Source: Roseovarius aestuarii
GTDB taxonomy: Bacteria; Pseudomonadota; Alphaproteobacteria; Rhodobacterales; Rhodobacteraceae
Assembly: GCF_019966515.1 (NCBI RefSeq)
Contig: NZ_JAIMIB010000022.1
Span: 1-64,000, forward strand
DNA: 64,000 bases
Direction of reading: 5' to 3'
Position numbers and translations under genes: made by a program
Shown: positions 1 through 64,000 of the stretch, piece by piece
Layout: the number at the start of each line of letters is the position of its first letter
Numbering within the stretch: position 1 is the stretch's first letter
Notes under the pieces: model-generated
What the model saw: the letters and a program-made list of their open reading frames with translations, nothing else
Databases searched by the model: none
Told to the model about the DNA's origin: nothing

Positions 1-152
1 GTATGGCTATAGAAATCGGCAAGATGAGCGCGAATGCTGTGCAAGTCGACGAACCGATCAATCGACCGCAACAGATGTTCTTGAGGGACGTGATCCTCCA
101 GCGAGAACGCGTAGAACAGCGCTGCCTGCGCTTCCTGCCTCGGTCCCAACAT
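1..152 (-). CDS. IS1182-type transposase, 5' part only
   Basis: This is the first 50 codons of a transposase gene running off the left edge of the window. The translation begins MLGPRQEAQAALFYAF and continues through SLEDHVPQEHLLRSIDRFVD, which is the typical opening of IS1182-family (IS5-like DDE) transposases. The start is the ATG at 152-150. The catalytic core lies outside the window, so intactness cannot be judged. It is transcribed away from the zinc operon. The right end of the element should fall between 153 and about 287, but I could not define a terminal repeat. Family assignment is from remembered N-terminal sequence and is fairly sure. Confidence 0.75.
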   Translation of the reverse strand, partial: MLGPRQEAQAALFYAFSLEDHVPQEHLLRSIDRFVDLHSIRAHLADFYSH

Positions 153-287
153 CGCTCAATCTCCCATCTCAATGTAGAGATTGAATCAGCGACATGCCCC
201 TCAATCAAGGAAGAGTTTTTCAACGAAATAAGCCAAAACTCCCAATTTCTGTAGATTGCATGAACGTCTGCCTCCTTGATCTTGTCA

Positions 288-311
288 TTTGTTACTTTAT
301 AAAATAACAAA
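288..311. promoter_or_regulatory. Zur box (zinc-uptake regulator operator)
   Basis: A 24-bp AT-rich inverted repeat, TTTGTTAC at its left and AATAACAAA at its right, with 11 of 12 positions matching between halves. It resembles the alphaproteobacterial Zur operator. It ends 24 bp before the start codon of the Fur-family gene at 336, so the regulator probably represses its own operon when zinc is bound. Confidence 0.75.
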
Positions 312-335
312 CCTTCAAGTACCGGAGGTTCGAGC

Positions 336-722
336 ATGAGAAAACCAGCCACAGCGCGACAGGACGATGTTTTAAGCGTACTTAATGCGTGCGAAAAGCC
401 GATGACAGCCTACCAGATACTTGAAGAGTTACAGGCGCATGAACCGGATATTGCGCCACCAACCGTTTATCGCACCTTGTCGGCACTAACCGATCAAGGG
501 CGCGCACATCGGCTTGAATCCATCAAGGCCTTTGTGCCCTGTCGGTGCAATCATGCCGAAAGTGTACCGGTTCTTGCGATTTGTGAAGAATGTGGATCGG
601 TCGAAGAGCACGATGGCAGCGGTCTGTTGCCAAAGCTAACCAAGCTCACGGACCACAGTGCATTCTGTGCAGAGCGTCACATCGTCGAAATCCATGGGCA
701 ATGCGGAATCTGCGCAGCCTGA
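336..722 (+). CDS. zur: Fur-family transcriptional regulator, Zur type
   Basis: A 128-residue winged-helix metalloregulator. Residues 1-70 form the DNA-binding domain, with PTVYRTLSAL in the recognition-helix region. The C-terminal half is Cys/His-rich: CRCNHAE, AICEECGSVEEHD and CGICAA supply candidate structural-zinc and sensing ligands. The length is at the short end for Zur. The gene leads an operon with a His-rich zinc protein and sits 24 bp behind a Zur-like palindrome, which favours Zur over Fur or PerR. It overlaps nothing, and the next start (754) is 31 bp downstream. DNA-bound repression under zinc sufficiency is expected from the family. Confidence 0.85.
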   Translation: MRKPATARQDDVLSVLNACEKPMTAYQILEELQAHEPDIAPPTVYRTLSALTDQGRAHRLESIKAFVPCRCNHAESVPVLAICEECGSVEEHDGSGLLPKLTKLTDHSAFCAERHIVEIHGQCGICAA

Positions 723-753
723 CCTCACCCAAACCAGTCGCATTGGACACATC

Positions 754-1380
754 ATGAAACAGACACTTTCCCTGCTTTCCATTCTCGCCGCCGTCCCTGC
801 ACTTGCAGAAGATACCCGCCAGCTCGATGCCCACGAACACGGCGTAGGCGTGCTGAACATAGCTATCGAAGGCATAACGGTGGCCATGGAGTTCAATGCC
901 CCTGGAGCAGATATTGTCGGTTTCGAATATGCCGCCGAAAGCGAAGCAGATCGCGCGGCGGTGGATGCAGCGGTCGCCACGCTTGCGGCACCGCTTGATC
1001 TGTTTGTGCTGCCTGCTGAGGCTGAATGCTCGGTAACGCAAGCGATTGCAGGGCTCGAAAGCGAAGAGGCCCACGGCGAGCACGCGGATCATGACGACCA
1101 TGCAGGCCATGGTCAGCACGAAGAACATGATGACCATGCTGAACACGATGATCACGCAGAGCACGAGGAACATGCGGGCGAAGCCGGGCATACAGAGTTT
1201 CATGCTGAGTATACCCTTACCTGCGCCAATCCGATGGCTTTGACCGAAATCGGCTTCGCCTATTTCGATACCTTTGAAAACGCGCGTGAGCTTGAGGTGC
1301 AGATCATTACCAGCTCTGGCGCGCAGGCGTTTGAAGTGCAACGTGATGCGCCGGTACTCGATCTGCGGAGCCTTTTTTAA
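754..1380 (+). CDS. zrgA: ZrgA-like zinc-binding periplasmic protein (DUF2796)
   Basis: A 208-residue secreted protein. Residues 1-18 are a signal peptide ending VPALA. The domain opening with DAHEHGVGVLNIA is characteristic of DUF2796. Residues 105-150 form a metal-binding loop with 14 histidines among Asp/Glu (repeats of HDDHAEH type). Two cysteines (near 92 and 157) could form a disulfide. The start at 754 was chosen over an upstream in-frame ATG at 658 because it gives a clean signal peptide and does not overlap zur. The likely role is capturing Zn2+ in the periplasm for the ABC pair downstream. The family is tied to Zur control in Vibrio (zrgABCDE), and the same order is seen here. Confidence 0.8.
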   Translation: MKQTLSLLSILAAVPALAEDTRQLDAHEHGVGVLNIAIEGITVAMEFNAPGADIVGFEYAAESEADRAAVDAAVATLAAPLDLFVLPAEAECSVTQAIAGLESEEAHGEHADHDDHAGHGQHEEHDDHAEHDDHAEHEEHAGEAGHTEFHAEYTLTCANPMALTEIGFAYFDTFENARELEVQIITSSGAQAFEVQRDAPVLDLRSLF

Positions 1381-1381
1381 G

Positions 1382-2077
1382 GTGACGCTGCCGGTCCTTG
1401 AACTCTCAGAAGTCGGGTTTCATTGGCCCGGCCGAACAAGGTTCGCTCTGTCTTTGTCCAACTTCACTGTTGATAAGGGCGAAGCGGTATTGCTCCTGGG
1501 CGAAAGCGGATCGGGTAAATCCACGCTGTTGTCGCTGATCTGCGGCACCATCCTTCCCAATAAAGGGACCGTGCGGGTCGCCGGAACAGATATCACGACG
1601 CTGTCCGGCGGGGCGCGTGACCGGTTCCGCGCTGAACAGATCGGGGTAATCTTTCAGCAGTTCAATCTTCTGCCTTTCGGAACGGTGGCCGACAACATCC
1701 TTCTGCCCCTCCGATTTGCCCCGGATCGGCGCAAAAGCGCGGGAGACGCAAAGGCTGCAGCCGCAGCCTTGTGTGAGCAACTTGGTTTGCCAAAGGATGT
1801 GTTTGCCGCCAAGGCCAATGCGCTGAGTGTGGGCCAACAGCAGCGGGTGGCCGTGGCGCGGGCCTTGATTGGTCATCCGCCACTCATTATCGCGGATGAA
1901 CCGACATCGGCCCTTGATGCAAATAGCCAGGCGGCTTTTCTTGATCTGCTCTTCCAGCAAACATCAGCCCACAACACCTCGCTCCTTATGGTCAGCCACG
2001 ATCCGCGATTGGGGGAACGATTCGACCGAGTTATACGCATGGAAGACATCGCGCAGATCGAGCGGGCCGCCGCATGA
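1382..2077 (+). CDS. ABC transporter ATP-binding protein, MacB/LolD type
   Basis: About 231 residues from a GTG start immediately after the zrgA stop. Walker A is GESGSGKST (residues 40-48), the signature is LSVGQQQRVAVARAL, and Walker B is LIIADEPTSALD. This is the LolD/MacB/FtsE subfamily, which powers permeases working on periplasmic or envelope substrates rather than classical importers. It overlaps the permease start by 4 bp (ATGA), so the two are translationally coupled. An ATG at 1346 is possible but would lie inside zrgA. The context points to a zinc-starvation role (position of zrgB in the Vibrio operon); the substrate is not shown. Confidence 0.85.
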   Translation: MTLPVLELSEVGFHWPGRTRFALSLSNFTVDKGEAVLLLGESGSGKSTLLSLICGTILPNKGTVRVAGTDITTLSGGARDRFRAEQIGVIFQQFNLLPFGTVADNILLPLRFAPDRRKSAGDAKAAAAALCEQLGLPKDVFAAKANALSVGQQQRVAVARALIGHPPLIIADEPTSALDANSQAAFLDLLFQQTSAHNTSLLMVSHDPRLGERFDRVIRMEDIAQIERAAA

Positions 2078-3324
2078 TCTTGCGTCTTGCCATCGCATCC
2101 CTCTTTGCGCGCGCGCTCACGGTAGGGATGACCATCCTAGCGATTGCCCTTTCGGTCGCGCTCTACCTTGGTGTCGAAAAGGTCCGCACAGGTGCCAAGG
2201 CCAGCTTTGCCGATACGATCTCAGGCACGGACCTGATCGTCGGCGCCCGGTCAGGGTCGGTGCAGCTCTTGCTCTATTCGGTGTTCCGTATTGGCAACGC
2301 GACGAACAATGTGACCTGGGAAAGTTATCAGGACATTGCTGCGCGCTCGGATGTCGACTGGATCGTGCCGATCTCACTGGGCGACAGCCACCGACAGTTC
2401 CGTGTCATGGGTACGACGCAGGACTTCTTTGAGCATTACAAATACCGGCAGGGCCGGTCGCTTGAGATGGTCGAAGGTATTGTCATGGATGACATCTTCG
2501 ATACGGTCATCGGCGCAGATGTAGCCGCGACTTTGGGCTATAGCGTGGATGATCCCATTGTTGTTGCCCACGGCCTCGCCTCTTTTACCGAGCACAAGGA
2601 CCAGCCGTTCCGCGTGTCGGGTATTCTGGCGAAAACGGGCACGCCGGTAGACCGAACCGTGATTGTCAGCCTGGAAGCGATCGAGGCAATCCATGTGGAT
2701 TGGCAAAGCGGCGCTCAGATCCCCGGGCAATCGACGCCTGCCGATGTGATCCGCCAGATGGAGCTGACACCGAAGGCTGTGACAGCGGCGCTTGTTGGCG
2801 TCGAAAGCCCGTTGCAGACCTTCGCCCTTCAACGCGCTATCAATGAATACCCGGAGGAACCACTGCTGGCCATCCTGCCCGGCGTCGCCTTGCAGGAGCT
2901 CTGGGGTATCGTTGGCATCGCGGAAACTGCGCTCTTGGCCGTCTCAACGATGGTGGTCGTGACTGCATTGATTGGCATGATGGCGACCATCTTTTCCAGC
3001 CTCAGCGAGCGCCGCCGCGAAATGGCAATCTTTCGCGCCATGGGGGCGAAACCAATGACCATCCTGAGCCTGTTGGTGCTCGAGGCGATGCTGATGGCGG
3101 CCATCGGCGCGCTGCTTGGTCTGGCCCTCCTCTATGTCGGCCTGATGATTGCTCAACCCGTTCTGGACAGTGCCTTCGGCCTTTGGCTGCCCATCGATGC
3201 CCCCACGATGCGCGAAGCAGCGGTCATTCTGGCGGTCATCGGTGCTGGCGCAATTGTGAGCCTCGTCCCGGCTTTCAGGGCCTACAGAATGTCCCTGGCA
3301 GATGGTATGATGGTGAAAACGTGA
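2074..3324 (+). CDS. ABC transporter permease, FtsX/MacB family
   Basis: A 416-residue inner-membrane protein with the MacB/FtsX layout. One N-terminal membrane helix lies around residues 5-30. It is followed by a periplasmic domain of about 240 residues. Three helices then lie near 275-305, 325-355 and 380-405, with SERRREMAIFRAMGA in the conserved cytoplasmic loop. It pairs with the ATPase encoded just upstream. In this family the protein usually transmits ATP-driven movement to the periplasm. Here the partners are probably the His-rich protein and the DUF3299 proteins. The stop codon overlaps the next start. Confidence 0.85.
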   Translation: MILRLAIASLFARALTVGMTILAIALSVALYLGVEKVRTGAKASFADTISGTDLIVGARSGSVQLLLYSVFRIGNATNNVTWESYQDIAARSDVDWIVPISLGDSHRQFRVMGTTQDFFEHYKYRQGRSLEMVEGIVMDDIFDTVIGADVAATLGYSVDDPIVVAHGLASFTEHKDQPFRVSGILAKTGTPVDRTVIVSLEAIEAIHVDWQSGAQIPGQSTPADVIRQMELTPKAVTAALVGVESPLQTFALQRAINEYPEEPLLAILPGVALQELWGIVGIAETALLAVSTMVVVTALIGMMATIFSSLSERRREMAIFRAMGAKPMTILSLLVLEAMLMAAIGALLGLALLYVGLMIAQPVLDSAFGLWLPIDAPTMREAAVILAVIGAGAIVSLVPAFRAYRMSLADGMMVKT

Positions 3325-3845
3325 TGTTGAGAATGAGGTCTCAAATGCTGAACCGAAGGTCTGCCCTGTCGCTTATGACTGCAACTGCCTTTGCCCCTGC
3401 GTCTGCTTTTGCCAGTACACCCCGAGAAATCATGTGGGATGACCTTATTCCGCCGGGCGTTCCATATTCCGAGATCATCGGCGAAGGTGAGATGGACGAG
3501 GCCAACGACCTCTGGAACCCCATCTACGATGCTAATGGCACCAAGCTGAATGAGTCTCTGAATGGTGCCTACATCAAAATGCCTGGCTTCATTATCCCCT
3601 TTGACGTGAGCGCCGAGGGCGTGAAGGATTTCATGCTGGTCCCTTATGTTGGCGCTTGCATTCACACGCCACCACCCCCGGCAAATCAGCTTGTTATGGT
3701 GAACGCTAAAAAACCATGGCCAGGCGATCAGCTGTGGGACGCTGTTTGGGTGACAGGAACCATGCGGACACAGCTGCAGTCAACCAATCTCGGTCAAACG
3801 GGCTATTCCATCTCCGCCGATGAAATGAAAGTCTACGTATGGTGA
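3324..3845 (+). CDS. DUF3299 envelope protein (first copy)
   Basis: A 173-residue exported protein. The N-terminus MLNRRSALSL followed by an Ala-rich stretch resembles a twin-arginine signal, with cleavage around AFA. The mature domain has the DUF3299 hallmarks: GFIIPFD, LVPYVGACIHTPPPPANQ and a C-terminal sheet region. The Cys-His pair in CIHTPPPP is a plausible metal site. The ATG at 3324 overlaps the permease stop (TGATG); an internal ATG at 3345 is also possible. The biochemical function of DUF3299 is not established. Zur control here supports a zinc-related envelope role, as for the last genes of the Vibrio zrg operon. Confidence 0.75.
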   Translation: MLRMRSQMLNRRSALSLMTATAFAPASAFASTPREIMWDDLIPPGVPYSEIIGEGEMDEANDLWNPIYDANGTKLNESLNGAYIKMPGFIIPFDVSAEGVKDFMLVPYVGACIHTPPPPANQLVMVNAKKPWPGDQLWDAVWVTGTMRTQLQSTNLGQTGYSISADEMKVYVW

Positions 3846-4348
3846 AACGCACGCTTGACCGGCGATCAATACTGACTGGTCTGGCCGCGACGACGCTGAT
3901 GCCGCAGGTCGCAAAGGCTGAAGATGTGGTTGATCTGAGTTGGACTGACCTTCTTCCCGAAGGTGAAACCGCCGTGCCAAATGTGCTGCAGGGATTTATC
4001 GACCATGAAACTGCGCCTCTCTCCAGCCAACAACCAGCGTCAAGCGGTGTCAGAACAGATTGGAACGGACAGATTATTCGTCTGCCGGGGTTCATTGTGC
4101 CTATTGATCAAAGGGACACCGGCGTTGTCGCCTTCATCCTCGTGCCGTTTGTCGGTGCCTGTGTCCACGTCCCACCACCGCCTGCCAATCAATTGGTTTT
4201 TGTGACGACAAAAGAGCCTTATGCGAGTGAAGGATTGTACGAACCGGTTCACGTCACCGGCATGTTTGGCGTGTCGTCGATCTCCACACATCTCGCGGAT
4301 ATCGGTTATGCACTGTCTGCTAACAAGATTGCGCCGTATCGCGGGTAA
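3839..4348 (+). CDS. DUF3299 envelope protein (second copy)
   Basis: A 169-residue paralogue of the preceding product, overlapping it by 7 bp. The N-terminus contains DRRSILTGLAATTLMP, again twin-arginine-like, and cleavage is likely after the KAEDV region. The domain repeats the family motifs GFIVPID and FVGACVHVPPPPANQ. Two tandem diverged copies at the end of the operon suggest a heterodimer or two substrates. It is the last gene of the Zur operon; beyond it the sequence turns into degraded mobile DNA. Confidence 0.75.
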   Translation: MVKRTLDRRSILTGLAATTLMPQVAKAEDVVDLSWTDLLPEGETAVPNVLQGFIDHETAPLSSQQPASSGVRTDWNGQIIRLPGFIVPIDQRDTGVVAFILVPFVGACVHVPPPPANQLVFVTTKEPYASEGLYEPVHVTGMFGVSSISTHLADIGYALSANKIAPYRG

Positions 4349-4644
4349 TTCAGACCAGACCATCATTCCAAGACTTGGCCGGGCACACTTCAGAGACTCT
4401 CAAAACAAAGAGATGGGCCCTGTTAGCCTTCACGAACCGCCCGAGCTTTTCTCGGAGCAGCCATTGGCGCAACCGCAGCGAAAGCCCGTTTGGTTCTGCA
4501 CTGCCGCAATCTGCATTCGAATATGCGAAAGGCGACTTTTGTCGGACAGAAGACATTTGGAATGCAGGACACCAACTTCCGGTATGTGGACTCAGCCGCC
4601 TTTTGCAGATCCAGATTTCGCCTACGCAGCATCCCTTTGCGGCG
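4349..4644. other. Non-coding stretch between zinc operon and recombinase fragment
   Basis: About 300 bp with no convincing gene, RNA or terminator. Open frames here lack recognisable domains and ribosome sites. Its composition and position between an operon end and a recombinase remnant suggest scar DNA from past rearrangement. Confidence 0.4.
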
Positions 4645-4830
4645 GCAGATCGCCTCACGCGATCCCTGGCTGATTTTGCACATATGGTCCAAATCTTTGA
4701 TGCTGCAGGCGTGTCGTTTGTCTCCGTCACCCAGCAGTTCAATACCACAACCAGCATGGGACGGCTGACGCTGAACGTTCTGTTGTCCTTTGCTCAGTTC
4801 GAGCGGGAAGTGACAGCGGAGCGTATGAAC
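4645..4830 (+). pseudogene. Serine-recombinase (resolvase/invertase) fragment
   Basis: About 60 residues match the middle of the resolvase catalytic domain: ADRLTRSLADFAHMVQIFD, then GVSFVSVTQQFNT and LNVLLSFAQFEREVTAER. Family members have the catalytic Ser and Arg before this point and a DNA-binding tail after it. Both are absent: upstream residues are unrelated, and the frame downstream runs into a GC-rich palindromic stretch. It is a decayed remnant of a large serine recombinase, left from an earlier mobile element. Confidence 0.75.
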
Positions 4831-4923
4831 AATGGTCGGGGCGCGCAGCGCCCGGCAAGGCCGAAGGCCGCGCAGGCGAGCGCCGAAGGCGCGAGGTGTC
4901 TTCCTGAGAGTGTGTTGGAAGAA

Positions 4924-5043
4924 GTGTCCGTGGCATTTTCTTGGACTGATTATAAACCTTTGTTTTTATTACTATTACATAACAAGCAAGAAATTGCCAC
5001 GGACACACCGCAAAAAGGGCCTCCAAGAAATTGCCAGGGACAT
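4924..5043. repeat. Three copies of a 20-bp repeat (inverted pair plus direct copy)
   Basis: A 20-mer, GTGTCCGTGGCATTTTCTTG, at 4924-4943 recurs inverted at 4987-5006 with 19 of 20 matches. A third, less exact copy lies at 5024-5043 in the same orientation as the second. The spacer between the first two is AT-rich. The group lies between a recombinase fragment and an HNH gene, so element ends or recombinase sites are possible. Confidence 0.7.
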
Positions 5044-5044
5044 T

Positions 5045-5944
5045 CTAATTTTCGGATGAATAGTATTTTGCGGAAAGTCTTGTTCCTCCGGTTGCCCCAC
5101 ATCGATATAGGTATGTCGGAAACACGATATGTGGAAAAATTCTGATTGCAGCGTAGTGGGCTAACTCTGCGCCTTCCTGTTTCGAAAAGACACTGGCCGC
5201 ATATCTTTCGTTTTCCAATGCATCTGTTGACGCTACCGAAAAGACATTCTTTGGAACGAAGCGCTTCTTGTCGGTCCCTCTGTCATACATTTCGTCCTTG
5301 GTTAGAAACAAATCTTTTCCTATCGACTGCGCTTTCGCGAATTCCGAGTCGGCTGCCCAAATCAAACCAATTCCAATTTTGACTATCATGCGTTCGAACG
5401 TTCCGACCTTGAAGCTTTCGGTCGTTGCCTTTAATGTTCGGCTTTCGGATTTAGGGTCATGATTTCTCATCCATGAAAATATTCGGGCGCGGCGATTGGT
5501 AAATTCGTCTGGATCTGGTAGCTGAAAAGCATCGACTGTATGCATGTCGCTAGATTTGAGAGGCAGCTCTTTCAAGAATGGTGGCAGAGCATAATTTGGG
5601 CGCAGAACTGTAATGGGAGCGTCTTTGAGAGCTACATTTATGGCTGTCAGTTTCCCACAACCTGAAACTTCGAATTGCACTTCTTTGGGTGTGTTTTTTG
5701 GTCTTCGAGTAGGAAAGCCAGCAGACGCCCGCAAAATCTTGTAGGCGATTTCACTAACTGAAGTTTCCCACTTGGAAGTGATTTTGGAACAATCTAGACA
5801 AGATGCATTCTTCAATACCAAATTGCCACCAAGCGATCTTGGAATGATGTGTTCCTTGGCCAGACTCGTTTCTTTGGCGGAGCAATAGATGCACTCGTTT
5901 ATCGTTGCGAGAGTTTTGTCAGGTTGTCTCTTATCAAACTTCAA
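5045..5944 (-). CDS. HNH-endonuclease-like protein
   Basis: A 299-residue protein. The N-terminal zinc-ribbon-like HNH module has C18 and C21 (CIYC), then H32 in EHIIPRSLGG, then C49 and C52 (SCLDC). This arrangement matches HNH_5-type nucleases. The remaining 240 residues are unrecognised. Base composition is clearly lower in GC than the core genes, suggesting transfer. It lies alone between two recombinase remnants, with its 3' end running into the 20-bp repeats. It could be a defence or homing nuclease; no partner gene (methylase, intein, intron) is visible. The start codon is the first ATG of the frame. Confidence 0.65.
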   Translation of the reverse strand: MKFDKRQPDKTLATINECIYCSAKETSLAKEHIIPRSLGGNLVLKNASCLDCSKITSKWETSVSEIAYKILRASAGFPTRRPKNTPKEVQFEVSGCGKLTAINVALKDAPITVLRPNYALPPFLKELPLKSSDMHTVDAFQLPDPDEFTNRRARIFSWMRNHDPKSESRTLKATTESFKVGTFERMIVKIGIGLIWAADSEFAKAQSIGKDLFLTKDEMYDRGTDKKRFVPKNVFSVASTDALENERYAASVFSKQEGAELAHYAAIRIFPHIVFPTYLYRCGATGGTRLSAKYYSSEN

Positions 5945-6084
5945 AGGAATTGCCTGCCAACTCTAGATCACATCTTATGCGCAAGTAACTGCTCATCGCG
6001 CTCTAGGTATCATATTACCCGGGCGCATCTGTCGTGACAATTCATCAACCACTACACCGCGCATAGTCTTTTCCATTTCCACAC

Positions 6085-6558
6085 TCATCCATCGGAACCT
6101 TGCTTTGCGTCGAGGTTACCAGCGGCCCTAAATCGGTCGATCTGGTGGCCCACCAAAGATTGCAGTTCTTCATCGGACGCGGTGCCAGCAACCGCTTCAC
6201 GCAAGCGGTCCACAAGTAGGTAGTCGATGCCAGTCGATGCATAACGTTGGTCATTTCGCAGTTCATCGTCAAATGCGAGGCGTTGGTTGTAATGGCTCAG
6301 TGCTATTTGGTCGGGGGCGAGGGGGTAACGTGGCGCTGCATTGTTGCGCGCAACACCCGCCTTGCGCTCGGCGGTCGCAATCCGGTGCTGAAGCTGGGCC
6401 ACCGCGCCGGGCAGTAATCTCAATGCCTGCCGGTAGTCACCGCCCAATGGTTGGCGAAGTTCAGTCTTACCCACAATCCCGCGCAGGTCTTTCGGAACCA
6501 CCAGCCGCGCATGATAACGCCCGGATCGGTTCACCATGTTCCTGATCTTACCCGCCAT
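6085..6558 (-). pseudogene. Truncated tRNA-associated integrase (N-terminal part)
   Basis: 157 residues resembling the N-terminus of tyrosine-recombinase integrases with a DUF6538-like start: MVNRSGRYHARLVVPKDLR, then GKTELRQPLGG. A typical member exceeds 400 residues and carries the R-H-R-Y catalytic domain; here translation stops before it and no continuation is visible between 5945 and 6084. The gene starts about 90 bp from the 3' end of a tRNA gene, the usual place for an island integrase. It is therefore inactive, and marks the tRNA-side boundary of the accessory block. Confidence 0.75.
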
Positions 6559-6603
6559 AACTTAAACCCATTTTGTAACCAAAGTTGTAACCTTCAAACA
6601 GGC

Positions 6604-6628
6604 AAAACCCTTGTAATGCAAGGGTTTT
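6604..6628 (-). terminator. Terminator downstream of the tRNA
   Basis: A perfect 10-bp stem (AAAACCCTTG / CAAGGGTTTT) with a 5-nt loop, 23 bp beyond the tRNA 3' end. On the minus strand the stem ends in four T residues. It may also mark the attachment-site side of the island. Confidence 0.65.
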
Positions 6629-6650
6629 ATTTAATATCAATGGGATAGTC

Positions 6651-6727
6651 TGGTAGGCCCGGAGGGACTCGAACCCCCAACCAAAGCGTTATGAGCGCTC
6701 TGCTCTAACCAATTGAGCTACAGGCCC
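6651..6727 (-). tRNA. tRNA with anticodon CAT (probably tRNA-Ile2; tRNA-Met possible)
   Basis: A 77-nt cloverleaf including an encoded CCA. The acceptor stem is GGGCCTG paired with CGGGCCT-type 3' sequence, the anticodon loop is CTCATAA, and the T-arm contains TTCGAGT. A CAT anticodon can be initiator Met, elongator Met or Ile read as lysidine. The acceptor start GGGCCTG resembles alphaproteobacterial isoleucine tRNAs more than the usual elongator Met, so Ile2 is my preference. It serves as the likely island attachment site. Confidence 0.85.
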
Positions 6728-6834
6728 GACCTGCGACCCGTCGTAGCCAGCGCGGCGGAGCGCGTCAAGGCTTTGGCGATTGCACCGCGCGGGGGATTGG
6801 TCTAACTGGCGGGCACGCGCAAATGGAGGGCCCC

Positions 6835-7881
6835 ATGAGCCAGAACAAGAACGGTGTGACCTATGCCGATGCCGGTGTCGATATCGACGCGGGCAATGCG
6901 CTGGTGGATCGGATCAGACCGGCGGCGAAGCGCACGACGCGGCCCGGGGTGATGGCGGGTCTCGGCGGGTTTGGCGCGCTGTTTGATCTTAAGGGCGCCG
7001 GGTATGATGACCCGATCCTTGTGGCTGCCACCGATGGGGTCGGGACCAAGCTGCGCATCGCGATCGACACCGGCAATGTCGACGGTGTTGGCATTGATCT
7101 GGTGGCGATGTGCGTCAACGATCTGGTCTGTCAGGGGGCGGAACCGCTTTTCTTCCTTGATTATTTCGCCACCGGCAAGCTGGATACCGACAGTGCTGCG
7201 CGGATCATCGAGGGCATCGCCGAGGGCTGTGTGCGATCAGGCGCGGCTTTGATCGGGGGTGAAACCGCCGAAATGCCGGGGATGTACTCGCAAGGTGATT
7301 TTGATCTGGCGGGGTTTGCGGTCGGCGCGATGGAACGCGGCAGTGATCTGCCGGCGGGCGTGACGACGGGCGATGTGCTTTTGGGTCTGGCCAGCGACGG
7401 CGTGCATTCGAACGGCTACAGCCTGGTGCGCAAGCTGGTCGAGATGTCGGGACTGGGCTGGGAGGCTGACTGCCCCTGGGCGGAGGGCACGCTGGGGGCG
7501 GCGCTGCTGACGCCCACACGACTTTATGTGAAACAGGCGCTCAGCGTGGTCAGGGCAGGGGGCGTGCATGCGCTGGCCCATATCACCGGCGGGGGCCTGA
7601 CCGAGAATATCCCGCGCGTGCTGCCTGAGGGCATGGGCGTTGCGATCGATCTGGACAGCTTTGCGTTGCCGCCGGTCTTTGGCTGGCTTGCGGCGCAGGG
7701 TGGCATGGCCGAGGCCGAGATGCTCAAGACCTTCAACTGCGGTATCGGCATGGTGCTGGCAGTGGCCGAAGATCGCGCTGATGCGCTGCAATCGCTGCTG
7801 GAAGCCGAGGGCGAAAACGTCTGCCGTCTGGGTCAGGTGACCGCAACGCCCGGTGTCACCTATACCGGGGCGCTGGCTTGA
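6835..7881 (+). CDS. purM: Phosphoribosylformylglycinamidine cyclo-ligase
   Basis: 348 residues; AIR synthetase, fifth step of purine synthesis, closing the imidazole ring with [21 protein letters not shown] at the N-terminus and [15 protein letters not shown] are the family's signature segments, followed by [12 protein letters not shown] in the ATP site. The start at 6835 is preferred because GGAGGG lies just upstream; the ATG at 6823 would place that site inside the gene. It overlaps purN by 4 bp, a common alphaproteobacterial operon. Confidence 0.97.
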
Positions 7882-8471
7882 CCAAACGCGTGGCGATCCT
7901 GATCTCGGGCAGCGGCTCCAACATGGTGTCGCTGGTGGAGAGCATGACCGGCGATCATCCGGCACGGGCCTGTCTGGTTCTTTCGAACAATCATGACGCA
8001 GGCGGGTTGCGGAAGGCGGCGGATCGCGGGGTCGACACGGCGGTGGTGGACCACCGCCCTTATGGCGAGGATCGCGCTGCATTCGAGGACATACTGCACG
8101 CCCGTCTTACGGAGGCACGACCCGATATCCTGTGCCTTGCGGGGTTCATGCGGGTTCTGACCGAAGGTTTTGTCAGTCGCTGGCAGGGCCGGATGCTGAA
8201 TATCCACCCGTCGCTTTTGCCTAAATATCGCGGTCTCAATACCCATGCGCGTGCGTTGCAGGCGGGCGATACCAAAGCCGGATGCACTGTGCACGAAGTT
8301 ACGCCCGCGCTGGATGATGGTCCGATACTGGGCCAGGCAGAAGTGGCGATCGAGGCGGGCGAGACGGCTGAAACACTGGCGGCACGGGTGCTGGAACTGG
8401 AACATATCCTCTACCCCGCGGTGCTGCGCCGCTTCGCGGCGGGAGACCGGCGGATGATCACTTTACCATAG
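7878..8471 (+). CDS. purN: Phosphoribosylglycinamide formyltransferase
   Basis: 197 residues; GAR transformylase, using 10-formyl-tetrahydrofolate in purine synthesis. [12 protein letters not shown] binds substrate phosphate, and [16 protein letters not shown] with the following [15 protein letters not shown] carries the catalytic Asn-His-Asp set. Translation starts at a TTG that overlaps the purM stop (TTGA), so it is coupled to purM. Length is normal. Confidence 0.97.
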
Positions 8472-8553
8472 GCGTTTCAGGGCATTTCCATTTGCCCACC
8501 GCTCCCCTATACCAGCGGAACTTTATCGCTCCGGGAAAGATACCTGAACCTAC

Positions 8554-9711
8554 ATGAAAACAATTACCACTACCGAAGATCTGGCTGCGTTCTGCCAAAA
8601 GGCCGCGGCGCATGATTATGTCACCGTCGATACAGAATTTCTGCGCGAACGAACCTACTATTCCAAGCTTTGCCTGGTGCAGTTGGCGGTGCCCGGAGAC
8701 GCCGCGGGCGATGCGGTGCTGGTCGACCCGCTGGTGGAGGGTCTGTCGCTTGACCCGCTCTACGCGCTTTTTCGCGACACATCGGTGGTCAAGGTGTTCC
8801 ATGCCGCGCGCCAGGACCTGGAGATTTTCTACATCGACGCAGGGGTCATTCCGACGCCGCTGTTTGACACGCAGGTGGCAGCGATGGTCTGTGGCTTTGG
8901 CGAGCAGGCGGGGTATGAAACGCTGGTGCGCAAGATTGCCAAGCAGCAGCTTGACAAGACCTCGCGCTTTACCGACTGGTCACGCCGCCCGCTGACCGAG
9001 GCGCAGAAAACCTATGCTCTGGCCGACGTGACCCACCTGCGCGAGATTTACGAATTTCTGGCCGCGAAGCTGCGCGAGACCAACCGAGAGAAATGGGTGG
9101 CGGAGGAGATGCAGATCCTCAACGATCCCGATACCTATGTCACCCATCCGGAAGAGGCGTGGAAGCGGGTCAAGACGCGCAACAATTCGGGCCGTTTTCT
9201 GGCCATCGTGCGCGAGCTTGCACAGTTTCGCGAAAACTTTGCCCAATCCCGTAACATCCCACGAAACCGGGTCTACAAGGATGACGCGCTGGTCGAACTG
9301 GCCTCGACCAAGCCTGCTACGGTGCAGGATCTGGGGCGCTCGCGCCTGTTGTTGCGGGAAGCCCGCCGAGGCGACATTGCCGAAGGTATTCTGGCAGCAG
9401 TCAAGGCAGGGCTCGCGTGCCCGTCGAAGGATCATCCAAAAGCTGACACGCGGCAGGAAAAGCTGCAGGTCAACCCGGCGCTGGCGGATCTTCTGCGTGT
9501 GCTTCTCAAGGCCAAGACCGAAGATTACGGTGTAGCACCCAAGCTGATCGCCAATGCGGCGGAACTGGATCAGATCGCCGCCGGGATGCGGGACGTGCCC
9601 TCGCTTGGCGGCTGGCGGGCGGATGTTTTCGGGCGGGATGCTCTACGCCTTTGTGATGGCAAGGTGGCGCTGACCGCGAAGGGCAACGATATCAGGATCA
9701 TTGATCTCTGA
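8554..9711 (+). CDS. rnd: Ribonuclease D
   Basis: 385 residues; 3'-5' exonuclease acting in tRNA 3' maturation. The DEDD nuclease domain fills residues 1-175: VTVDTEFLRERTYY (first Asp-Glu), VFHAARQDLEIF and YALADVTHL (last Asp). HRDC domains follow from about 210. It stands alone after purMN, 82 bp away, and is convergent with the lipoprotein gene at 9737. Confidence 0.95.
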   Translation: MKTITTTEDLAAFCQKAAAHDYVTVDTEFLRERTYYSKLCLVQLAVPGDAAGDAVLVDPLVEGLSLDPLYALFRDTSVVKVFHAARQDLEIFYIDAGVIPTPLFDTQVAAMVCGFGEQAGYETLVRKIAKQQLDKTSRFTDWSRRPLTEAQKTYALADVTHLREIYEFLAAKLRETNREKWVAEEMQILNDPDTYVTHPEEAWKRVKTRNNSGRFLAIVRELAQFRENFAQSRNIPRNRVYKDDALVELASTKPATVQDLGRSRLLLREARRGDIAEGILAAVKAGLACPSKDHPKADTRQEKLQVNPALADLLRVLLKAKTEDYGVAPKLIANAAELDQIAAGMRDVPSLGGWRADVFGRDALRLCDGKVALTAKGNDIRIIDL

Positions 9712-9736
9712 CCGGGGCTGAGTCCCGACTGCGGTC

Positions 9737-10252
9737 TTAGGGTTTGATGACGCGCTCGTTGCGTGCGCCGATGACGCGGATGGTCTGTGTCACAGCAAGA
9801 TCATGGTTCGAGACAAACTGCCCGGCATGAAGGGTACGCTGACGGACCTGTCCCTGGGGGGTGTCGGTGGGTTGGAGCGCCATCAGGCGATAGGTCAGAC
9901 CCCCGTTGACCGGCTCGCCCTTGTTGTCGGCGATCAGGCGGACATCGAAGGCGCCTTGCTGCAACGAGACACCGGTGACCCGGATGATGGCGCCCGCGGT
10001 TGTCGGTTCGACAATCACGCTGGTGACCTGATCGACCGGCGTGCCCCGATAAATCTGCTTGCGATCCTTGCGGCGTATGCGGGTGGTTTTGGGGATCAAC
10101 GGGTTAGCCTCGGCGCCTGTCGTGCCAGCCACTGGCGCCGTGCGACCACCGCCAAACCAGTTGCCGGGGTTCAGACGCGAATCCCGCAGGCGCGAACAGC
10201 CCGACAATACTATCGACGAGATCACCAGAATTGCCACAACCTTACGCATCAT
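9737..10252 (-). CDS. Conserved small lipoprotein, function unknown
   Basis: 171 residues. A lipoprotein signal peptide ends in the lipobox LSGC with Cys19. The mature part is basic and Gly/Pro-rich near the N-terminus (residues 20-60), then a beta-rich domain rich in Val/Thr. No enzymatic motif. Two adjacent ATG codons (10252 and 10249) are preceded by AAGGCAGG on the coding strand. It probably sits in an envelope membrane; I do not recognise the family. Confidence 0.7.
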   Translation of the reverse strand: MMRKVVAILVISSIVLSGCSRLRDSRLNPGNWFGGGRTAPVAGTTGAEANPLIPKTTRIRRKDRKQIYRGTPVDQVTSVIVEPTTAGAIIRVTGVSLQQGAFDVRLIADNKGEPVNGGLTYRLMALQPTDTPQGQVRQRTLHAGQFVSNHDLAVTQTIRVIGARNERVIKP

Positions 10253-10378
10253 ACCTGCCTTCTACTTGCTCACATCGGGTTACCTCATCAGGCGCGCCTT
10301 GAAAAGACAGAAGGTGGGTCTGGACCTTTGGCCAGAGCGCGCTTAGGTGTTTGGCACCAGCTGAACGGACCCGCACCC

Positions 10379-10795
10379 ATGGCCCAACCCGCCTTTGAAG
10401 ACATCGTTGCCGATTTTGATTTCCTTGAAGATTGGGAAGATCGCTATCGCTATGTCATTGACCACGGCAAGGCGATGCAGGCATTGGATGACGCGCTCAA
10501 GGTGCCATCTACCAAGGTCGACGGCTGCGCCAGTCAGGTCTGGCTGCATCCGCGCATTGAGTCTGGTGTGTTTTCCTTCGAGGGTGACAGCGACGCGATG
10601 ATCGTGCGCGGGCTGATATCGGTGCTGCGCGCGCTTTATAACGGCCTACCGGTTGCCGAGGTGCCCAGCGTTGACGCTGGTGGTGAGCTGGCCCGCCTGG
10701 GGCTGAACGATCACCTTTCTGCGCAGCGGTCAAACGGGCTGCGCGCAATGATCGAACGTATCCGGCTGGTGGCGGCCGAAGAAGCGCAGAGCTGA
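10379..10795 (+). CDS. sufE: SufE-family cysteine desulfurase partner
   Basis: 138 residues. SufE accepts persulfide sulfur from the SufS desulfurase for Fe-S cluster building. The conserved active loop is PSTKVDGCASQVWL with the acceptor Cys around residue 51, and the protein ends with the expected helical region (RSNGLRAMIERIR). The ATG at 10379 gives the family's normal length; longer readings upstream are out of character. No suf operon is adjacent, which is common for this gene in the group. Confidence 0.92.
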   Translation: MAQPAFEDIVADFDFLEDWEDRYRYVIDHGKAMQALDDALKVPSTKVDGCASQVWLHPRIESGVFSFEGDSDAMIVRGLISVLRALYNGLPVAEVPSVDAGGELARLGLNDHLSAQRSNGLRAMIERIRLVAAEEAQS

Positions 10796-10994
10796 GCCGC
10801 TCGGCACTCTCAGGTCGGATGGCGACTCAAGGCCAACTCTATTGCTTTTCGTCTGATCGGATGTGAATTCTCTCCGGATTCACGTGTGCCTTAAGTGAAC
10901 AACAACGTATTGGGCCAACGCGAGTATTATCCCGACTTAAAATTCCGTTATTTTTCAAAAGGGTTTGAGAGGCAAACCGCTTTTGTTCACGAAT

Positions 10995-11009
10995 GTTCTT
11001 AAAAAGTTC
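10995..11009. promoter_or_regulatory. LexA (SOS) box, alphaproteobacterial type
   Basis: GTTC at 10995-10998 and GTTC at 11006-11009 are separated by exactly 7 bp, the alphaproteobacterial LexA consensus GTTC-N7-GTTC. A further GTTC at 10985-10988 lies 6 bp upstream of the first. The box is 58 bp before the start of the 40-residue membrane peptide at 11068. Confidence 0.65.
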
Positions 11010-11067
11010 TTTACAAAACCTTTCTGAAATGAGAACAAAGAGGAAACAAGAAAGACAGGAGCCCGCC

Positions 11068-11190
11068 ATGATAAACCAGCTCAAAACCGCCGCCATCCGG
11101 TCCAGCAGCACTCTGCTCGGTGATGCTATTGGTGCGGCAGCCTTGATGGTGATGCTGGTGGGTGCGCTTTACCTGCCTGGACTTACCTGA
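11068..11190 (+). CDS. Small single-pass membrane protein, probably SOS-induced
   Basis: 40 residues: a basic N-terminal part (INQLKTAAIRSSSTLLG) and then one hydrophobic helix over roughly residues 19-38 (AIGAAALMVMLVGALYLPG). The ATG at 11068 has ACAGGAG 7 bp upstream. A GTTC-N7-GTTC LexA box lies 58 bp before the start, so induction by DNA damage is likely. Size, topology and regulation recall the SOS-induced division inhibitor SidA of Caulobacter, but I see no sequence proof of relation. Transcription may run to the terminator at 11353. Confidence 0.6.
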   Translation: MINQLKTAAIRSSSTLLGDAIGAAALMVMLVGALYLPGLT

Positions 11191-11352
11191 ATTCACGAGT
11201 TTCTGCCTGCGATGTTCCGTTTCTGATCCGTGCGCGTATCACCTGTCCCCATCTCAAGATACGACGCAAACGACAAACTGCCTGTCCTCATGTCTCAGGG
11301 CTTACCTCATCCCCTGATGAAGGATCAGACCCCACGGAACCCGCATTCCCTG
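11191..11352. other. Untranslated stretch after the SOS peptide gene
   Basis: No gene with a ribosome site or recognisable product. With the terminator that follows it would form a 3' untranslated region of about 160 nt for the peptide messenger. Confidence 0.35.
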
Positions 11353-11391
11353 ACCGCCGCCGTTCTTGCCGGAACGTGCGGCGGTTTTTTT
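11353..11391 (+). terminator. Rho-independent terminator
   Basis: The stem ACCGCCGC-CGTTC pairs with GGAACG-(T)-GCGGCGGT around a 5-nt loop and is followed by seven T residues. It lies 160 bp after the small membrane-protein gene and points the same way. Confidence 0.85.
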
Positions 11392-11488
11392 CTGCGGTGC
11401 AGGAGATACACGATCGATCGAAGTTGTGATTTGTATAATTGGATTACGGCTCCGAGCCCTCAGCGGACATTATCAAACGATGACAGAT

Positions 11489-11950
11489 TCAGGAGCTAAG
11501 GAATGCAATCTCACCGCCACCCAGCGCGACGAAATTGTGCGTACTTTGCTCAAATTTGTATTGTGCTCTCCACGCCTCATACCCTGCTGAATTACTGAAA
11601 GCATCGAGTCTCGAACCGCCAGAAAAAAGCAGAGATAGATCGCCGGTTTCTCGATCAGTCGTGACTGTACTGATCTTTTTACTTCGGAGAAAACTCTTGG
11701 CAATTTCTTCGCCATTTTTTGGTTCCGAAAGGCCGAATAATTGACCATCGTCCTCATCGGAAAACACAATTCGTCCTCCGGAAACTATGCGCCAAGGCAC
11801 GTACAACTCGATAAATGCATCCTCCGAAAACTCAATCAGCCAGTCGTTTTCTCGGCGCACGATCGACAAACATTTTTGATTAACTAGAGTGCTTTCAAAT
11901 CTATCATAGTAGCGTTCTTCCGTAACCTTCTGATAGTAGCTTGTTTCCAT
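11489..11950 (-). CDS. Hypothetical protein, immunity-protein-like composition
   Basis: About 153 residues, acidic, beta-rich, without signal or membrane segment. The ending (YEAWRAQYKFEQ... FVALGGGEIAFLSS) resembles small DUF6188-like or immunity-type proteins found singly in bacterial genomes. The ATG at 11950 has AAGGAAG at good distance; an upstream ATG at 11983 is less well supported. GC is lower than the flanks, suggesting acquisition. No toxin gene is adjacent, so an immunity role is only a guess. Confidence 0.5.
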   Translation of the reverse strand: METSYYQKVTEERYYDRFESTLVNQKCLSIVRRENDWLIEFSEDAFIELYVPWRIVSGGRIVFSDEDDGQLFGLSEPKNGEEIAKSFLRSKKISTVTTDRETGDLSLLFSGGSRLDAFSNSAGYEAWRAQYKFEQSTHNFVALGGGEIAFLSS

Positions 11951-12236
11951 GTGGTAGCTTCCTTGCTCCTGCTTATTAGCCAATACTAGCCTTTGCGGTA
12001 AGTTAACAGGACGAGACCGCAGAGACGTAGTCCTACGAACGGCGACAAAGTCCGCAAAGCAACCTCTTTTTTTTTCTTTTTGTCGTCTGGTTTGATAGGT
12101 AAGCCATTATTCCTGCGTGTTCGTATGTCTCGCGCCGGTCGAATCCCCGCGAAGGATAGAGACGAGACGTGCCGGGGTTGGAAAAAGTCTCCCAAAGCCC
12201 TTGATTAATGTGCCACATGATGGGATTTGCCTCAGG

Positions 12237-12893
12237 ATGGATGATAAGAAATTCCCGATGATCGCTCTTGTCACCGGCGCCTCTCGTGGGCTCGGGGCCG
12301 CGCTGGCCGAGGAGCTGGCGAAAACCCACCACGTTGTCGCGGTGGGCCGCACCACCGGTGCGCTGGAAGAGCTGGACGATCGCATTCAGGCGAGTGGTGG
12401 CCAGGCTACTTTGGCGCCGATGGATGTGACCAACCCTGACGCTATGGCGCAGCTTTGCCGGTCGATCCATGACCGCTGGGGTGGGCTTGATATCTGGGCC
12501 CATGCGGCGGTTCATGCCGCACCGCTGACGCCCGCCGCCTATCTTGATGCCAAGGACTGGGCCAAATCGGTGGCGTGCAATGTCACCGCAACCGGGCAGC
12601 TTATCCCGTTTATCTCGCCACTTCTGGGAGAGGAAGGCAGCGCGCTCTTTTTCGACGACCCGCAGGCGGGGGAGAAGTTTTTCGGCGCATACGGCGCCAG
12701 CAAATCCGCCCAGATCGCCCTGGCGCGCAGTTGGCAGGCCGAAACCGTCCGCACGGGGCCGCATGTCCATATCCTGACGCCGCAGCCGATGCCCACGGCC
12801 ACCCGTGCGCGGTTCTTCCCGGGCGAAGATCGCGGCCCGCTGGCCGCACCGCGCGCCGAGGCCCGCCGTCTTCTCGAAGCCATCGGCAAATGA
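12237..12893 (+). CDS. Short-chain dehydrogenase/reductase (SDR)
   Basis: 218 residues. The Rossmann start VTGASRGLGAALAEEL is the NAD(P) site. The active-site region reads YGASKSAQIALA, giving the Tyr-x-x-x-Lys pair. The C-terminal substrate loop is short. The substrate is unknown. It lies 111 bp before surE on the same strand. A second in-frame ATG at 12258 starts directly at the Rossmann strand and could be used. Confidence 0.85.
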   Translation: MDDKKFPMIALVTGASRGLGAALAEELAKTHHVVAVGRTTGALEELDDRIQASGGQATLAPMDVTNPDAMAQLCRSIHDRWGGLDIWAHAAVHAAPLTPAAYLDAKDWAKSVACNVTATGQLIPFISPLLGEEGSALFFDDPQAGEKFFGAYGASKSAQIALARSWQAETVRTGPHVHILTPQPMPTATRARFFPGEDRGPLAAPRAEARRLLEAIGK

Positions 12894-13004
12894 ACCCCCA
12901 GATCTTGCCTGCATGCAGGACCGACATGCGCGTCGGGTGTTGCCGCGCTTGCCCCGCCGCATCGCCATCGCTACTAAGGCTCAGGACATAAAGGGGCGGC
13001 AAAC

Positions 13005-13787
13005 GTGCGCATTCTCATTACCAATGACGACGGCATCAACGCCCCAGGGTTGCAGGTCATGCATGATATTGCCACGGCGCTCGCTGGCCCGGACGGCGAG
13101 GTCTGGACAGTCGCCCCTGCGTTTGAGCAATCCGGGGTCGGTCATTGCATCTCCTACACCCAGCCGATGATGGTCACGCAAATGGGCGAGCGTCGCTACG
13201 CCACCCAGGGAAGTCCCGCTGATTGCGTGCTGGTGGCCGTTCATGATGTGATGAAGACTACACCGCCCGATCTGGTCCTGTCGGGCGTCAACCGGGGGAA
13301 CAACTCGGCTGAGAACGCTGTCTATTCCGGCACCGTCGGGGCCGCAATGGAGGCGGCACTGCAAGGGGTCCCCGCGATTGCGCTCAGCCAGTATTATGGC
13401 CCCGCCAATCGCGATCTGGACGATCAGTTTGACGCCGCACGCGTCCACGGGCTGCAAACCTTGCGCACGCTTCTCGACAAGGGCGTGTGGAGCAAAGATG
13501 ATTACGGCATATTCTACAACATCAACTTCCCGCCCGTGCCTGCGGGTGATGTCAAAGGTCTGCGCGCCGCACCGCAGGGGTTTCGCCGCGATATGGGCTT
13601 TGGAGTTGAACCGCACCTGTCCCCCTCGGGCCGCCGGTTTCTCTGGGTCACCGGTGCGCCGCAGCAGCAGCCGACCATGCCGGGCTCGGATGCGGATGTG
13701 AACCTGCAGGGATATATCTCGGTCACGCCGATGCGGGCTGATCTGACGGCGCATGATGCTCTGGCACCGCTGAAAGCCATCGAATGA
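13005..13787 (+). CDS. surE: 5'-nucleotidase SurE
   Basis: 260 residues; metal-dependent nucleotide phosphatase. The N-terminal [12 protein letters not shown] holds the metal-binding Asp-Asp, and [19 protein letters not shown] is the family core. It starts at a GTG preceded by AAAGGGG. It overlaps pcm by 4 bp and forms the classic surE-pcm-nlpD stationary-phase/repair cluster. Confidence 0.96.
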
Positions 13788-14440
13788 GTGACCAAGACGA
13801 CAATAATGCCGAACGTAAGATGCAGTTCCTCTTTGCGCTGCGCTCGCGCGGGGTGACCGACAATCGCGTCCTCTCGGCGATGGAAAAGATCGACCGTGGC
13901 CCGTTTATCCGCGGCCTCTTTTCCGAGCGTGCCTATGAAGACATGCCGCTGCCGATCGCTTGCGGGCAAACCATCAGCCAGCCCTCGGTGGTGGGGCTGA
14001 TGACCCAGGCCCTGAAGATCGAACCGCGTGACAAGATCCTCGAGGTCGGCACCGGCTCGGGTTATCAGGCCGCGATCCTCAGCCAGCTGGCGCGCCGCGT
14101 CTACACGATAGACCGCCACAAGCGCCTGGTGCGTGAGGCGGCGGCAATTTTCAATGATCTGGATCTTGTCAACATCACGCCGGTTGTCGGCGATGGCAGT
14201 TTCGGTCTGCCTGATCAGGCGCCCTTTGACCGGATCCTTGTAACTGCCGCTGCCGAAGACCCGCCGGGCCCCCTATTGGCGCAACTCAAGATTGGGGGTA
14301 TTATGGTGGTGCCGGTCGGGCAATCCGACGCAGTTCAACACCTGATCCGGGTCACCCGTACCGATCAGGGGTTTGAATACGATGAATTGCTGCCGGTACG
14401 TTTCGTGCCCCTGGTCGAAGGCCTGGGCAAAGACACGTAG
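13784..14440 (+). CDS. pcm: Protein-L-isoaspartate O-methyltransferase
   Basis: 218 residues. It repairs isoaspartyl residues in aged proteins by SAM-dependent carboxyl methylation. [17 protein letters not shown] is the SAM-binding motif, [19 protein letters not shown] the substrate segment, and [11 protein letters not shown] the post-motif. Start codon overlaps the surE stop (ATGA), showing translational coupling. Confidence 0.96.
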
Positions 14441-14504
14441 CACGAATAGAGAAACGTAATTCAAAGCTCCGGCCACAAGGGGCAGATGACGAGGACACGA
14501 GTAC

Positions 14505-15656
14505 ATGACTTTCCGCACCCATTCCGTGATGATATTGGCGGGCACAGCCCTGACCATGTTGAGTGCCTGCAACAAGACGCTTGATTTCGATCTCCGTGGC
14601 GACAGAACGCTCGATACGTCCGCTGCCGCCCGAAGCGCCAGCGCAAACCGACCCGAACCCGACGGCCGCGGCATTATCTCGTATCCCGGCTATCAGGTGG
14701 CCGTGGCACGGCGCGGCGACACCGTAGCCAGCGTCGCTGCCCGTGTTGGTGCCGATCCCACGCAACTGGCCAATTACAACGGCATTCAGACCGGAGATGT
14801 CCTGCGCCAGGGCGAGATCCTGGCGCTGCCCGGGCGCGTCGCCGAACCCCTGGGCGGACCGATCCAGCCGGGCAATGCCGACATCACCTCGATCGCCGGC
14901 ACGGCGCTCGATAACGCGCAAAGCAGCGATGTTCAGACCTCGGCTCTGGAGCCCGTCGGTCAGAGCGGTGTCGAACCTGTTCGCCACAAGGTCAAACGTG
15001 GAGAGACCGCTTTTACCATCGCGCGGCTTTACGACGTCTCGATCCGCAGCCTGGCGGACTGGAACGGCCTTGGCAGTGATTTCGCCGTGCGCGAGGGGCA
15101 ATATCTGTTGATCCCGGTCGCCATTCCGGGCGAGAGCACCCAACCGCTGAATGCGACGTCTGTCCCGGGGGAGGGCACGCCGACCCCGACGCCGCCGAGT
15201 GCTGCCAAACCGCTTCCCACCGAGGACACCAAACCTGCCGCCCGACCGGTCAAAAGCACCGCTGCGCCGGATCTTGGCGCCACGCGTACCGTCGCGTCGA
15301 CGAAACAATCCCGCATGGCATTCCCGGTGCGCGGTGACATCATCCGCGAATACCAGAAAGGCAAGAATGACGGCATCGACATCGCCGCCGATCCCGGCAC
15401 GCCGGTCAAGGCGGCCGCCTCGGGCGTTGTCGCAGCGATCACAGAAGACACCAATGGGGTTCCGATTATCGTCATCAAACACGAGGACAACCTGCTGACC
15501 GTCTATTCGAATGTCGGCGCTGTTGCCGTCAAGAAGGGCGATCAGGTCACCAGGGGTCAGAAAGTGGCCGAGATCCGCCGCGAAGGCGCGGCAGCGCTGC
15601 ATTTCGAGGTTCGCGAAGGTTTCGACAGTGTCGATCCGGCACCTTATCTGGGCTGA
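14505..15656 (+). CDS. nlpD: NlpD-like LysM / LytM lipoprotein
   Basis: 383 residues. Lipoprotein signal with LSAC lipobox; two LysM domains (about 60-105 and 160-205) that bind peptidoglycan; a Pro/Thr/Ala linker; and a C-terminal M23/LytM domain (about 270-383). The usual zinc ligands are incomplete: the HxGxD motif reads NDGIDIAA and HxH reads HFEVR. That makes it a non-catalytic LytM protein, like E. coli NlpD, which activates division amidases. It ends the surE-pcm-nlpD cluster and is convergent with the ATPase gene at 15870. Confidence 0.88.
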   Translation: MTFRTHSVMILAGTALTMLSACNKTLDFDLRGDRTLDTSAAARSASANRPEPDGRGIISYPGYQVAVARRGDTVASVAARVGADPTQLANYNGIQTGDVLRQGEILALPGRVAEPLGGPIQPGNADITSIAGTALDNAQSSDVQTSALEPVGQSGVEPVRHKVKRGETAFTIARLYDVSIRSLADWNGLGSDFAVREGQYLLIPVAIPGESTQPLNATSVPGEGTPTPTPPSAAKPLPTEDTKPAARPVKSTAAPDLGATRTVASTKQSRMAFPVRGDIIREYQKGKNDGIDIAADPGTPVKAAASGVVAAITEDTNGVPIIVIKHEDNLLTVYSNVGAVAVKKGDQVTRGQKVAEIRREGAAALHFEVREGFDSVDPAPYLG

Positions 15657-15719
15657 GTTGTTCCCAAAATGAGTTCGCTGCGCTCACGCAGTTAAGTTTT
15701 GCGCTCAGGCCACGCAGGC

Positions 15720-15757
15720 CTTGGGGTTTCACCCCAAACCCCGGAGTATTTTTGGAT
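15720..15757. repeat. Hairpin plus GGAGTATTTTTGG motif
   Basis: GGGGTTT and AAACCCC flank a 6-nt loop, followed at once by CGGAGTATTTTTGG. It lies in the convergent gap between nlpD and the DUF815 ATPase and may serve as a terminator for nlpD. I recall this hairpin-plus-motif as recurrent in Rhodobacteraceae intergenic regions, but only one copy was noticed here. Confidence 0.45.
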
Positions 15758-15869
15758 CGGTGAAGGCACGCCCAGATCTCATTGCTTTTTCAAATGCAGC
15801 CGCCGGGGGCGGACATCGCGGGGAGACGGGCGGCAGACGGAATGGCAGGTTCCCAGCGGTCGTGTCCGC

Positions 15870-16706
15870 TCAGATCGACACGCCTCGACGTCCGGCCAGA
15901 TCGGTGAAATACTGCCACGCCACCCGGCCTGATCGTGCGCCACGCGTGGCTTGCCATTCGATCGCCTCGGCGCGTAGGGTTTCGCTGTCGATCTCGACCC
16001 CGTAGGCATCGCAATACCCGCGGATCATCGCCAGATATTCATCCTGGTCGCAGGGATGGAAACCCAGCCACAGACCAAAGCGATCCGACAGGGACACCTT
16101 TTCCTCAACCGCTTCGCTGGGGTTGATCGCGGTCGAACGCTCGTTTTCGATCATATCGCGCGGCATCAGATGACGGCGGTTCGAGGTGGCATAGAATACC
16201 ACGTTTTCTGGTCGCCCTTCGATCCCGCCATCCAGCACCGCCTTCAACGATTTGTAATGCTGATCGTCATGGGAAAAGCTCAGATCGTCGCAAAAGAGCA
16301 GAAACCGCTGATCGCTGGCGCGTAACAGGTTCAGAAGCCGCCCGACACTGGACAGGTCTTCGCGCTGCAATTCCACGATCTTGAGTTCATGTCCCTGCGC
16401 CAGCACGGCCGCATGCACCGCCTTGACCAGAGAGGATTTTCCCATACCCCGCGCGCCCCATAAAAGCGCGTTGTTTGCAGGCAACCCCCTTGCGAACTGA
16501 ACGGTATTTTCAAGCAGCGTATCGCGCGAACGGTCAACACCAACGAGCAGACCCATATCCACGCGATTGACTTTGTCGACGGGCTGCAAGCGATCCGGAT
16601 CGACATGCCAGACAAAGGCATCCGCCGCAGTGAAATCAGGCGCATCAAGCGGCGCCGGGCTCATCCGTTCCAGCGCTTTGGCGATCCGCTCCAGCGCCTC
16701 GCTCAC
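15870..16706 (-). CDS. DUF815 AAA-type ATPase
   Basis: 278 residues. Walker A is GARGMGKSSLVKAVH (near 83-90) and Walker B is FLLFCDDLSF. Later AAA elements include FYATSNRRHLMPRD and SLSDRFGLWLGF. The family occurs widely next to tat genes in alphaproteobacteria, but its client is not known. The gene overlaps the tatC stop by 4 bp and is last of the tatA-tatB-tatC-ATPase operon. Confidence 0.9.
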   Translation of the reverse strand: MSEALERIAKALERMSPAPLDAPDFTAADAFVWHVDPDRLQPVDKVNRVDMGLLVGVDRSRDTLLENTVQFARGLPANNALLWGARGMGKSSLVKAVHAAVLAQGHELKIVELQREDLSSVGRLLNLLRASDQRFLLFCDDLSFSHDDQHYKSLKAVLDGGIEGRPENVVFYATSNRRHLMPRDMIENERSTAINPSEAVEEKVSLSDRFGLWLGFHPCDQDEYLAMIRGYCDAYGVEIDSETLRAEAIEWQATRGARSGRVAWQYFTDLAGRRGVSI

Positions 16707-17611
16707 GGTTTGTCGCCCTTGGCCTCACCCGCCTCGGCGTCCAGTTCATCAGCCAGATCGGCGTCGGCCTCTTCTTCATCGTCTTCGAACCAGGTGCCTT
16801 CGGTCCGCATCCGCGCCTCGCGCTGTTTCTCCACGCGTTTGACCAGTTGGATCGACACTTCGTAAAGCCCGTAGACCACGACGAACAGGATCACCTGCGT
16901 GATCACGTCCGGGGGCGTTACCAGTGCGGCCAGAACCAGAATGCCGACCACCGCGTATTTGCGTACGGCGCGCAGACCCTCGGAACTGACCAGCCCGGCC
17001 TTGCCCATCAGTGTCAGCAGCACCGGCAATTGGAAACACATGCCGAAGGCGACGATGAACTTGATCGTCAGGTTGAGATATTCCTGGGCCGAACCCTGAA
17101 AGACCACGCTCAGGGGCGCGGCATTCTGGCCGCCATCTACGGCCTCGCCCTCATTGCCGAATTGCTGGAACCCCAGGAAGAAATCATAGGCCAGTGGCGT
17201 GACCACGTAGAAGGCGAAAGCCGCGCCGAGAAAGAACATGAACGGCGAGGCCACCAGGAACGGCAGAAACGCGCCTTTTTCGGATTTATAGAGCCCCGGC
17301 GCCACGAACCGCCACATCTGGTTGGCGATATAGGGGAACGCCAGCATGAAGCCGCCCAGCAATGAGACCTTGATGGCGACGAAAAAGCCTTCCTGCGGGC
17401 TGATGAAGATCAGGTCGCAATCCTGACCCCTTTCGGCCAATACCTGGCAAAGCGGTGAGGTCAGAAAGTTGAAGATCGGCGTCGCCACGGTGAAACAGAT
17501 CACCATGCCGATGATGAAGGCCACGACCGAGTGAATGAGCCGGTTGCGCAGTTCCGCAAGATGCTCGATCAGCGGGGCTGAGCTGTCTTCGATCTCGCCT
17601 GAATCGCTCAT
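16703..17611 (-). CDS. tatC: Sec-independent protein translocase TatC
   Basis: 302 residues; six membrane helices and the receptor for twin-arginine signals. [12 protein letters not shown] near the N-terminus and [20 protein letters not shown] are TatC signatures. The C-terminal tail (about 260-302) is long and highly acidic, beyond the usual 240-260 residues. Overlaps tatB by 4 bp. Confidence 0.97.
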
Positions 17612-18213
17612 GCTTTGCCCTCAGTGGATTTCCTTGTCGCCGGTTTCTTGGCGGCGGTCTTGGTCCCTGTCTTTGCCGGAGCCTTCTTCGCCGCAGGCTT
17701 TTTGCCGGCTGCGGGTTTTGTCGTGGCTTTCTTGGCAACGGGCTTCTTTGCGGGGGCTTTCTTTGCCGGTGCCTTCTTGGCCGCTGGTTTCGCCGCGGGC
17801 TTTGCCGCTTCGGCTTTTTCGGCGGCTTCCGCCGACAGGCGTTCCGTGGCCTTTTCAGCGGTTTTTTTGCGGATCGCCTCGGCCTGCGCCTGACGCTCAG
17901 GCGACAGCGTCGATTTACCGTCCTTGGGCTTGCCGCTGTTCATGGTCTGCTCGGTAAAGCTGGTGGCCTTTTTGACCTCATCCATCGCGCTCGACATTGG
18001 ATTGCTGGCTTTCTTCAGCGTGCTCGTCACATCGCTGACGCCCGCATCATCTGCCGCCTCGTTCATCGCGCGGCTGAATTCGCGCGCCATCCCCTTGGCC
18101 TTGCCGACAAAATTGCCCACCGCCCGGAACATGCCCGGCAGGTCTTTCGGCCCCACGACGATCAACGCCACGATGCCGATCAGCAGCAGCTCGGTCCAGC
18201 CAAGGTCGAACAT
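17608..18213 (-). CDS. tatB: Sec-independent protein translocase TatB, with long basic tail
   Basis: 201 residues. The N-terminal helix and Gly-Pro hinge ([20 protein letters not shown] then PKDLP) are typical TatB, followed by an amphipathic helix. From about residue 130 to the end the protein is a Lys/Ala/Pro-rich repeat (KKAPAKK, KPAAKK, KKATTKP), like a histone-H1 tail. This is extra to the usual TatB core. It lies between tatA (7 bp upstream) and tatC (overlapping). Confidence 0.95.
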
Positions 18214-18220
18214 CTAGCGC

Positions 18221-18445
18221 TCAGGCCTTGTCTTTATCGTCTTCGGGGGTCACGTCCTTGGCGGCATCAGCTGCATCTTCGGTGGCGTCGTCGATCTCTT
18301 TGTTGCCCTCGGCAACGCCTTTTTTGAACGAGGTGATCCCCTTGCCAACCTCACCCATCAGCGACGAGATCTTGCCGCGCCCGAAAAGCACCAGCACCAC
18401 GACTGCAATCAGCAGAAGGCCCGGAAGGCCGATATTGTTCAGCAT
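18221..18445 (-). CDS. tatA: Sec-independent protein translocase TatA
   Basis: 74 residues: a membrane helix ([17 protein letters not shown]), the hinge [15 protein letters not shown] and an acidic tail. It forms the pore-like component of the Tat system. The ATG at 18445 follows GGGAGAAC on the coding strand; the frame is open further upstream but gives no sensible extension. First gene of the tat operon. Confidence 0.95.
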
Positions 18446-18639
18446 GTCTTTGTTCTCCCTAACTCGGGGCCATCTTTGGGCGGCCCCGGGAATTTCGTCA
18501 ACTGTATCTAAGCTCTTCGGGAGCAGGTTGGAAGAACCAATGCACGGCAAGGTGAAATTTCTGTCACAAAAAACCTGCGTCTATCAGCCACTTTTTGCAG
18601 ATTTTCCTATCGGTGGTTGCAAACACTCGCCCGCACGGT

Positions 18640-19653
18640 CTAGCGGGTTGAGGCATGTTTCAGAAACTTCGCCATATCCGCGTGCTTGAGAAGGCTTTCG
18701 CCAATCTCGAAGGCCAGATGCGCGCGGGCTTCGTGATCGTGCATGGATTGGGCCAGTTTCTCGCCCAGTTCGGGGGGCAGAACCGGTCTGGTGCGGTTGT
18801 CGATCAGTAATGTCTCGGCGGCTATGCCCTCGGCATAGATGATCTGGTGCTGGTCGAAGAGCAACTGGAAATAGTCGACAAATCCGCCATCTTCGCGCAC
18901 CACCGTGTCGCCATTGACCAGATGGCGGGCGCGGACCAGCACCTCGTTCCGACCGGCGCCAAGCGCGTCCGAGCGCTGGTAGATGAACAGCCGGTGATCG
19001 GGACTGACCAATAGATCTTCTTCGTTGTGCAGCGTGCCTGCCTTGATCCGGATTGGAGCGAAATCGCCGGTGGCGCGGACGGTGGCGTGGCCGATCCAGC
19101 GGATTTTCTGGACGCCGTCGTCTCGGGTCAGCACCGGATCGCCCACTTTCAGATCCTCGATTCGTCTTTGCGCGCCAGAGCCAAGCGTGATCTTTGTGCC
19201 CCGTGAAAATGAGACGCAGGCGGCTTCAGCGAACTTGACATTGGCGGTGTCGCGGTTGATGCCGACGAGCGCATAACCTACCCGGCAAGTCAGCGGTGCA
19301 AAAGGCAGCGCGTAGACCTCCTCGACATCGCCTTTGGCATCCACCTCGACCAGAATAAGCACTTCAGTTGTGGCTCCATTACCCGACATCAGCGTCAGGC
19401 AGCTATCGAGATGCAAAACGGCGCCGGGCCGACCGATCGCGGTATCCTCTGCGATCACATGTTCGCCCTTGCCGTCGCTTTGCAGCGAAAGCCTGAATTG
19501 CTTGCTGTTGCTGCGAAGCTCATACGTGTCATCAAGATCCAGCTCATCGGCGAACGAGATCGGATCGCCAAGATTGGCACCGGTGACAACGCTCAAGTCC
19601 GCCGACCGGTAGACCGGCACGGATTGCGTGGGCTCTGGCACGGAATCGCTCAT
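18640..19653 (-). CDS. Hint-domain (Hedgehog/intein-type) protein
   Basis: 337 residues. A first domain of about 150 residues is unrecognised. A Hint module begins around 158 (VSFSRGTKITLGSGAQRRIEDLK): the splice-type motif with GDPVLTRD, IRWIGHATV and later SPDHRLFIYQ. The position of the usual nucleophilic Cys just before the motif reads AACVSF, so a Cys is present. Proteins of this type are numerous in Rhodobacteraceae and often accompany secreted or surface proteins; whether they self-cleave is not known. No secretion signal is obvious. Confidence 0.75.
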   Translation of the reverse strand: MSDSVPEPTQSVPVYRSADLSVVTGANLGDPISFADELDLDDTYELRSNSKQFRLSLQSDGKGEHVIAEDTAIGRPGAVLHLDSCLTLMSGNGATTEVLILVEVDAKGDVEEVYALPFAPLTCRVGYALVGINRDTANVKFAEAACVSFSRGTKITLGSGAQRRIEDLKVGDPVLTRDDGVQKIRWIGHATVRATGDFAPIRIKAGTLHNEEDLLVSPDHRLFIYQRSDALGAGRNEVLVRARHLVNGDTVVREDGGFVDYFQLLFDQHQIIYAEGIAAETLLIDNRTRPVLPPELGEKLAQSMHDHEARAHLAFEIGESLLKHADMAKFLKHASTR

Positions 19654-19803
19654 CTCTGATTATAGTTCTCGATATGGTTACTGCCCGAGGCTGACAGGCT
19701 AATCTAGGATTGTGGCCTTATCGGGTCAATGCGCCAGTGTTTCTCTGGCTATCGTGGCGGATCGGATGCTATGCGTCAGGGGGAATTAGGGAGGAGTTGC
19801 ATC

Positions 19804-20583
19804 ATGGATCTGGGAATACGTGGAAAAAGAGCGCTTGTCTGTGCCTCGTCCAAAGGTTTGGGGCTGGGTTGCGCCCGGGCACTGGCCGAGGCAGGCGTCG
19901 ACCTGGTGATGAATGCGCGCGGCAGCGAGACGCTTGAAGCCGCTGCCGCTGCGATCCGCGAAGAGTTCGGTGTCGAGGTGGCGACGGTGGCCACGGATGT
20001 GACCACGCCCGAGGGACAGGAAGCGGTGCTTGAGGCGGCGCAGGGTGTCGATATTCTGGTGACCAATGCGGGCGGACCACCGCCGGGGCTGTGGTCGGAC
20101 TGGGATCGCGAGGACTTCATCAGGGCGCTGGATGCCAACATGCTGACGCCGATTGCGTTGATGAAAGCCCTGTTGCCGGGCATGATGGAACGTGGCTGGG
20201 GCCGGGTGGTCAATATCACATCGGTCAGCGTCAAGGCGCCGGTGCCGGTGCTGGGGCTTAGCAATTCCGCCCGGGCGGGCCTGACCGGTTATGTGGCCGG
20301 GACATCCCGTCAGGTTGCCGGTTCCGGTGTCGTTATCAATAACTTGCAGCCTGGAATTCATGCAACTGACAGGGCCGTTTCGCTGGATAATACGGCAGCT
20401 CAGGCGCAGGGGATCACGGTCGAGCAGGCCAAAGCCAACCGCAATACCACCATCCCCGCCGGTCGCTACGGCACGATCGAGGAATTCGGCGCCACCTGCG
20501 CCTTCATGTGTTCGCAATATGCGGGTTACATGATCGGGCAGAATATCCTCTTGGATGGCGGCGCCACCAATTCAACGATGTGA
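19804..20583 (+). CDS. SDR-family oxidoreductase
   Basis: 259 residues. VCASSKGLGLGCARALAEAG is a slightly altered NAD(P) site and NAGG-PPPG marks the second motif. In the active site, where SDRs have Tyr-x-x-x-Lys, the sequence reads LSNSARAGLTGY, with Ser-Asn-Ser-Ala-Arg in that region. The catalytic Tyr and Lys are therefore not in the usual place, as in some FabG-like homologues. The ATG at 19804 has AGGGAGGAG upstream. The substrate is unknown. Ends 6 bp before the AlkC-like gene. Confidence 0.8.
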   Translation: MDLGIRGKRALVCASSKGLGLGCARALAEAGVDLVMNARGSETLEAAAAAIREEFGVEVATVATDVTTPEGQEAVLEAAQGVDILVTNAGGPPPGLWSDWDREDFIRALDANMLTPIALMKALLPGMMERGWGRVVNITSVSVKAPVPVLGLSNSARAGLTGYVAGTSRQVAGSGVVINNLQPGIHATDRAVSLDNTAAQAQGITVEQAKANRNTTIPAGRYGTIEEFGATCAFMCSQYAGYMIGQNILLDGGATNSTM

Positions 20584-20589
20584 TCACCT

Positions 20590-21717
20590 GTGGCGCAAGG
20601 GTTTTCGCTGAAAGATCAGCTGTTTAATGCAGTTTCCATCGGCGATCTGGCGGCTGAGTTCGCCGTCGGCGTGCCGGGATTTGATGCAGAAAGGTTCCAT
20701 GCGGCGGTCATGGCCGGGCTTGCCCCGCGTGAATTGCTGGCTCGGCTCGACTGGATTGCCGATTGTCTGGAGCCGCAGCTGGCGGCTGATTTCCCCACGA
20801 TGGCGGATCAGTTACAGGCGGCGATGGTGCCTGAGCTGGACCCAAGTCTGAGCGACGATGATTTCGGCCGGTTCATCCATGCAGTGCCCGGTATTCTGGC
20901 CGTTCGTCACGGGCTGGAAGAGCATCGTGAGCGGGCGCTGGACCTGCTTTACGCCGCCACCAAACGGTTTTCGATGGAGTTTTACATCCGCCCGTTTCTG
21001 AACCGTTGGCCCGCTGAAACGCTGACACGGCTTGCCCTCTGGGCGGTGGATGAAAACTATCATGTACGACGGCTGGTATCCGAGGGGACACGCCCGAAAC
21101 TGCCCTGGGCCGGGAAGGTGACGATTGATCCGATGGCGCCCTTGCCATTGCTTGATACTTTGCACGCGGACCAGACGCGATATGTTGTAAGATCGGTCGC
21201 CAACCATCTGAATGATATTGCAAACATTGACCCGGACGCTGTGGTCTCCAGGTTGAAAACATGGCGCGAGGCGGGGCGTCAATCCCCCAACGAACTGGAA
21301 TGGTTGACCCGCCATGCATTGCGCACGCTGGTCAAGACCGGTGATCCGCAAGCGCTGCGGTTGTTGGGATATCGCGATGACATCGAGGTCAAGGCGCATA
21401 TCGTGATCAAACCGGGGCCGGTGCGCATTGGTGAAATCCTTGAATTCACGGCCAATGTCGAGACGCAGGAACCCGCAAATCTGCTGGTAGATTATGTGCT
21501 GCATTTTCACCGGCCGGGGCGGCGCGCAGGGCGGAAGGTGTTCAAGTTGAAACAGGGTCGCTCGCAGGCCGGTAAACCGATGGCCTTCCTGAAGAAACAT
21601 ACGCTGAAAGGGAATGCCACGACCTTCACACTGCATCCCGGGCCGCATCAGATCGAACTGCAGGTAAATGGGCAGTGTGTCGCAGCTGTCGCATTCGATC
21701 TGCAGCCCGCAACCTGA
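20590..21717 (+). CDS. DNA alkylation repair protein, AlkC-like
   Basis: 375 residues from a GTG start. The first 270 residues are HEAT-like helical repeats with the family segment NYHVRRLVSEGTRPKLPW, seen in AlkC/AlkD-type glycosylases that remove 3-methyladenine-type lesions. The last 100 residues form a beta-rich (Ig-like) domain, as in AlkC. It follows an SDR gene by 6 bp, probably co-transcribed. The activity on damaged DNA is inferred from the family. Confidence 0.8.
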   Translation: MAQGFSLKDQLFNAVSIGDLAAEFAVGVPGFDAERFHAAVMAGLAPRELLARLDWIADCLEPQLAADFPTMADQLQAAMVPELDPSLSDDDFGRFIHAVPGILAVRHGLEEHRERALDLLYAATKRFSMEFYIRPFLNRWPAETLTRLALWAVDENYHVRRLVSEGTRPKLPWAGKVTIDPMAPLPLLDTLHADQTRYVVRSVANHLNDIANIDPDAVVSRLKTWREAGRQSPNELEWLTRHALRTLVKTGDPQALRLLGYRDDIEVKAHIVIKPGPVRIGEILEFTANVETQEPANLLVDYVLHFHRPGRRAGRKVFKLKQGRSQAGKPMAFLKKHTLKGNATTFTLHPGPHQIELQVNGQCVAAVAFDLQPAT

Positions 21718-21818
21718 ACGTTAATCACATTCGCGTCGGTGTTTGAAACACCGGCTGGCCAGACTGCAGGGTGACTGCTACGCCGGTTCGAACGATCGAG
21801 CGAAACAGGACATCCCTC

Positions 21819-23186
21819 ATGCAAGCCGCCGCTATCATTGCGATTTTCAGCCTTGTTATTCTGGCCAGCCTTGCCGTCGCACCGCGCCGCGCCACGATAG
21901 ACGGGTTCTTTGGCGGGGCCGGGGCCTCGGGTCGGGCGCCGGGTCTGCTGGTGCTGGTGCTGAGCCAGGTGACCACCTGGATTTTCGCTCGCTCCCTGAT
22001 GAACGCCGCCATTCTGGGGTATTTCTACGGCATATGGGGCACCTTGGCTTACGCCGCCTATTATGGCTCGTTCCTGACCGGTGGCTTCATCGTTGGGCGG
22101 CTGCGCGACGGCGGAGCCGGATCAGTGCAGGATTGGCTGGGTGCGCGGTTCGGCGTCGCGGGCGTGACCTGCTACAACGTGGTGATTGCGCTGCGGCTGC
22201 TGTCGGAGGTTTTCGCCAATCTGTTGGTTGTCGGGCTGATCTTTGCCGCCGCCTTGCCCGAGGTTGGGCTGGCGCGGGAGGCTTCCATCCTGCTGGTGGC
22301 GGTGCTTGGGCTTGCCTACAGCGCCTGGGGCGGGCTGAGCGCGGCGCTGCGCACCGATGTGTTGCAAATGCTGGTTTTCCTGGTGATTTTTGCGTTGGCC
22401 TTCGGGGCGCTGGTGACCAGCCCGGGGTTTGATCTGGGCGCGGTTCTGACCTCGCAAGGGACTAGCGGGTCGTGGAACGGGCAGGTACTGCTGCTGGTCG
22501 CATTCCTACAGGTGTTTTCATATCCCGCCCATGATCCGGTGATGATGGACCGTGGTTTCATCGCTGACCGGGATACGACACGACGGTCGTTCCTGCATGC
22601 GTTCTGGATTTCCGGCCTTTGCATCATCGCCTTCGGCTTTTTCGGCATTCAGGCAGCTATCATCGGCGCCGAATACGAGGGGCAACTGATTGGCACATGG
22701 ATGGGCATGTTCCCGCCCTGGCTTTTCGTGGCATTGCTGGTGTCGCTGCTGATTTCGGCGCTGAGTACGCTTGATTCAGCATTGGCAAGCGCTGCGCGGC
22801 TGGTCGTGGACGAGCTGAAACTGACACCCCGCACCCTGAATGGCGGCCGGGTTGCGATGATCGTTTTCATGATTGCCGGGGCGCTGCTGACGCTCTGGGG
22901 TAATCAGACGCTGTTTGATGCGGTTGCGGTCAGCGGCACCGCCAGCATGTTCCTGACGCCCGTACTGTTGGTGGGTCTGGTTCTGCGGCGCGAGGTGGCG
23001 TTGTGGTCGTATATGGTGGCCTTCGGTGCGGCAATAATGGGAGCCGCCGCCTATTTCGCCCGGGAAGATGTATTCACCGCGATCCTCTCCGAGGCGCATA
23101 AATACGAGCAGTTGCTGGTGATCTGTGTCGGCGTGCTGGTCGTGGGCTTTACCGCCGTTCTGCTGGGATCACGCAAGGCCCTGTGA
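21819..23186 (+). CDS. Sodium:solute symporter family transporter
   Basis: About 455 residues with roughly 12-13 membrane helices and the SSSF fold (TWIFARSLMNAA, VFSYPAHDPVMMDRGFIADR, SALSTLDSALASAAR). It resembles uncharacterised members of the proline/panthothenate symporter group; the substrate is not indicated. The ATG at 21819 was chosen over the GTG at 21771 because CAGGA precedes it and the first helix begins right after it. A stand-alone gene. Confidence 0.85.
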   Translation: MQAAAIIAIFSLVILASLAVAPRRATIDGFFGGAGASGRAPGLLVLVLSQVTTWIFARSLMNAAILGYFYGIWGTLAYAAYYGSFLTGGFIVGRLRDGGAGSVQDWLGARFGVAGVTCYNVVIALRLLSEVFANLLVVGLIFAAALPEVGLAREASILLVAVLGLAYSAWGGLSAALRTDVLQMLVFLVIFALAFGALVTSPGFDLGAVLTSQGTSGSWNGQVLLLVAFLQVFSYPAHDPVMMDRGFIADRDTTRRSFLHAFWISGLCIIAFGFFGIQAAIIGAEYEGQLIGTWMGMFPPWLFVALLVSLLISALSTLDSALASAARLVVDELKLTPRTLNGGRVAMIVFMIAGALLTLWGNQTLFDAVAVSGTASMFLTPVLLVGLVLRREVALWSYMVAFGAAIMGAAAYFAREDVFTAILSEAHKYEQLLVICVGVLVVGFTAVLLGSRKAL

Positions 23187-23281
23187 GCGGTTATCGTGGT
23201 TTCTATTGCCTCGCGACAGCTTGGTTGCTATCTGGCCTGCGTATAAGTCTGATCAATTTGATCGGAAAAACGTGAGGCCCC

Positions 23282-24367
23282 GTGGACGCAAGCCCCCCAA
23301 GACTAGAGATCAGGAACCTCACGCGCCGCTATGACGGGCGCGTGGTGGTCGAGGATGTGTCGCTCGCGGTGCAGCCGGGGCAGGTGACCTGCCTGCTGGG
23401 GCCGTCGGGGTGCGGCAAATCGACGACGTTGCGCATGATCGCGGGCGTCGAGATGCAGGATAGCGGCGAGATCTGGGTCGATGGCAAGCTGATTTGCGAC
23501 ACCGTCTTTCGCATCCCGCCCGAACGACGGCATATCGGGCTGATGTTTCAGGACTTCGCGCTGTTTCCGCATCTGCGCGTGGGTGAGAATGTGGCGTTCG
23601 GGCTTGAGGGTGACAAGGTCGAGAAGGGCAAGCGGGTTGAAACCCTGTTGGCGCGCGTGGGCATGCAGAGCTATGTCGATGCCTATCCGCACGAGCTGTC
23701 AGGCGGCGAACAGCAGCGCGTAGCTTTGGCGCGCGCGCTCGCACCACGTCCCCGGATCATGCTGATGGACGAGCCGTTTTCGGGGCTGGATAACCGGTTG
23801 CGTGATGGCATTCGCGATGAGACGCTGGAAATCCTGCGCGAACAGGACACCGCCGTGTTGCTGGTCACCCACGAGCCGGAAGAGGCGATGCGCATGGCCG
23901 ATGAGATCGCGCTGATGCGCGGCGGACGGATCGTACAGCAGGGCGCGCCCTATAATATCTACAACGCGCCAATGGATCGTGACGCGGTTTCTTTCTTCAG
24001 CGATATCAATGTGATCCGAGGTGATGTTAAGGGGTCTTTGGTGGATACGCCCTTTGGCCAATTCCTGGCGCCGGGCGTTATGGAAGGCCATGAGGTCGAG
24101 ATCGTTATCCGGCCACAGCATATCAAGATCGACTTTGACCGGGATGGGCGCGGACCCAATTCGACACCGGCGGACGGTACGCCCGCACGGGGCATCGTGC
24201 AGCGGGCGCGGTTCATGGGCAGCGAAAGCCTGATGGAATTCCGCATGGATCATGACGGCTCGATCCTCAAGGCGACCGTCCCCAACGTGTTCCTGCCCAA
24301 GCCCGGTAAGCCCCTGTGGCTGATGATCCGGCGTGACCGGTGTTTCGTTTTTCCGGTGAAGGGATAG
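23282..24367 (+). CDS. ABC transporter ATP-binding protein (spermidine/Fe3+ type), orphan
   Basis: 361 residues from a GTG start. Walker A GPSGCGKSTTLRM, signature LSGGEQQRVALARAL, Walker B IMLMDEPFSGLD, and a C-terminal TOBE-like domain (residues 270-361, with IVIRPQHIKI). These are features of PotA/FbpC-type importers. No permease or binding protein is nearby, so partners must be elsewhere. It is followed 3 bp later by an SDR gene, likely in one transcript. Confidence 0.85.
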   Translation: MDASPPRLEIRNLTRRYDGRVVVEDVSLAVQPGQVTCLLGPSGCGKSTTLRMIAGVEMQDSGEIWVDGKLICDTVFRIPPERRHIGLMFQDFALFPHLRVGENVAFGLEGDKVEKGKRVETLLARVGMQSYVDAYPHELSGGEQQRVALARALAPRPRIMLMDEPFSGLDNRLRDGIRDETLEILREQDTAVLLVTHEPEEAMRMADEIALMRGGRIVQQGAPYNIYNAPMDRDAVSFFSDINVIRGDVKGSLVDTPFGQFLAPGVMEGHEVEIVIRPQHIKIDFDRDGRGPNSTPADGTPARGIVQRARFMGSESLMEFRMDHDGSILKATVPNVFLPKPGKPLWLMIRRDRCFVFPVKG

Positions 24368-24370
24368 GTC

Positions 24371-25126
24371 ATGACCGATCTGACAGGCAAACGCGCATTG
24401 GTGACCGGTGGGGCCGGCGGTATCGGCATGGCCTGTGCCGAGGGTTTGGCGAAGGCAGGTGCAAAGGTTACCATCACGGATGTATCCGCGGAAGCCTGTG
24501 AACGTGCGGTGTCGGACCTGCCCGATGGCATCGACTGGATTGCCTTTGACGTGGCCGACCGGGCGGCGGTTGAGGCTGGCTTTGCCACGCTGGAAGCGCA
24601 GGGTGGGGTGGACATATTGGTAACCTGTGCGGCGATCGTAAAAGCAGCGCGCTTGCTGGATTTCGACGCGCAGGAATTCTCGCGCATCATCGACGTGAAC
24701 CTGACCGGCACCTTCCATTGCTGTCAGCTGGCGGGGCGTCAGATGGTGCAAAAGGGCTGGGGCCGGATCATCACGCTAAGCTCGGTCAACGGCCAGATCG
24801 CCAATATCGGACGCGGTGCCTATTCCTGCTCCAAGGGCGGCGTCGATATGTTGACACGCCTTCTCGCGGCAGAACTGGGTGGCAGCGGCGTGACGGCGAA
24901 TGCGGTGGCACCGATCCCGGTCGATACGCCGATGATCAAACAGGTGCACGGCCCCAAGGACCGCGAGCTCTGGTATGCGCAAACGCCGATCGAGCGCTAT
25001 GCCGAGCCTGCAGAGGTCGCATCGGCCGTGTGTTACCTGGCCTCGGATGAGGCGGCGTTCATCAACGGGCATATCCTGAATGTTGATGGTGGTTTCATGG
25101 CCTCGGGCGTTTTGCCACGCGGATGA
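24371..25126 (+). CDS. SDR-family oxidoreductase
   Basis: 251 residues, classical SDR: VTGGAGGIGMACAEGLAKAG cofactor site, the CAAIVKAARL segment where NNAG usually occurs, catalytic Ser in LSSVNGQ, and YSCSKGGVDMLTR giving Tyr-x-x-x-Lys. The C-terminus INGHILNVDGGFMASG is typical of FabG-like enzymes. Substrate unknown. It begins 3 bp after the orphan ABC ATPase, so co-transcription is likely. Confidence 0.9.
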   Translation: MTDLTGKRALVTGGAGGIGMACAEGLAKAGAKVTITDVSAEACERAVSDLPDGIDWIAFDVADRAAVEAGFATLEAQGGVDILVTCAAIVKAARLLDFDAQEFSRIIDVNLTGTFHCCQLAGRQMVQKGWGRIITLSSVNGQIANIGRGAYSCSKGGVDMLTRLLAAELGGSGVTANAVAPIPVDTPMIKQVHGPKDRELWYAQTPIERYAEPAEVASAVCYLASDEAAFINGHILNVDGGFMASGVLPRG

Positions 25127-25197
25127 TAAGAGCCTGATTTTACGCGCTCAGGTTGTTGTGCTAGAGTGATCCCATTGACCGCGATTTTTGCGGACCA

Positions 25198-26319
25198 GTG
25201 GATTTAGACATGCGTAATTTCCTGACTGAAAAGCGACGGGTGCACCCGGCCTGTTTTCTGATCCTGGCGGCCCCTGTCCTGATCTTTGTCCTCAGCGATT
25301 GGCTGGTGCCCAATCTTGGCGTGCCGATGCTGGATGTCAGCGCCGACGAGTTGTTGATTGACGGCAAGGGGTATCTCGAGGCGGCAGGGCGCAACCGATA
25401 TCTGGGAGCGCTGTTGTTTTTCACCGTTCTGGTGATCATAGCCGTGGCAATGTTCCTGGGTGAGTTGATGCGACCACTGACGGTGTGGACAAGGGTGTTG
25501 GCGTTCGCAGCGCTGGTCGCGGTGCAGCTTCCGGTGCTCAGCGCGGTGGTCGGTCATCAGGAAGAGGCGATCTGGAGCTGGCGAGCCTATCATCAGGTCG
25601 GCACCGATGTGATGGACGAGGTGCTGTCGCGCGGCACGGTGCGGCGCTGTCAGGAACTGACCTGGAATGATGGCGTGGCCGATTATCGTACGCTACCGGA
25701 AAAGACCTTACTTCTGGGCCGAAAGTGCACGGATAATCCGGCGATGGCGCTGTTTCGGTTGTTACTGGATTTCGCTTCACTGCTTTCGGGGATTGGCGTG
25801 GCGGCGTTGGTGCTGGGGATGATCCTGTCTCTGTCCTGTCCGCCCTCTGGCACGCCGCTCGAGGAGCGCGCCTTTGATCACGGCCGCAATCAGCGGGCGG
25901 CGCGGCGGTTTCTCTATCTGGCCGGGCTGATGCTGAGTTCGGGCATGTTCATGGCGATGGCATGGATGCATTGGCCGCTGCCCTTTGTCGATAGCAAGGC
26001 GCATCCGGGTTATGCCGATACGATCAAGGCGACGCTGTTCTATAGCGGCGTCTTTTACACGCTGTTGATCGTCACCGGGTTCGGGCCGGTGATGTATCTG
26101 GCCGCACGGCGATCGGACAAGCTCGCCATGGAAAGCATGATGGTCGAGGAAAGCAGGCCCGAGGCAGCCTCTGACAGCGACGTGCCGACGGTTACGCGGC
26201 TGGACAAGTGGAAGGCGCGCCATGGGCTACAGATCAGTATGACCGAGGCAATTCAGGCACTGGTCGCCACAAGCTCGCCCTTGCTGACCGCTTTCGCCGG
26301 AAGTTTCGCACCGGTCTGA
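25198..26319 (+). CDS. Hypothetical multi-pass membrane protein
   Basis: About 370 residues with six hydrophobic stretches (near residues 20-38, 60-85, 95-115, 190-215, 235-260 and 275-300 by eye) and a charged C-terminal tail. No conserved catalytic motif. GTG at 25198 and ATG at 25210 are both possible starts. Composition matches neighbouring core genes. I do not recognise the family. Confidence 0.65.
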   Translation: MDLDMRNFLTEKRRVHPACFLILAAPVLIFVLSDWLVPNLGVPMLDVSADELLIDGKGYLEAAGRNRYLGALLFFTVLVIIAVAMFLGELMRPLTVWTRVLAFAALVAVQLPVLSAVVGHQEEAIWSWRAYHQVGTDVMDEVLSRGTVRRCQELTWNDGVADYRTLPEKTLLLGRKCTDNPAMALFRLLLDFASLLSGIGVAALVLGMILSLSCPPSGTPLEERAFDHGRNQRAARRFLYLAGLMLSSGMFMAMAWMHWPLPFVDSKAHPGYADTIKATLFYSGVFYTLLIVTGFGPVMYLAARRSDKLAMESMMVEESRPEAASDSDVPTVTRLDKWKARHGLQISMTEAIQALVATSSPLLTAFAGSFAPV

Positions 26320-26430
26320 GGTTTGGCAGTGTGGAGTGGGCATGTCGGCTCTGAGGCAAGAGGAGACAATTTGCAGAGGGTGTGATAAATCCGCTGTATT
26401 TTGTCGCTAAGAGGGTTGGATAAGGCACCT

Positions 26431-27207
26431 ATGCTGGAGTTTGATGCGCAGACGGCGCAGCTTTTAGATACTGCCTATCAAGGCGCGGATGTCACGCGAA
26501 GACGGCAAGCCTCCTTTGATGCTCTTAAGCCAAGCCCCGATGAATCCATTTTGGATGTTGGTAGCGGAAATGGGCTTCTCACCGCTGAGTTGGCACGTGC
26601 CGTGGGCCCAAAAGGGCGGGTAATCGGTGTTGACCCAAGCGGCGACATGAGGCAATCCGCAATACGACGATGTCGGGAGTTCGACTGGGTAGATATTGTC
26701 GAAGGCTCAGCCAACCATTTGCCAGTGGCAGACGCAACGATCGACAAAGCGGTTTCTGTGCAAGTATTTGAATATATTAGTGATATTTCCAGCGCGGTGA
26801 AGGAAGTACGTCGTGCGCTCAAGCCAGACGGAAAACTGGTTGTGGGAGATATTCACTTTGATAGCTTAGTTTGGTTTAGCAATTCACCTGAGCGGATGGC
26901 GCGTATGTTGGCTGCTTGGGACAACCACTTCGCTGAACGTACCGTGCCTGCACTTTTGCCGCCAATTCTCAAGAATGCTGGATTCGCTGTTGAGTCCGTC
27001 CATCCGATCACCGTCTGCGACCATCAATTGAAACCCGACGGGCTTGCGAACATGATGATGATTTTGATGGAGAATTATGCTGTAGCCAACAGTTACTTGT
27101 CTCAAGAAGAAGCAAGTAAATGGGCCGAGGAGCAGAGAAACTTGGCCGCAGAGGGTAGCTTCTTCTTCTCCGTCACTCATTTTGTGGTGAGTGCAAGGAA
27201 AATCTGA
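26431..27207 (+). CDS. SAM-dependent methyltransferase (class I)
   Basis: 258 residues. ILDVGSGNGLLTAELARAVG with VIGVDPSGDM is the SAM-binding motif, followed by the middle segment KAVSVQVFEYISD. It is closest in style to UbiE/Methyltransf_11 enzymes; the substrate is not known. GC is lower than in the genes before it. It lies 23 bp before the target duplication of the transposon, which inserted just behind its stop codon without breaking it. Confidence 0.85.
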   Translation: MLEFDAQTAQLLDTAYQGADVTRRRQASFDALKPSPDESILDVGSGNGLLTAELARAVGPKGRVIGVDPSGDMRQSAIRRCREFDWVDIVEGSANHLPVADATIDKAVSVQVFEYISDISSAVKEVRRALKPDGKLVVGDIHFDSLVWFSNSPERMARMLAAWDNHFAERTVPALLPPILKNAGFAVESVHPITVCDHQLKPDGLANMMMILMENYAVANSYLSQEEASKWAEEQRNLAAEGSFFFSVTHFVVSARKI

Positions 27208-27222
27208 CTTTTTTAAACGGAA

Positions 27223-27230
27223 GATTTGTC
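27223..27230. repeat. Target-site duplication, left copy
   Basis: GATTTGTC lies directly outside the left terminal repeat and is repeated exactly at 30546-30553. An 8-bp duplication is the length expected for the IS1595 family. Confidence 0.9.
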
Positions 27231-27255
27231 CGGCCTTATGTATCAAACGCACCAA
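27231..27255 (+). repeat. Left terminal inverted repeat of the IS1595 transposon
   Basis: 25 bp identical to the reverse complement of 30521-30545. The tip is CGGCC. Confidence 0.92.
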
Positions 27256-27292
27256 GGTGTGAGCGATGATTAAGGTGATCGCACTGGCAGCC

Positions 27293-28234
27293 CTACTTAA
27301 TGTATCTGGCGAAGCTGTATTCCAGCATCCGTGCGGTGAAGGGTCCGAGGGGCTGATCGCGTGTTTCGAATGCAAACACGCGAGTTTCAACACCCATTTC
27401 ATTCGACCCCAAACCAAGCCGATAGCTAATACACACCAAGAGCAGAGCCTCTGCTTCCTGTATGTAGCCGGTTCCGTCAAGGTAGTTGACAACGCCAACG
27501 TGCTTGAATCGGCGAAGGTTGGTAGTTTCACCCGGAAACAGGACTGGGGATTGAGAGTAGCCCCGCCTGGAAATGGCCTCATTGGAAAATTCTTGAGCCA
27601 AATCTTCGATGCTCTTACGCCAGTCTTTTCTAATGGGCTTCCATTCAAGGACAACATCGTACGCTGGGGAAAGCCCCTTGTTTTCAAAGTTGTAATTCCA
27701 TGTGAAGCGAAAGCTGTCTTTCCCAAAGTGAACGTCGCACGCGACCTCATGAATGAGAGCAACCCAAGGTCGCTTCTCCAGCCGCATCATAGCGTTGGCT
27801 TCATTGGCGGCATTCGCCGCACCCAAGGCGGCAATATTGGTCTTATCGGCTTGGATGAGGGTTCTGCGAACGTAATAAACACCGGCGCCAGTAGCCAATA
27901 CACCAAGAAAAGTTACAACCAACATACCAAGCGCCCAAAGCGCCATTTCAGTTTGGGCTACAAGGTCATCCTCCATGCGCTCGTGTTCGTTGTTGGCTTC
28001 TATTACTTCACGTATGCACTTAGATTTGCTGCCGTCCTCAGGGAGGGCGAGGCACTTTTCTATATCTTCCTCGGTATGGCGGGCGTAGGTGTCGGTATTG
28101 GCGGCATTCTCGCCTATGGCTTCTCCGTGATGCCGCCCTAGAGAGTAGATAGAAAGTGTGGCTAAAGAAACTATCGCCAATATTGCTAGGGCGGTTACAG
28201 TCTTAAATCCTGTACCTCTATCGCCTTTAAACAT
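27293..28234 (-). CDS. Transposon passenger: two-helix membrane protein
   Basis: 313 residues. Helix one is near residues 12-32 (ALAILAIVSLATLSIYSLG) and helix two near 98-120 (GMLVVTFLGVLATGAGVYYV). Between them is a charged Glu/His-rich loop. After the second helix come a short coiled-coil-like segment (ALGAANAANEANAMM) and a beta-rich domain of about 160 residues. Its start overlaps the preceding DUF6471 gene by 40 bp in another frame, so the two are coupled. GC is lower than core. No homologue of known function is recognised. Confidence 0.65.
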   Translation of the reverse strand: MFKGDRGTGFKTVTALAILAIVSLATLSIYSLGRHHGEAIGENAANTDTYARHTEEDIEKCLALPEDGSKSKCIREVIEANNEHERMEDDLVAQTEMALWALGMLVVTFLGVLATGAGVYYVRRTLIQADKTNIAALGAANAANEANAMMRLEKRPWVALIHEVACDVHFGKDSFRFTWNYNFENKGLSPAYDVVLEWKPIRKDWRKSIEDLAQEFSNEAISRRGYSQSPVLFPGETTNLRRFKHVGVVNYLDGTGYIQEAEALLLVCISYRLGLGSNEMGVETRVFAFETRDQPLGPFTARMLEYSFARYIK

Positions 28235-28416
28235 GCCAACATAAACGCTGCGCTAAACTTCCCTCGGGATAGCTTATTGGCGACGTTCACCTCTTTCTCA
28301 CTGATTCCAATATCAGCAAGTCTTTCAACGAGTTGGGCATAAGTCACGCCCTTTCTCTTCAGCTCTGATTTCAACAGGTTTGCGGCCTGTTTTTCCCAAT
28401 CATTCTGCTCCGGCAT
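28195..28416 (-). CDS. Transposon passenger: DUF6471 protein
   Basis: 73 residues matching the DUF6471 pattern: EKQAANLLKSELKRKGVTYA then LVERLADIGISEKEVNVANK and GKFSAAFMLACLKAI. The fold is probably a small helix-turn-helix domain. It is a candidate regulator of the element and lies opposite the transposase across a 100-bp divergent promoter region. It overlaps the membrane-protein gene at its 3' end. Confidence 0.7.
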   Translation of the reverse strand: MPEQNDWEKQAANLLKSELKRKGVTYAQLVERLADIGISEKEVNVANKLSRGKFSAAFMLACLKAIEVQDLRL

Positions 28417-28488
28417 ATCGACTCCAATAAAAATATATCTTTTTTAGTATATAACCTATTGAAATCAGTATGTCATCTTACTATTTTT

Positions 28489-28502
28489 GTTATGAACATA
28501 AC
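28489..28502. promoter_or_regulatory. Palindrome in divergent promoter of the transposon
   Basis: GTTATG and CATAAC around an AA centre, in AT-rich DNA 15 bp before the transposase start and between it and the divergent DUF6471 gene. A possible operator for the DUF6471 protein; this is inference only. Confidence 0.4.
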
Positions 28503-28516
28503 GGATATAGTATAAA

Positions 28517-29479
28517 ATGGCCCAGCACTTTCTTCTCTCAGCAGCTTCCCGCACTCTTAGTCTTCGCTCGGTTTATAAGGCGGGCGAGGAGGCGGCCTAT
28601 CAGACGTTTTGTGAGATGCGCTGGCCTGAGACCAATGGCGAGGCCGTTTGCCCATGCTGCGGCTTTGATGAGGCGTACAAGATCACCACGCGCCGCAAGT
28701 TCAAGTGTAAGGCGTGTCACCACCAGTTCAGCGTGACCAGCGGCACAATATTTGCCAGCCGCAAGATGGGCTTTGTGGACCTGCTGGCCGCGATCTGCAT
28801 TGTCGTGAACGCGTCAAAGGGTGTGAGCATGGTACAGTTGTCGCGTGATCTGGATTGCCAGTACAAGACAGCCTTCGTGCTGGCCCACAAACTGCGCGAA
28901 GCGATGGCACTGGAAGTCCACACTGGTGAAGTTCTGGAAGGCCATGTTGAGATTGATGGCGCATATTTTGGCGGTCATATCCGCCCGGAGAACGCCAAGG
29001 CTGACCGCAAGGACCGTCGCTTAAAGCGTCACCAGACCGGCAAGCGCCGCGTTGTGATCGCTATGCGTGAGCGTGAGGGCCGCACACTGCCGTTCGTAGG
29101 TCAGTCTGAGGCAGAAGGGGTTGCTTTGGCTAACGAGAACGTATCGCGCCTGTCCACCATGTCAGCGGATGAGGCCAGCCATTGGGATGAATTGCACATG
29201 GGCTATCACGTCGACCGCGTGAACCACTCCGAGATTTACAGCGACCACGGCAAGCACACCAATTGGGTTGAAAGCTATTTCTCGCGCTTGCGCCGCATGG
29301 TGCAGGGCCAGCATCATCACGTCAGCCCGCAGTACCTTTACCAGTATGCGAACCATGCCGCATGGCTGGAAGACAACCGCCGGACCGATAACGGGACACT
29401 GGCGCAGATTGTAGTTTCTAACTCAATGACAGCGCCAGTATCGCGCCAATGGAAGGGCTACTGGCAGCGGTCTGCATAA
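28517..29479 (+). CDS. IS1595-family transposase (ISXO2-like)
   Basis: 320 residues. The N-terminal zinc ribbon is CPCCGF... KFKCKACHHQFSVTSGTIF. The ISXO2-like catalytic domain follows, with HVEIDGAYFGG (first Asp) and SDHGKHTNWVESYFSRLRR (Glu of the triad with the family's NWVE-FS motif). Full length, no stops or frameshifts. Belongs to the 3.3-kb element with matching ends. The start ATG is preceded by an AT-rich promoter region. Confidence 0.93.
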   Translation: MAQHFLLSAASRTLSLRSVYKAGEEAAYQTFCEMRWPETNGEAVCPCCGFDEAYKITTRRKFKCKACHHQFSVTSGTIFASRKMGFVDLLAAICIVVNASKGVSMVQLSRDLDCQYKTAFVLAHKLREAMALEVHTGEVLEGHVEIDGAYFGGHIRPENAKADRKDRRLKRHQTGKRRVVIAMREREGRTLPFVGQSEAEGVALANENVSRLSTMSADEASHWDELHMGYHVDRVNHSEIYSDHGKHTNWVESYFSRLRRMVQGQHHHVSPQYLYQYANHAAWLEDNRRTDNGTLAQIVVSNSMTAPVSRQWKGYWQRSA

Positions 29480-29543
29480 GCCTCGGCACAAAATCGTGTG
29501 GTGAGCACTAGACACAAGGGCATATGATTCGGTAAAAGAAAAA

Positions 29544-29571
29544 CGCCTGAACCGTTGGAGCGGTTCAGGCG
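29544..29571. terminator. Hairpin after the transposase gene
   Basis: An 11-bp perfect stem CGCCTGAACCG / CGGTTCAGGCG with a 6-nt loop. A-rich flanks on its left would give a T-run on the minus strand, so it best terminates leftward transcription, but it can also end the transposase messenger. Confidence 0.75.
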
Positions 29572-29680
29572 AAAATGAAACCACCGTTGGCCGGTGGAAG
29601 TTTGAGAATTCTCACTGGGTTTTTACCCATATGTGGAATCACAAGTCAAGTCGGCCAACACATCGCAAGGAGAAAAAGCG

Positions 29681-30043
29681 ATGAATACGACTGTGACTTG
29701 GACCGGAAATTCCGGTTCTCAATACCGTTTCGATGTGTTTCCAGTAGGAACGCAGTTCAATCCAATATCAGGTGTCTATGTCGCCTGTAGGCGGCTCATT
29801 ACCGGACAGTTTGAGGCCCTCTATGTCGGCGAGACACAATCCTTCAAGGATCGTCTTAACGTCAATGCCGGGAATCACGATGGGCTCAGGTGTGCTGCTC
29901 GCAATGGCATGACGCATATTGGTGCCATCGTCTCGACCAGTAGTGCCGAGCGCCTGCGGATTGAAACTGATTTGCGGCATGGCCTTAATCCTTCCTGCAA
30001 CAAGCAGTCAGTTAATCCTAGACTGAATATGCGGCGTAGATAA
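29681..30043 (+). CDS. Transposon passenger: GIY-YIG-like nuclease domain protein
   Basis: 120 residues. SGVYVACRR and, 12 residues later, ALYVGETQSFKDRL match the GIY and YIG elements, with Arg in the following helix; a Glu near the end (RIETDLRHGLNPSCNKQ) fits the catalytic glutamate and the NPSCN tail common in the family. The ATG at 29681 is chosen for its AAGGAG site. Function in the element is unknown; it could be a DNA nuclease or a degenerate DNA-binding relic. Confidence 0.65.
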   Translation: MNTTVTWTGNSGSQYRFDVFPVGTQFNPISGVYVACRRLITGQFEALYVGETQSFKDRLNVNAGNHDGLRCAARNGMTHIGAIVSTSSAERLRIETDLRHGLNPSCNKQSVNPRLNMRRR

Positions 30044-30057
30044 GGCGACACATCGAC

Positions 30058-30477
30058 TCAGGGCTGGCCCTTCGGGGCCAGTTTCCACAAACACCCATCC
30101 GGCCCAAAGTCCTGCACCACATGCCCGTCTTTCTGCGCCCTCTGGATTGCATGACGCACCCGCTTAAGCACATCGGCGTGAATATCATCGCCCCAGCCCT
30201 TGGACGCAATGATCCGCGCCGCAATCGTCTCATCATCCGCAGGTTCTTTACGAAGCATTGTAATGATCGTCAGCTTCAACTCATTGCGCCCGAATAGCTG
30301 CTTGTACTTCCCACGCGGCGCTATGCCCCTGGGATCGTCCGTATAGCCACACAGCACCAGTGCACGGTCTATGGCGTCCAGATCGGCCTTAAGCGCATCT
30401 GCGGCCTTCACAGCGGCCTTGTGCTGGCCTGCTATCTCGCCGCGTTTCTTGATCAGTCCGAATATCGTATGCTCCAT
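30058..30477 (-). CDS. Transposon passenger: 139-residue unknown protein
   Basis: The first 45 residues are a charged helix (coiled-coil-like: LIKKRGEIAGQHKAAVKAAD). The rest resembles a small winged-helix region (TIITMLRKEPADDETIAARI). It starts 44 bp from the right terminal repeat. The protein is Lys/Asp-rich and has no recognised domain name. Possibly DNA-binding, by composition only. Confidence 0.55.
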   Translation of the reverse strand: MEHTIFGLIKKRGEIAGQHKAAVKAADALKADLDAIDRALVLCGYTDDPRGIAPRGKYKQLFGRNELKLTIITMLRKEPADDETIAARIIASKGWGDDIHADVLKRVRHAIQRAQKDGHVVQDFGPDGCLWKLAPKGQP

Positions 30478-30520
30478 GCCCTATTATGGATTCACGCGGC
30501 CCGATTGTTCAGATAGAATG

Positions 30521-30545
30521 TTGGTGCGTTTGATACATAAGGCCG
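30521..30545 (-). repeat. Right terminal inverted repeat of the IS1595 transposon
   Basis: 25 bp, exact reverse complement of the left repeat at 27231-27255, followed immediately by the duplicated GATTTGTC. Confidence 0.92.
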
Positions 30546-30553
30546 GATTTGTC
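30546..30553. repeat. Target-site duplication, right copy
   Basis: GATTTGTC, identical to 27223-27230. It runs into a perfect 8-bp-arm palindrome at 30550-30566 (TGTCCGCT-G-AGCGGACA), so the element inserted at the edge of a hairpin. Confidence 0.9.
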
Positions 30554-30576
30554 CGCTGAGCGGACATTAGCGCTGT

Positions 30577-30604
30577 ACTTCCGCTTTCATCGAAAAGCGG
30601 AAGT
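30577..30604 (-). terminator. Hairpin downstream of the SPOR/trypsin-like gene
   Basis: ACTTCCGCTTT pairs with AAAGCGGAAGT around a 6-nt loop, 65 bp beyond the stop of the gene at 30669. No T-run follows, so terminator function is uncertain. Confidence 0.45.
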
Positions 30605-30668
30605 GGACACGAGGCGCTGCGAACTAACCATCTGTCCGCTTCCTGCCGACACCTGCCCAAAACACAAC

Positions 30669-32435
30669 TCATTCCCAGCAGCTGACCAGTACGGTGATGT
30701 CGCTGGCATCGCGGGACAGGGTTTCGGGTGAGAGTTGACCGGACTCCGAGGTAGTGGACACATCAATACCCGCCTCAGCGAGCACCTCTTGCACCGTATC
30801 AGTTCCTGCAGCGAAACTGACTCCGTCTGGCAGTTTGCGTCCACTTTTGGGCTCGGGCAGAAGCATGCCCAGCACCGCGCCACCTGCGTCGACAACCGGT
30901 CCGCCGGCATCGCCCTCCAGCGGGGCGAGCGCGAGGCGTTTCATGCCTGCTTCGCCGTTCAGGCCGCGCAGATCGGCCAATTCGCCGAATGTCAGCGTGG
31001 GCGCGCCAAGAATGCCACCATAGGAATAACCAGCCACTGCGACCGTGGATTGCAGGCGTGGGGTGTCCTGCTGGAACCGGGCCACGGAGAGGGGCGCCAG
31101 ATCTTCGCGCGGGCGCAATACCGCGATCCCGAGCGACGTGTTGTTGGCGGCCACCTGTGCGTCGTAATCCTGATCAATGGTGATCCTGCCGCAGCCTGCC
31201 ACCACATCCGCTGTGGTCACGACGGTGCCCGCCTGATCCACGAAGAAGCCTGAGCGCGTAAGGCGCGGCTTGCGGATCTCAAGCCCGGCCACCAGATCGA
31301 TGCTCTGATCTTCGTTGTTTCCCGTCGCCGGGTCCAGCACGCCGCCGATCGGGGTGAAACTTGCCTGCATCTCGCCCAGAAGACGGGTGCGCCGCTCTTC
31401 GTCACCGGCGGGCCAGACCAGGGTGAACCCCTTGATGTGGCCGTCCTTAAACCAGACCTGGGTGTGCGAAATGCTTAGCGCCCCTTCACCGATCAGCGTG
31501 AAGCCGTCACCATCCAGCATGCGTGGCCCGGTTTCGGGCACGATTTCGAGCGTCTGCATGATGTCGTAAAGCCCTGCAAGCGTCGCTTCGTTGCCCTCCT
31601 GTGAGATCAGCAACACCTTGGCATCTACATCGCCGACGGCATTGTAATGGGCGAAGGGAGGCTCGTATTTGGCCAATTCCACCACGCCGGTCGGCAGTTT
31701 CATCTCGATGCCGACCGTTTCATCGCGCACGAACTGAATATCCAGACCTTCCAGCACGGCGTTATACTGGCGGAAAAGCTCGGCCCGCTGCAGGGTCGTC
31801 AGCACGCCCGTGGGTTCGAAATTATTGGCCTCCTGCCAGCGCGACATGGATGCGCGGGTGCCGCGGCCAAAGGCGGCATCGATGCGGCCGTCATAGACCC
31901 CGGCCCATCTCAGCGCTTCCTGAAGCTCGGCGCGTTCTTCGCGACTGAGCAGGCGTTCGCTGGCCCGTGCTTCGCGCAGGGTTTCATCTGCCGGTGCGGG
32001 GGCAATTTCAGGCTCGGATTCAGTTTCTGGCTCCGGTTGGGTTCGCGCGATCTGCGTATCGGCTTCGTTTTCTGGGACGGTCAAAGCGGGGCGGTTCAGC
32101 ACATTCGCCCCTACCGGCCAGAATTGCTGCTGATAGTCGCTGCTGAGCGCGATATAACTGTCGCGCGGAATCACCCGCTCGGCGCGGTAGACCTGTAAAA
32201 CCCGCTCAGCGTCCTCGGAGGTATAAGGCCCAAGCGCGATCGCGTACCAGCCACCACGGATGGTAAACCCGTTCACATCCTGCAAGGTCGCCGCATAACG
32301 CCGGATGCTGGCCTGCGCCCGGGTCAGGCTGGGTTGTGCTTCGATCTGCACCCAAGCCAGGTTTTGTCCTTGTGAGAATGCCGCAGGTACGGCCGCGCCA
32401 ATGGCGAAAATCACCGCGATAAAAATACGCCTCAT
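30669..32435 (-). CDS. SPOR / peptidoglycan-binding / degenerate trypsin-like protein
   Basis: 588 residues. Signal peptide (1-21, ending AAFSQ). SPOR-like repeat around 25-100. An acidic linker. A peptidoglycan-binding-1-like domain near 170-225 (LQEALRWAGVYDGRIDAAFGRGTRASMSRWQ). A middle domain. Finally a trypsin-like domain (about 395-588). The protease triad looks lost: the His region reads VTTADVVAGC rather than TAAHV-C, and the Ser motif is GDAGGP instead of GDSGGP. It is therefore probably a cell-wall-binding scaffold or regulator rather than an active protease. Divergent from glyQ. Confidence 0.85.
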   Translation of the reverse strand: MRRIFIAVIFAIGAAVPAAFSQGQNLAWVQIEAQPSLTRAQASIRRYAATLQDVNGFTIRGGWYAIALGPYTSEDAERVLQVYRAERVIPRDSYIALSSDYQQQFWPVGANVLNRPALTVPENEADTQIARTQPEPETESEPEIAPAPADETLREARASERLLSREERAELQEALRWAGVYDGRIDAAFGRGTRASMSRWQEANNFEPTGVLTTLQRAELFRQYNAVLEGLDIQFVRDETVGIEMKLPTGVVELAKYEPPFAHYNAVGDVDAKVLLISQEGNEATLAGLYDIMQTLEIVPETGPRMLDGDGFTLIGEGALSISHTQVWFKDGHIKGFTLVWPAGDEERRTRLLGEMQASFTPIGGVLDPATGNNEDQSIDLVAGLEIRKPRLTRSGFFVDQAGTVVTTADVVAGCGRITIDQDYDAQVAANNTSLGIAVLRPREDLAPLSVARFQQDTPRLQSTVAVAGYSYGGILGAPTLTFGELADLRGLNGEAGMKRLALAPLEGDAGGPVVDAGGAVLGMLLPEPKSGRKLPDGVSFAAGTDTVQEVLAEAGIDVSTTSESGQLSPETLSRDASDITVLVSCWE

Positions 32436-32520
32436 ACTCTACTCTTGCCCCTGCACGGATCGTTCAGTTCCACTTGCTGACCGCCTTTTATCAAATCCAC
32501 CGGCAGGTGCACCCAAAATA

Positions 32521-32534
32521 TGCGGCGCGCCGCA
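32521..32534. promoter_or_regulatory. 14-bp perfect palindrome before the glyQ promoter
   Basis: TGCGGCGCGCCGCA equals its own reverse complement and ends 1 bp before the -35 element of glyQ. A possible operator for a regulator of this divergent gap. Confidence 0.4.
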
Positions 32535-32535
32535 A

Positions 32536-32564
32536 TTGACCCTCTCTCGTCAGGACCGTAGGTA
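32536..32564 (+). promoter_or_regulatory. Probable sigma-70 promoter of glyQ
   Basis: TTGACC (32536-32541), a 17-bp spacer, then TAGGTA (32559-32564), 38 bp ahead of the glyQ start. Confidence 0.6.
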
Positions 32565-32601
32565 AGGGCGCAATTCTACGGCAAAACCCCAAGGGGCAGT
32601 C

Positions 32602-33531
32602 ATGGCTGAGCAGAGCGACAAACCACGCAGTTTTCAGGAGATCATCCTGAGGCTTCAATCCTATTGGGCAGGCAAGGGTTGTGCCGTGATGCAGCCCTAT
32701 GACATGGAGGTCGGTGCCGGCACGTTTCACCCTGCGACGACCCTGCGCTCGTTGGGGTCAAAACCCTGGGCTGCGGCCTATGTTCAGCCCTCGCGCCGCC
32801 CTACCGACGGGCGCTACGGTGAAAACCCGAACCGGTTGCAGCATTACTACCAGTATCAGGTGCTGATCAAACCCAGCCCGCCGGACTTGCAGGAACTCTA
32901 TCTTGGCTCACTCAGGGCCATCGGCATCGACATGGGTGTCCACGACATCCGCTTTGTCGAGGATGACTGGGAAAGCCCCACGCTTGGCGCCTGGGGGCTG
33001 GGCTGGGAGGTCTGGTGCGACGGCATGGAAGTCAGCCAGTACACCTATTTCCAGCAGGTTGGCGGCCATGATTGCCACCCGGTCTCGGGGGAGCTGACCT
33101 ATGGGCTGGAACGTCTTGCCATGTACGTGCTGGGCATCGACCACGTGATGGATATGCCGTTCAATGATCCTGATGCGCCGATTGCGCTAAGTTACGGCGA
33201 TGTGTTCCGCCAGACCGAGGAGGAATATTCCCGCTGGAATTTCGATGTCGCCAATACCGAGGTGCTGCTCAGGCACTTTGAGGAGGCCGAGGCCGAATGC
33301 GAGGCGATCCTGAGCCAGCAACATGACGACCCGAAAACCGGCAAACGCATCATCATGGCGCATCCGGCTTATGACCAATGCATCAAGGCGTCGCACATCT
33401 TCAACCTGCTCGACGCGCGCGGCGTGATCTCGGTTACCGAACGCCAGGCCTATATTGGCCGCGTCCGCGCGCTTGCCAAGAAATGCGCCGACGCCTTTGT
33501 CCAGACCGAAGCCGGGGGCGCGGCGGCGTGA
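32602..33531 (+). CDS. glyQ: Glycyl-tRNA synthetase alpha subunit
   Basis: 309 residues; catalytic subunit of the bacterial alpha2-beta2 enzyme. [37 protein letters not shown] and [20 protein letters not shown] are near-invariant family segments. Overlaps the DUF6446 gene by 4 bp (GTGA), with glyS beyond. Confidence 0.97.
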
Positions 33532-34055
33532 CCGGAAAAATCCTAGCGGGGGTGATCTTGATTACAGCCTTGGTGGCCGGGGCGGCCATGTATTACCTTC
33601 AGGTCTATCACTTCTATGATGAGGTCGCGGCCACGGGCACGGATGACGTGCAGATGGTGTCGCTGGTCTCGGGCCAGTCCGAGCCGGTGCTCTACGACAA
33701 TTTCACCGCCATTGACGCCAGCAGCTCGCCGATCCGCTACCGCGCCTGTTTTACCACCACCATGTCTACTGCGATGCTGACCGAGACCTATGAGTATTAC
33801 GAGGCCGCCGAGCCGCTGACCGGCCCCGACTGGTTCGATTGTTTTGATGCTGAGGCGCTGGGCGCCGAGATCGAAGACGGCACCGCGCTGGCCTTTCTGG
33901 GCGAGAAAGACATCCAATACGGCATCGACCGGGTTGTTGCGGTCACCGATGACGGCCGCGGCTATGTCTGGCACCAGATCAACGAATGTGGCGAGGTTGT
34001 CTTTGACGGCAATCCCGCCCCTGAAAACTGCCCCGAACCTCCAAATGGGTACTGA
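33528..34055 (+). CDS. DUF6446 family protein
   Basis: 175 residues from a GTG that overlaps the glyQ stop. An N-terminal membrane anchor ([20 protein letters not shown]) is followed by a soluble domain with Cys residues ([25 protein letters not shown]). It is conserved between glyQ and glyS in Roseobacter-group genomes. Function is unknown. Extracytoplasmic placement is inferred from the anchor. Confidence 0.85.
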
Positions 34056-34060
34056 CCACT

Positions 34061-36286
34061 ATGCCTGATCTTCTGATCGAACTTTTCTCCGAGGAAATCC
34101 CGGCCCGCATGCAATCCCGTGCAGCGGAGGATCTGAAAACCCGCATGACTGACGGGCTGGTTGAGGCCGGGTTGACCTATGCCGGGGCGGCTGCGTTTTC
34201 CACGCCGCGCCGCCTGATGCTGGCGGTCGAGGGGCTGTTGGCGGAAAGCCCGACGATCAGGGAGGAGCGCAAAGGCCCGCGCACAGATGCGCCGGAAAAA
34301 GCCATCGAAGGTTTCCTGCGCGGGGCAGGGGTATCGCGCGACGATCTGGAAGTGCGCGACGAGAAAAAGGGCCAGGTCTATTTCGCCACCATCACCAAAC
34401 CGGGCCGCGCTGCCGCCGATATTGTGGCCGAGGTTTTGGAGGCCACAATCCGGAACTTCCCCTGGCCCAAATCGATGCGGTGGGGGGCTGGGTCACTCCG
34501 CTGGGTCCGGCCTCTGCATTCGATCCTCTGCATCCTCACCGACGATGCGGGTGAGGCGCAGGTGGTGCCGCTGGAAATTGACGGCATCAAAGCGGGCCAG
34601 ACCACGCGCGGGCATCGTTTTCTGGCGCCTGATGCTTTCGCGGTCACCTCGTTTGACGATTACGCCGCAAAACTCAAGCGCGCCTCGGTGGTGCTCGACC
34701 CGGCAGAGCGCGCGGATCATATCTGGCAGGACGCCACCAATCAGGCCTTTGCCGCCGGGCTGGAAGTGGTCGAGGACAAGGGATTGCTGGCCGAGGTCGC
34801 GGGGCTGGTGGAATTCCCGGTGGTGCTGATGGGCACGATTGATACCGAATTCCTCGACCTGCCGCCCGAAGTGCTGCAAACCTCGATGAAAGAGCATCAG
34901 AAGTTCTTTTCGGTCAAAAACCCCAAGACCGGCAAGATCGAACGCTTCATCACCGTCGCCAATACCCGGACGGCTGATCACGGCGCGACCATTCTGGCGG
35001 GCAACCAAAAGGTTCTTTCGGCCCGTCTGGCGGATGCAAAATTCTTCTGGGAAAACGACTTGCGTGTCGCAAGAGACGAACAGATGAAACCGTGGCTTGA
35101 GTCTCTGAAAAACGTCACCTTCCACAACAAACTGGGCTCTCAGGCCGAGCGCATCGACCGCATTGCAGCCCTTGCCCGCGAAATCGGGCCCGTGGTCGGC
35201 GCCGATGCCGATCTGGCCGAGCAGGCCGCCCGCGTCGCCAAGGCCGATTTGTCGTCCGAGATGGTATATGAATTCCCCGAGCTTCAAGGCCTGATGGGCC
35301 GCTACTACGCCGAAGTTGCCGGACTGCCCGCCGAGGTCGCCGCCGCTTGCGAGGCGCACTATTCCCCGCTCGGCCCCTCCGATGCCGTGCCCACCGAACC
35401 GGTCTCCGTCGCCGTGGCGCTGGCCGACAAGCTCGACACGCTCACCGGTTTCTGGGCCATTAATGAAAAACCCACTGGGTCCAAAGATCCGTTTGCGCTC
35501 AGACGGGCGGCTTTGGGCGTTATTCGGTTGGTGTTGGATAACGCAGTCAGAATACACCTTGCAGCCCCGATGACTTATGCTTTTGGCTACATTCTATCGA
35601 CAAGCAGACACAACGTAGTTCTCACCCAAGCGAGTAAAATTGCAAACTTTGCGGGTAACTCTGGAGAACCAAGGTGGGCCATAAGGTTCATGGAAAGTGT
35701 TGGCTCCATGTTGGAGAAAACTGACTTTTCAGCAAGCTTAGATGAAGTTATGACGTTTAACTTGGATCTTCTTTCCTTCTTCCACGACCGCCTCAAAGTC
35801 TATCTCCGCGATCAGGGCATTCGACATGACGTGATCGACGCCTGTATCGCGATCGAGGGGAACGACGATCTGACCCTGCTGGTCAAACGCGCCACGGCGC
35901 TTTCGGATTTCCTCAAGACCGAGGATGGCGAGAACCTGTTGCAGGGCTTCAAGCGCGCCAACAACATTCTCACCCAGGCCGAGGAGAAAGACGGGGTCGA
36001 ATATTCCTACGGCGCGGATGTGAAATTTGCCGAGACGGACGTGGAAAAGGCGCTTTTTGTTGCGCTCGATGCGGGCGAACCGGCGATTACAAAGGCGCTG
36101 GAGGCCGAGGATTTCGTGGGCGCTATGGCCGCTATGGCGGCTCTGCGCGCGCCGATTGATGGGTTTTTCGAGGGCGTGCAGGTCAATACCGATAATGACA
36201 TCATCCGCCGCAACCGCCTCAACCTGCTCAACCGTATCCGCCAGATTTGCCTGCAAGCCGCCGATCTGACACGGATCGAAGGATAA
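34061..36286 (+). CDS. glyS: Glycyl-tRNA synthetase beta subunit
   Basis: 741 residues; tRNA-binding subunit with the HD-like and anticodon-binding regions. LLIELFSEEIPARMQ opens the family and the C-terminus (NRLNLLNRIRQICLQAADLTRIEG) is canonical. Typical length is about 690, so some 50 residues are extra. They lie at about 485-570 (35516-35775), where the codons turn AT-rich and the protein sequence is unlike the family. The frame is unbroken, so the enzyme should still work. Confidence 0.95.
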   Translation: MPDLLIELFSEEIPARMQSRAAEDLKTRMTDGLVEAGLTYAGAAAFSTPRRLMLAVEGLLAESPTIREERKGPRTDAPEKAIEGFLRGAGVSRDDLEVRDEKKGQVYFATITKPGRAAADIVAEVLEATIRNFPWPKSMRWGAGSLRWVRPLHSILCILTDDAGEAQVVPLEIDGIKAGQTTRGHRFLAPDAFAVTSFDDYAAKLKRASVVLDPAERADHIWQDATNQAFAAGLEVVEDKGLLAEVAGLVEFPVVLMGTIDTEFLDLPPEVLQTSMKEHQKFFSVKNPKTGKIERFITVANTRTADHGATILAGNQKVLSARLADAKFFWENDLRVARDEQMKPWLESLKNVTFHNKLGSQAERIDRIAALAREIGPVVGADADLAEQAARVAKADLSSEMVYEFPELQGLMGRYYAEVAGLPAEVAAACEAHYSPLGPSDAVPTEPVSVAVALADKLDTLTGFWAINEKPTGSKDPFALRRAALGVIRLVLDNAVRIHLAAPMTYAFGYILSTSRHNVVLTQASKIANFAGNSGEPRWAIRFMESVGSMLEKTDFSASLDEVMTFNLDLLSFFHDRLKVYLRDQGIRHDVIDACIAIEGNDDLTLLVKRATALSDFLKTEDGENLLQGFKRANNILTQAEEKDGVEYSYGADVKFAETDVEKALFVALDAGEPAITKALEAEDFVGAMAAMAALRAPIDGFFEGVQVNTDNDIIRRNRLNLLNRIRQICLQAADLTRIEG

Positions 36287-36355
36287 CCTCACGACAGCGC
36301 CGGGGCCTTATTAATAAAGGTTAACGCACGGGGCTTGCCTTGTGCGGCAACCGCC

Positions 36356-36377
36356 TTATGCTGCATCAACAGCATAA
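36356..36377. promoter_or_regulatory. Inverted repeat before ppdK
   Basis: TTATGCTG and CAGCATAA, 8-bp perfect arms around 6 nt. The sequence CAGCATAATG recurs 14 bp on, just after the ppdK GTG start. May be an operator or a leader hairpin. Confidence 0.45.
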
Positions 36378-36387
36378 AGGTGCCGCA

Positions 36388-38934
36388 GTGCAGCATAATG
36401 ACCCCGATATCACCCTGATCACGCCCGACGCGCCGATGGCGGCCGAAACGCATGGCGGCCGTGCGAAATGCCTGCAACGGCTGGCCCGGCTTGATCTGCC
36501 GGTGCCGCGCGCGGTGGCGCTGTCGTTCAAGGCGGTGCATGGTATCGCGGCGGGGGATATGCCCGATCTGCAGGCGCTGTTGGCGCATTTTGACGCCGCG
36601 CCGCTGTTGTGTGTGCGCCCGTCCTCGGAAGATCCCGATTGGGGCGGTCCCGGCGCGATCCTCAACATCGGCATGAACGATGCGCTTTACGCTGAACTTC
36701 AGGGACGGATCGGCAAAGTATCCGCCGCCACGCTTTATCTGCGTTTCATCCAGTCCTACGCGATCCATGTGGCCCGGCTTGATCCGGACATGTTCGATGA
36801 TGTCTGCGAAGATCCTGTGCAGGGTTTGCCACAATCGCTTCATGCCTATGCCGAGGAAACCGACGAGGAATTTCCACAAGACCCCGCCGTGCAACTGGCC
36901 GAGGTGCTGCGCTCGATGGCGCGCGCCTGGGAAGGCACGACCGCGCGGCTTTTGCGTCAGGCCAAGGGCGCGCCCGCCGATGCCGGGCTGGGCCTTGTCG
37001 TGCAGGCGCTGGCGCTTGGTCTGGGCAAGGGAGAATGCGGATCGGGCGTGATGCAGCTTGTCAACAGCCAGACCGGCGTGCGCAAGATCACCGGGCGCTA
37101 CCTGTCGCAGAGTCAGGGTCGCGAGGCGCTGACCGCCGATGGCGATGCGATCTATCTCACGCGCGATCCGCGTGGCGCGTCGCTTGAAGAACAGGCGCCG
37201 GAGGCGTTCGAAGAATTGCGCAAACATACCGACCTGATGCGGACGCGGCTGCGTGAAGAGATGCAGGCCGAGTTCACCATCGAAGGCGGCAAGGTCTATC
37301 TGCTGGATGGCGTGCGGGTGGCCCGCAATGCGCGTGCCGCTGTCGCGATTGCCGTGGCCCTGGCGGATGATGGTATCATCGCACATGAAGAGGCGCTGAT
37401 GCGGGTCGAGCCGCGCGCGCTCAACGAACTTCTGCACCGACAGGTCGATCCCGAGGCTGAACGCGATGTGCTGGCCCGCGGCATTGCCGCCAGTCCGGGG
37501 GCCGCTGCGGGCGCGATCGTGTTTTCCGCCGCCGAGGCACAGGCCTATGATGCACGCGGCGAGGCCTGCATTCTGGTGCGTCGCGAAACCAGTTCCGAGG
37601 ATGTGCGCGGTATGCATGCCGCTGTTGGTGTCCTGACCGAGCGCGGCGGCATCACCAGCCACGCGGCCGTGATCGGGCGCGGCATCGGCCTGCCATGTGT
37701 CGTGGGGGCGTCGGATATCCGTTTCCAGCCCCGCAAGAAACAGCTGACATTTCCCGATGGCCGGGTGGTGAAAGAGGGAGAGTTCCTGACGCTGAATGGC
37801 ACCGATGGTGAAGTGTTGGCCGGGGAAACGCCGCTATTGGAATCCTCGCGCGATGATGCGCTGAAAAAGCTGATGACCTGGGCGGATGATATCCGCGACA
37901 TTTCGGTGCGCGCCAATGCCGATACGCCTGCCGATGCCGATCTGGCCCACAGCTTTAAGGCGCAGGGAATCGGGCTTTGCCGGACCGAGCACATGTTCTT
38001 TGACGAAGATCGCCTGACCGTCATGCGCGAGATGATCTTTGCCGATACGAGCGCCGATCGGGCCGCAGCACTGGAGCTGCTTCTGCCGATGCAGCGCGCC
38101 GATTTCATCGAGCTTTTCCGGATCATGCGCGGCAAGCCGGTCTGCATTCGCCTGTTCGACCCGCCTTTGCATGAGTTTCTGCCGACCGACCGCGCAGGCC
38201 ATCTGCAACTGGCCGAGGCACTTGATCTGCCGCTGTCAACTGTCACTCGGCGCGTGGAAGCGTTAGGCGAATATAATCCCATGTTGGGTATGCGTGGTGT
38301 GCGTCTGGGCATCACCGTGCCCGAAATCTATGACATGCAGGCGCGTGCTATTTTCGAGGCTGCGGTCGAGGCCAGCCAGAAAGGCCCGGATCCGATCGTG
38401 CCCGAGATCATGATCCCGCTGGTGTCGGCCCGGCGCGAGGTCGAGATCGTCAAGACCCGGATCGATTCCGCCGCCGCAGCCGTGCGCAATGAAACCGGCC
38501 AGGATTTTTCCTACCGCCTGGGCGTGATGGTTGAAACCCCACGGGCCGCCTTGCGCGCCGCTGAAATCGCCCCGTTGGTGTCGTTCCTCAGCTTTGGCAC
38601 CAATGACCTGACTCAGATGACCTATGGGCTGTCGCGCGACGATGCCGGGCGGTTCATGTCCGATTATGTCCGCCAGAGGGTCTATCCAGAAGACCCGTTT
38701 CATACGCTTGATATCGACGGCGTGGGCGAGTTGTTGCGGATCGGTGCGGATCGTGCTCGCGCGGTCAATCCGGATGTGGTTATGTCGATTTGTGGTGAAC
38801 ACGGCGGCAATCCCGAATCAATCGCTTTCTGCCGGGATGTCGGATTCGACTACGTTTCGTGCTCTCCGTTCCGGGTCCCTGTGGCGCGACTTGCTGCCGC
38901 ACAGTTGGCGGTCAAAAACAAGATCGGGACGTAG
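36388..38934 (+). CDS. ppdK: Pyruvate, phosphate dikinase
   Basis: 848 residues from a GTG start; interconverts pyruvate and phosphoenolpyruvate. ATP-grasp-like N-terminus; phosphohistidine domain with TERGGITSHAAVIGRGIGLP (catalytic His); C-terminal PEP/pyruvate barrel with GLCRTEHMFF and FLSFGTNDLTQMTYGLSRDDA. The GTG at 36388 has AAAGG 8 bp upstream. The ATGs at 36340 and 36358 lack ribosome sites, and the second is inside an inverted repeat, so they are less likely. Follows glyS, as in related genomes. Confidence 0.9.
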   Translation: MQHNDPDITLITPDAPMAAETHGGRAKCLQRLARLDLPVPRAVALSFKAVHGIAAGDMPDLQALLAHFDAAPLLCVRPSSEDPDWGGPGAILNIGMNDALYAELQGRIGKVSAATLYLRFIQSYAIHVARLDPDMFDDVCEDPVQGLPQSLHAYAEETDEEFPQDPAVQLAEVLRSMARAWEGTTARLLRQAKGAPADAGLGLVVQALALGLGKGECGSGVMQLVNSQTGVRKITGRYLSQSQGREALTADGDAIYLTRDPRGASLEEQAPEAFEELRKHTDLMRTRLREEMQAEFTIEGGKVYLLDGVRVARNARAAVAIAVALADDGIIAHEEALMRVEPRALNELLHRQVDPEAERDVLARGIAASPGAAAGAIVFSAAEAQAYDARGEACILVRRETSSEDVRGMHAAVGVLTERGGITSHAAVIGRGIGLPCVVGASDIRFQPRKKQLTFPDGRVVKEGEFLTLNGTDGEVLAGETPLLESSRDDALKKLMTWADDIRDISVRANADTPADADLAHSFKAQGIGLCRTEHMFFDEDRLTVMREMIFADTSADRAAALELLLPMQRADFIELFRIMRGKPVCIRLFDPPLHEFLPTDRAGHLQLAEALDLPLSTVTRRVEALGEYNPMLGMRGVRLGITVPEIYDMQARAIFEAAVEASQKGPDPIVPEIMIPLVSARREVEIVKTRIDSAAAAVRNETGQDFSYRLGVMVETPRAALRAAEIAPLVSFLSFGTNDLTQMTYGLSRDDAGRFMSDYVRQRVYPEDPFHTLDIDGVGELLRIGADRARAVNPDVVMSICGEHGGNPESIAFCRDVGFDYVSCSPFRVPVARLAAAQLAVKNKIGT

Positions 38935-39099
38935 AAAACCGGTTTCGCGCAACATAGCGTAAGCACAACGCATCAAATCTTTCCAAAAGTTTTTTACCGA
39001 GATTCTTCGCCCGGCGCCGGGGTGGACGCAGGCTTAAGAGTTCGGTAATTGGCCCGGATGCTGATGGGCGCAAACCCAATAGCGTATGGAGAGGGGCCG

Positions 39100-39708
39100 A
39101 TGTTTAGGATTTTCTTTGTCATTTTTGTGGCAATTGGAACTGTCGCGTTCGCCGACGTTCCAAAAAGCCAGCGTGTGGTTGAAGCGCAGCCGGTCGCCAA
39201 CCTCTATGTTGCGGAGCGTCTTGCTACTTATTCCCGGCTCAATGCCACGCAGATCGGATATTCGCGCGAGTGGGTCGATGCGCAGCCTGCCCTGAAGGGC
39301 GACGAAGAATGGGCGTGCCTCGCCGAAGCACTTTATTTCGAAGCACGGGGCGAAACCGTGAAAGGCCAGTTCGCCGTGGCTGAGGTGATCCTGAACCGGG
39401 TCGACAGCCCGCAATTCCCCGACAGCGTATGTGCCGTGGTCAATCAGGGAACCGGCAAGAAATACCAATGTCAGTTCACCTATACCTGTGACGGCTACAA
39501 AGAGGTCATCAACGAGCCACGCGCGTTCAAACGCGTTGGCAAGGTTGCCAAGGCGATGGTCAGCGGAGGGCCTCGGGTTCTGACTGACGGCGCGACCTAT
39601 TACCATACCCGTGCGGTCAGCCCGCGCTGGTCGCGTCAGTTTGAACGTACCACGTCAATCGGGCAGCACCATTTCTATCGTCCGCCGACGCGCGTTTCAC
39701 AGAACTAA
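39100..39708 (+). CDS. Cell-wall hydrolase, SleB/CwlJ type
   Basis: 202 residues with a signal peptide (MFRIFFVIFVAIGTVAFA). The Hydrolase_2 domain is clear: CLAEALYFEARGE with the catalytic Glu, AVAEVILNRVDSPQFPDSVCAVV, and TYYHTRAVSPRWSRQF at the end. Acts on peptidoglycan, probably as a lytic enzyme in the periplasm. Start at 39100 because GGAGAGGGGCC lies ahead; ends before a strong terminator. Confidence 0.9.
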   Translation: MFRIFFVIFVAIGTVAFADVPKSQRVVEAQPVANLYVAERLATYSRLNATQIGYSREWVDAQPALKGDEEWACLAEALYFEARGETVKGQFAVAEVILNRVDSPQFPDSVCAVVNQGTGKKYQCQFTYTCDGYKEVINEPRAFKRVGKVAKAMVSGGPRVLTDGATYYHTRAVSPRWSRQFERTTSIGQHHFYRPPTRVSQN

Positions 39709-39732
39709 CTTCTGCGAAAATATTTCCAGACG

Positions 39733-39758
39733 CGCCCGCCGCAGTGCGGGCGTTTTTT
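39733..39758 (+). terminator. Rho-independent terminator after the cell-wall hydrolase gene
   Basis: CGCCCGC / GCGGGCG stem, 6-nt loop and six T residues, 24 bp past the stop codon. Confidence 0.88.
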
Positions 39759-39826
39759 AGTCTGAGCGGGGTCAACGGGCATCTGGTCACACTTTCCCCG
39801 GCGCCGAACTGCGTTAAAGTAAACTC

Positions 39827-40324
39827 ATGCCCTATGAATGGACCCGTATTTCCGATCCTGTGCCACAGACGCGCCTGACGCTCTGGCCATTCCGGTCACT
39901 GCCGCGTCGCGGGTTTGCGGCCTTTATCCTGGGTACCTTCGCCCTGATCACCATTCCACTTTACCCATTGCTGGGGACGGTGGTGCTCTGGGGGTTGTTG
40001 CCGTTTCTGTTGCTGGCGGTGGCGGGACTGTGGTGGGGCCTGGAAAAATCCTACCGTGACGCCCGGCTGCATGAAGAGCTGACGATCAGCGAAACCCATG
40101 TCCATCTGGTGCGCCAAAATCCTGGTGGCAAGAGACAGGAATGGGAATGTAACCGGTATTGGGCCCGCATTCTGATGCATTCGACTGGTGGCCCGGTCGA
40201 TCATTATCTCACGCTTAAAGGCGGCGACCGCGAGGTTGAGATCGGCGCATTCCTGTCCGAAGAGGAGCGCGTAACGCTTTACGGAGAAATCACCGACGCG
40301 CTGCGACCGGCACAGGCGTCTTAG
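39827..40324 (+). CDS. DUF2244 membrane protein
   Basis: 165 residues. Two membrane helices near residues 28-50 and 55-75, then a cytosolic beta domain (LTISETHVHLVRQNP, QEWECNRYWARILMH) typical of DUF2244. Function unknown; often found near respiratory genes in relatives. Here it stands alone, convergent with yqeY. Confidence 0.85.
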   Translation: MPYEWTRISDPVPQTRLTLWPFRSLPRRGFAAFILGTFALITIPLYPLLGTVVLWGLLPFLLLAVAGLWWGLEKSYRDARLHEELTISETHVHLVRQNPGGKRQEWECNRYWARILMHSTGGPVDHYLTLKGGDREVEIGAFLSEEERVTLYGEITDALRPAQAS

Positions 40325-40400
40325 GGCAGCGCTTAAAGGGCTTGCGGAACATCGGTTGCCGCGCCGATGCCCCTTGCCGCCTGTTGAGATGGCTCAGTCT

Positions 40401-40868
40401 TTAGCAGAGCTTCTCTTTCACCTTCGGGCCAACCGCACCAAAATCCATCTGGCCGGTATATTTACCTTTGAGCTCTCCCATGATCTTGCCCATGTCACGG
40501 ATCGAGCTTGCGCCGGTGTCGCTGATCACCCTGTCGATGGCGGCATCCACCTCGTCGTCATCCATTTGCCGGGGCAGGAACTCCTCGATCACCTCGATCT
40601 CACTCAGTTCCCGCTCGGCCAAGTCCAGACGCCCGCCTTCTTCGTAGGCGCGCGCGCTTTCCTTGCGCTGCTTGGTCATTTTTCCGAGGATCGCCAGAAT
40701 CTCCGCGTCACCGATCTGGCCGTTACCATCGGCACCCCGCAATGCGATTTCCTGATCCTTGATAGCTGCGTTGATCAGCCGCAACGTCGTAAGGCGATCG
40801 GCCGCCTTGTCCTTCATCGCTTGTTTCAGGGCCGTATTGACCCGTTCATGCATGTCCATACCATTCAT
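40401..40868 (-). CDS. GatB/YqeY-domain protein
   Basis: 155 residues. YqeY-like helical domain: LKQAMKDKAADRLTTLRLIN, QRKESARAYEEGGR, EFLPRQMDDDEVDAAI. Resembles the tRNA-binding tail of GatB but occurs alone. Role unclear, possibly tRNA-related. Divergent from carA over a 175-bp AT-rich gap with GTTAAGTGTTAAC-like sequence. Starts at 40868 or 40859. Confidence 0.93.
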   Translation of the reverse strand: MNGMDMHERVNTALKQAMKDKAADRLTTLRLINAAIKDQEIALRGADGNGQIGDAEILAILGKMTKQRKESARAYEEGGRLDLAERELSEIEVIEEFLPRQMDDDEVDAAIDRVISDTGASSIRDMGKIMGELKGKYTGQMDFGAVGPKVKEKLC

Positions 40869-41043
40869 CCCATTGGTTGGTCACAAGATACTCATCCTAT
40901 ATAAATCGGAAAAAAGAGGCAACCACTTGTCGTTAAGTGTTAACCCTTATTTTATTGGCTTTTTGGGGTGTGTCTTGGGTCTTGACCCTGACCTGACACA
41001 TCCTTAGGTTCGCGACAATTTGCACAGCCGGAGATTCCCCGTC

Positions 41044-42189
41044 ATGGCGCATGCCCCGCAGCCTCATCCGACCGCTTGCCTGGCTCTTGCGGACGGAACA
41101 ATATTCTACGGTCGCGGCTTTGGCGATACCGGAGAAACCATTGCCGAACTATGCTTCAACACCGCGATGACCGGTTACCAGGAGATTATGACCGACCCGT
41201 CGTATGCCGGGCAGATTGTGACCTTCACCTTCCCCCATATCGGTAATACCGGGGTCAATCCCGACGATGATGAGACCGCCGATCCCGTGGCCGCGGGCAT
41301 GGTGGTGAAATGGGACCCGACGGAACCAAGCAACTGGCGGGCGACGGAAGACCTGTCTGCGTGGTTAGCGCGCCGGGGCCGGATCGCAATCGGCGGTGTG
41401 GATACCCGCCGCCTGACCCGTGCCATCCGGCATCAGGGCGCGCCGCATGTGGCGCTTGCTCACGATCCCGAGGGTAAATTTGATACGGCCGCTTTGGTCA
41501 GTATGGCGCGCGGTTTTGCGGGGCTGGAAGGCATGGATCTTGCCAAGCAGGTCACCTGCGCGCAATCCTATCGCTGGGATGAAATGCGGTGGGCATGGCC
41601 CGACGGATACTCCCGCCAGAAAGACCCCAAGCACAAGGTCGTCGCGGTGGATTACGGCGCCAAGCGCAATATCCTGCGCTGCCTGGCCAGTGCGGGTTGC
41701 GAGGTGACCGTGCTGCCGGCCACCGCCACCGCAGAGGATGTGTTGGCGCATGATCCAGACGGGGTTTTCCTGTCAAACGGTCCGGGCGATCCCGCCGCCA
41801 CCGGCGAATATGCCGTGCCGATGATCCGGGGCATTCTGGAAAAAGGCCTACCGGTCTTCGGCATTTGTCTGGGCCACCAGATGCTTGCGCTGGCGCTTGG
41901 CGCCAAGACGGTCAAGATGAACCACGGTCATCACGGTGCCAATCATCCGGTGAAAGAGATTGAGACCGGAAAGGTCGAAATCACCTCGATGAACCACGGG
42001 TTCGCGGTGGACGGTCAGACCTTGCCGGACGGCGTGATCGAAAGCCATGTTTCGCTTTTCGACGGTTCGAATTGCGGCATCAGGGTAGAGGGCCGACCGG
42101 TCTTTTCGGTGCAGCATCACCCCGAGGCAAGCCCCGGTCCGCAGGACAGTTTTTATCTCTTTGAACGGTTTGCAGAATCCATGAGCTGA
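41044..42189 (+). CDS. carA: Carbamoyl-phosphate synthase small subunit
   Basis: 381 residues; glutaminase subunit for pyrimidine and arginine synthesis. N-terminal CPSase domain (FNTAMTGYQEIMTDPSYAGQ) and class I amidotransferase domain with the nucleophile in FGICLGHQM and the His-Glu pair in VQHHPEASPGP. The ATG at 41044 was chosen over one at 41020 because of normal length and a CGGAG site. No carB in this window. Confidence 0.96.
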   Translation: MAHAPQPHPTACLALADGTIFYGRGFGDTGETIAELCFNTAMTGYQEIMTDPSYAGQIVTFTFPHIGNTGVNPDDDETADPVAAGMVVKWDPTEPSNWRATEDLSAWLARRGRIAIGGVDTRRLTRAIRHQGAPHVALAHDPEGKFDTAALVSMARGFAGLEGMDLAKQVTCAQSYRWDEMRWAWPDGYSRQKDPKHKVVAVDYGAKRNILRCLASAGCEVTVLPATATAEDVLAHDPDGVFLSNGPGDPAATGEYAVPMIRGILEKGLPVFGICLGHQMLALALGAKTVKMNHGHHGANHPVKEIETGKVEITSMNHGFAVDGQTLPDGVIESHVSLFDGSNCGIRVEGRPVFSVQHHPEASPGPQDSFYLFERFAESMS

Positions 42190-42215
42190 GCTGGTGCGGA
42201 CTTTTTAATCTTCCG

Positions 42216-42244
42216 TTAACCTGTTGTTTACGCATCATTAACCA
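42216..42244. promoter_or_regulatory. Possible CtrA-type site
   Basis: TTAA-N7-TTTA at 42216-42230 matches the CtrA consensus TTAA-N7-TTAA with one mismatch; a TTAACC half-site lies at 42238-42243. It sits 60 bp before the glycosyltransferase start. Low information, so tentative. Confidence 0.3.
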
Positions 42245-42289
42245 AGGTGAAAGAAACTCCCCTCCGGTGAATTCGGTAAGGAGTAGCCT

Positions 42290-44290
42290 ATGGGTATTTC
42301 AGAACTGCGACAGTTGGAAACGCAGCCGCTGAAGATTGCCGGGTCGCGCAATTCTCTGGAAAGTGATCTTGTAAGGACCGGTGCGATATCCCAACGGGAC
42401 GCGGCGTTGGCTCAGTTGGTAGGGCGGCATTGTGATACGTCACTTGATCGTATCTTGCGCGCCGAAGGGTTGGCCTCGGAAGACGATCTGCTCAGTACCC
42501 ATGCCAAACGCCTGAAAAGCCGCGCGCTCAGCCCGCAGGAATTGCAACAGACAATGCCGCTTGCCACGGAGCTAGAGGCGAAAAGCCTTTTGAAATATGG
42601 GATTTTGCCGTTTGCCGATGAACGCGGTCGCCCCACGGTCGCCGTCAGTAACCCTGATGAATTCCGCGCGGTGCTTTCGGATCTGCCCTTCGAGATTGCC
42701 AGCGCGCAACTGGTTGTCGGTTCGCGGGCCGCCATTCAGGAAACCGTCGCCTGCCGCCACCGCGAGGCGTTGACCGAGGCAGCACAGGCCCGCGTGCCGG
42801 TGATCGAAAGCTGCCGGAACTGGGGTCATACTTTTGGCAGGCGGTTGGCTTTCACGCTGACATGCCTCTTTGCGCTGACAGGGTTGACGCTGGCCTTTCC
42901 CACTCTCGTTTTCGGAGGGTTCGTCCTGTGGGCCGCGTTTACTCTTTTGGTGGCGGCGGCGCTGAAGACCTCGGCTTTTGTTGCCAGCGTGACCAATCGC
43001 GACGTAGCCGAAGAAATCAGCAATCCCAATCAACGCCTGCCGAAAGTTTCGATCCTCGTGCCGCTTTTCCGCGAGACCGAGATCGCCCATGCGCTGATCG
43101 CGCGGCTGACCCGGCTGACTTATCCGAAATGCCTGCTGGATGTAATTCTGGTGATGGAAGAAGAGGATGAGACCACCCGCAAGACGCTGGCCGAGATTGA
43201 CCTGCCGCCGTGGATACGCCCGGTGATTGTGCCCGATGGCGCACCTCGTACTAAGCCACGCGCCATGAACTACGCTCTGGATTTCTGCCAGGGGGATATC
43301 ATTGGTATTTTCGATGCTGAAGACGCGCCCGATCCGGATCAGATTACCATTGTTGCCCGGCGTTTTCAGACCGCACCGGATGATCTGGTCTGCCTGCAGG
43401 GCGTTTTGGACTATTACAACCCGCGCCAGAACTGGCTGGCGCGTTGCTTTACGATCGAGTATGCGACCTGGTTCCGGATGATGCTGCCCGGGTTGGCGCG
43501 GTTGGGATTTGCTATCCCGCTGGGCGGCACGACCCTGTATTTTCGTCGTGACGCGTTGGAAAAATTGGGCGGTTGGGACGCTCATAACGTGACCGAAGAT
43601 GCCGATCTGGGCTTCCGGCTGGCGCGGCACGGCTACCGGACCGAGATGATCAACACCGTGACCGAGGAAGAGGCGAATTGCCATCCCTGGGCCTGGATCA
43701 AGCAGCGCTCACGCTGGCTGAAAGGGTATATGACCACCTATCTGGTGCATATGCGGCGGCCCGCGCTTCTTTATCGGCAGTTGGGCGCATGGAAATTCCT
43801 TGGATTTCAGGCCCACTTTGTCACGGCGCTCTCGCAATTTCTGCTGGCGCCGTTTCTGTGGTCTTTCTGGCTGGTCCTTCTGGGGTATGGGCACCCGCTG
43901 GATCAGGACTTGCCGCATTCGTTACTGGTGGCGCTGGGCAGCATGTTCCTGATGGTCGAGGTGCTGAACATCGCGATCCATGTAACCGCCGTATCCGGGC
44001 GAAAGCACAAACACCTCATGGCCTGGGCGCCCACGATGCATTTCTATTCGCCCCTCGGTGCGATAGCGGCCTACAAGGCGCTCTACGAGCTTGTTCTGAA
44101 ACCATTTTCTGGGATAAAACCACTCACGGACTATCACCAGCCGCCGTGGCACCGCCGCCGTCAGACGATACTCTCGACCTCGCCGGAATCGAGTTTGAGC
44201 CGCGTCACGAACGCCTTTGAGATATGCGCCTTGAGCGCGCTTCCCGCCGTTTCGGGATCGCGTTCCGCGATGGCCGACACGATCGCCTGA
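42290..44290 (+). CDS. Family-2 glycosyltransferase with N-terminal MshEN domain; 3' frameshift likely
   Basis: 666 residues as read. Residues 1-150 form a GspE-N/MshEN-type domain (cyclic-di-GMP-type fold; LVRTGAISQRDAALAQLVGR). Two helices follow, then a GT2 domain with IFDAEDAPD (DxD-like), TEDADLGFR and KQRSRWLKGY (QxxRW), and C-terminal membrane helices. This is the cellulose-synthase-like plan. The end looks shifted: a one-base loss in the T-run 44105-44108 replaces the expected FFWDKTTHG ending, which is present in another frame and stops at 44220. As read, the gene overlaps gntR by 130 bp. Start has AAGGAG. Confidence 0.85.
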   Translation: MGISELRQLETQPLKIAGSRNSLESDLVRTGAISQRDAALAQLVGRHCDTSLDRILRAEGLASEDDLLSTHAKRLKSRALSPQELQQTMPLATELEAKSLLKYGILPFADERGRPTVAVSNPDEFRAVLSDLPFEIASAQLVVGSRAAIQETVACRHREALTEAAQARVPVIESCRNWGHTFGRRLAFTLTCLFALTGLTLAFPTLVFGGFVLWAAFTLLVAAALKTSAFVASVTNRDVAEEISNPNQRLPKVSILVPLFRETEIAHALIARLTRLTYPKCLLDVILVMEEEDETTRKTLAEIDLPPWIRPVIVPDGAPRTKPRAMNYALDFCQGDIIGIFDAEDAPDPDQITIVARRFQTAPDDLVCLQGVLDYYNPRQNWLARCFTIEYATWFRMMLPGLARLGFAIPLGGTTLYFRRDALEKLGGWDAHNVTEDADLGFRLARHGYRTEMINTVTEEEANCHPWAWIKQRSRWLKGYMTTYLVHMRRPALLYRQLGAWKFLGFQAHFVTALSQFLLAPFLWSFWLVLLGYGHPLDQDLPHSLLVALGSMFLMVEVLNIAIHVTAVSGRKHKHLMAWAPTMHFYSPLGAIAAYKALYELVLKPFSGIKPLTDYHQPPWHRRRQTILSTSPESSLSRVTNAFEICALSALPAVSGSRSAMADTIA

Positions 44291-44805
44291 TGTTCGTCCA
44301 ACGCATCCTGATCGCGACCTACCGCCGCCAGTGAGGTCGTCGCCATCAGGGCCATTGACTGGTGCACAAGGCCAAGCTGCTGCACCAGAAAACGGTTATG
44401 CGAGGCCAGATGAATCTGCTTGTGAAAGCGCCGGTTGGCGCGCGCCAGTCTGGTCGGATCACCCATCAGTTTGCGGTCGTCCTCGACCATATCCTGCAAG
44501 ACGCGTATCTCTTCATCAGTGGCGTGGCGGGCGGCCAGATTTGCGGCCAGCGCCTCAAGCTCGGCGCGCACGACGTAGAGTTCGGCCAGCTGATTATGAT
44601 CCAGCGACGACACGATCAGGCTGCGCCCGTCCCGGGTCAGCAAGGATTGAGTCTCAAGTCGCTGAAGCGCCTCGCGGATCGGGGTGCGGGAAACGCCGAA
44701 CTGATCTGCAAGATCGCTTTCAACCAAGCGGTCTCCAGGTTTGTAAGTGCCCATGTCGATCGCTTCGAGGATCAGCGTATAGGCGTCTTTCTGCGGCGTT
44801 TTCAT
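44161..44805 (-). CDS. GntR-family regulator, FCD domain
   Basis: 214 residues. N-terminal winged helix (YKPGDRLVESDLADQFGVSR then TPIREALQRLE) and a C-terminal helical FCD ligand domain with Asp/His residues that may bind metal. Such proteins usually repress sugar-acid or amino-acid catabolism. It is convergent with the glycosyltransferase; its target is not evident. Confidence 0.92.
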   Translation of the reverse strand: MKTPQKDAYTLILEAIDMGTYKPGDRLVESDLADQFGVSRTPIREALQRLETQSLLTRDGRSLIVSSLDHNQLAELYVVRAELEALAANLAARHATDEEIRVLQDMVEDDRKLMGDPTRLARANRRFHKQIHLASHNRFLVQQLGLVHQSMALMATTSLAAVGRDQDALDEHQAIVSAIAERDPETAGSALKAHISKAFVTRLKLDSGEVESIV

Positions 44806-44914
44806 CGGTCAATTGGCCCTTGTGATCAATGTTAGGGCGACCCTAGCCATGCTTTGGCCCTGCAATCAAGTCTTGGCGATTGCACCCATTGTCGCGGCAG
44901 CCTAGTTTGCCGCC

Positions 44915-45559
44915 ATGCCAGCACAGTATTTCGATCATGTGGGCGCCTGGGTTTTCGACCTGGACAATACGCTCTATCCGCCACAGGCGCGCCTCTTCGA
45001 TCAGATTGAGGTGAAGATGACGCAATATGTCATGCAGATACTCAATGTGAATCGTGCCGAGGCGGATCGCTTACGCAACAAATACTGGCGTGAACATGGC
45101 ACCACGCTGGCGGGGTTGATGCAAGAACATGACATCGACCCCGATCCTTATCTGGTGGCTGTGCATGAAATCTCTCTCGATCATCTGGAGCCTGACGCCC
45201 AGTTGAGCGATCACATCCGCGCGCTGCCAGGGCGCAAGATCGTCTACACCAATGGCTGCGCGCCTTACGCCGAGCGGGTGATTTGCAGGCGCGGTCTCAC
45301 GGGCGTCTTTGATGCGGTCTACGGCGTTGAACATGCAGATTTTCTGCCCAAACCGCAGCATGAAGCGTTTGAGCGGATCTTCACACGCGACGGGGTAGAC
45401 CCGCGCGGCGCGGCCATTTTCGAGGACGAGGTGCGCAACCTCAAAGCGCCTCACGCGATGGGCATGCAGACCGTGCATGTCGCGCCCGAGCCGGAGCATC
45501 ACGCCCATATCCATCACCATACGGCCGACCTGACCGGGTTTCTGGGGCGACTACTGTGA
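44915..45559 (+). CDS. HAD-family pyrimidine 5'-nucleotidase
   Basis: 214 residues. VFDLDNTLYPPQARLFDQI is motif I of the SDT1/YjjG-type HAD subgroup, TNGCAPYAERV is motif II, and IFEDEVRNLKAPHAMG motif IV (one Asp replaced by Glu). Length normal. Releases phosphate from pyrimidine nucleotides by family; the actual substrate is not proven. Divergent from gntR. Confidence 0.87.
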   Translation: MPAQYFDHVGAWVFDLDNTLYPPQARLFDQIEVKMTQYVMQILNVNRAEADRLRNKYWREHGTTLAGLMQEHDIDPDPYLVAVHEISLDHLEPDAQLSDHIRALPGRKIVYTNGCAPYAERVICRRGLTGVFDAVYGVEHADFLPKPQHEAFERIFTRDGVDPRGAAIFEDEVRNLKAPHAMGMQTVHVAPEPEHHAHIHHHTADLTGFLGRLL

Positions 45560-45620
45560 CAGGCTGCCGCTTGGAAACCGTCTGCCCGATGCGATATGTC
45601 GGATGCAGGGGATAGGTGTG

Positions 45621-46820
45621 ATGATCAGCTTCGATTACGATATTGTTGTCTCGGGCGGGGGTGTCGCCGGCCTGACGGCGGCCTGCGTTTTTGGCGCGGA
45701 AGGGTTCTCGGTACTCTGCCTCGACCCGGCACCGCCAATCACCGAGCGTGATCAATCCGGGTCTGATCTGCGGACAACAGCCTTTTTGCAGCCCGCACAG
45801 GCACTGCTTGAGCGCGCCGGGTTGTGGACGCGTCTGGTGCCCTTTGCCGCCGATCTTCAGGTCATGCGGATCGTCGATGCCGGGGGCGAGGAGGTCGCGC
45901 CGCGCCTGACCAAAGAATTCGATGCAGCGGAGATTTCCGACAAACCGTTTGGCTGGAACCTGCCCAACTGGCTGCTCCGGCGTGAAATGGTTGCCCGGCT
46001 GGAGGATTTGCCCAATGTGAAGTTCCGGCCCGGGACCGGCACAGTAAGCCTGTTCACCCGCGAGGGCGAGGCGCGGGTCGGGCTGAGCGATGGCAGCCGC
46101 GTGCGCTGTCGTCTGGTGATTGCCGCTGACGGACGCCATTCGCCGATGCGCGAGGCGGCGGGAATTGACGTGAAAACAACCCGGTATGGGCAAAAAGCGC
46201 TTGCCTTTGCGGTCACCCATGCGATCCCGCATGGCAATGTCTCGACCGAGGTTCATCGCTCGGGTGGGCCGTTCACGCTGGTGCCACTGCCGGATCACGA
46301 GGGGCGGCCGTGCTCTGCCGTGGTCTGGATGGAAGAAGGTGCCGAGGTGCAGCGCCTGGCCGCTCTGCCGGAGCCCGACTTCGAGGCGGCGATGAACGCG
46401 CGCTCCTGTCTGCTTTTCGGGCCGCTGAGATTGGTCTCGCGCCGAACCGTCTGGCCGATCATCAGCCAGATCGCCCCAAAACTCTATGCCGAGCGTCTGG
46501 CGCTGGTGGCGGAGGCCGCGCATGTGGTGCCGCCCATCGGCGCGCAGGGGTTGAACATGTCGCTGGGGGACATGCGGGTGCTGCTGGAACTGGCAGAGGC
46601 GGCACCCGACCGGCTGGGTGATCTGGATATGCTGGAAACCTACCACCGCCGCCGTCATGCGGAAGTGCAGGCACGGTTAGCGGGGATCGATCTGCTTAAC
46701 CGCGCCTCGATGATGCGCGCCCAACCCCTGCGCGATGCGCGCGCGATGGGGCTGAACGCAATCTATGGCCTTGCACCGGTACGCAAATCCCTGATGCAGC
46801 TTGGACTCGGGGTGCACTGA
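45621..46820 (+). CDS. UbiH/UbiF-family FAD hydroxylase
   Basis: 399 residues from 45621. FAD-binding VVSGGGVAGLTAACVFG, LVIAADGRHSPMRE and ALVAEAAHVVPPIGAQGLNM are the three family motifs. The enzymes hydroxylate the ubiquinone ring with O2. In the first motif the usual GxGxxG reads SGGGVAG. An ATG at 45603 is possible; 45621 sits better behind AGGGGATAG. Three bases separate it from the M50 gene. Confidence 0.88.
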   Translation: MISFDYDIVVSGGGVAGLTAACVFGAEGFSVLCLDPAPPITERDQSGSDLRTTAFLQPAQALLERAGLWTRLVPFAADLQVMRIVDAGGEEVAPRLTKEFDAAEISDKPFGWNLPNWLLRREMVARLEDLPNVKFRPGTGTVSLFTREGEARVGLSDGSRVRCRLVIAADGRHSPMREAAGIDVKTTRYGQKALAFAVTHAIPHGNVSTEVHRSGGPFTLVPLPDHEGRPCSAVVWMEEGAEVQRLAALPEPDFEAAMNARSCLLFGPLRLVSRRTVWPIISQIAPKLYAERLALVAEAAHVVPPIGAQGLNMSLGDMRVLLELAEAAPDRLGDLDMLETYHRRRHAEVQARLAGIDLLNRASMMRAQPLRDARAMGLNAIYGLAPVRKSLMQLGLGVH

Positions 46821-46823
46821 GAG

Positions 46824-47504
46824 ATGCTGAAAGCGGCCCGCGGGCATTGGCAACTGGGCGTGTTGACGGCACTGATCGCGGTGTTCTGGTTTACGCCGAT
46901 GGTCACGCCGCTCAAGATCCTCGTCGTGTTCATGCACGAGATTTCGCATGTCGCCGCAGCCTTGCTGACCGGCGGGTCGGTCGAAAGCCTGACGATCAAT
47001 CCGCATCAAGGCGGGATGGTGATCTCGCGCGGGGGCAGCCGGTTTCTGACCCTGAATGCGGGCTATACCGGCTCTTTGCTTTTTGGCGTCGCGCTGGTGC
47101 TGCTGGCCGTGCGCACCCATTGGGACCGGACCGTGCTGGGCGGGTTGGGCGCGCTGCTACTGGTGGTCACGGGATTCTACGTGCGCGACCTCTATGCGGT
47201 GGGGTTTGCCCTGACGACCGGGGTACTTATGCTGGCCACGGCCCGCTTTCTGCCTCGCGACGTCAATGACCTGATCCTCAGGATGATCGGCCTCACCAGC
47301 ATGATCTATGTGCCGATTGACATCTACAGCGATACGATCATCCGGTCTTATCTGCGCTCGGACGCGCGCATGCTGGCCGAGGAATTCGGCGGTGCGACCC
47401 TGCTCTGGGGCGGGTTGTGGATGGCGATCAGCCTTGTGGTGATTGTCCTGACCCTGCGCCGAGGATTGGGCCGCGACAGCAATATCCGGCTGCGTGGCCT
47501 CTGA
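46824..47504 (+). CDS. M50-family metallopeptidase-like membrane protein
   Basis: 226 residues with several membrane helices. FMHEISHVAAALLTGG is a HExxH zinc motif within a helix, as in site-2 proteases. The remainder is hydrophobic, with DVNDLILR in the C-terminal region. Substrate unknown. Begins 3 bp after the hydroxylase stop, likely one transcript. Confidence 0.85.
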   Translation: MLKAARGHWQLGVLTALIAVFWFTPMVTPLKILVVFMHEISHVAAALLTGGSVESLTINPHQGGMVISRGGSRFLTLNAGYTGSLLFGVALVLLAVRTHWDRTVLGGLGALLLVVTGFYVRDLYAVGFALTTGVLMLATARFLPRDVNDLILRMIGLTSMIYVPIDIYSDTIIRSYLRSDARMLAEEFGGATLLWGGLWMAISLVVIVLTLRRGLGRDSNIRLRGL

Positions 47505-47507
47505 CCG

Positions 47508-48635
47508 TCAGAGAACCTTGTCGAAGACGTCCTCGAGCCGTTTCAGGGCGGCGGGTACATCATAGAGCTTATCAAGGCCAAAGAGTCCTAGCCGGAAGGT
47601 GCGGAACCCTTCAGGTTCGTTGCATTGCAGCGGAACGCCCGCGGCGATCTGCATGCCCTCGGCGGCGAATTTCTTGCCCGTCTGGATGTCGGGATCATCC
47701 GTATAGCTGACCACGACGCCCGGCGCGCCAAAACCCTCGGCGGCGACCGACTTTACCCCACGACTGGCGAGCATCGAACGTACGCCATTGCCCAGTTCCC
47801 ATTGGGCCTCGCGCAGTTTTTCAAAGCCGTAGGCCTTGGTTTCCAGCATCGTATCGCGGAAGGCACGCAGCGCGTCGGTGGGCATGGTGGCGTGATAGGC
47901 ATGTCCGCCATTTTCGTAGGCCTGCATGATCGAATGCCACTTTTTCAGATCTATCGCGAAGCTGTTGGATTGCGTGTTTTCCATGCGTTTGACGGCACGG
48001 TCCGACATCATCACCAGACCCGCCGATGGCGAGGCAGACCAGCCCTTTTGCGGGGCAGAGATCAGCACATCGACGCCGGTGGCCTTCATGTCGATCCAAG
48101 CGCAGCCCGAGGCGATGCAATCCAGTACCATCAGCGCGCCTACCTCATGCGCGGCTTCTGCCAGGGCGGTCATGTAATCATCGGGCAGGATCAGCCCGGC
48201 CGAGGTTTCCACATGCGGCGCAAAGACGACATCGGGTTTGGCCTCGCGGATCTTGGCGGTGACCTCTTCAATCGGGGCAGGGGCAAAGGGTTCGACATCG
48301 CCATTACCTGTCTGACGCGCCATACAGACGGTAGTGTCAGCAGTGAACTGCCCGGCGTCAAAGATTTGCGTCCAGCGATAGGAAAACCAGCCATTCCGGA
48401 CAATCAACGCGTGGGCATCGGCGCCGAACTGGCGGGCGACGGCCTCCATCCCGTAGCTGCCACCGCCGGGGATCAGGGCAACCGCATCGGCATTATAGAC
48501 GGCCTTCAGCATGTCCGAGATGTCACGCATCACCTGCTGAAAACTGGCGGACATGTGATTGAGTGACCGGTCGGTGAACACGACCGAATATTCCAGCAAT
48601 CCGTCGGGGTCGATGTGGTCAAGAAGGGCGGTCAT
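47508..48635 (-). CDS. PLP-dependent aminotransferase, serine/alanine-glyoxylate type
   Basis: 375 residues, class V. The PLP lysine sits in SAPQKGWSASPSAG, with VLDCIASGCAWIDM as the Asp strand before it. A glycine-rich phosphate site occurs near the start (GGGSYGMEAVARQ). The exact substrates are uncertain; phosphoserine or alanine-glyoxylate types are close. Convergent with the M50 gene. Confidence 0.87.
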   Translation of the reverse strand: MTALLDHIDPDGLLEYSVVFTDRSLNHMSASFQQVMRDISDMLKAVYNADAVALIPGGGSYGMEAVARQFGADAHALIVRNGWFSYRWTQIFDAGQFTADTTVCMARQTGNGDVEPFAPAPIEEVTAKIREAKPDVVFAPHVETSAGLILPDDYMTALAEAAHEVGALMVLDCIASGCAWIDMKATGVDVLISAPQKGWSASPSAGLVMMSDRAVKRMENTQSNSFAIDLKKWHSIMQAYENGGHAYHATMPTDALRAFRDTMLETKAYGFEKLREAQWELGNGVRSMLASRGVKSVAAEGFGAPGVVVSYTDDPDIQTGKKFAAEGMQIAAGVPLQCNEPEGFRTFRLGLFGLDKLYDVPAALKRLEDVFDKVL

Positions 48636-48734
48636 GGCGATTTCTCCTAGATGCAGGCGTTTTCATCCGCATATCAGACTGAGCCGCAGGGGGCACCCTG
48701 AAAAGCCGCCAGTTTCACGCCGGTTTTCGACAGC

Positions 48735-49193
48735 TCAGCCGATCGGGCCGGGGCGACGCTCTTCGCTGAGAAGTACGTTGGCTTCAACATCACCTACGCC
48801 AGGTAACATCATGATTCTTCGTCTTAAAATTCGTTCAAAGTCTGAGATATCACGAGCCACGATGCGCAGGCGGTAGTCATAAACGCCCAGAATATGCTCG
48901 ACCGTCTGCACCTCGGGGATGGCGGTTACGGCGCGTTCGAAATCCTCAAGGCTGACGCGGCCTTTGGTGGCAAGCTTTACCCCCAGGAACACCGTCACCC
49001 CGAAACCCAGCCTTTCGCGGTCCAGTTCCAGCCGCTGGCCCTTGATCACGCCACTGTCATGGAGACGGCGGATGCGCCGCCAGGTGGCGGGCTGCGACAG
49101 GCCCAGGCTGCGGCCCAGGGCGCTGGCGGACTGGGTGGCGTCCTGGCTCAGCGCACGCAGGATCAGGCGGTCGGTGGTATCCAGTTCGATCAT
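48735..49193 (-). CDS. Lrp/AsnC-family regulator (second of pair)
   Basis: 152 residues: winged helix (LGLSQPATWRRIRRLHDSGVI) and an effector-binding RAM domain. Overlaps the upstream lrp gene by 4 bp. Together they point away from ilvC. Confidence 0.93.
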   Translation of the reverse strand: MIELDTTDRLILRALSQDATQSASALGRSLGLSQPATWRRIRRLHDSGVIKGQRLELDRERLGFGVTVFLGVKLATKGRVSLEDFERAVTAIPEVQTVEHILGVYDYRLRIVARDISDFERILRRRIMMLPGVGDVEANVLLSEERRPGPIG

Positions 49194-49645
49194 ATCGGCA
49201 GCACCTCGTCCGATTTGATCCGCGCCACATGCATCAGCGCTTCGATATCGGCGATATCGGGCAGGGTCAGGATCGCACTGCGATAGATCTGCTGGTAATG
49301 CGCCATGTCCCGGGCGATTACCGACAGGCGCACATCGACGCGGCCAAGAAAGGTTTGAATTTCAATGACATCCGCCACGTCACGCGCGGCGGCCATAAAC
49401 TCGTCAAAGGCGCGCGGCTGAGTCTTGTCAAGGGTGACGCGCAGCGAAACCTCAACCTCGTAGCCCATGGCCCGCCAGTCGATGACTGCACGATTGGCGA
49501 GGATGAAACCGGCCCCGATCATCCGGTCCAGCCGCCTTGCGCAGGTGGCGGGCGTCACACCGGCCAGTTCCGCCAGTTCGGCGGGACCAAGCGAGGCATC
49601 GTGCTGATAGTGCCTGAGAATGCGTCGATCGGTGTCATCTAGCAT
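49190..49645 (-). CDS. Lrp/AsnC-family regulator (first of pair)
   Basis: 151 residues with the same plan: LAELAGVTPATCARRLDRMI in the winged helix and a RAM domain. Paired heterologous Lrp proteins may form mixed oligomers. The gene is divergent from ilvC over about 130 bp, an obvious control region for branched-chain amino-acid synthesis. Confidence 0.93.
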   Translation of the reverse strand: MLDDTDRRILRHYQHDASLGPAELAELAGVTPATCARRLDRMIGAGFILANRAVIDWRAMGYEVEVSLRVTLDKTQPRAFDEFMAAARDVADVIEIQTFLGRVDVRLSVIARDMAHYQQIYRSAILTLPDIADIEALMHVARIKSDEVLPI

Positions 49646-49755
49646 GTTTTTTTACCAAAATAGAATTTTAGAGAATGAATAATACAGCAAACGCTAAATT
49701 TAAATGGTTTTTGTCCGGAAAATCGCATGGAGGCAAGTAGATTGGTGTCAGATAA

Positions 49756-50796
<1,041 letters not shown>

Positions 50797-50828
50797 CCGG
50801 GCGGTAAAAAATTTACCCTAATTCGATT

Positions 50829-50854
50829 GACCCCGGCCATCGGCTGGGGTCTTT
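50829..50854 (+). terminator. Terminator after ilvC
   Basis: GACCCCGGCC / GGCTGGGGTC with a 3-nt loop, followed by TTT, 33 bp past the stop. Confidence 0.75.
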
Positions 50855-50879
50855 ACGTTTCAAAGGCAAGGCGGTGCAC

Positions 50880-51797
50880 ATGACCCCGATCAATCCCATT
50901 AACTGGCTAAAGCTGATTATCCTCGGCGTGATCTGGGGGGCGTCCTTCATGTTCGTGACCATCGCGCTCACGGGGGTGGGGCCCTATACGCTGGTGGCCA
51001 CGCGGTTGACGCTCGGGGCGATCCTGCTTTTGGTCTTGTGCAGGATCAGGGGCATAGGCTTGCCGTCGCTTCGGCAGGAAAACGGCGCGAAAATCTGGAT
51101 GTTCATTCTTGTGATGGGGCTCTTTTCCAACGCGATTCCTTTTTCGCTTTTGTCCTGGGCGCAGCTTTCCGTTGCGTCGGGGTTTGCCGGGGTCTGCATG
51201 GCGATTGTGCCGCTTTTTGTGCTGCCGCTGGCGCATGTGTTCGTCCCGGGGGAAACCATGGTGCTGCGTCGGCTGATTGGTTTCGCGATCGGCACCACCG
51301 GAGTGATCGTTCTGATCGGTAAATCCGCTTTCGTGTCGACCGGCAACGAGTTGGAATCACTGGCGCGATTGGCTTGCGTGGCCGCCGCCGCATGCTATTC
51401 GATGGGCGCCATCGCCACACGGCTTTGTCCCAAGGTCAACTTGCTGTCTCTGGCGGCGGGCGCATTATGCGTGGGCAGTGTGGTGACCTTACCGATGGCG
51501 CTGTATCTCGAAGGTTTGCCGGACGGTTTAGATGCGAAGGCCTTGTTCGCGCTGCTTTACCTTGGGCTTTTGCCAACGGGCGTGGCGCAGCTGGTGCTGA
51601 CGCAGGTCATTCGTGATGCGGGGCCGGTTTTTCTGAGCCTGGTCAACTATCAGGTGCCGCTCTGGTCAATCTTTCTGGGTGCGCTCATCTTGGCCGAGCC
51701 TCTGCCGCCCAGCCTGCTTGTCGGTGGTGCGTTGATTTTGGCTGGTGTTGCGCTGAGCCAGCTGGGCGCGCTCCGGCGGCTTTTTGGTAAGGGATGA
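50880..51797 (+). CDS. DMT-superfamily (EamA) exporter
   Basis: About 305 residues and ten membrane helices in two EamA repeats (first ending near 140, second LVTQVIRDAGPVFLSLVNYQ region). Such proteins export amino acids or metabolites. The GTG at 50874 is an alternative start. Independent of ilvC because of the terminator between them. Confidence 0.9.
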   Translation: MTPINPINWLKLIILGVIWGASFMFVTIALTGVGPYTLVATRLTLGAILLLVLCRIRGIGLPSLRQENGAKIWMFILVMGLFSNAIPFSLLSWAQLSVASGFAGVCMAIVPLFVLPLAHVFVPGETMVLRRLIGFAIGTTGVIVLIGKSAFVSTGNELESLARLACVAAAACYSMGAIATRLCPKVNLLSLAAGALCVGSVVTLPMALYLEGLPDGLDAKALFALLYLGLLPTGVAQLVLTQVIRDAGPVFLSLVNYQVPLWSIFLGALILAEPLPPSLLVGGALILAGVALSQLGALRRLFGKG

Positions 51798-52111
51798 TGG
51801 CGGGTTTCGCGCCCCGATAATAGGTTGGGTTTAATTGGCAAGGTTGGCCCTGAACGGACCTTGCGCCTTAGAAGTACTGCGCCGCGCGGTAGCCAGACCG
51901 CGAGGTGGCAATCCGACGGAGGTTGGATGCGCTTTATCCCAGCCAAATCCGAAGAACTTCCGAGCGTTGCGCCACCTCTCCAAATCGCCAGCCCTTGCGG
52001 GCGGTCTGGCGATCGCGCGGCGGCCCTACGGGCCTTGATTCCGCGCGGAGATTAAGATTGAAGGGCAGCTTCAGGCCAAACTCTATCAAGACAAGGTGCG
52101 TCGTACTAACA
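51798..52111. other. Convergent intergenic region with large imperfect inverted repeat
   Basis: No gene. The 20-bp arms at 51882-51901 and 52001-52020 match at 18 of 20 positions. GAGGTGGC (51902-51909) pairs with GCCACCTC (51971-51978) inside. The region separates the exporter and folP ends and may act as a two-way transcription barrier, or be an unknown repeat family. Confidence 0.5.
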
Positions 52112-53125
52112 TTATCCCGCTTCGCCCTCGGTCGCCGCACGCCAAAGCTTGATCGCCGCTGCGGTTTCGGCCACATCGTGAATACGCAGGATCTGCATGC
52201 CCTGGGCCACGCCTGCCAACGCCACGGCCAGCGAGCCGGGAACCCGTTCTGACGCCTCGGAAACTCCGCTCAGATCACCGATGAACCGTTTGCGCGACGC
52301 GCCCAGCAAAACCGGGCAGCCGAGCCCGTGAAAGAGCGAGAGGTTCTGCAGCAGCACCAGATTATGGGCGCGGGTCTTGCCGAAGCCGATGCCGGGATCG
52401 ACGATGATCTGATGGCGGGGGATGCCGGCCTCCATCAGCGCCTCGGCCCGTTCCGAGAGCCAGTCATAGATATCCAGCGCGGGGTGATCGTAGCGCGGAT
52501 CGTGCTGCATTGTCTCGGGGCGTCCCTGGGAATGCATGACACAGACGGGCAGGGTATGTTCCGCACAATAGGGCGCGAGGGCTGCGTCAAAGGTGAACCC
52601 TGCCACATCGTTGACCAGCGCAGCACCGGCATCATGGGCTGCCTGCGCCACGGCGGCTTTGCGGGTATCGATTGAAATGGGCACATCATGTGCGGCACGG
52701 ATGGCCGTGATAACCGGGACGGTGCGGCTGATCTCATCATTTATGGGCACGGGTTCGGCCCCGGGGCGGGTGGACTCGCCGCCCACGTCGATCAAGTCGG
52801 CCCCGGCCGTGATCATGGCGCCGGTATGGACAATAGCCTGGTCCGGCGCGTTATGGCGGCCACCATCCGAGAAACTGTCGGGCGTGACGTTGAGGATGCC
52901 CATCAGTCGGGGCTGATCGAAGCTGAGGCCGCAGATCGACACACGCGGGGCGGTCAGGCGGTCTCGAACATCTTCAGGCAGGTTCGACGCGTGGATCAGG
53001 CGAGAGGTTCCGTCGCGGGTGATTTCTTCGGCCATGTCGAACCAGCACCAGCCGCCGGCGAGCGGCATGGCACCATTGGGTCGGACATGATCAGTGCGAG
53101 CGACAGGGCGATAGTAGCGGGTCAT
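52112..53125 (-). CDS. folP: Dihydropteroate synthase
   Basis: 337 residues; condenses pterin diphosphate with p-aminobenzoate. Domain from about 65 with GILNVTPDSFSDGG, ESTRPGAEPV, and GIGFGKTRAHNLVLL, and LLGASRKRFIG. The N-terminal extension of 60 residues (YYRPVARTDHVRPNGAMPL) is typical of Rhodobacteraceae and supports the distal start. 75 bp after folB on the same strand. Confidence 0.96.
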   Translation of the reverse strand: MTRYYRPVARTDHVRPNGAMPLAGGWCWFDMAEEITRDGTSRLIHASNLPEDVRDRLTAPRVSICGLSFDQPRLMGILNVTPDSFSDGGRHNAPDQAIVHTGAMITAGADLIDVGGESTRPGAEPVPINDEISRTVPVITAIRAAHDVPISIDTRKAAVAQAAHDAGAALVNDVAGFTFDAALAPYCAEHTLPVCVMHSQGRPETMQHDPRYDHPALDIYDWLSERAEALMEAGIPRHQIIVDPGIGFGKTRAHNLVLLQNLSLFHGLGCPVLLGASRKRFIGDLSGVSEASERVPGSLAVALAGVAQGMQILRIHDVAETAAAIKLWRAATEGEAG

Positions 53126-53199
53126 TTCTTAGTAGATATCATAGAAGAGGGCCAGGCGCTGCCCGGCGTCGCCGGGCAACATTGGCGCTGATGTATTTC

Positions 53200-54129
53200 T
53201 CATAGCCCGGATTGCGCGATGTCCTGCACCAGCACGGGAACCGGAGAATGCGAGGGGGGATGTTCACCGATCAACAGCAGGTCGGACGCGTCGATATGGC
53301 CCGAGAACCACGCCGCCAGCGCCACCGGATCGTTGGGCCCCACGGACGGCCCGTCAACCGCATCCAGCACGATCTTGGACGGGGCCCAGACACTGATCTG
53401 ACCGTTCTTCATCGCCCAGTCGAGCTCGGTCCGGGTATCGACCACGACGCAGCGATCATCGCGCCCGGCCAACACCCAGGTGTTTTGTTCGATCGCCAGC
53501 AGATCAACCCGTCGCTGGGTCATCTTGTGGCCGGTCTTGGGGCTGTCGACATCGGGGCGGCCCACACAAAGGATCACCGGCTCGGCCCGGGCTTCAAGTT
53601 GGTCGATCCAGCGGGGCAGGTTGGGCGATCGGATAGCGGTATTGGTCAGAAACACCACATGCGGGTGCGGGGTCGTATCGGCATGATGCGCTATCGGCTT
53701 GGTTGCAAGATCATCGACCGAGCGGACGATCTCGACCCCAAGCGCACCAGGGCCGCGATCCAGTTTTTCGATCCGTACGAAGGTGCGCACGGCCTGCGGT
53801 TCCTGCAGAATACGTTCGGCGATGCGGCCCGCGAGGGTTTCAAGCAGGTTCAGGCGTTCTTCGGCCAGCTCGGCGGCGATCGCCTCGGTCACCCGGTCAT
53901 AGGACAGGATGCGGTCCACATCGTCATCGACGGCGCCGGTGATCGGGCGCACCTCGACCACGACATTGAAGCAGATGCGCTGTGTGGTGCCGCGTTCGGC
54001 CTGAAACGCGCCGATTTCGACCTCAACAATGTGATCGCGCAACGAAATGCGATCCAGCGGTCCGTCGGGGGCCGTGGCATCGGCGCGTTCGGCAGGGTGC
54101 TCGAACGCCAGTCTGATTTCGTTGCTCAT
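53200..54129 (-). CDS. folB: Dihydroneopterin aldolase fused to a kinase-fold-like domain
   Basis: 309 residues. Residues 1-145 are FolB (DRISLRDHIVEVEIGAFQAE, LNLLETLAGRIAERIL), which makes 6-hydroxymethyl-dihydropterin. Residues 150-309 form a second domain: LPRWIDQLEARAEPVILCVG, AMKNGQISVWAPSKIVLD, DPVALAAWFSGHIDASDLLL. The latter is like the amino-acid-kinase fold in MfnE-type proteins, but without obvious catalytic Gly/Lys. FolB alone is about 120 residues. The ATG at 54129 is supported by domain start. Upstream of folP. Confidence 0.88.
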   Translation of the reverse strand: MSNEIRLAFEHPAERADATAPDGPLDRISLRDHIVEVEIGAFQAERGTTQRICFNVVVEVRPITGAVDDDVDRILSYDRVTEAIAAELAEERLNLLETLAGRIAERILQEPQAVRTFVRIEKLDRGPGALGVEIVRSVDDLATKPIAHHADTTPHPHVVFLTNTAIRSPNLPRWIDQLEARAEPVILCVGRPDVDSPKTGHKMTQRRVDLLAIEQNTWVLAGRDDRCVVVDTRTELDWAMKNGQISVWAPSKIVLDAVDGPSVGPNDPVALAAWFSGHIDASDLLLIGEHPPSHSPVPVLVQDIAQSGL

Positions 54130-54304
54130 CTTGCCCACTCCAATCCGGGTGTCTTGGCGGCTTAACATGGGCCGGGGGGCACGTAAAAGGAGATTTCCGA
54201 CAGGTTCGGGGGTGTCTGCGGCTGTTTTGGCCGATTGCACGACAAAGAGCACCCGCCGGACGGACCGGGGGCACAAGGGGCATGATCGTGTTGTGAGGCG
54301 GATG

Positions 54305-54377
54305 CGCGGGCGCTGACATGAGGTGCCGGATCGTCCGGCTGACGGAGCAATGTCCGCAAGAAGTGTCAGCGCCCGCG
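54305..54377. ncRNA. Candidate structured RNA (three-way junction) upstream of folB
   Basis: Perfect 14-bp arms at 54305-54318 and 54364-54377 (CGCGGGCGCTGACA and its complement) enclose two smaller hairpins: GCCGGA/TCCGGC (54325-54339) and CGGA/TCCG around GCAATG (54343-54356). The layout is a three-way junction. It lies 176 bp upstream of folB on folB's strand side, so a leader riboswitch-like or attenuator role is conceivable; a free small RNA or terminator of the YdcH gene are alternatives. Confidence 0.4.
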
Positions 54378-54406
54378 CCGGCAGCCCGGGTTTGAGGAAG
54401 AGGGGG

Positions 54407-54523
54407 CTACATCTTGCCGGGCGGCGGGTCGGGCGGGTCTGTTAGCGCTTCAGCCAGGCCGTCAATATCGCGGCTTTGAAAGAAGCGGCCGGACATCACA
54501 CCCAAGTAAAAGGGCCATATCAT
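54407..54523 (-). CDS. Possible 38-residue small protein
   Basis: MIWPFYLGVMSGRFFQSRD then acidic and Pro-rich DPPDPPPGKM. It begins 27 bp after the YdcH-gene stop on the same strand. No clear ribosome site, so a chance frame is possible. Confidence 0.25.
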   Translation of the reverse strand: MIWPFYLGVMSGRFFQSRDIDGLAEALTDPPDPPPGKM

Positions 54524-54549
54524 CGGTGTCGTCCTCGCTGATGGACGGG

Positions 54550-54780
54550 TCAGATGGTCGTTTGCCGGCGGTGTGATCCGGCGCGGGACAACAGCGCCTG
54601 GGCGCCCCGGATCGCGTCGCGCAGGTGCAGGCGTTCCTGCTTGAGGCGTTTGATCAGAGAGGGGTCGCACCAGTTTCGCACCTGTTCGCGTGAGACCTTG
54701 TCATCCAGTTCGCGGTGGCGGCGGCGCAGCGCCTCGATCCGCATGGCAAGGGAACGGTGTGAGATTTTCCTCTCGGGCAT
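54550..54780 (-). CDS. YdcH family protein (DUF465)
   Basis: 76 residues, almost all helical. IEALRRRHRELDDKVSREQ then DPSLIKRLKQERLHLRDAI is the DUF465 pattern, with the charged leucine-zipper-like repeats. Function unknown. Divergent from the LysR gene. Confidence 0.85.
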   Translation of the reverse strand: MPERKISHRSLAMRIEALRRRHRELDDKVSREQVRNWCDPSLIKRLKQERLHLRDAIRGAQALLSRAGSHRRQTTI

Positions 54781-54879
54781 CGGCAGTCTCCTGGGTTGGC
54801 GGGGCGCGGGATTGCGCCGCTGTGCCTTACATATCGGGGGTATTTTGAATTTTTTAATCCTATTGAAGATGAAATTTTG

Positions 54880-54894
54880 ATCGGAAAAAGCTAT
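54880..54894. promoter_or_regulatory. Possible OxyR-like site
   Basis: ATCG-N7-CTAT, one mismatch from the ATAG-N7-CTAT half-operator, in the AT-rich gap 28 bp before the LysR gene. Chance occurrence cannot be excluded. Confidence 0.25.
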
Positions 54895-54922
54895 CTAAGG
54901 TGCAAGTGAACGGAGGCCAGGG

Positions 54923-55855
54923 ATGACCGATGAGATCACATTGCGCCAATTGCGCTGTTTTGCGGCGCTGGCTGAGGCGCGGCACTACCGACGTGCGGCG
55001 GAGCGGTTGGGGGTCAGCCAGCCATCGCTGAGCCAGCAGATCGTCAACCTGGAGGCGACGATGGGGCTGGAGCTGGTCGAGCGTGGGCGCCGCGGGGCGG
55101 TGCTGAGCCCGGCGGGGCGCGAGGTGCTGGCCAATGCCCGCCGGGTGCTGGACGAGGTGTCGGCGCTTGAGGCGCTGCCGCAGGCGCTGCGGCACGGGGC
55201 CGGGGGTACGATCCGGCTGGGCTCGACCCCGACGCTGGGCCCCTACATCCTGCCTTATGTGGTGCGGCGGCTGCGGCGGGAGTTTCCCGGCCTTAAGATC
55301 ATCATCCGGGATGCCGCGCCGCTGGTCCTGCGCGATGAATTGCTGGCCGGGCGTCACGATCTGATCCTGACGCAACTGCCAGTGAATTCCGGCGATGTCG
55401 AGGTGGAACGCCTGTTTCGCGAACCACTGAAGCTGGTGGTGGCGCAGGATCATCCGCTGGCGTCGTGCGATGCCGCCGAAGATGCGGATCTGTCCGGTCA
55501 GGACATGCTGGCGCTGTCCAGCGCATATGTGCTGCACGAGCAGATTCGGAGCCTGTGCGACGAGGTGGGGGCGACGCTGCGGCAGGATTATGAGGGCACC
55601 AGCCTGGATGCGCTGCGGCAGATGACGGCGCTGGATATGGGCCTGTGCCTGCTGCCGTCGCTTTATGTGCTATCGGAAATCCCGGCGGAGCATGGCGATG
55701 TGGCGGTGCTTCGGTTCCGGCGCGATCGTTTTACCCGTTCGGTCGGGCTGGTCTGGCGCAGGCGCTCGGCTCATGGCGCGGTGATCGCGCGGGTGGCCGG
55801 GGTGATCCGCAGCGTGGCGCGTGACCGGTTTAGCGGCCACGTGACGGTGGAATAG
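54923..55855 (+). CDS. LysR-family regulator, OxyR-like
   Basis: 310 residues. N-terminal helix-turn-helix (AAERLGVSQPSLSQQIVNLE) and an effector domain with GPYILPYVVRRLRREFP and TSLDALRQMTALDMGLCLLP, as in OxyR. At the peroxide switch, OxyR has two Cys about nine residues apart; here the first is replaced (SSAYVLHEQ) and only the second remains (SLCDEV). So it would not sense peroxide in the usual way, though another Cys at 'ASCDAA' exists. Divergent from YdcH. Confidence 0.88.
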   Translation: MTDEITLRQLRCFAALAEARHYRRAAERLGVSQPSLSQQIVNLEATMGLELVERGRRGAVLSPAGREVLANARRVLDEVSALEALPQALRHGAGGTIRLGSTPTLGPYILPYVVRRLRREFPGLKIIIRDAAPLVLRDELLAGRHDLILTQLPVNSGDVEVERLFREPLKLVVAQDHPLASCDAAEDADLSGQDMLALSSAYVLHEQIRSLCDEVGATLRQDYEGTSLDALRQMTALDMGLCLLPSLYVLSEIPAEHGDVAVLRFRRDRFTRSVGLVWRRRSAHGAVIARVAGVIRSVARDRFSGHVTVE

Positions 55856-55861
55856 CGGCGT

Positions 55862-56317
55862 TCAGCCGGCGCAGGCGGCGGCGAAATGTTCGCCAAAGAG
55901 CATGTCCCAGCTGCCGCCATAGCCGTTCAGCATCATCTCGGCCATGTCGCCGTAACCCTCCCAGTTGCTGTGCACCAGCTCGACCCGCGTGGTGCCGGCA
56001 TCAATCGGGGTGAAGCTGACATCGACCTGTCCGGTCTGATCCGCCGGAAGCCCCATGTGGAAATCCAGTTGCAGGTGGGCATGCGGGTCGAACACCCGGA
56101 AGGTGCCCCAGTGATGTTCGACATCATCCGCTGCCAGTTCGACAATACGCCTCCCTTCGCGGGCATCGACACTCAGCGATTTCGCCGGGGCGCCCGCCTG
56201 CATCAGCGACATGGAGCGCTTGTCCAGCGGCCACCAGGAGGCCATGTCGACGAAGATTTCGAAGGCACGTTTCTGGGAGCAGGGAACATCAATGGTCTTC
56301 ACGATGGAATCAAGCAT
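55862..56317 (-). CDS. SRPBCC/AHSA1-domain protein
   Basis: 151 residues with the START-like fold: VPCSQKRAFEIFVDMASWWP at the start and GTTRVELVHSNWEGYG near the end. Probably binds a small hydrophobic ligand. Start at 56317; it lies 10 bp after the ArsR gene, a frequent pair. Confidence 0.85.
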   Translation of the reverse strand: MLDSIVKTIDVPCSQKRAFEIFVDMASWWPLDKRSMSLMQAGAPAKSLSVDAREGRRIVELAADDVEHHWGTFRVFDPHAHLQLDFHMGLPADQTGQVDVSFTPIDAGTTRVELVHSNWEGYGDMAEMMLNGYGGSWDMLFGEHFAAACAG

Positions 56318-56327
56318 AAGGGGCCTT

Positions 56328-56636
56328 TCAGTTGGCGGATTGGCGGCGAACTTCTGCGGCGTAGGCGCCAAGCGTGTCGTCCCAGAACCGGTCAAGATAC
56401 GCCCGTAGCGCGATCAGCCCGGTCGGATCGAGCGCATAGATGCGGCGGGTGCCTTGCGGCGTTGCTTTGACCAGTCTGGCTCCGACGAGCACCTTGAGGT
56501 GCTGGGACACAGCCGGGCGGCTGACGGGCTGACCCTGCGCCAGATCGGCGACGCTTTGCGGTTTGACCGCCAGTGCCTCGAACACCGCTCGACGGGTCGG
56601 ATCGGCAAGCGCGGTAATAGCATTATCGTAAGTCAT
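56328..56636 (-). CDS. ArsR-family regulator
   Basis: 102 residues. DPTRRAVFEALAVKPQSVAD and GQPVSRPAVSQHLKVLVGA form the winged helix. No Cys pair for metals, so it is more like the SdpR/AHSA1-linked type. First gene of the ArsR-SRPBCC operon; a palindrome just upstream may be its operator. Confidence 0.9.
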   Translation of the reverse strand: MTYDNAITALADPTRRAVFEALAVKPQSVADLAQGQPVSRPAVSQHLKVLVGARLVKATPQGTRRIYALDPTGLIALRAYLDRFWDDTLGAYAAEVRRQSAN

Positions 56637-56638
56637 AA

Positions 56639-56660
56639 CTTACCGTAAGCCCATACTTAC
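56639..56660. promoter_or_regulatory. Probable ArsR operator
   Basis: CTTACCGTAAG (56639-56649) is a palindrome around one base; a further CTTAC lies at 56656-56660. It is 3 bp from the arsR start codon. Confidence 0.5.
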
Positions 56661-56791
56661 TAAATGTCAAACCCACCATGCCCGAGGGTTTCCCGTGCCG
56701 GACGCGTTAACGAAGTCTTTACTATTGTGTTGTGGCAGGAGGAGCGCTGACCTAGCCTCGTGGGGGTATTCTGTCTTTACGGAGATGATGT

Positions 56792-57103
56792 TTGTTATCC
56801 GCCCGGCATATTCTGTTTTCCGCGATTGCTGCACTGGCGGCCTGTGCGGAAGCGCCGGAAGAGCCTGCGTTTCGCGCCTTTGATCTGGAGCTGACCCAGC
56901 CGTCTCCCTACGCGAATTATCTGAGCGTCGCGCCCGGTGCGCGCGATGCGGCACTGCCCCGACCGGGGCAGATCAAAAGCCGTGGATTTTCACGGTATTT
57001 ACGCGAAAAGACCGGCTGCGTTGTCGATAGCTCCCGCATGACCGCCACGCTTGGCAGTCGGAAGATGCCCGCCGGATACATGGTGCCGGTGATTTGCCCA
57101 TAG
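56792..57103 (+). CDS. Small lipoprotein, unknown function
   Basis: 103 residues from a TTG with GGAG 9 bp upstream. Signal HILFSAIAALAAC with lipobox Cys17. The mature part has GCVVDSSR and the ending GYMVPVICP, so two Cys may bridge. Not recognised otherwise. Confidence 0.6.
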   Translation: MLSARHILFSAIAALAACAEAPEEPAFRAFDLELTQPSPYANYLSVAPGARDAALPRPGQIKSRGFSRYLREKTGCVVDSSRMTATLGSRKMPAGYMVPVICP

Positions 57104-57181
57104 GCGTTTTGCGCTTCGCTTGTTGCCGCCAGAATTCTCTGCGCTAAGTTAACGACCGTGTAACAAGTGCGGAGAAATGGT

Positions 57182-57709
57182 ATGTCGAAAAGGAAGACAA
57201 TCGCGCGCCACTTATCGCTGATCTGTGTTGCTACGGCGCTTTCGGCCTGTGCGCTTCCCAAAACCGACGTGGTGGCCCGGCTCGGGGCTGATCCGGTCAC
57301 ATCCGGCGGAACATATACTTCTGGTGGCGGGCTGACGGTGGCGGTTGATCTGCGCGAATGGCAAGGCCAGACTTTGGTCTGCGGTGTCTGGGCCAAGAGT
57401 CGCCAGCAATCTGTCCTGACTGCGCGTGCAGAACATCAGGTGCTGGGGTCCGGGGCGGTTTTTCTGGGGCAGGAGCGGTTTCTGAGCAATCTGCTCTACA
57501 TGCGCCAGGTTGATCCGGCGCCATCCTATGGCGGGCGGGAGGCAAATTGCGCCAATACCGGTCGAGCGTGGCAAAGCTCGTACGCGACATTGCGGCCAAC
57601 CATCAGAATTCCGCGGCAGGTTGTCGCCAATGAGTCCGATGGCCTTCTGGTTCTGGGCGGGCCGATCGTCAGGTTCCGCCAGACCGGGCCGGGCGCAGGT
57701 GACAGTTAA
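57182..57709 (+). CDS. Lipoprotein-like protein, unknown function
   Basis: 175 residues. Signal ending ATALSAC (lipobox). Mature region beta-rich with two Cys (TLVCGVWAK, EANCANTG). The ATG at 57182 follows GGAGAAATGGT. Probably periplasmic; same orientation as the small lipoprotein at 56792 but 78 bp apart. Family unknown to me. Confidence 0.65.
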   Translation: MSKRKTIARHLSLICVATALSACALPKTDVVARLGADPVTSGGTYTSGGGLTVAVDLREWQGQTLVCGVWAKSRQQSVLTARAEHQVLGSGAVFLGQERFLSNLLYMRQVDPAPSYGGREANCANTGRAWQSSYATLRPTIRIPRQVVANESDGLLVLGGPIVRFRQTGPGAGDS

Positions 57710-57745
57710 ACGGGTTTGCCGGGGTACACCCAATGCCCGGCGCTT

Positions 57746-58615
57746 TTACTGGCGGCTGATCCAGTCGATAAAGGTATCGACAATGGCTGAAGGCTCTTTA
57801 CGGTGTGGGCGGGCCAGGAAATAACCATAATCGGACAGTTCAACTGACGACAGCCGAAAAAGCCTCGCGTCGTTCAGTTCCCGGCTGACAAGCCTGTCCA
57901 TCAGGGCGATCCCCTGTCCGTCAATCACGGCCTGCACCCGAACGTTCGGATCGGGAATGATCAGCGTGTCACGGCGGGACTGGTGAGGCAAACCGGCAGC
58001 GTTCAACCAATCGGTCCATGCGTTGCTGTCGTCGTGGTCACGTAGCAATGTGAGTTTGCTGATCGCGTTTTTCACGCCGTCGTTCTTGACCAGTTGAAAT
58101 GCCCTGGCGTCCCCGACAGGAAAAGCGGGCAGGGGCAGGAAAGCGGTGATCGTCGCGTCCTGCCAGTTTCCATTACCCCAGCGGATTGCAATGTCGACCC
58201 CCTGCGCCTCCAAGTCGAACAGCCGGATCATCGGCTGGATGCGCAACCGAATATCGGGGTGTTCCTGCATGAACGACATCAGGCGGGGCGACAGCCAGTG
58301 GGCAGCGAAATAGGTCGATACGCCGACGGTCAGAGATCTCGATGCGGGCCCTCTGAACATGTGCAGCTCCGTTTCGATGGTCTGATAGTGCGATTGGCAA
58401 CTGGCCAGAAGGTGACGGCCTTCCCGCGTCAGTTCCACCCCGCGCGGTTTGCGCCGGAATAGCGGGATGCGCAGATCGGCCTCAAGCGTTTTGATCTGAT
58501 AGCTGATCGCCCCCTTGGTCATATTCAGCGCATCGGCGGCATCCGAGAAGCTTGGGTATCGGGCGATCTCGATGAACAGTCGAAGCAGGTCGTGATGGTG
58601 AAATTCAACTGGCAT
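57746..58615 (-). CDS. LysR-family regulator (GcvA-like)
   Basis: About 289 residues. HTH YPSFSDAADALNMTKGAISY QIKTLEADL is in the GcvA/AmpR style; effector domain follows. Divergent from the MttB-like gene across 110 bp, so it likely controls the methyltransferase pair. Start 58615 is preferred; 58630 is possible. Confidence 0.9.
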   Translation of the reverse strand: MPVEFHHHDLLRLFIEIARYPSFSDAADALNMTKGAISYQIKTLEADLRIPLFRRKPRGVELTREGRHLLASCQSHYQTIETELHMFRGPASRSLTVGVSTYFAAHWLSPRLMSFMQEHPDIRLRIQPMIRLFDLEAQGVDIAIRWGNGNWQDATITAFLPLPAFPVGDARAFQLVKNDGVKNAISKLTLLRDHDDSNAWTDWLNAAGLPHQSRRDTLIIPDPNVRVQAVIDGQGIALMDRLVSRELNDARLFRLSSVELSDYGYFLARPHRKEPSAIVDTFIDWISRQ

Positions 58616-58725
58616 GACCTTAGCGTACAATTTATTTGAACGCAGCGGAAAGAAATTTTCGATTTGCCGCGGCAGATAATTCCACCAAACAAGGGTAAGA
58701 GGAAATCGTGCCGGAGTAAGTCGCG

Positions 58726-60276
58726 TTGGAAAATCTCGACGCCAATGTCAATCAAACCCAGAATGGCAGAGCGCGCCGGGGCCGTCTGTCACGACACAAC
58801 ACGCCCAACGATGCGCCTGTGTTCGAGGGGCGCAAGATCCCTGCATATGAATTGCTGGACGCGCCGTCGCTGGCCCGTATCGAAGATCAGGCAGACTGGA
58901 TATTGAGCGAGATAGGTATCGAATTTCGGGGCGATGACATCGCGCTTGATCTGTTTGCGGCGGCTGGCGCCACGGTGGACGGCGCACGGGTGCGCTTTGT
59001 ACCGGGTCTTGCCCGTGAGTTGTGCGCAACAGCGCCGACGCAGTTCGACCTGCACGGGCGCGATCCCGGCAACACCGTCACGCTGGGCGGCGACAATGTT
59101 GTTCTGATGCCGGGCTATGGCTCTCCTTTCGTAACCGATCTTCAGGCGGGACGGCGCTATGCGACGTTGAAGGATTTCCGGAATTTCGTGAAGCTTTCCT
59201 ATGCCTCACCCTGGCTGCAGCATTCGGGCGGCACTATTGTCGAGCCGACAGATGTGCCGGTGAACAAACGCCATCTGGACATGATGCTGGCGCATCTGAC
59301 GCTATCGACCAAGCCGTTCATGGGGGGCGTTACATCCCCCGAACGGGCGCAGGACAGTATCGAGATGGCGCGCCTCGTCTTTGGTCGCGACTTCATGGAT
59401 CGTCATGCGGTGATGCAGGCCAATATCAACGTCAATTCACCGCTGATCTATGATCACACCATGTCTGGCGCGTTGCGCGTTTATGCTGCTGCGAACCAGT
59501 GTGTCTGCGTATCGCCGGCGATCTTTGCCGGTGCCATGGGGCCGCTCTCGCCCGCGGCAGTGGCGGCCCAGACGCTGGCTGAGGCCATGGCTGGCATCGC
59601 GCTGGTACAGCTTGTCCGGCCCGGCTGCCCGGTCGTTTTCGGCAGCTTTCATTCGACGATGAACCTGAAATCCGGTGCGCTGACCTTTGGCTCGCCCGAG
59701 GCAAACATGACCACCATGGCGCTGTCGCAGCTAGGCCGTAGGCTTGGCGTGCCGACCCGATCGGGTGGCGGTCAGATCACGGCGGCGAACGCGCCTGACG
59801 GGCAGGCCATGCAGGACAGCACCGGGGCGATGTGGGCCACGCTGCTGTCGGGTGCGCATCAGGTCTGGCATGCGGCTGGTTGGCTCGAAGGGGGCTTGGT
59901 CATGTCCTATGAGAAGTTCGTGATGGACCTCGACCATTGCGGTGCGATGCTGAAGATGCTGAACGGGTTCAGGACCGATGACGAAGCCTTTGGCAGGGAC
60001 GCCTATCTTGAAACCGGACCGGGCGAGAACTTCCTGTCGACCAGCCACACGCTGCGCCACTACGCTTCGGCCAATTTTGCCCCAGCGACCCCCGAGGCCG
60101 GGCCTTACGAGATGTGGGTCGAAAACGGTGCTCTGACTGCCGATCAGCGGGCCGCGATCCGCTGGCGGCAGATGCTGTCCGAGTATCAGCAACCCGAAAT
60201 GCCGAATGATATTGGCACCGCGCTCAGTGAATTCGTCGCCGAGCGTAAGGCGTCAATGCCTGACGAATGGTACTAG
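58726..60276 (+). CDS. Trimethylamine-methyltransferase-family protein (non-pyrrolysine)
   Basis: 516 residues, COG5598 barrel. PGYGSPFVTDLQAG, LSTKPFMGGVTSPER and GCPVVFGSFHSTMNLKSGA are family segments. No in-frame TAG, so pyrrolysine is not used; non-Pyl relatives (MtgB-type) demethylate glycine betaine and other quaternary amines through a corrinoid protein. Start is TTG at 58726 with GGAG upstream. Twelve bases separate it from the GcvT-like gene. Confidence 0.88.
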   Translation: MENLDANVNQTQNGRARRGRLSRHNTPNDAPVFEGRKIPAYELLDAPSLARIEDQADWILSEIGIEFRGDDIALDLFAAAGATVDGARVRFVPGLARELCATAPTQFDLHGRDPGNTVTLGGDNVVLMPGYGSPFVTDLQAGRRYATLKDFRNFVKLSYASPWLQHSGGTIVEPTDVPVNKRHLDMMLAHLTLSTKPFMGGVTSPERAQDSIEMARLVFGRDFMDRHAVMQANINVNSPLIYDHTMSGALRVYAAANQCVCVSPAIFAGAMGPLSPAAVAAQTLAEAMAGIALVQLVRPGCPVVFGSFHSTMNLKSGALTFGSPEANMTTMALSQLGRRLGVPTRSGGGQITAANAPDGQAMQDSTGAMWATLLSGAHQVWHAAGWLEGGLVMSYEKFVMDLDHCGAMLKMLNGFRTDDEAFGRDAYLETGPGENFLSTSHTLRHYASANFAPATPEAGPYEMWVENGALTADQRAAIRWRQMLSEYQQPEMPNDIGTALSEFVAERKASMPDEWY

Positions 60277-60288
60277 AAAGGAAGATAG

Positions 60289-61380
60289 ATGACCGAAGAA
60301 CTCAGCCGCACCTCCGCGCTTGCCTCGCGGCACACTGCCCTTGGATCAGGGTTGGAGGATTGGAACGGAATGGGCACCGCCTGGAGCTATCACAGCGATC
60401 CCAACGATGAACATGATGCGGTGCGCGAGCGGGCAGGGATGTTCGACATGTCGCCGCTGAAAAAGGTGTTTGTGCGTGGGGCTGACGCGCAAGCGGTTCT
60501 TGACCATCTGACGACACGCGACCTGGCGAAACTTGCGCCAGGCAAGGCCGCGTATCTTTGTGTCCTGACCGAGGCGGGCGGCATCGCGGATGATGCGATC
60601 GTGTCGAATAACGGCGGCGACGAATGGATGATCGTGCATGGGTCCGGCGATACGATGGCCTTGCTTGAGGCGTCGGCAGAGGGGCGCGATGTGACGCTGG
60701 AATTTTCCGATGCGCTGCATGATTTGTCGGTTCAGGGGCCCGCGTCGCTTGATATCCTGAATGCCCATTGCGATGCCGATCTTGCTGCTCTGGAATATTT
60801 CGAACATACGCCTGCCACGCTTTTCGGCCATGCCTGCCGGATTTCACGCACCGGGTATTCCGGCGAGCGAGGGTACGAGGTTTTTGCCGATGGTGCAGCC
60901 ATCACCGATATCTGGGACAAGCTGGTCGAGGCGGGCGTGACGCCCTGTTCCTTTACTGCGCTCGATAAGGTCCGGATAGAGGCCGGACTGTTGTTCTACG
61001 GATATGACATGACCGAAGAGAACACCCCCTGGGAGGTTGGCCTTGGCTTCACCATCAGCGGGTCCAAAGGTGATTTTCGCGGCAAGGACGCCCTGATGGC
61101 CGCGAAGGGCAGCGAAAAGGTTAACAATGTCTGCCTGGATATCGACCATTCTGATATGGTTGAGGGGGGCGAGATCCTGTCGCTTGAAGGGGAAGAGGTC
61201 GGCGTGATCAACAGCCCTTGTTATTCGCACCGGCTGGGAAAGTCCCTTGCCCTTGCGCATATCAAACCGGGCATTGAGGTTTCCGCGCGGCTGCGCGTGT
61301 CAGGCGAGGGCATCGACACCACAGCAAGCGTGGTCTCAAGCCCGATCTACGATCCCGCCAAGTCGCGCACTCACGCCTGA
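60289..61380 (+). CDS. Aminomethyltransferase (GcvT)-family protein
   Basis: 363 residues. Folate-binding GcvT fold: AVRERAGMFDMSPLKKVFVRG, GYSGERGYEVF, ALDKVRIEAGLLFYG and SPCYSHRLGKSLALAHI. It probably moves a methyl or methylene group from the MttB substrate to tetrahydrofolate. Not DmdA, whose N-terminus differs. AAAGGAAG before the ATG. Ends 30 bp before a two-way terminator shared with ctaD. Confidence 0.88.
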   Translation: MTEELSRTSALASRHTALGSGLEDWNGMGTAWSYHSDPNDEHDAVRERAGMFDMSPLKKVFVRGADAQAVLDHLTTRDLAKLAPGKAAYLCVLTEAGGIADDAIVSNNGGDEWMIVHGSGDTMALLEASAEGRDVTLEFSDALHDLSVQGPASLDILNAHCDADLAALEYFEHTPATLFGHACRISRTGYSGERGYEVFADGAAITDIWDKLVEAGVTPCSFTALDKVRIEAGLLFYGYDMTEENTPWEVGLGFTISGSKGDFRGKDALMAAKGSEKVNNVCLDIDHSDMVEGGEILSLEGEEVGVINSPCYSHRLGKSLALAHIKPGIEVSARLRVSGEGIDTTASVVSSPIYDPAKSRTHA

Positions 61381-61410
61381 TCGGACTGGCATTCCGATCC
61401 GCGCTGCCAA

Positions 61411-61446
61411 GAAAAAACCCCCGGTCTTCACCGGGGGCCTTTTTTA
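61411..61446. terminator. Bidirectional terminator between gcvT-like gene and ctaD
   Basis: CCCCCGGT / ACCGGGGG stem with CTTC loop; A-run on the left and T-run on the right, so it works for both converging genes. Confidence 0.9.
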
Positions 61447-61466
61447 TTGTGTTGATAAGCCGTCGC

Positions 61467-63140
61467 TTAATGCGCGTGGCCCTTGTCCCATTCTTCCTGC
61501 TTCGGCAGGATCTCGAACGTGTGTTCGGGCGGGGGTGAGGGCAGGGTCCATTCCAGCGTGTCAGCGTACTCGTTCCACGGATTGTTCTCGGTCACCCGTG
61601 CGCCGCGCAGTAGCGTGTAGGCGACAATGCCGAAGAAGAACACGAAGGACGCAAAGCTGAGGAAGGCGCCGATCGATGACCACCAGTTCCAGGGCGCGAA
61701 GGCCTCGGGGTAGTCGATGTAGCGGCGCGGCATGCCCTGACGGCCCAGGAAGTGCTGTGGAAAGAAGGTCAGGTTTGCACCGATGAACATCGCCCAGAAA
61801 TGCAGCTTGCCGGCCCATTCGGGGTACATCCGCCCGGTCATCTTGGGGAAGTAGAAATACATGCCCGCAAAGATGGCGAAGACGGCACCCAGGCTCATCA
61901 CATAGTGGAAGTGTGCCACGACATAGTAGGTGTCGTGATAGGCACGGTCGATGCCGGCCTGGCTAAGCACGATGCCGGTCACGCCGCCCACGGTGAAGAG
62001 AAAGAGGAAGCCAAAGGCCCAGAGCATGGGCGTCTTGAATTCGATCGAGCCGCCCCACATTGTGGCGATCCAGCTGAAAACCTTCACGCCGGTGGGCACC
62101 GCGATCACCATCGTCGCCAGCATGAAGTAGCTTTGCTGGGTCAGCGACATGCCTACGGTGTACATGTGGTGCGCCCAGACGACGAAGCCAAGGAAGCCGA
62201 TGGCGATCAGCGCCCAGACCATCGGCAGGTAGCCGAAGACCGGTTTGCGCGAGAAGGTCGCGATGACGTGGCTGATGATGCCGAAGCCCGGAAGGATGAT
62301 GATATACACCTCCGGGTGGCCAAAGAACCAAAGTATGTGCTGGTAGAGGATCGGGTCGCCGCCGCCTGCGGGATCAAAGAAGGTCGTCCCGAAGTTGCGG
62401 TCTGTCAGAAGCATGGTGATGGCGCCCGCCAGAACCGGCAGCGACAGAAGAATCAGCCATGCAGTGACGAAGATCGACCACGAGAATAGCGGCACCTTGA
62501 ACAGTGTCATGCCGGGCGCGCGCATGTTCAGGAAGGTGGTGATCATGTTGATCGCGCCAAGAATCGAGCTTGCGCCCGAAACGTGCACAGCGAAGATCGC
62601 CAGGTCCATCGACATGCCCTGTTCGGTCGTGGAAAGTGGCGGGTAAAGCACCCAGCCGACGCCTGAGCCTAGCTGGCCGTTACCACCCGGGCTGAGCAAC
62701 GAGGCGACACCCAGCGACGTCCCGGCAACATAGAGCCAGAAGCTGAGGTTGTTCATCCGCGGGAATGCCATATCGGGCGCACCGATCTGCAACGGCATGA
62801 AATAGTTGCCAAAACCACCGAAAAGCGCCGGAATCACCACAAAGAACATCATCAGAACGCCGTGATAGGTGATCATCACGTTCCAGAGATGCCCGTTGGG
62901 GGTACATTCACCTGCGGCAGCGGCGAAGAACCGAGCGCCTTCAAGGCACATGTACTGAACGCCCGGCTCCATCAGTTCGAGCCGCATGTAAACGGTAAAC
63001 GCGACCGAGATCAGACCGACGAACGCCGATACGACCAGGTAGAGGATACCGATATCCTTGTGGTTGGTGGACATGAACCAGCGCGTGAAAAAGCTGCGCT
63101 CGTCATGATGATCGTGGCCGTGAATGGCTGCATCTGCCAT
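61467..63140 (-). CDS. ctaD: Cytochrome c oxidase subunit I (aa3 type)
   Basis: 557 residues; haem-copper terminal oxidase with 12 helices. Cu-B and haem ligands are present: [17 protein letters not shown] (His and cross-linked Tyr), [11 protein letters not shown] (two His) and [14 protein letters not shown] (haem His). The Glu of the D-channel is in place. The ATG at 63140 has AGGAGG. Other ctaC-G genes are not in this window. Confidence 0.97.
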
Positions 63141-63473
63141 TGAGTGCCTCCTGCTGTCATTAAGTACAGGGCGCGCAAACACATGTCACACACCCGTGAT
63201 CCTTTCTGGTTTTAGAACGAGGAGGGGGGCGGAGCAATGTCCGAATTTGACGCAGATCAATTATTTTGTCGCAGCGGTGGCAAGGAGGCGAGGTAAATTC
63301 CGATTTGCTCGACGGATTTCGACCTTAGTTGCCCGGCCTGCGGCGAAATCCGTGGCGTACTGAGTGTGACCGCAGGCAAAAGAAAATGCCCCGCAGACCT
63401 AGCTCGCAGGACCCGTTTGCGGCGGTGATTGCAGAAACCGCAAAATGAAAGTCGCACCCGTTGATGTCGGCTG
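63141..63473. other. Control region of ctaD; otherwise no gene
   Basis: 333 bp without a supported gene. It contains the FNR-like site at 63247-63260 and, at 63231-63244, a 14-bp CGGAGCAATGTCCG hairpin identical to one in the structured element at 54343-54356. Confidence 0.5.
63247..63260. promoter_or_regulatory. FnrL/Crp-Fnr-type binding site
   Basis: TTGAC-GCAG-ATCAA matches TTGAT-N4-ATCAA with one mismatch. It lies 107 bp before ctaD and could adjust oxidase expression to oxygen; FnrL control of oxidases is known in Rhodobacter. Confidence 0.5.
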
Positions 63474-64000
63474 TCACGCCCGATCGGGAAACTCTGTAAT
63501 AACGATCGTTGCGCCCTGGACCTGACCATTCTCTACAAAATACGGGGAACAGCTAAGTTTGATGCGGCTGTCCCCGGCGTCGAATTCCCGCTCGATGGTT
63601 TCGCCCATCTGCAACGCCTCACTACAGATTGGCGCAAGGCTCGGATACCCTTCGGGAAGCGCGCACTGACTGATATGTGGCGATCCCAGTGGGCGTCTTA
63701 TGTCGAAGATTTCTATCGCGGGCTTGGTAGCTTGTATGATCTGAAAAGCGCTATCAACCACGATGATGGCAAGCGGTGTGCTTTCCAGCACGGATGTCAA
63801 CTCTCCGGTGCGGCCAATCAGCTCGGAGGCGGTGACCTGAAGCTCTTCGTTGACGGTAATCAGTTCTTCGTTGGTTGACTGCAATTCTTCGTTCGACGTC
63901 TCCAGCTCTTCGTTAGAAGCCTGCAATTCCTCGTTGGTTGATTGCAGTTCTTCGTTCAGGGATTGCAGTTCCTCATTGGATGTTTCCAACTCCTCGATGG
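63474..64000 (-). CDS. CheB/CheR-PAS-type sensor, 3' part only
   Basis: The C-terminal 175 residues of a longer protein whose start lies beyond the right edge. A long coiled coil of NEELQS/NEELET heptads (about residues 1-52 here) leads into a PAS domain (VLESTPLAIIVVDSAFQIIQ, GETIEREFDAGD). The NEEL-repeat coiled coil plus PAS is typical of hybrid CheB-CheR methylesterase/methyltransferase proteins. The stop is at 63474. Confidence 0.75.
   Translation of the reverse strand, partial: IEELETSNEELQSLNEELQSTNEELQASNEELETSNEELQSTNEELITVNEELQVTASELIGRTGELTSVLESTPLAIIVVDSAFQIIQATKPAIEIFDIRRPLGSPHISQCALPEGYPSLAPICSEALQMGETIEREFDAGDSRIKLSCSPYFVENGQVQGATIVITEFPDRA

Follow-up and report, generated by a model that had tools for sequence, protein, structure and literature searches.

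Results

A complete IS1595-family transposon in Roseovarius aestuarii

The window analysed here, a 64,000-nucleotide stretch of the Roseovarius aestuarii contig NZ_JAIMIB010000022.1, contains a complete IS1595-family transposon of 3315 bp (27231-30545). Its 25-bp terminal inverted repeats, CGGCCTTATGTATCAAACGCACCAA on the left (27231-27255, plus strand), backed by a consensus over 71 elements, and its counterpart on the right (30521-30545, minus strand), match at 25/25 positions. The two flanking copies of the target-site duplication GATTTGTC (27223-27230 and 30546-30553) agree at 8/8 positions. An inverted-repeat search gave 27 nt instead of 25 because two bases of the duplication extend the pairing by chance. 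In the same genome, 23 bases of the end were found eight times with at most three mismatches, and the pattern read backwards was found zero times; the ends are more than a product of chance. A second complete element, with its own duplication GACAAACC, is present on contig 12 of this genome. Searches of 84 genus genomes with the joined flanks found no uninterrupted allele, and each match outside the element's own genome covered one side only.

Five ORFs lie inside the element, encoding the transposase and four other proteins. The transposase (320 aa, 28517-29479, plus strand) matched Pfam DDE_Tnp_IS1595 (PF12762, E=1.4e-37, 129.5 bits, cut-off 27) and NCBIfam transpos_IS1595 (NF033547, E=2.3e-44, 151.9 bits, cut-off 75) and carries an N-terminal Zn_ribbon_IS1595 (PF12760, E=2.4e-14). 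Its sequence blocks EIDGAYFG, IYSDHG and NWVESYFSRLR resemble the catalytic blocks given for IS1016-type members in the available text of PMC12561309. The DDE domain, zinc ribbon, inverted ends and 8-bp duplication together place the element in the IS1595 family.

To the left of the transposase, on the minus strand, a 313-aa protein with two transmembrane segments (residues 7-34 and 95-122; 27293-28234) is encoded by an ORF that overlaps by 40 bp that of a 73-aa DUF6471 protein (28195-28416; PF20075, E 4e-31, 107.1 bits, cut-off 26.8). To its right lie the genes of a predicted GIY-YIG-type nuclease of 120 aa (29681-30043, plus strand, with the ORF start perhaps at 29633) and of a 139-aa right-end protein, RP (30058-30477, minus strand), which starts close to the right end. 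The GIY-YIG catalytic motif consists of Y, Y, R, E and N in that order. In the slot B protein, as we call this nuclease below, Y33, Y48, G50, R58, E95 and N107 are invariant across five aligned sequences, and Y33, Y48, R58, E95 and N107 fit the catalytic order; no Pfam family matched at E up to 0.1. The structure model of RP (pLDDT 92) predicts a long N-terminal helix followed by a winged helix, and its matches in the PDB included winged-helix proteins (best E 0.0084).

The original prediction had described a complete IS1595-type transposon with exact 25-bp ends, an exact 8-bp duplication and a full-length transposase, a DUF6471 protein overlapping a two-helix membrane protein, and a GIY-YIG-like protein, all of which was borne out. 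For its "unknown helical protein", now RP, the long helix stood, and the predicted winged helix goes beyond that description.

A family with a constant backbone and two variable slots

We delimited 69 relatives in public genomes and compared 71 elements in all, mostly from Rhodobacteraceae. Their recurrent order is end, slot A, DUF6471, transposase, slot B, RP, end, with the transposase present in 71/71, DUF6471 in 70/71 and RP in 69/71 elements. The sampled elements measure 2.35-4.63 kb, and none of the 71 consists of a transposase only. For the 67 relatives with both flanks, the duplications agreed at 8/8 positions in 61, at 7/8 in two and at three or fewer of eight in four. When elements were aligned to each other, most of the homology fell in the ends, in the transposase ORF, sometimes together with DUF6471, and in RP with the right end. 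The cargo of both slots is poorer in GC (0.512 for slot A, 0.495 for slot B) than the backbone (0.593 for the transposase, 0.594 for RP), and the flanks have a GC content of 0.625.

The 76 slot A ORFs formed 21 clusters, the largest of which holds 30 ORFs including the window protein, and the slot B ORFs formed 73 clusters. Neither Pfam nor NCBIfam gave a match to the window slot A protein at E 0.1, nor did PADLOC at E 1. On a quick transposase tree of 59 elements with seven recurrent slot A classes, slot A class changed 29 times, compared with a shuffled mean of 27.2, and the count was as low in 200/200 shuffles; slot A classes are unclustered on the transposase tree. One slot B cluster can accompany several slot A classes, the BstA cluster occurring with three of them, and the two complete elements of the R. 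aestuarii genome differ in their slot B genes.

Both signs that had been named beforehand were thus observed in relatives, namely a conserved order inside matching ends, the mark of a family, and differing cargo between similar ends, the mark of cassette exchange. The count of "four passenger genes" held in that four ORFs exist and slots A and B vary, but DUF6471 and RP belong to the backbone. The contrary outcomes, the cargo order without transposase and ends or an uninterrupted related genome, were not seen in a non-exhaustive search of 11 loci and 84 genus genomes, respectively; none of the 11 inspected loci had the whole gene order without the transposase and ends.

Among 198 family genomes, the transposase matched in 14, DUF6471 in 20 and RP in 18. 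A single match per genome was found in 26/27 positive genomes, a count in which extra copies were possibly missed since at most five candidates were scored per genome. Three genomes, G020, G022 and G158, matched RP but not the transposase. Seven genomes contained DUF6471 without a close transposase: four had a family end nearby, one had transposase fragments of 45-50% identity, and in G009 and G054 neither a family end nor transposase fragments were found nearby. At locus L172, the ends (with three and four mismatches), slot A and DUF6471 are present and the transposase is missing; judged by its sequence, this locus looks like a non-autonomous derivative.

Genes of defence and toxin-antitoxin types in slot B

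Comparison of 93 slot B ORFs with PADLOC yielded matches to BstA (five), RmrA (four), HEC-09 (three) and capP (three), and 93 length-matched flanking ORFs gave five families with one match each. The BstA profile match of the L059 slot B protein reached E 3.1e-122; the other four BstA-type elements (L060, L063, L087 and L107) were assigned through cluster B0. The capP and RmrA matches reflect a common peptidase domain and not a complete system, and two Panacea proteins and an SDH-protease protein had no PADLOC match. The Pfam-type families of slot B included Panacea (five), NYN, M78 and DUF3800, with single matches to HicA, HicB-like, RelE and RhuM.

An ordinary IS1595 transposon that collects random genes would carry its passengers as hitchhikers that neither defend the host nor stabilise the element, and the appearance of slot B would then be a general trait of mobile DNA. 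Passenger genes were reportedly already known in IS1595 from the work of Siguier and colleagues in 2009. Many slot B ORFs lack a known domain match, and none of the four non-transposase proteins of the window element matched PADLOC at E up to 1, both in keeping with random capture. Part of the called ORFs are surely spurious. Against this, slot B families of one functional colour recur, whereas metabolic and housekeeping families predominate in the length-matched flanks (among the 25 listed of 46 Pfam families), and the element is compact with fixed positions. We therefore regard random capture as unlikely, though worth weighing.

DUF6471 and its operator-like repeats

The DUF6471 model (pLDDT 94) resembled mostly helix-turn-helix regulators (C-proteins, HipB and ClgR) among the 50 Foldseek matches listed, with probabilities of 0.75-1.00, query TM-scores of 0.57-0.76 and a best E of 0.14; no match reached E 0.001 or better for the DUF6471 or RP models. 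From the model we infer that DUF6471 is XRE/C-protein-like and a candidate operator-binding regulator.

Its similarity in predicted fold to HipB would also suit a toxin-antitoxin-like addiction pair formed with the overlapping slot A membrane protein, the operators serving that operon only. In the largest class the slot A gene overlaps DUF6471 on the same strand, and DUF6471 subtype goes with the direction of the slot A gene (long/minus in 32 cases, short/plus in 21, with five exceptions), as such a pair would lead one to expect. This arrangement is nevertheless quite unlikely, given that elements with an unrelated slot A gene, or with one on the opposite strand, still keep DUF6471 and that two of the three repeats described below (O2 and O3) are found no more than ~40 bp from the transposase start.

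The intergenic region between DUF6471 and the transposase contains the operator-like repeats O1 (28433-28454, plus strand) and, 43 bp away, O2 (28476-28497, plus strand), followed by a probable inverted copy, O3 (28497-28516, minus strand; inversion read by eye), that adjoins the transposase start. O2 overlaps a promoter-like second hexamer (28482-28487), which belongs to a promoter-scan match at chance level. Autocorrelation of this region peaked at 43 bp (z=19.7) and was also found at 63 and 20-21 bp. In 65 elements, O1/O2 identity was 0.63 within an element and 0.35 between elements, the best of 2000 permutations giving 0.44.

Operator similarity followed that of DUF6471 (rank r=0.71, equalled in 0/500 permutations) and not that of the transposase (0.05) or RP (0.10) in 60 elements. 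The DUF6471 columns most informative on the operator by z-score were residues 53, 46, 49 and 41, all inside the predicted helix 42-51 or next to it. Within this helix, residue 43 ranked sixth and residue 45 tenth; outside it, residue 16 ranked fifth and residues 12, 4 and 9 seventh to ninth. O2 correlated with the helix at 0.72 and with the rest of DUF6471 at 0.67 (partial correlations 0.49 and 0.36), and the O1-O2 spacer also correlated with the helix (0.55). Because the spacer and the non-helix part of DUF6471 correlate too, part of the covariation is explained by linkage or by shared ancestry of the block. That physical linkage explains all of it, with neighbouring DNA swapped as one block, would agree with the high rank of non-helix residues, yet it is distinctly improbable: the segment nearest the DUF6471 start correlated at only 0.17 and synonymous sites at 0.23-0.27, O2 and the helix still correlated at 0.71 after controlling for synonymous sites, two separate sites stay alike within each element, and the predicted recognition helix contains or adjoins the four top residues.

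Least probable is that DUF6471 and RP, near-universal in the sampled clade and the latter a predicted winged-helix protein beginning near the right end, are architectural or target-choosing transposition helpers acting at the ends rather than regulators, since the more distant relatives L016 (1132 bp, transposase only, neither DUF6471 nor RP) and L015 (1543 bp, an RP-like gene as its sole extra gene) have exact duplications and the DUF6471-linked repeats adjoin the transposase start and not the ends.

Discussion

A proposed regulated carrier of interchangeable cassettes

The elements probably consist of a constant backbone and two exchange slots, in which DUF6471 acts as a C-protein-like transposase repressor and which shuttle interchangeable defence and toxin-antitoxin cassettes. 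The transposase would move all DNA between the ends; that 8-bp duplications are left at an AT-centred target is shown by the many duplications observed. DUF6471 would bind the repeated operators in the ~100 bp that separate its gene from the divergent transposase gene and, to judge from its fold, the operator spacing and the covariation, may control the transposase and itself, together with the downstream slot A gene where this shares its strand. Elements differ in operator and recognition-helix class, so that copies of the same class would silence each other and different classes could co-reside in a genome, a prediction based on two genomes, one of them a metagenome bin. Slots A and B appear to have been replaced repeatedly, most likely through recombination between co-resident elements, because the ends, the transposase ORF and RP with the right end form islands of homology. 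Slot B, and perhaps slot A where it encodes a membrane protein, would supply genes with toxin-antitoxin or anti-phage functions and in this way make it worthwhile for the host to retain the element.

More tentatively, the elements could be cassette exchangers with DUF6471-operator immunity classes, a pocket-size mobile defence island of which only different-class copies share a cell. Co-resident elements would recombine via their common transposase and ends, and cassettes with anti-phage or toxin-antitoxin genes would in this way be reshuffled among marine alphaproteobacteria.

On the regulatory reading, DUF6471, a domain of unknown function, gains a testable role, a predicted operator and natural specificity variants. 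Besides phages and large islands, the family suggests a further vehicle for genes of defence and toxin-antitoxin systems, one that is compact and reshuffled, and it may account for some BstA genes outside prophages. Its domainless slot B proteins, bounded by exact ends, make up a small set of candidates for new defence or toxin-antitoxin functions.

Comparison with known systems

Like restriction-modification C-proteins and HipB-type regulators, DUF6471 is predicted to have a small helical HTH fold and would regulate its own gene through repeated operators; unlike them, it adjoins a transposase, and its similarity to them carries the Foldseek E of 0.14. BstA is described as a prophage abortive-infection protein encoded behind the prophage repressor in the available text of Owen et al. 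(2021, PMC8585504), whereas the predicted BstA-type slot B genes lie between transposase and RP on a transposon; BstA is absent from the window copy and is known here from profile matches in relatives.

The Tn3-family transposase is not known to be related to that of IS1595. Integral toxin-antitoxin pairs, recruited several times or exchanged, are described for Tn3-family transposons by Lima-Mendez et al. (2020, PMC7157771), together with a proposed link to transposition control. Our elements share with these, as far as that text describes them, toxin-antitoxin genes inside a transposon and differ in cargo that includes anti-phage-type genes and in a separate candidate regulator. In the account that Benler et al. 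(2021, PMC8649781) give of Tn7-like transposons, delimited transposons likewise hold varying cargo that includes defence and toxin-antitoxin genes among others. Those transposons use Tn7 machinery, whereas the present elements have two defined slots, mostly with one or two small genes per slot.

For the IS1595 family, the available text of PMC8101967 gives 8-bp duplications and the groups IS1016, ISPna2, ISH4, IS1595, ISSod11, ISNwi and ISNha5. The present elements agree with the family in their DDE_Tnp_IS1595 and zinc-ribbon transposase, inverted ends and 8-bp duplications and depart from it as described in their fixed three-gene backbone, operator-linked regulator and two exchange slots. Set against that description, they appear to be a new form of passenger-carrying IS1595 element.

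The window element and its family

The IS1595-family transposon of the window (27231-30545) is as the original prediction described it, since its coordinates, inverted ends, 8-bp duplication and ORFs are all present in the sequence, and Pfam and NCBIfam domain matches bear out a full-length IS1595-family transposase (28517-29479, plus strand). This transposase also matches a PHROGs phage-protein family with unnamed function (phrog_25593, E 8.7e-74), which implies that phages carry related elements or genes; the other proteins of the element gave weak PHROGs matches only.

A transposase scan of 84,980 species genomes confirmed 278 loci, the best 80 of which were taken on. Judged by record titles, most come from Rhodobacteraceae, and a few are bins that bear different names. 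By requiring two ends with at most 4 mismatches each at a distance of 1.8-6 kb, we delimited 69 of these 80 loci and dropped 11. Together with the two elements of the genome that holds the window, this gave 71 elements of 2346-4633 bp. The two longest contain nested transposase-like ORFs, recognized by eye in slot A of L065 and in the right part of L074, which would account for their length.

Profiles built here detected the transposase in all 71 elements (best 80 of 278 loci plus own), DUF6471 in 70 and the right-end protein RP, a predicted winged-helix protein, in 69. RP is fragmented in L099 and L117, lies on the opposite strand in L106 and has left visible traces in L068 and L109, which were scored as RP-negative. 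None of the 71 elements is transposase-only. The four non-transposase genes of the window element had been predicted to be cargo, which holds for the variable slots A (left end to DUF6471) and B (transposase to RP) but not for DUF6471 and RP, which nearly every element in this set carries. We therefore rejected a single module of four cargo genes, two of them being near-universal in this set and two variable. Among more distant, plasmid-borne relatives are one with a transposase only (L016, 1132 bp, exact duplication), one with an RP-like gene (L015, 1543 bp, exact duplication) and one with DUF6471 (L014, 4803 bp, duplication matching at 7 of 8 positions), which suggests that the ancestor was a simple IS and that backbone and slots were gained later.

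Variation and content of the two slots

Within the same 71 elements, slot A holds 76 ORFs of at least 80 aa in 21 clusters, and slot B holds 99 ORFs of at least 65 aa in 73 clusters, some of which are surely spurious calls. In pairwise DNA comparisons, most homology falls in three places: the left end, the RP/right-end region and the transposase ORF, in many cases together with DUF6471. L056 and L072, from one Sulfitobacter metagenome bin, have in common the transposase ORF, 27 bp on its left side and 90 bp on its right side, at the two ends of the elements. Sharing is wider in slot A for L059 compared with L072 and with L070, and in slot B for L060 compared with L107. On a quick transposase tree (59 rows), slot A classes required 29 changes, with a shuffle mean of 27.2 and 200 of 200 shuffles as low. 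Since slot A is unclustered on this tree and DUF6471 similarity is uncorrelated with transposase similarity (0.06), we rejected the idea that cargo descends vertically along with the transposase. In slot B, the GIY-YIG cluster is found beside two different slot A classes and the BstA cluster beside three; of the five BstA members, one is on the opposite strand. GC content is lower in slot A (0.512) and slot B (0.495) than in the transposase (0.593), RP (0.594) and the flanks (0.625).

Alignments took in 93 of the 99 slot B and 66 of the 76 slot A ORFs, as well as 66 of 69 RP and 55 of 70 DUF6471 sequences. The 93 slot B ORFs matched 23 Pfam families, including Panacea antitoxin (5), KilA-N, M78 peptidase, NYN and HTH_3 (3 each), DUF3800 and DUF4258 (2 each), and HicA, HicB-like, RelE, MqsA, RhuM and SDH-protease (1 each). 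Among the 25 of 65 families listed, PADLOC matches included BstA (5, best E 3.1e-122), RmrA (4), HEC-09 (3), capP (3) and PDC-S05 (1). Ten slot B proteins searched singly in PADLOC yielded PDC-S05 (L105), HEC-09 (L126), capP/RmrA (L118) and PDC-M04A (L110), and the other six had no match. HEC and PDC profiles denote candidate systems in PADLOC; the capP/RmrA matches stem from a common peptidase domain. It is doubtful that the passengers are simply random genes: as a control, 93 length-matched flank ORFs (out of 484, from 49 loci) matched five PADLOC families once each, namely HEC-09 (E 2.8e-30) and, weakly, PsyrT, ShosT, SduA and DpdF, and their Pfam matches (25 of 46 families listed) were mostly of metabolic or housekeeping types. 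The slot genes may defend the host, which is the least certain part of this reading.

Slot A encodes mostly membrane proteins, with at least one predicted TM segment in 50 of the 63 ORFs of recurrent clusters; it also includes four M78 peptidases and, in PADLOC (66 ORFs), four capP/RmrA-type and two PDC-S42 matches. That such proteins form a toxin-antitoxin pair with DUF6471 we regard as unlikely.

In the slot B protein of the window element, the Y, Y, R, E and N of the GIY-YIG motif are kept in all five aligned sequences, with no Pfam profile match up to E 0.1, and the cargo of this element had no match in the PADLOC defence database up to E 1. A 60%-identical homologue (L173 in genome G168) is surrounded by 9.5 kb without transposase, DUF6471 or family ends; thus, the GIY-YIG gene also lives outside the element.

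DUF6471 and the operator-like repeats

The gap between DUF6471 and the transposase measures 97-106 bp in 65 of the 70 DUF6471-bearing elements (best 80 of 278 loci plus own), and these 65 were used for repeat spacing, repeat identity, residue ranking and controls. Repeats recur at a 43-bp spacing (z=19.7; O1 at 28433-28454 and O2 at 28476-28497 in the window), with an exact 8-mer at this distance in 21 elements, whereas no spacing gave more than 0.3 in shuffled sequences, and further signal was seen at 63 and 20-21 bp. O1/O2 identity is 0.63 inside an element versus 0.35 between elements (best of 2000 permutations, 0.44). Simple inverted-repeat counts were weakly above shuffles and were superseded by the spacing test, and a promoter scan of the gap was at chance level.

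Across 60 elements, operator similarity correlates with that of DUF6471 (r=0.71), and the correlations with the transposase (0.05) and RP (0.10) are near zero, although no more than about 40 bp separate O2 from the start of the transposase. The DUF6471 residues most informative on the operator are, by z-score, 53, 46, 49 and 41, followed by 16 and 43; the structure model places a helix at 42-51. Physical linkage contributes to this covariation, as the O1-O2 spacer correlates with the helix at 0.55 and the rest of DUF6471 correlates with O2 at 0.67, close to the 0.72 of the helix itself; moreover, residue 16, which ranks fifth, lies outside the helix. Linkage as the whole explanation is nevertheless improbable, because the correlation is only 0.17 for the stretch adjoining the start of DUF6471 and 0.23-0.27 for synonymous sites, and because the O2-helix correlation stays at 0.71 after synonymous similarity is removed. 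Fold matches of the DUF6471 model are mostly to HTH regulators (C-proteins, HipB, ClgR; best E 0.14). From the repeats, the covariation and these fold matches, we infer that DUF6471 is a candidate C-protein-like repressor of the transposase. A role of DUF6471 and RP as transposition helpers is more improbable still.

DUF6471 also occurs in a long and a short subtype, about 5 residues apart (window copy, 28195-28416), which track slot A gene orientation: 32 elements are long/minus, 21 are short/plus and 5 are exceptions, with 12 elements without recurrent slot A genes excluded.

Distribution, copy number and insertion sites

In 198 family genomes, the transposase was found in 14, DUF6471 in 20 and RP in 18, and DUF6471 and RP are not limited to intact elements. 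Seven genomes have DUF6471 and no close transposase: four of them have a nearby family end, G149 has RP as well as fragments of a transposase at 45-50% identity, and G009 and G054 have neither a nearby family end nor transposase fragments. L172 (genome G067, contig 15, 3535-4769) has DUF6471 and a homologue of slot A between two ends (3 and 4 mismatches), lacks a transposase, and is flanked by differing 8-mers; it is probably a non-autonomous derivative.

With at most five candidates scored per genome, 27 of 394 family genomes have a match at E 1e-100 or better, 26 of them once (some partially) and only the genome of the window twice; at E 1e-40, matches occurred in 10 of the 84 genomes of the genus. 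Two matches in G207 are pieces of a single broken gene. Where two elements share a genome, namely in the genome of the window and in the Sulfitobacter bin, their operator types, read by eye, differ (window versus contig 12; L056 versus L072). This would fit repressor immunity classes, but two cases, one of them in a bin of uncertain membership, are much too small a sample for proof.

The second element of the window's genome, on contig 12, has its own duplication, GACAAACC. Compared with the window element, its DNA identity is 87% in the transposase, 90% in the RP region and 77% over 588 bp that begin at the left end and reach into the membrane-protein gene. The two DUF6471 proteins share 53% identity, and two other ORFs take the place of the GIY-YIG gene. 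On contig 5 of this genome (L012, 61491-61562), facing family ends (a CAGACGCACC variant) about 20 bp apart, without clear duplication, form a MITE-like or collapsed element, and unpartnered ends at this threshold on contigs 8 (2072-2094) and 44 (118196-118218) are possible relics of other insertions.

ORFs of at least 150 aa cover 65% of 51 insertion points, compared with 95% of 467 points drawn at random from the flanks, which suggests that the elements either avoid genes or favour AT-rich DNA when they insert. Duplications of 65 elements give an S-A-W-A-T-W-T-S-like preference, roughly palindromic round a central AT. The elements L070 and L120, which lie in two genomes and differ in transposase and cargo, are inserted at an identical position in similar HNH-like genes, as judged by eye, with no duplication. 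An uninterrupted allele was not found for the window element: when its joined flanks were searched against 84 genus genomes, no genome other than the own gave a match across both sides in one piece, so the insertion is read from the duplication.

Comparison with known elements

IS1595 members with passenger genes are already known. Among the papers listed from the open-licence literature, judged by titles and abstract starts, we found no description of a two-slot IS1595 family; DUF6471 had no mention in that literature, and two matches for ISNwi1 were unrelated to the family by title and abstract. In PMC3646047, the sole mention of IS1595 is in a count table. Other transposons combine mobility with comparable cargo, as described for Tn3 elements with toxin-antitoxin pairs (PMC7157771) and Tn7-like elements with defence cargo (PMC8649781). 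The window transposase (28517-29479) itself contains the blocks EIDGAYFG, IYSDHG and NWVESYFSRLR, similar to the blocks that PMC12561309 gives for members of the IS1016 type.
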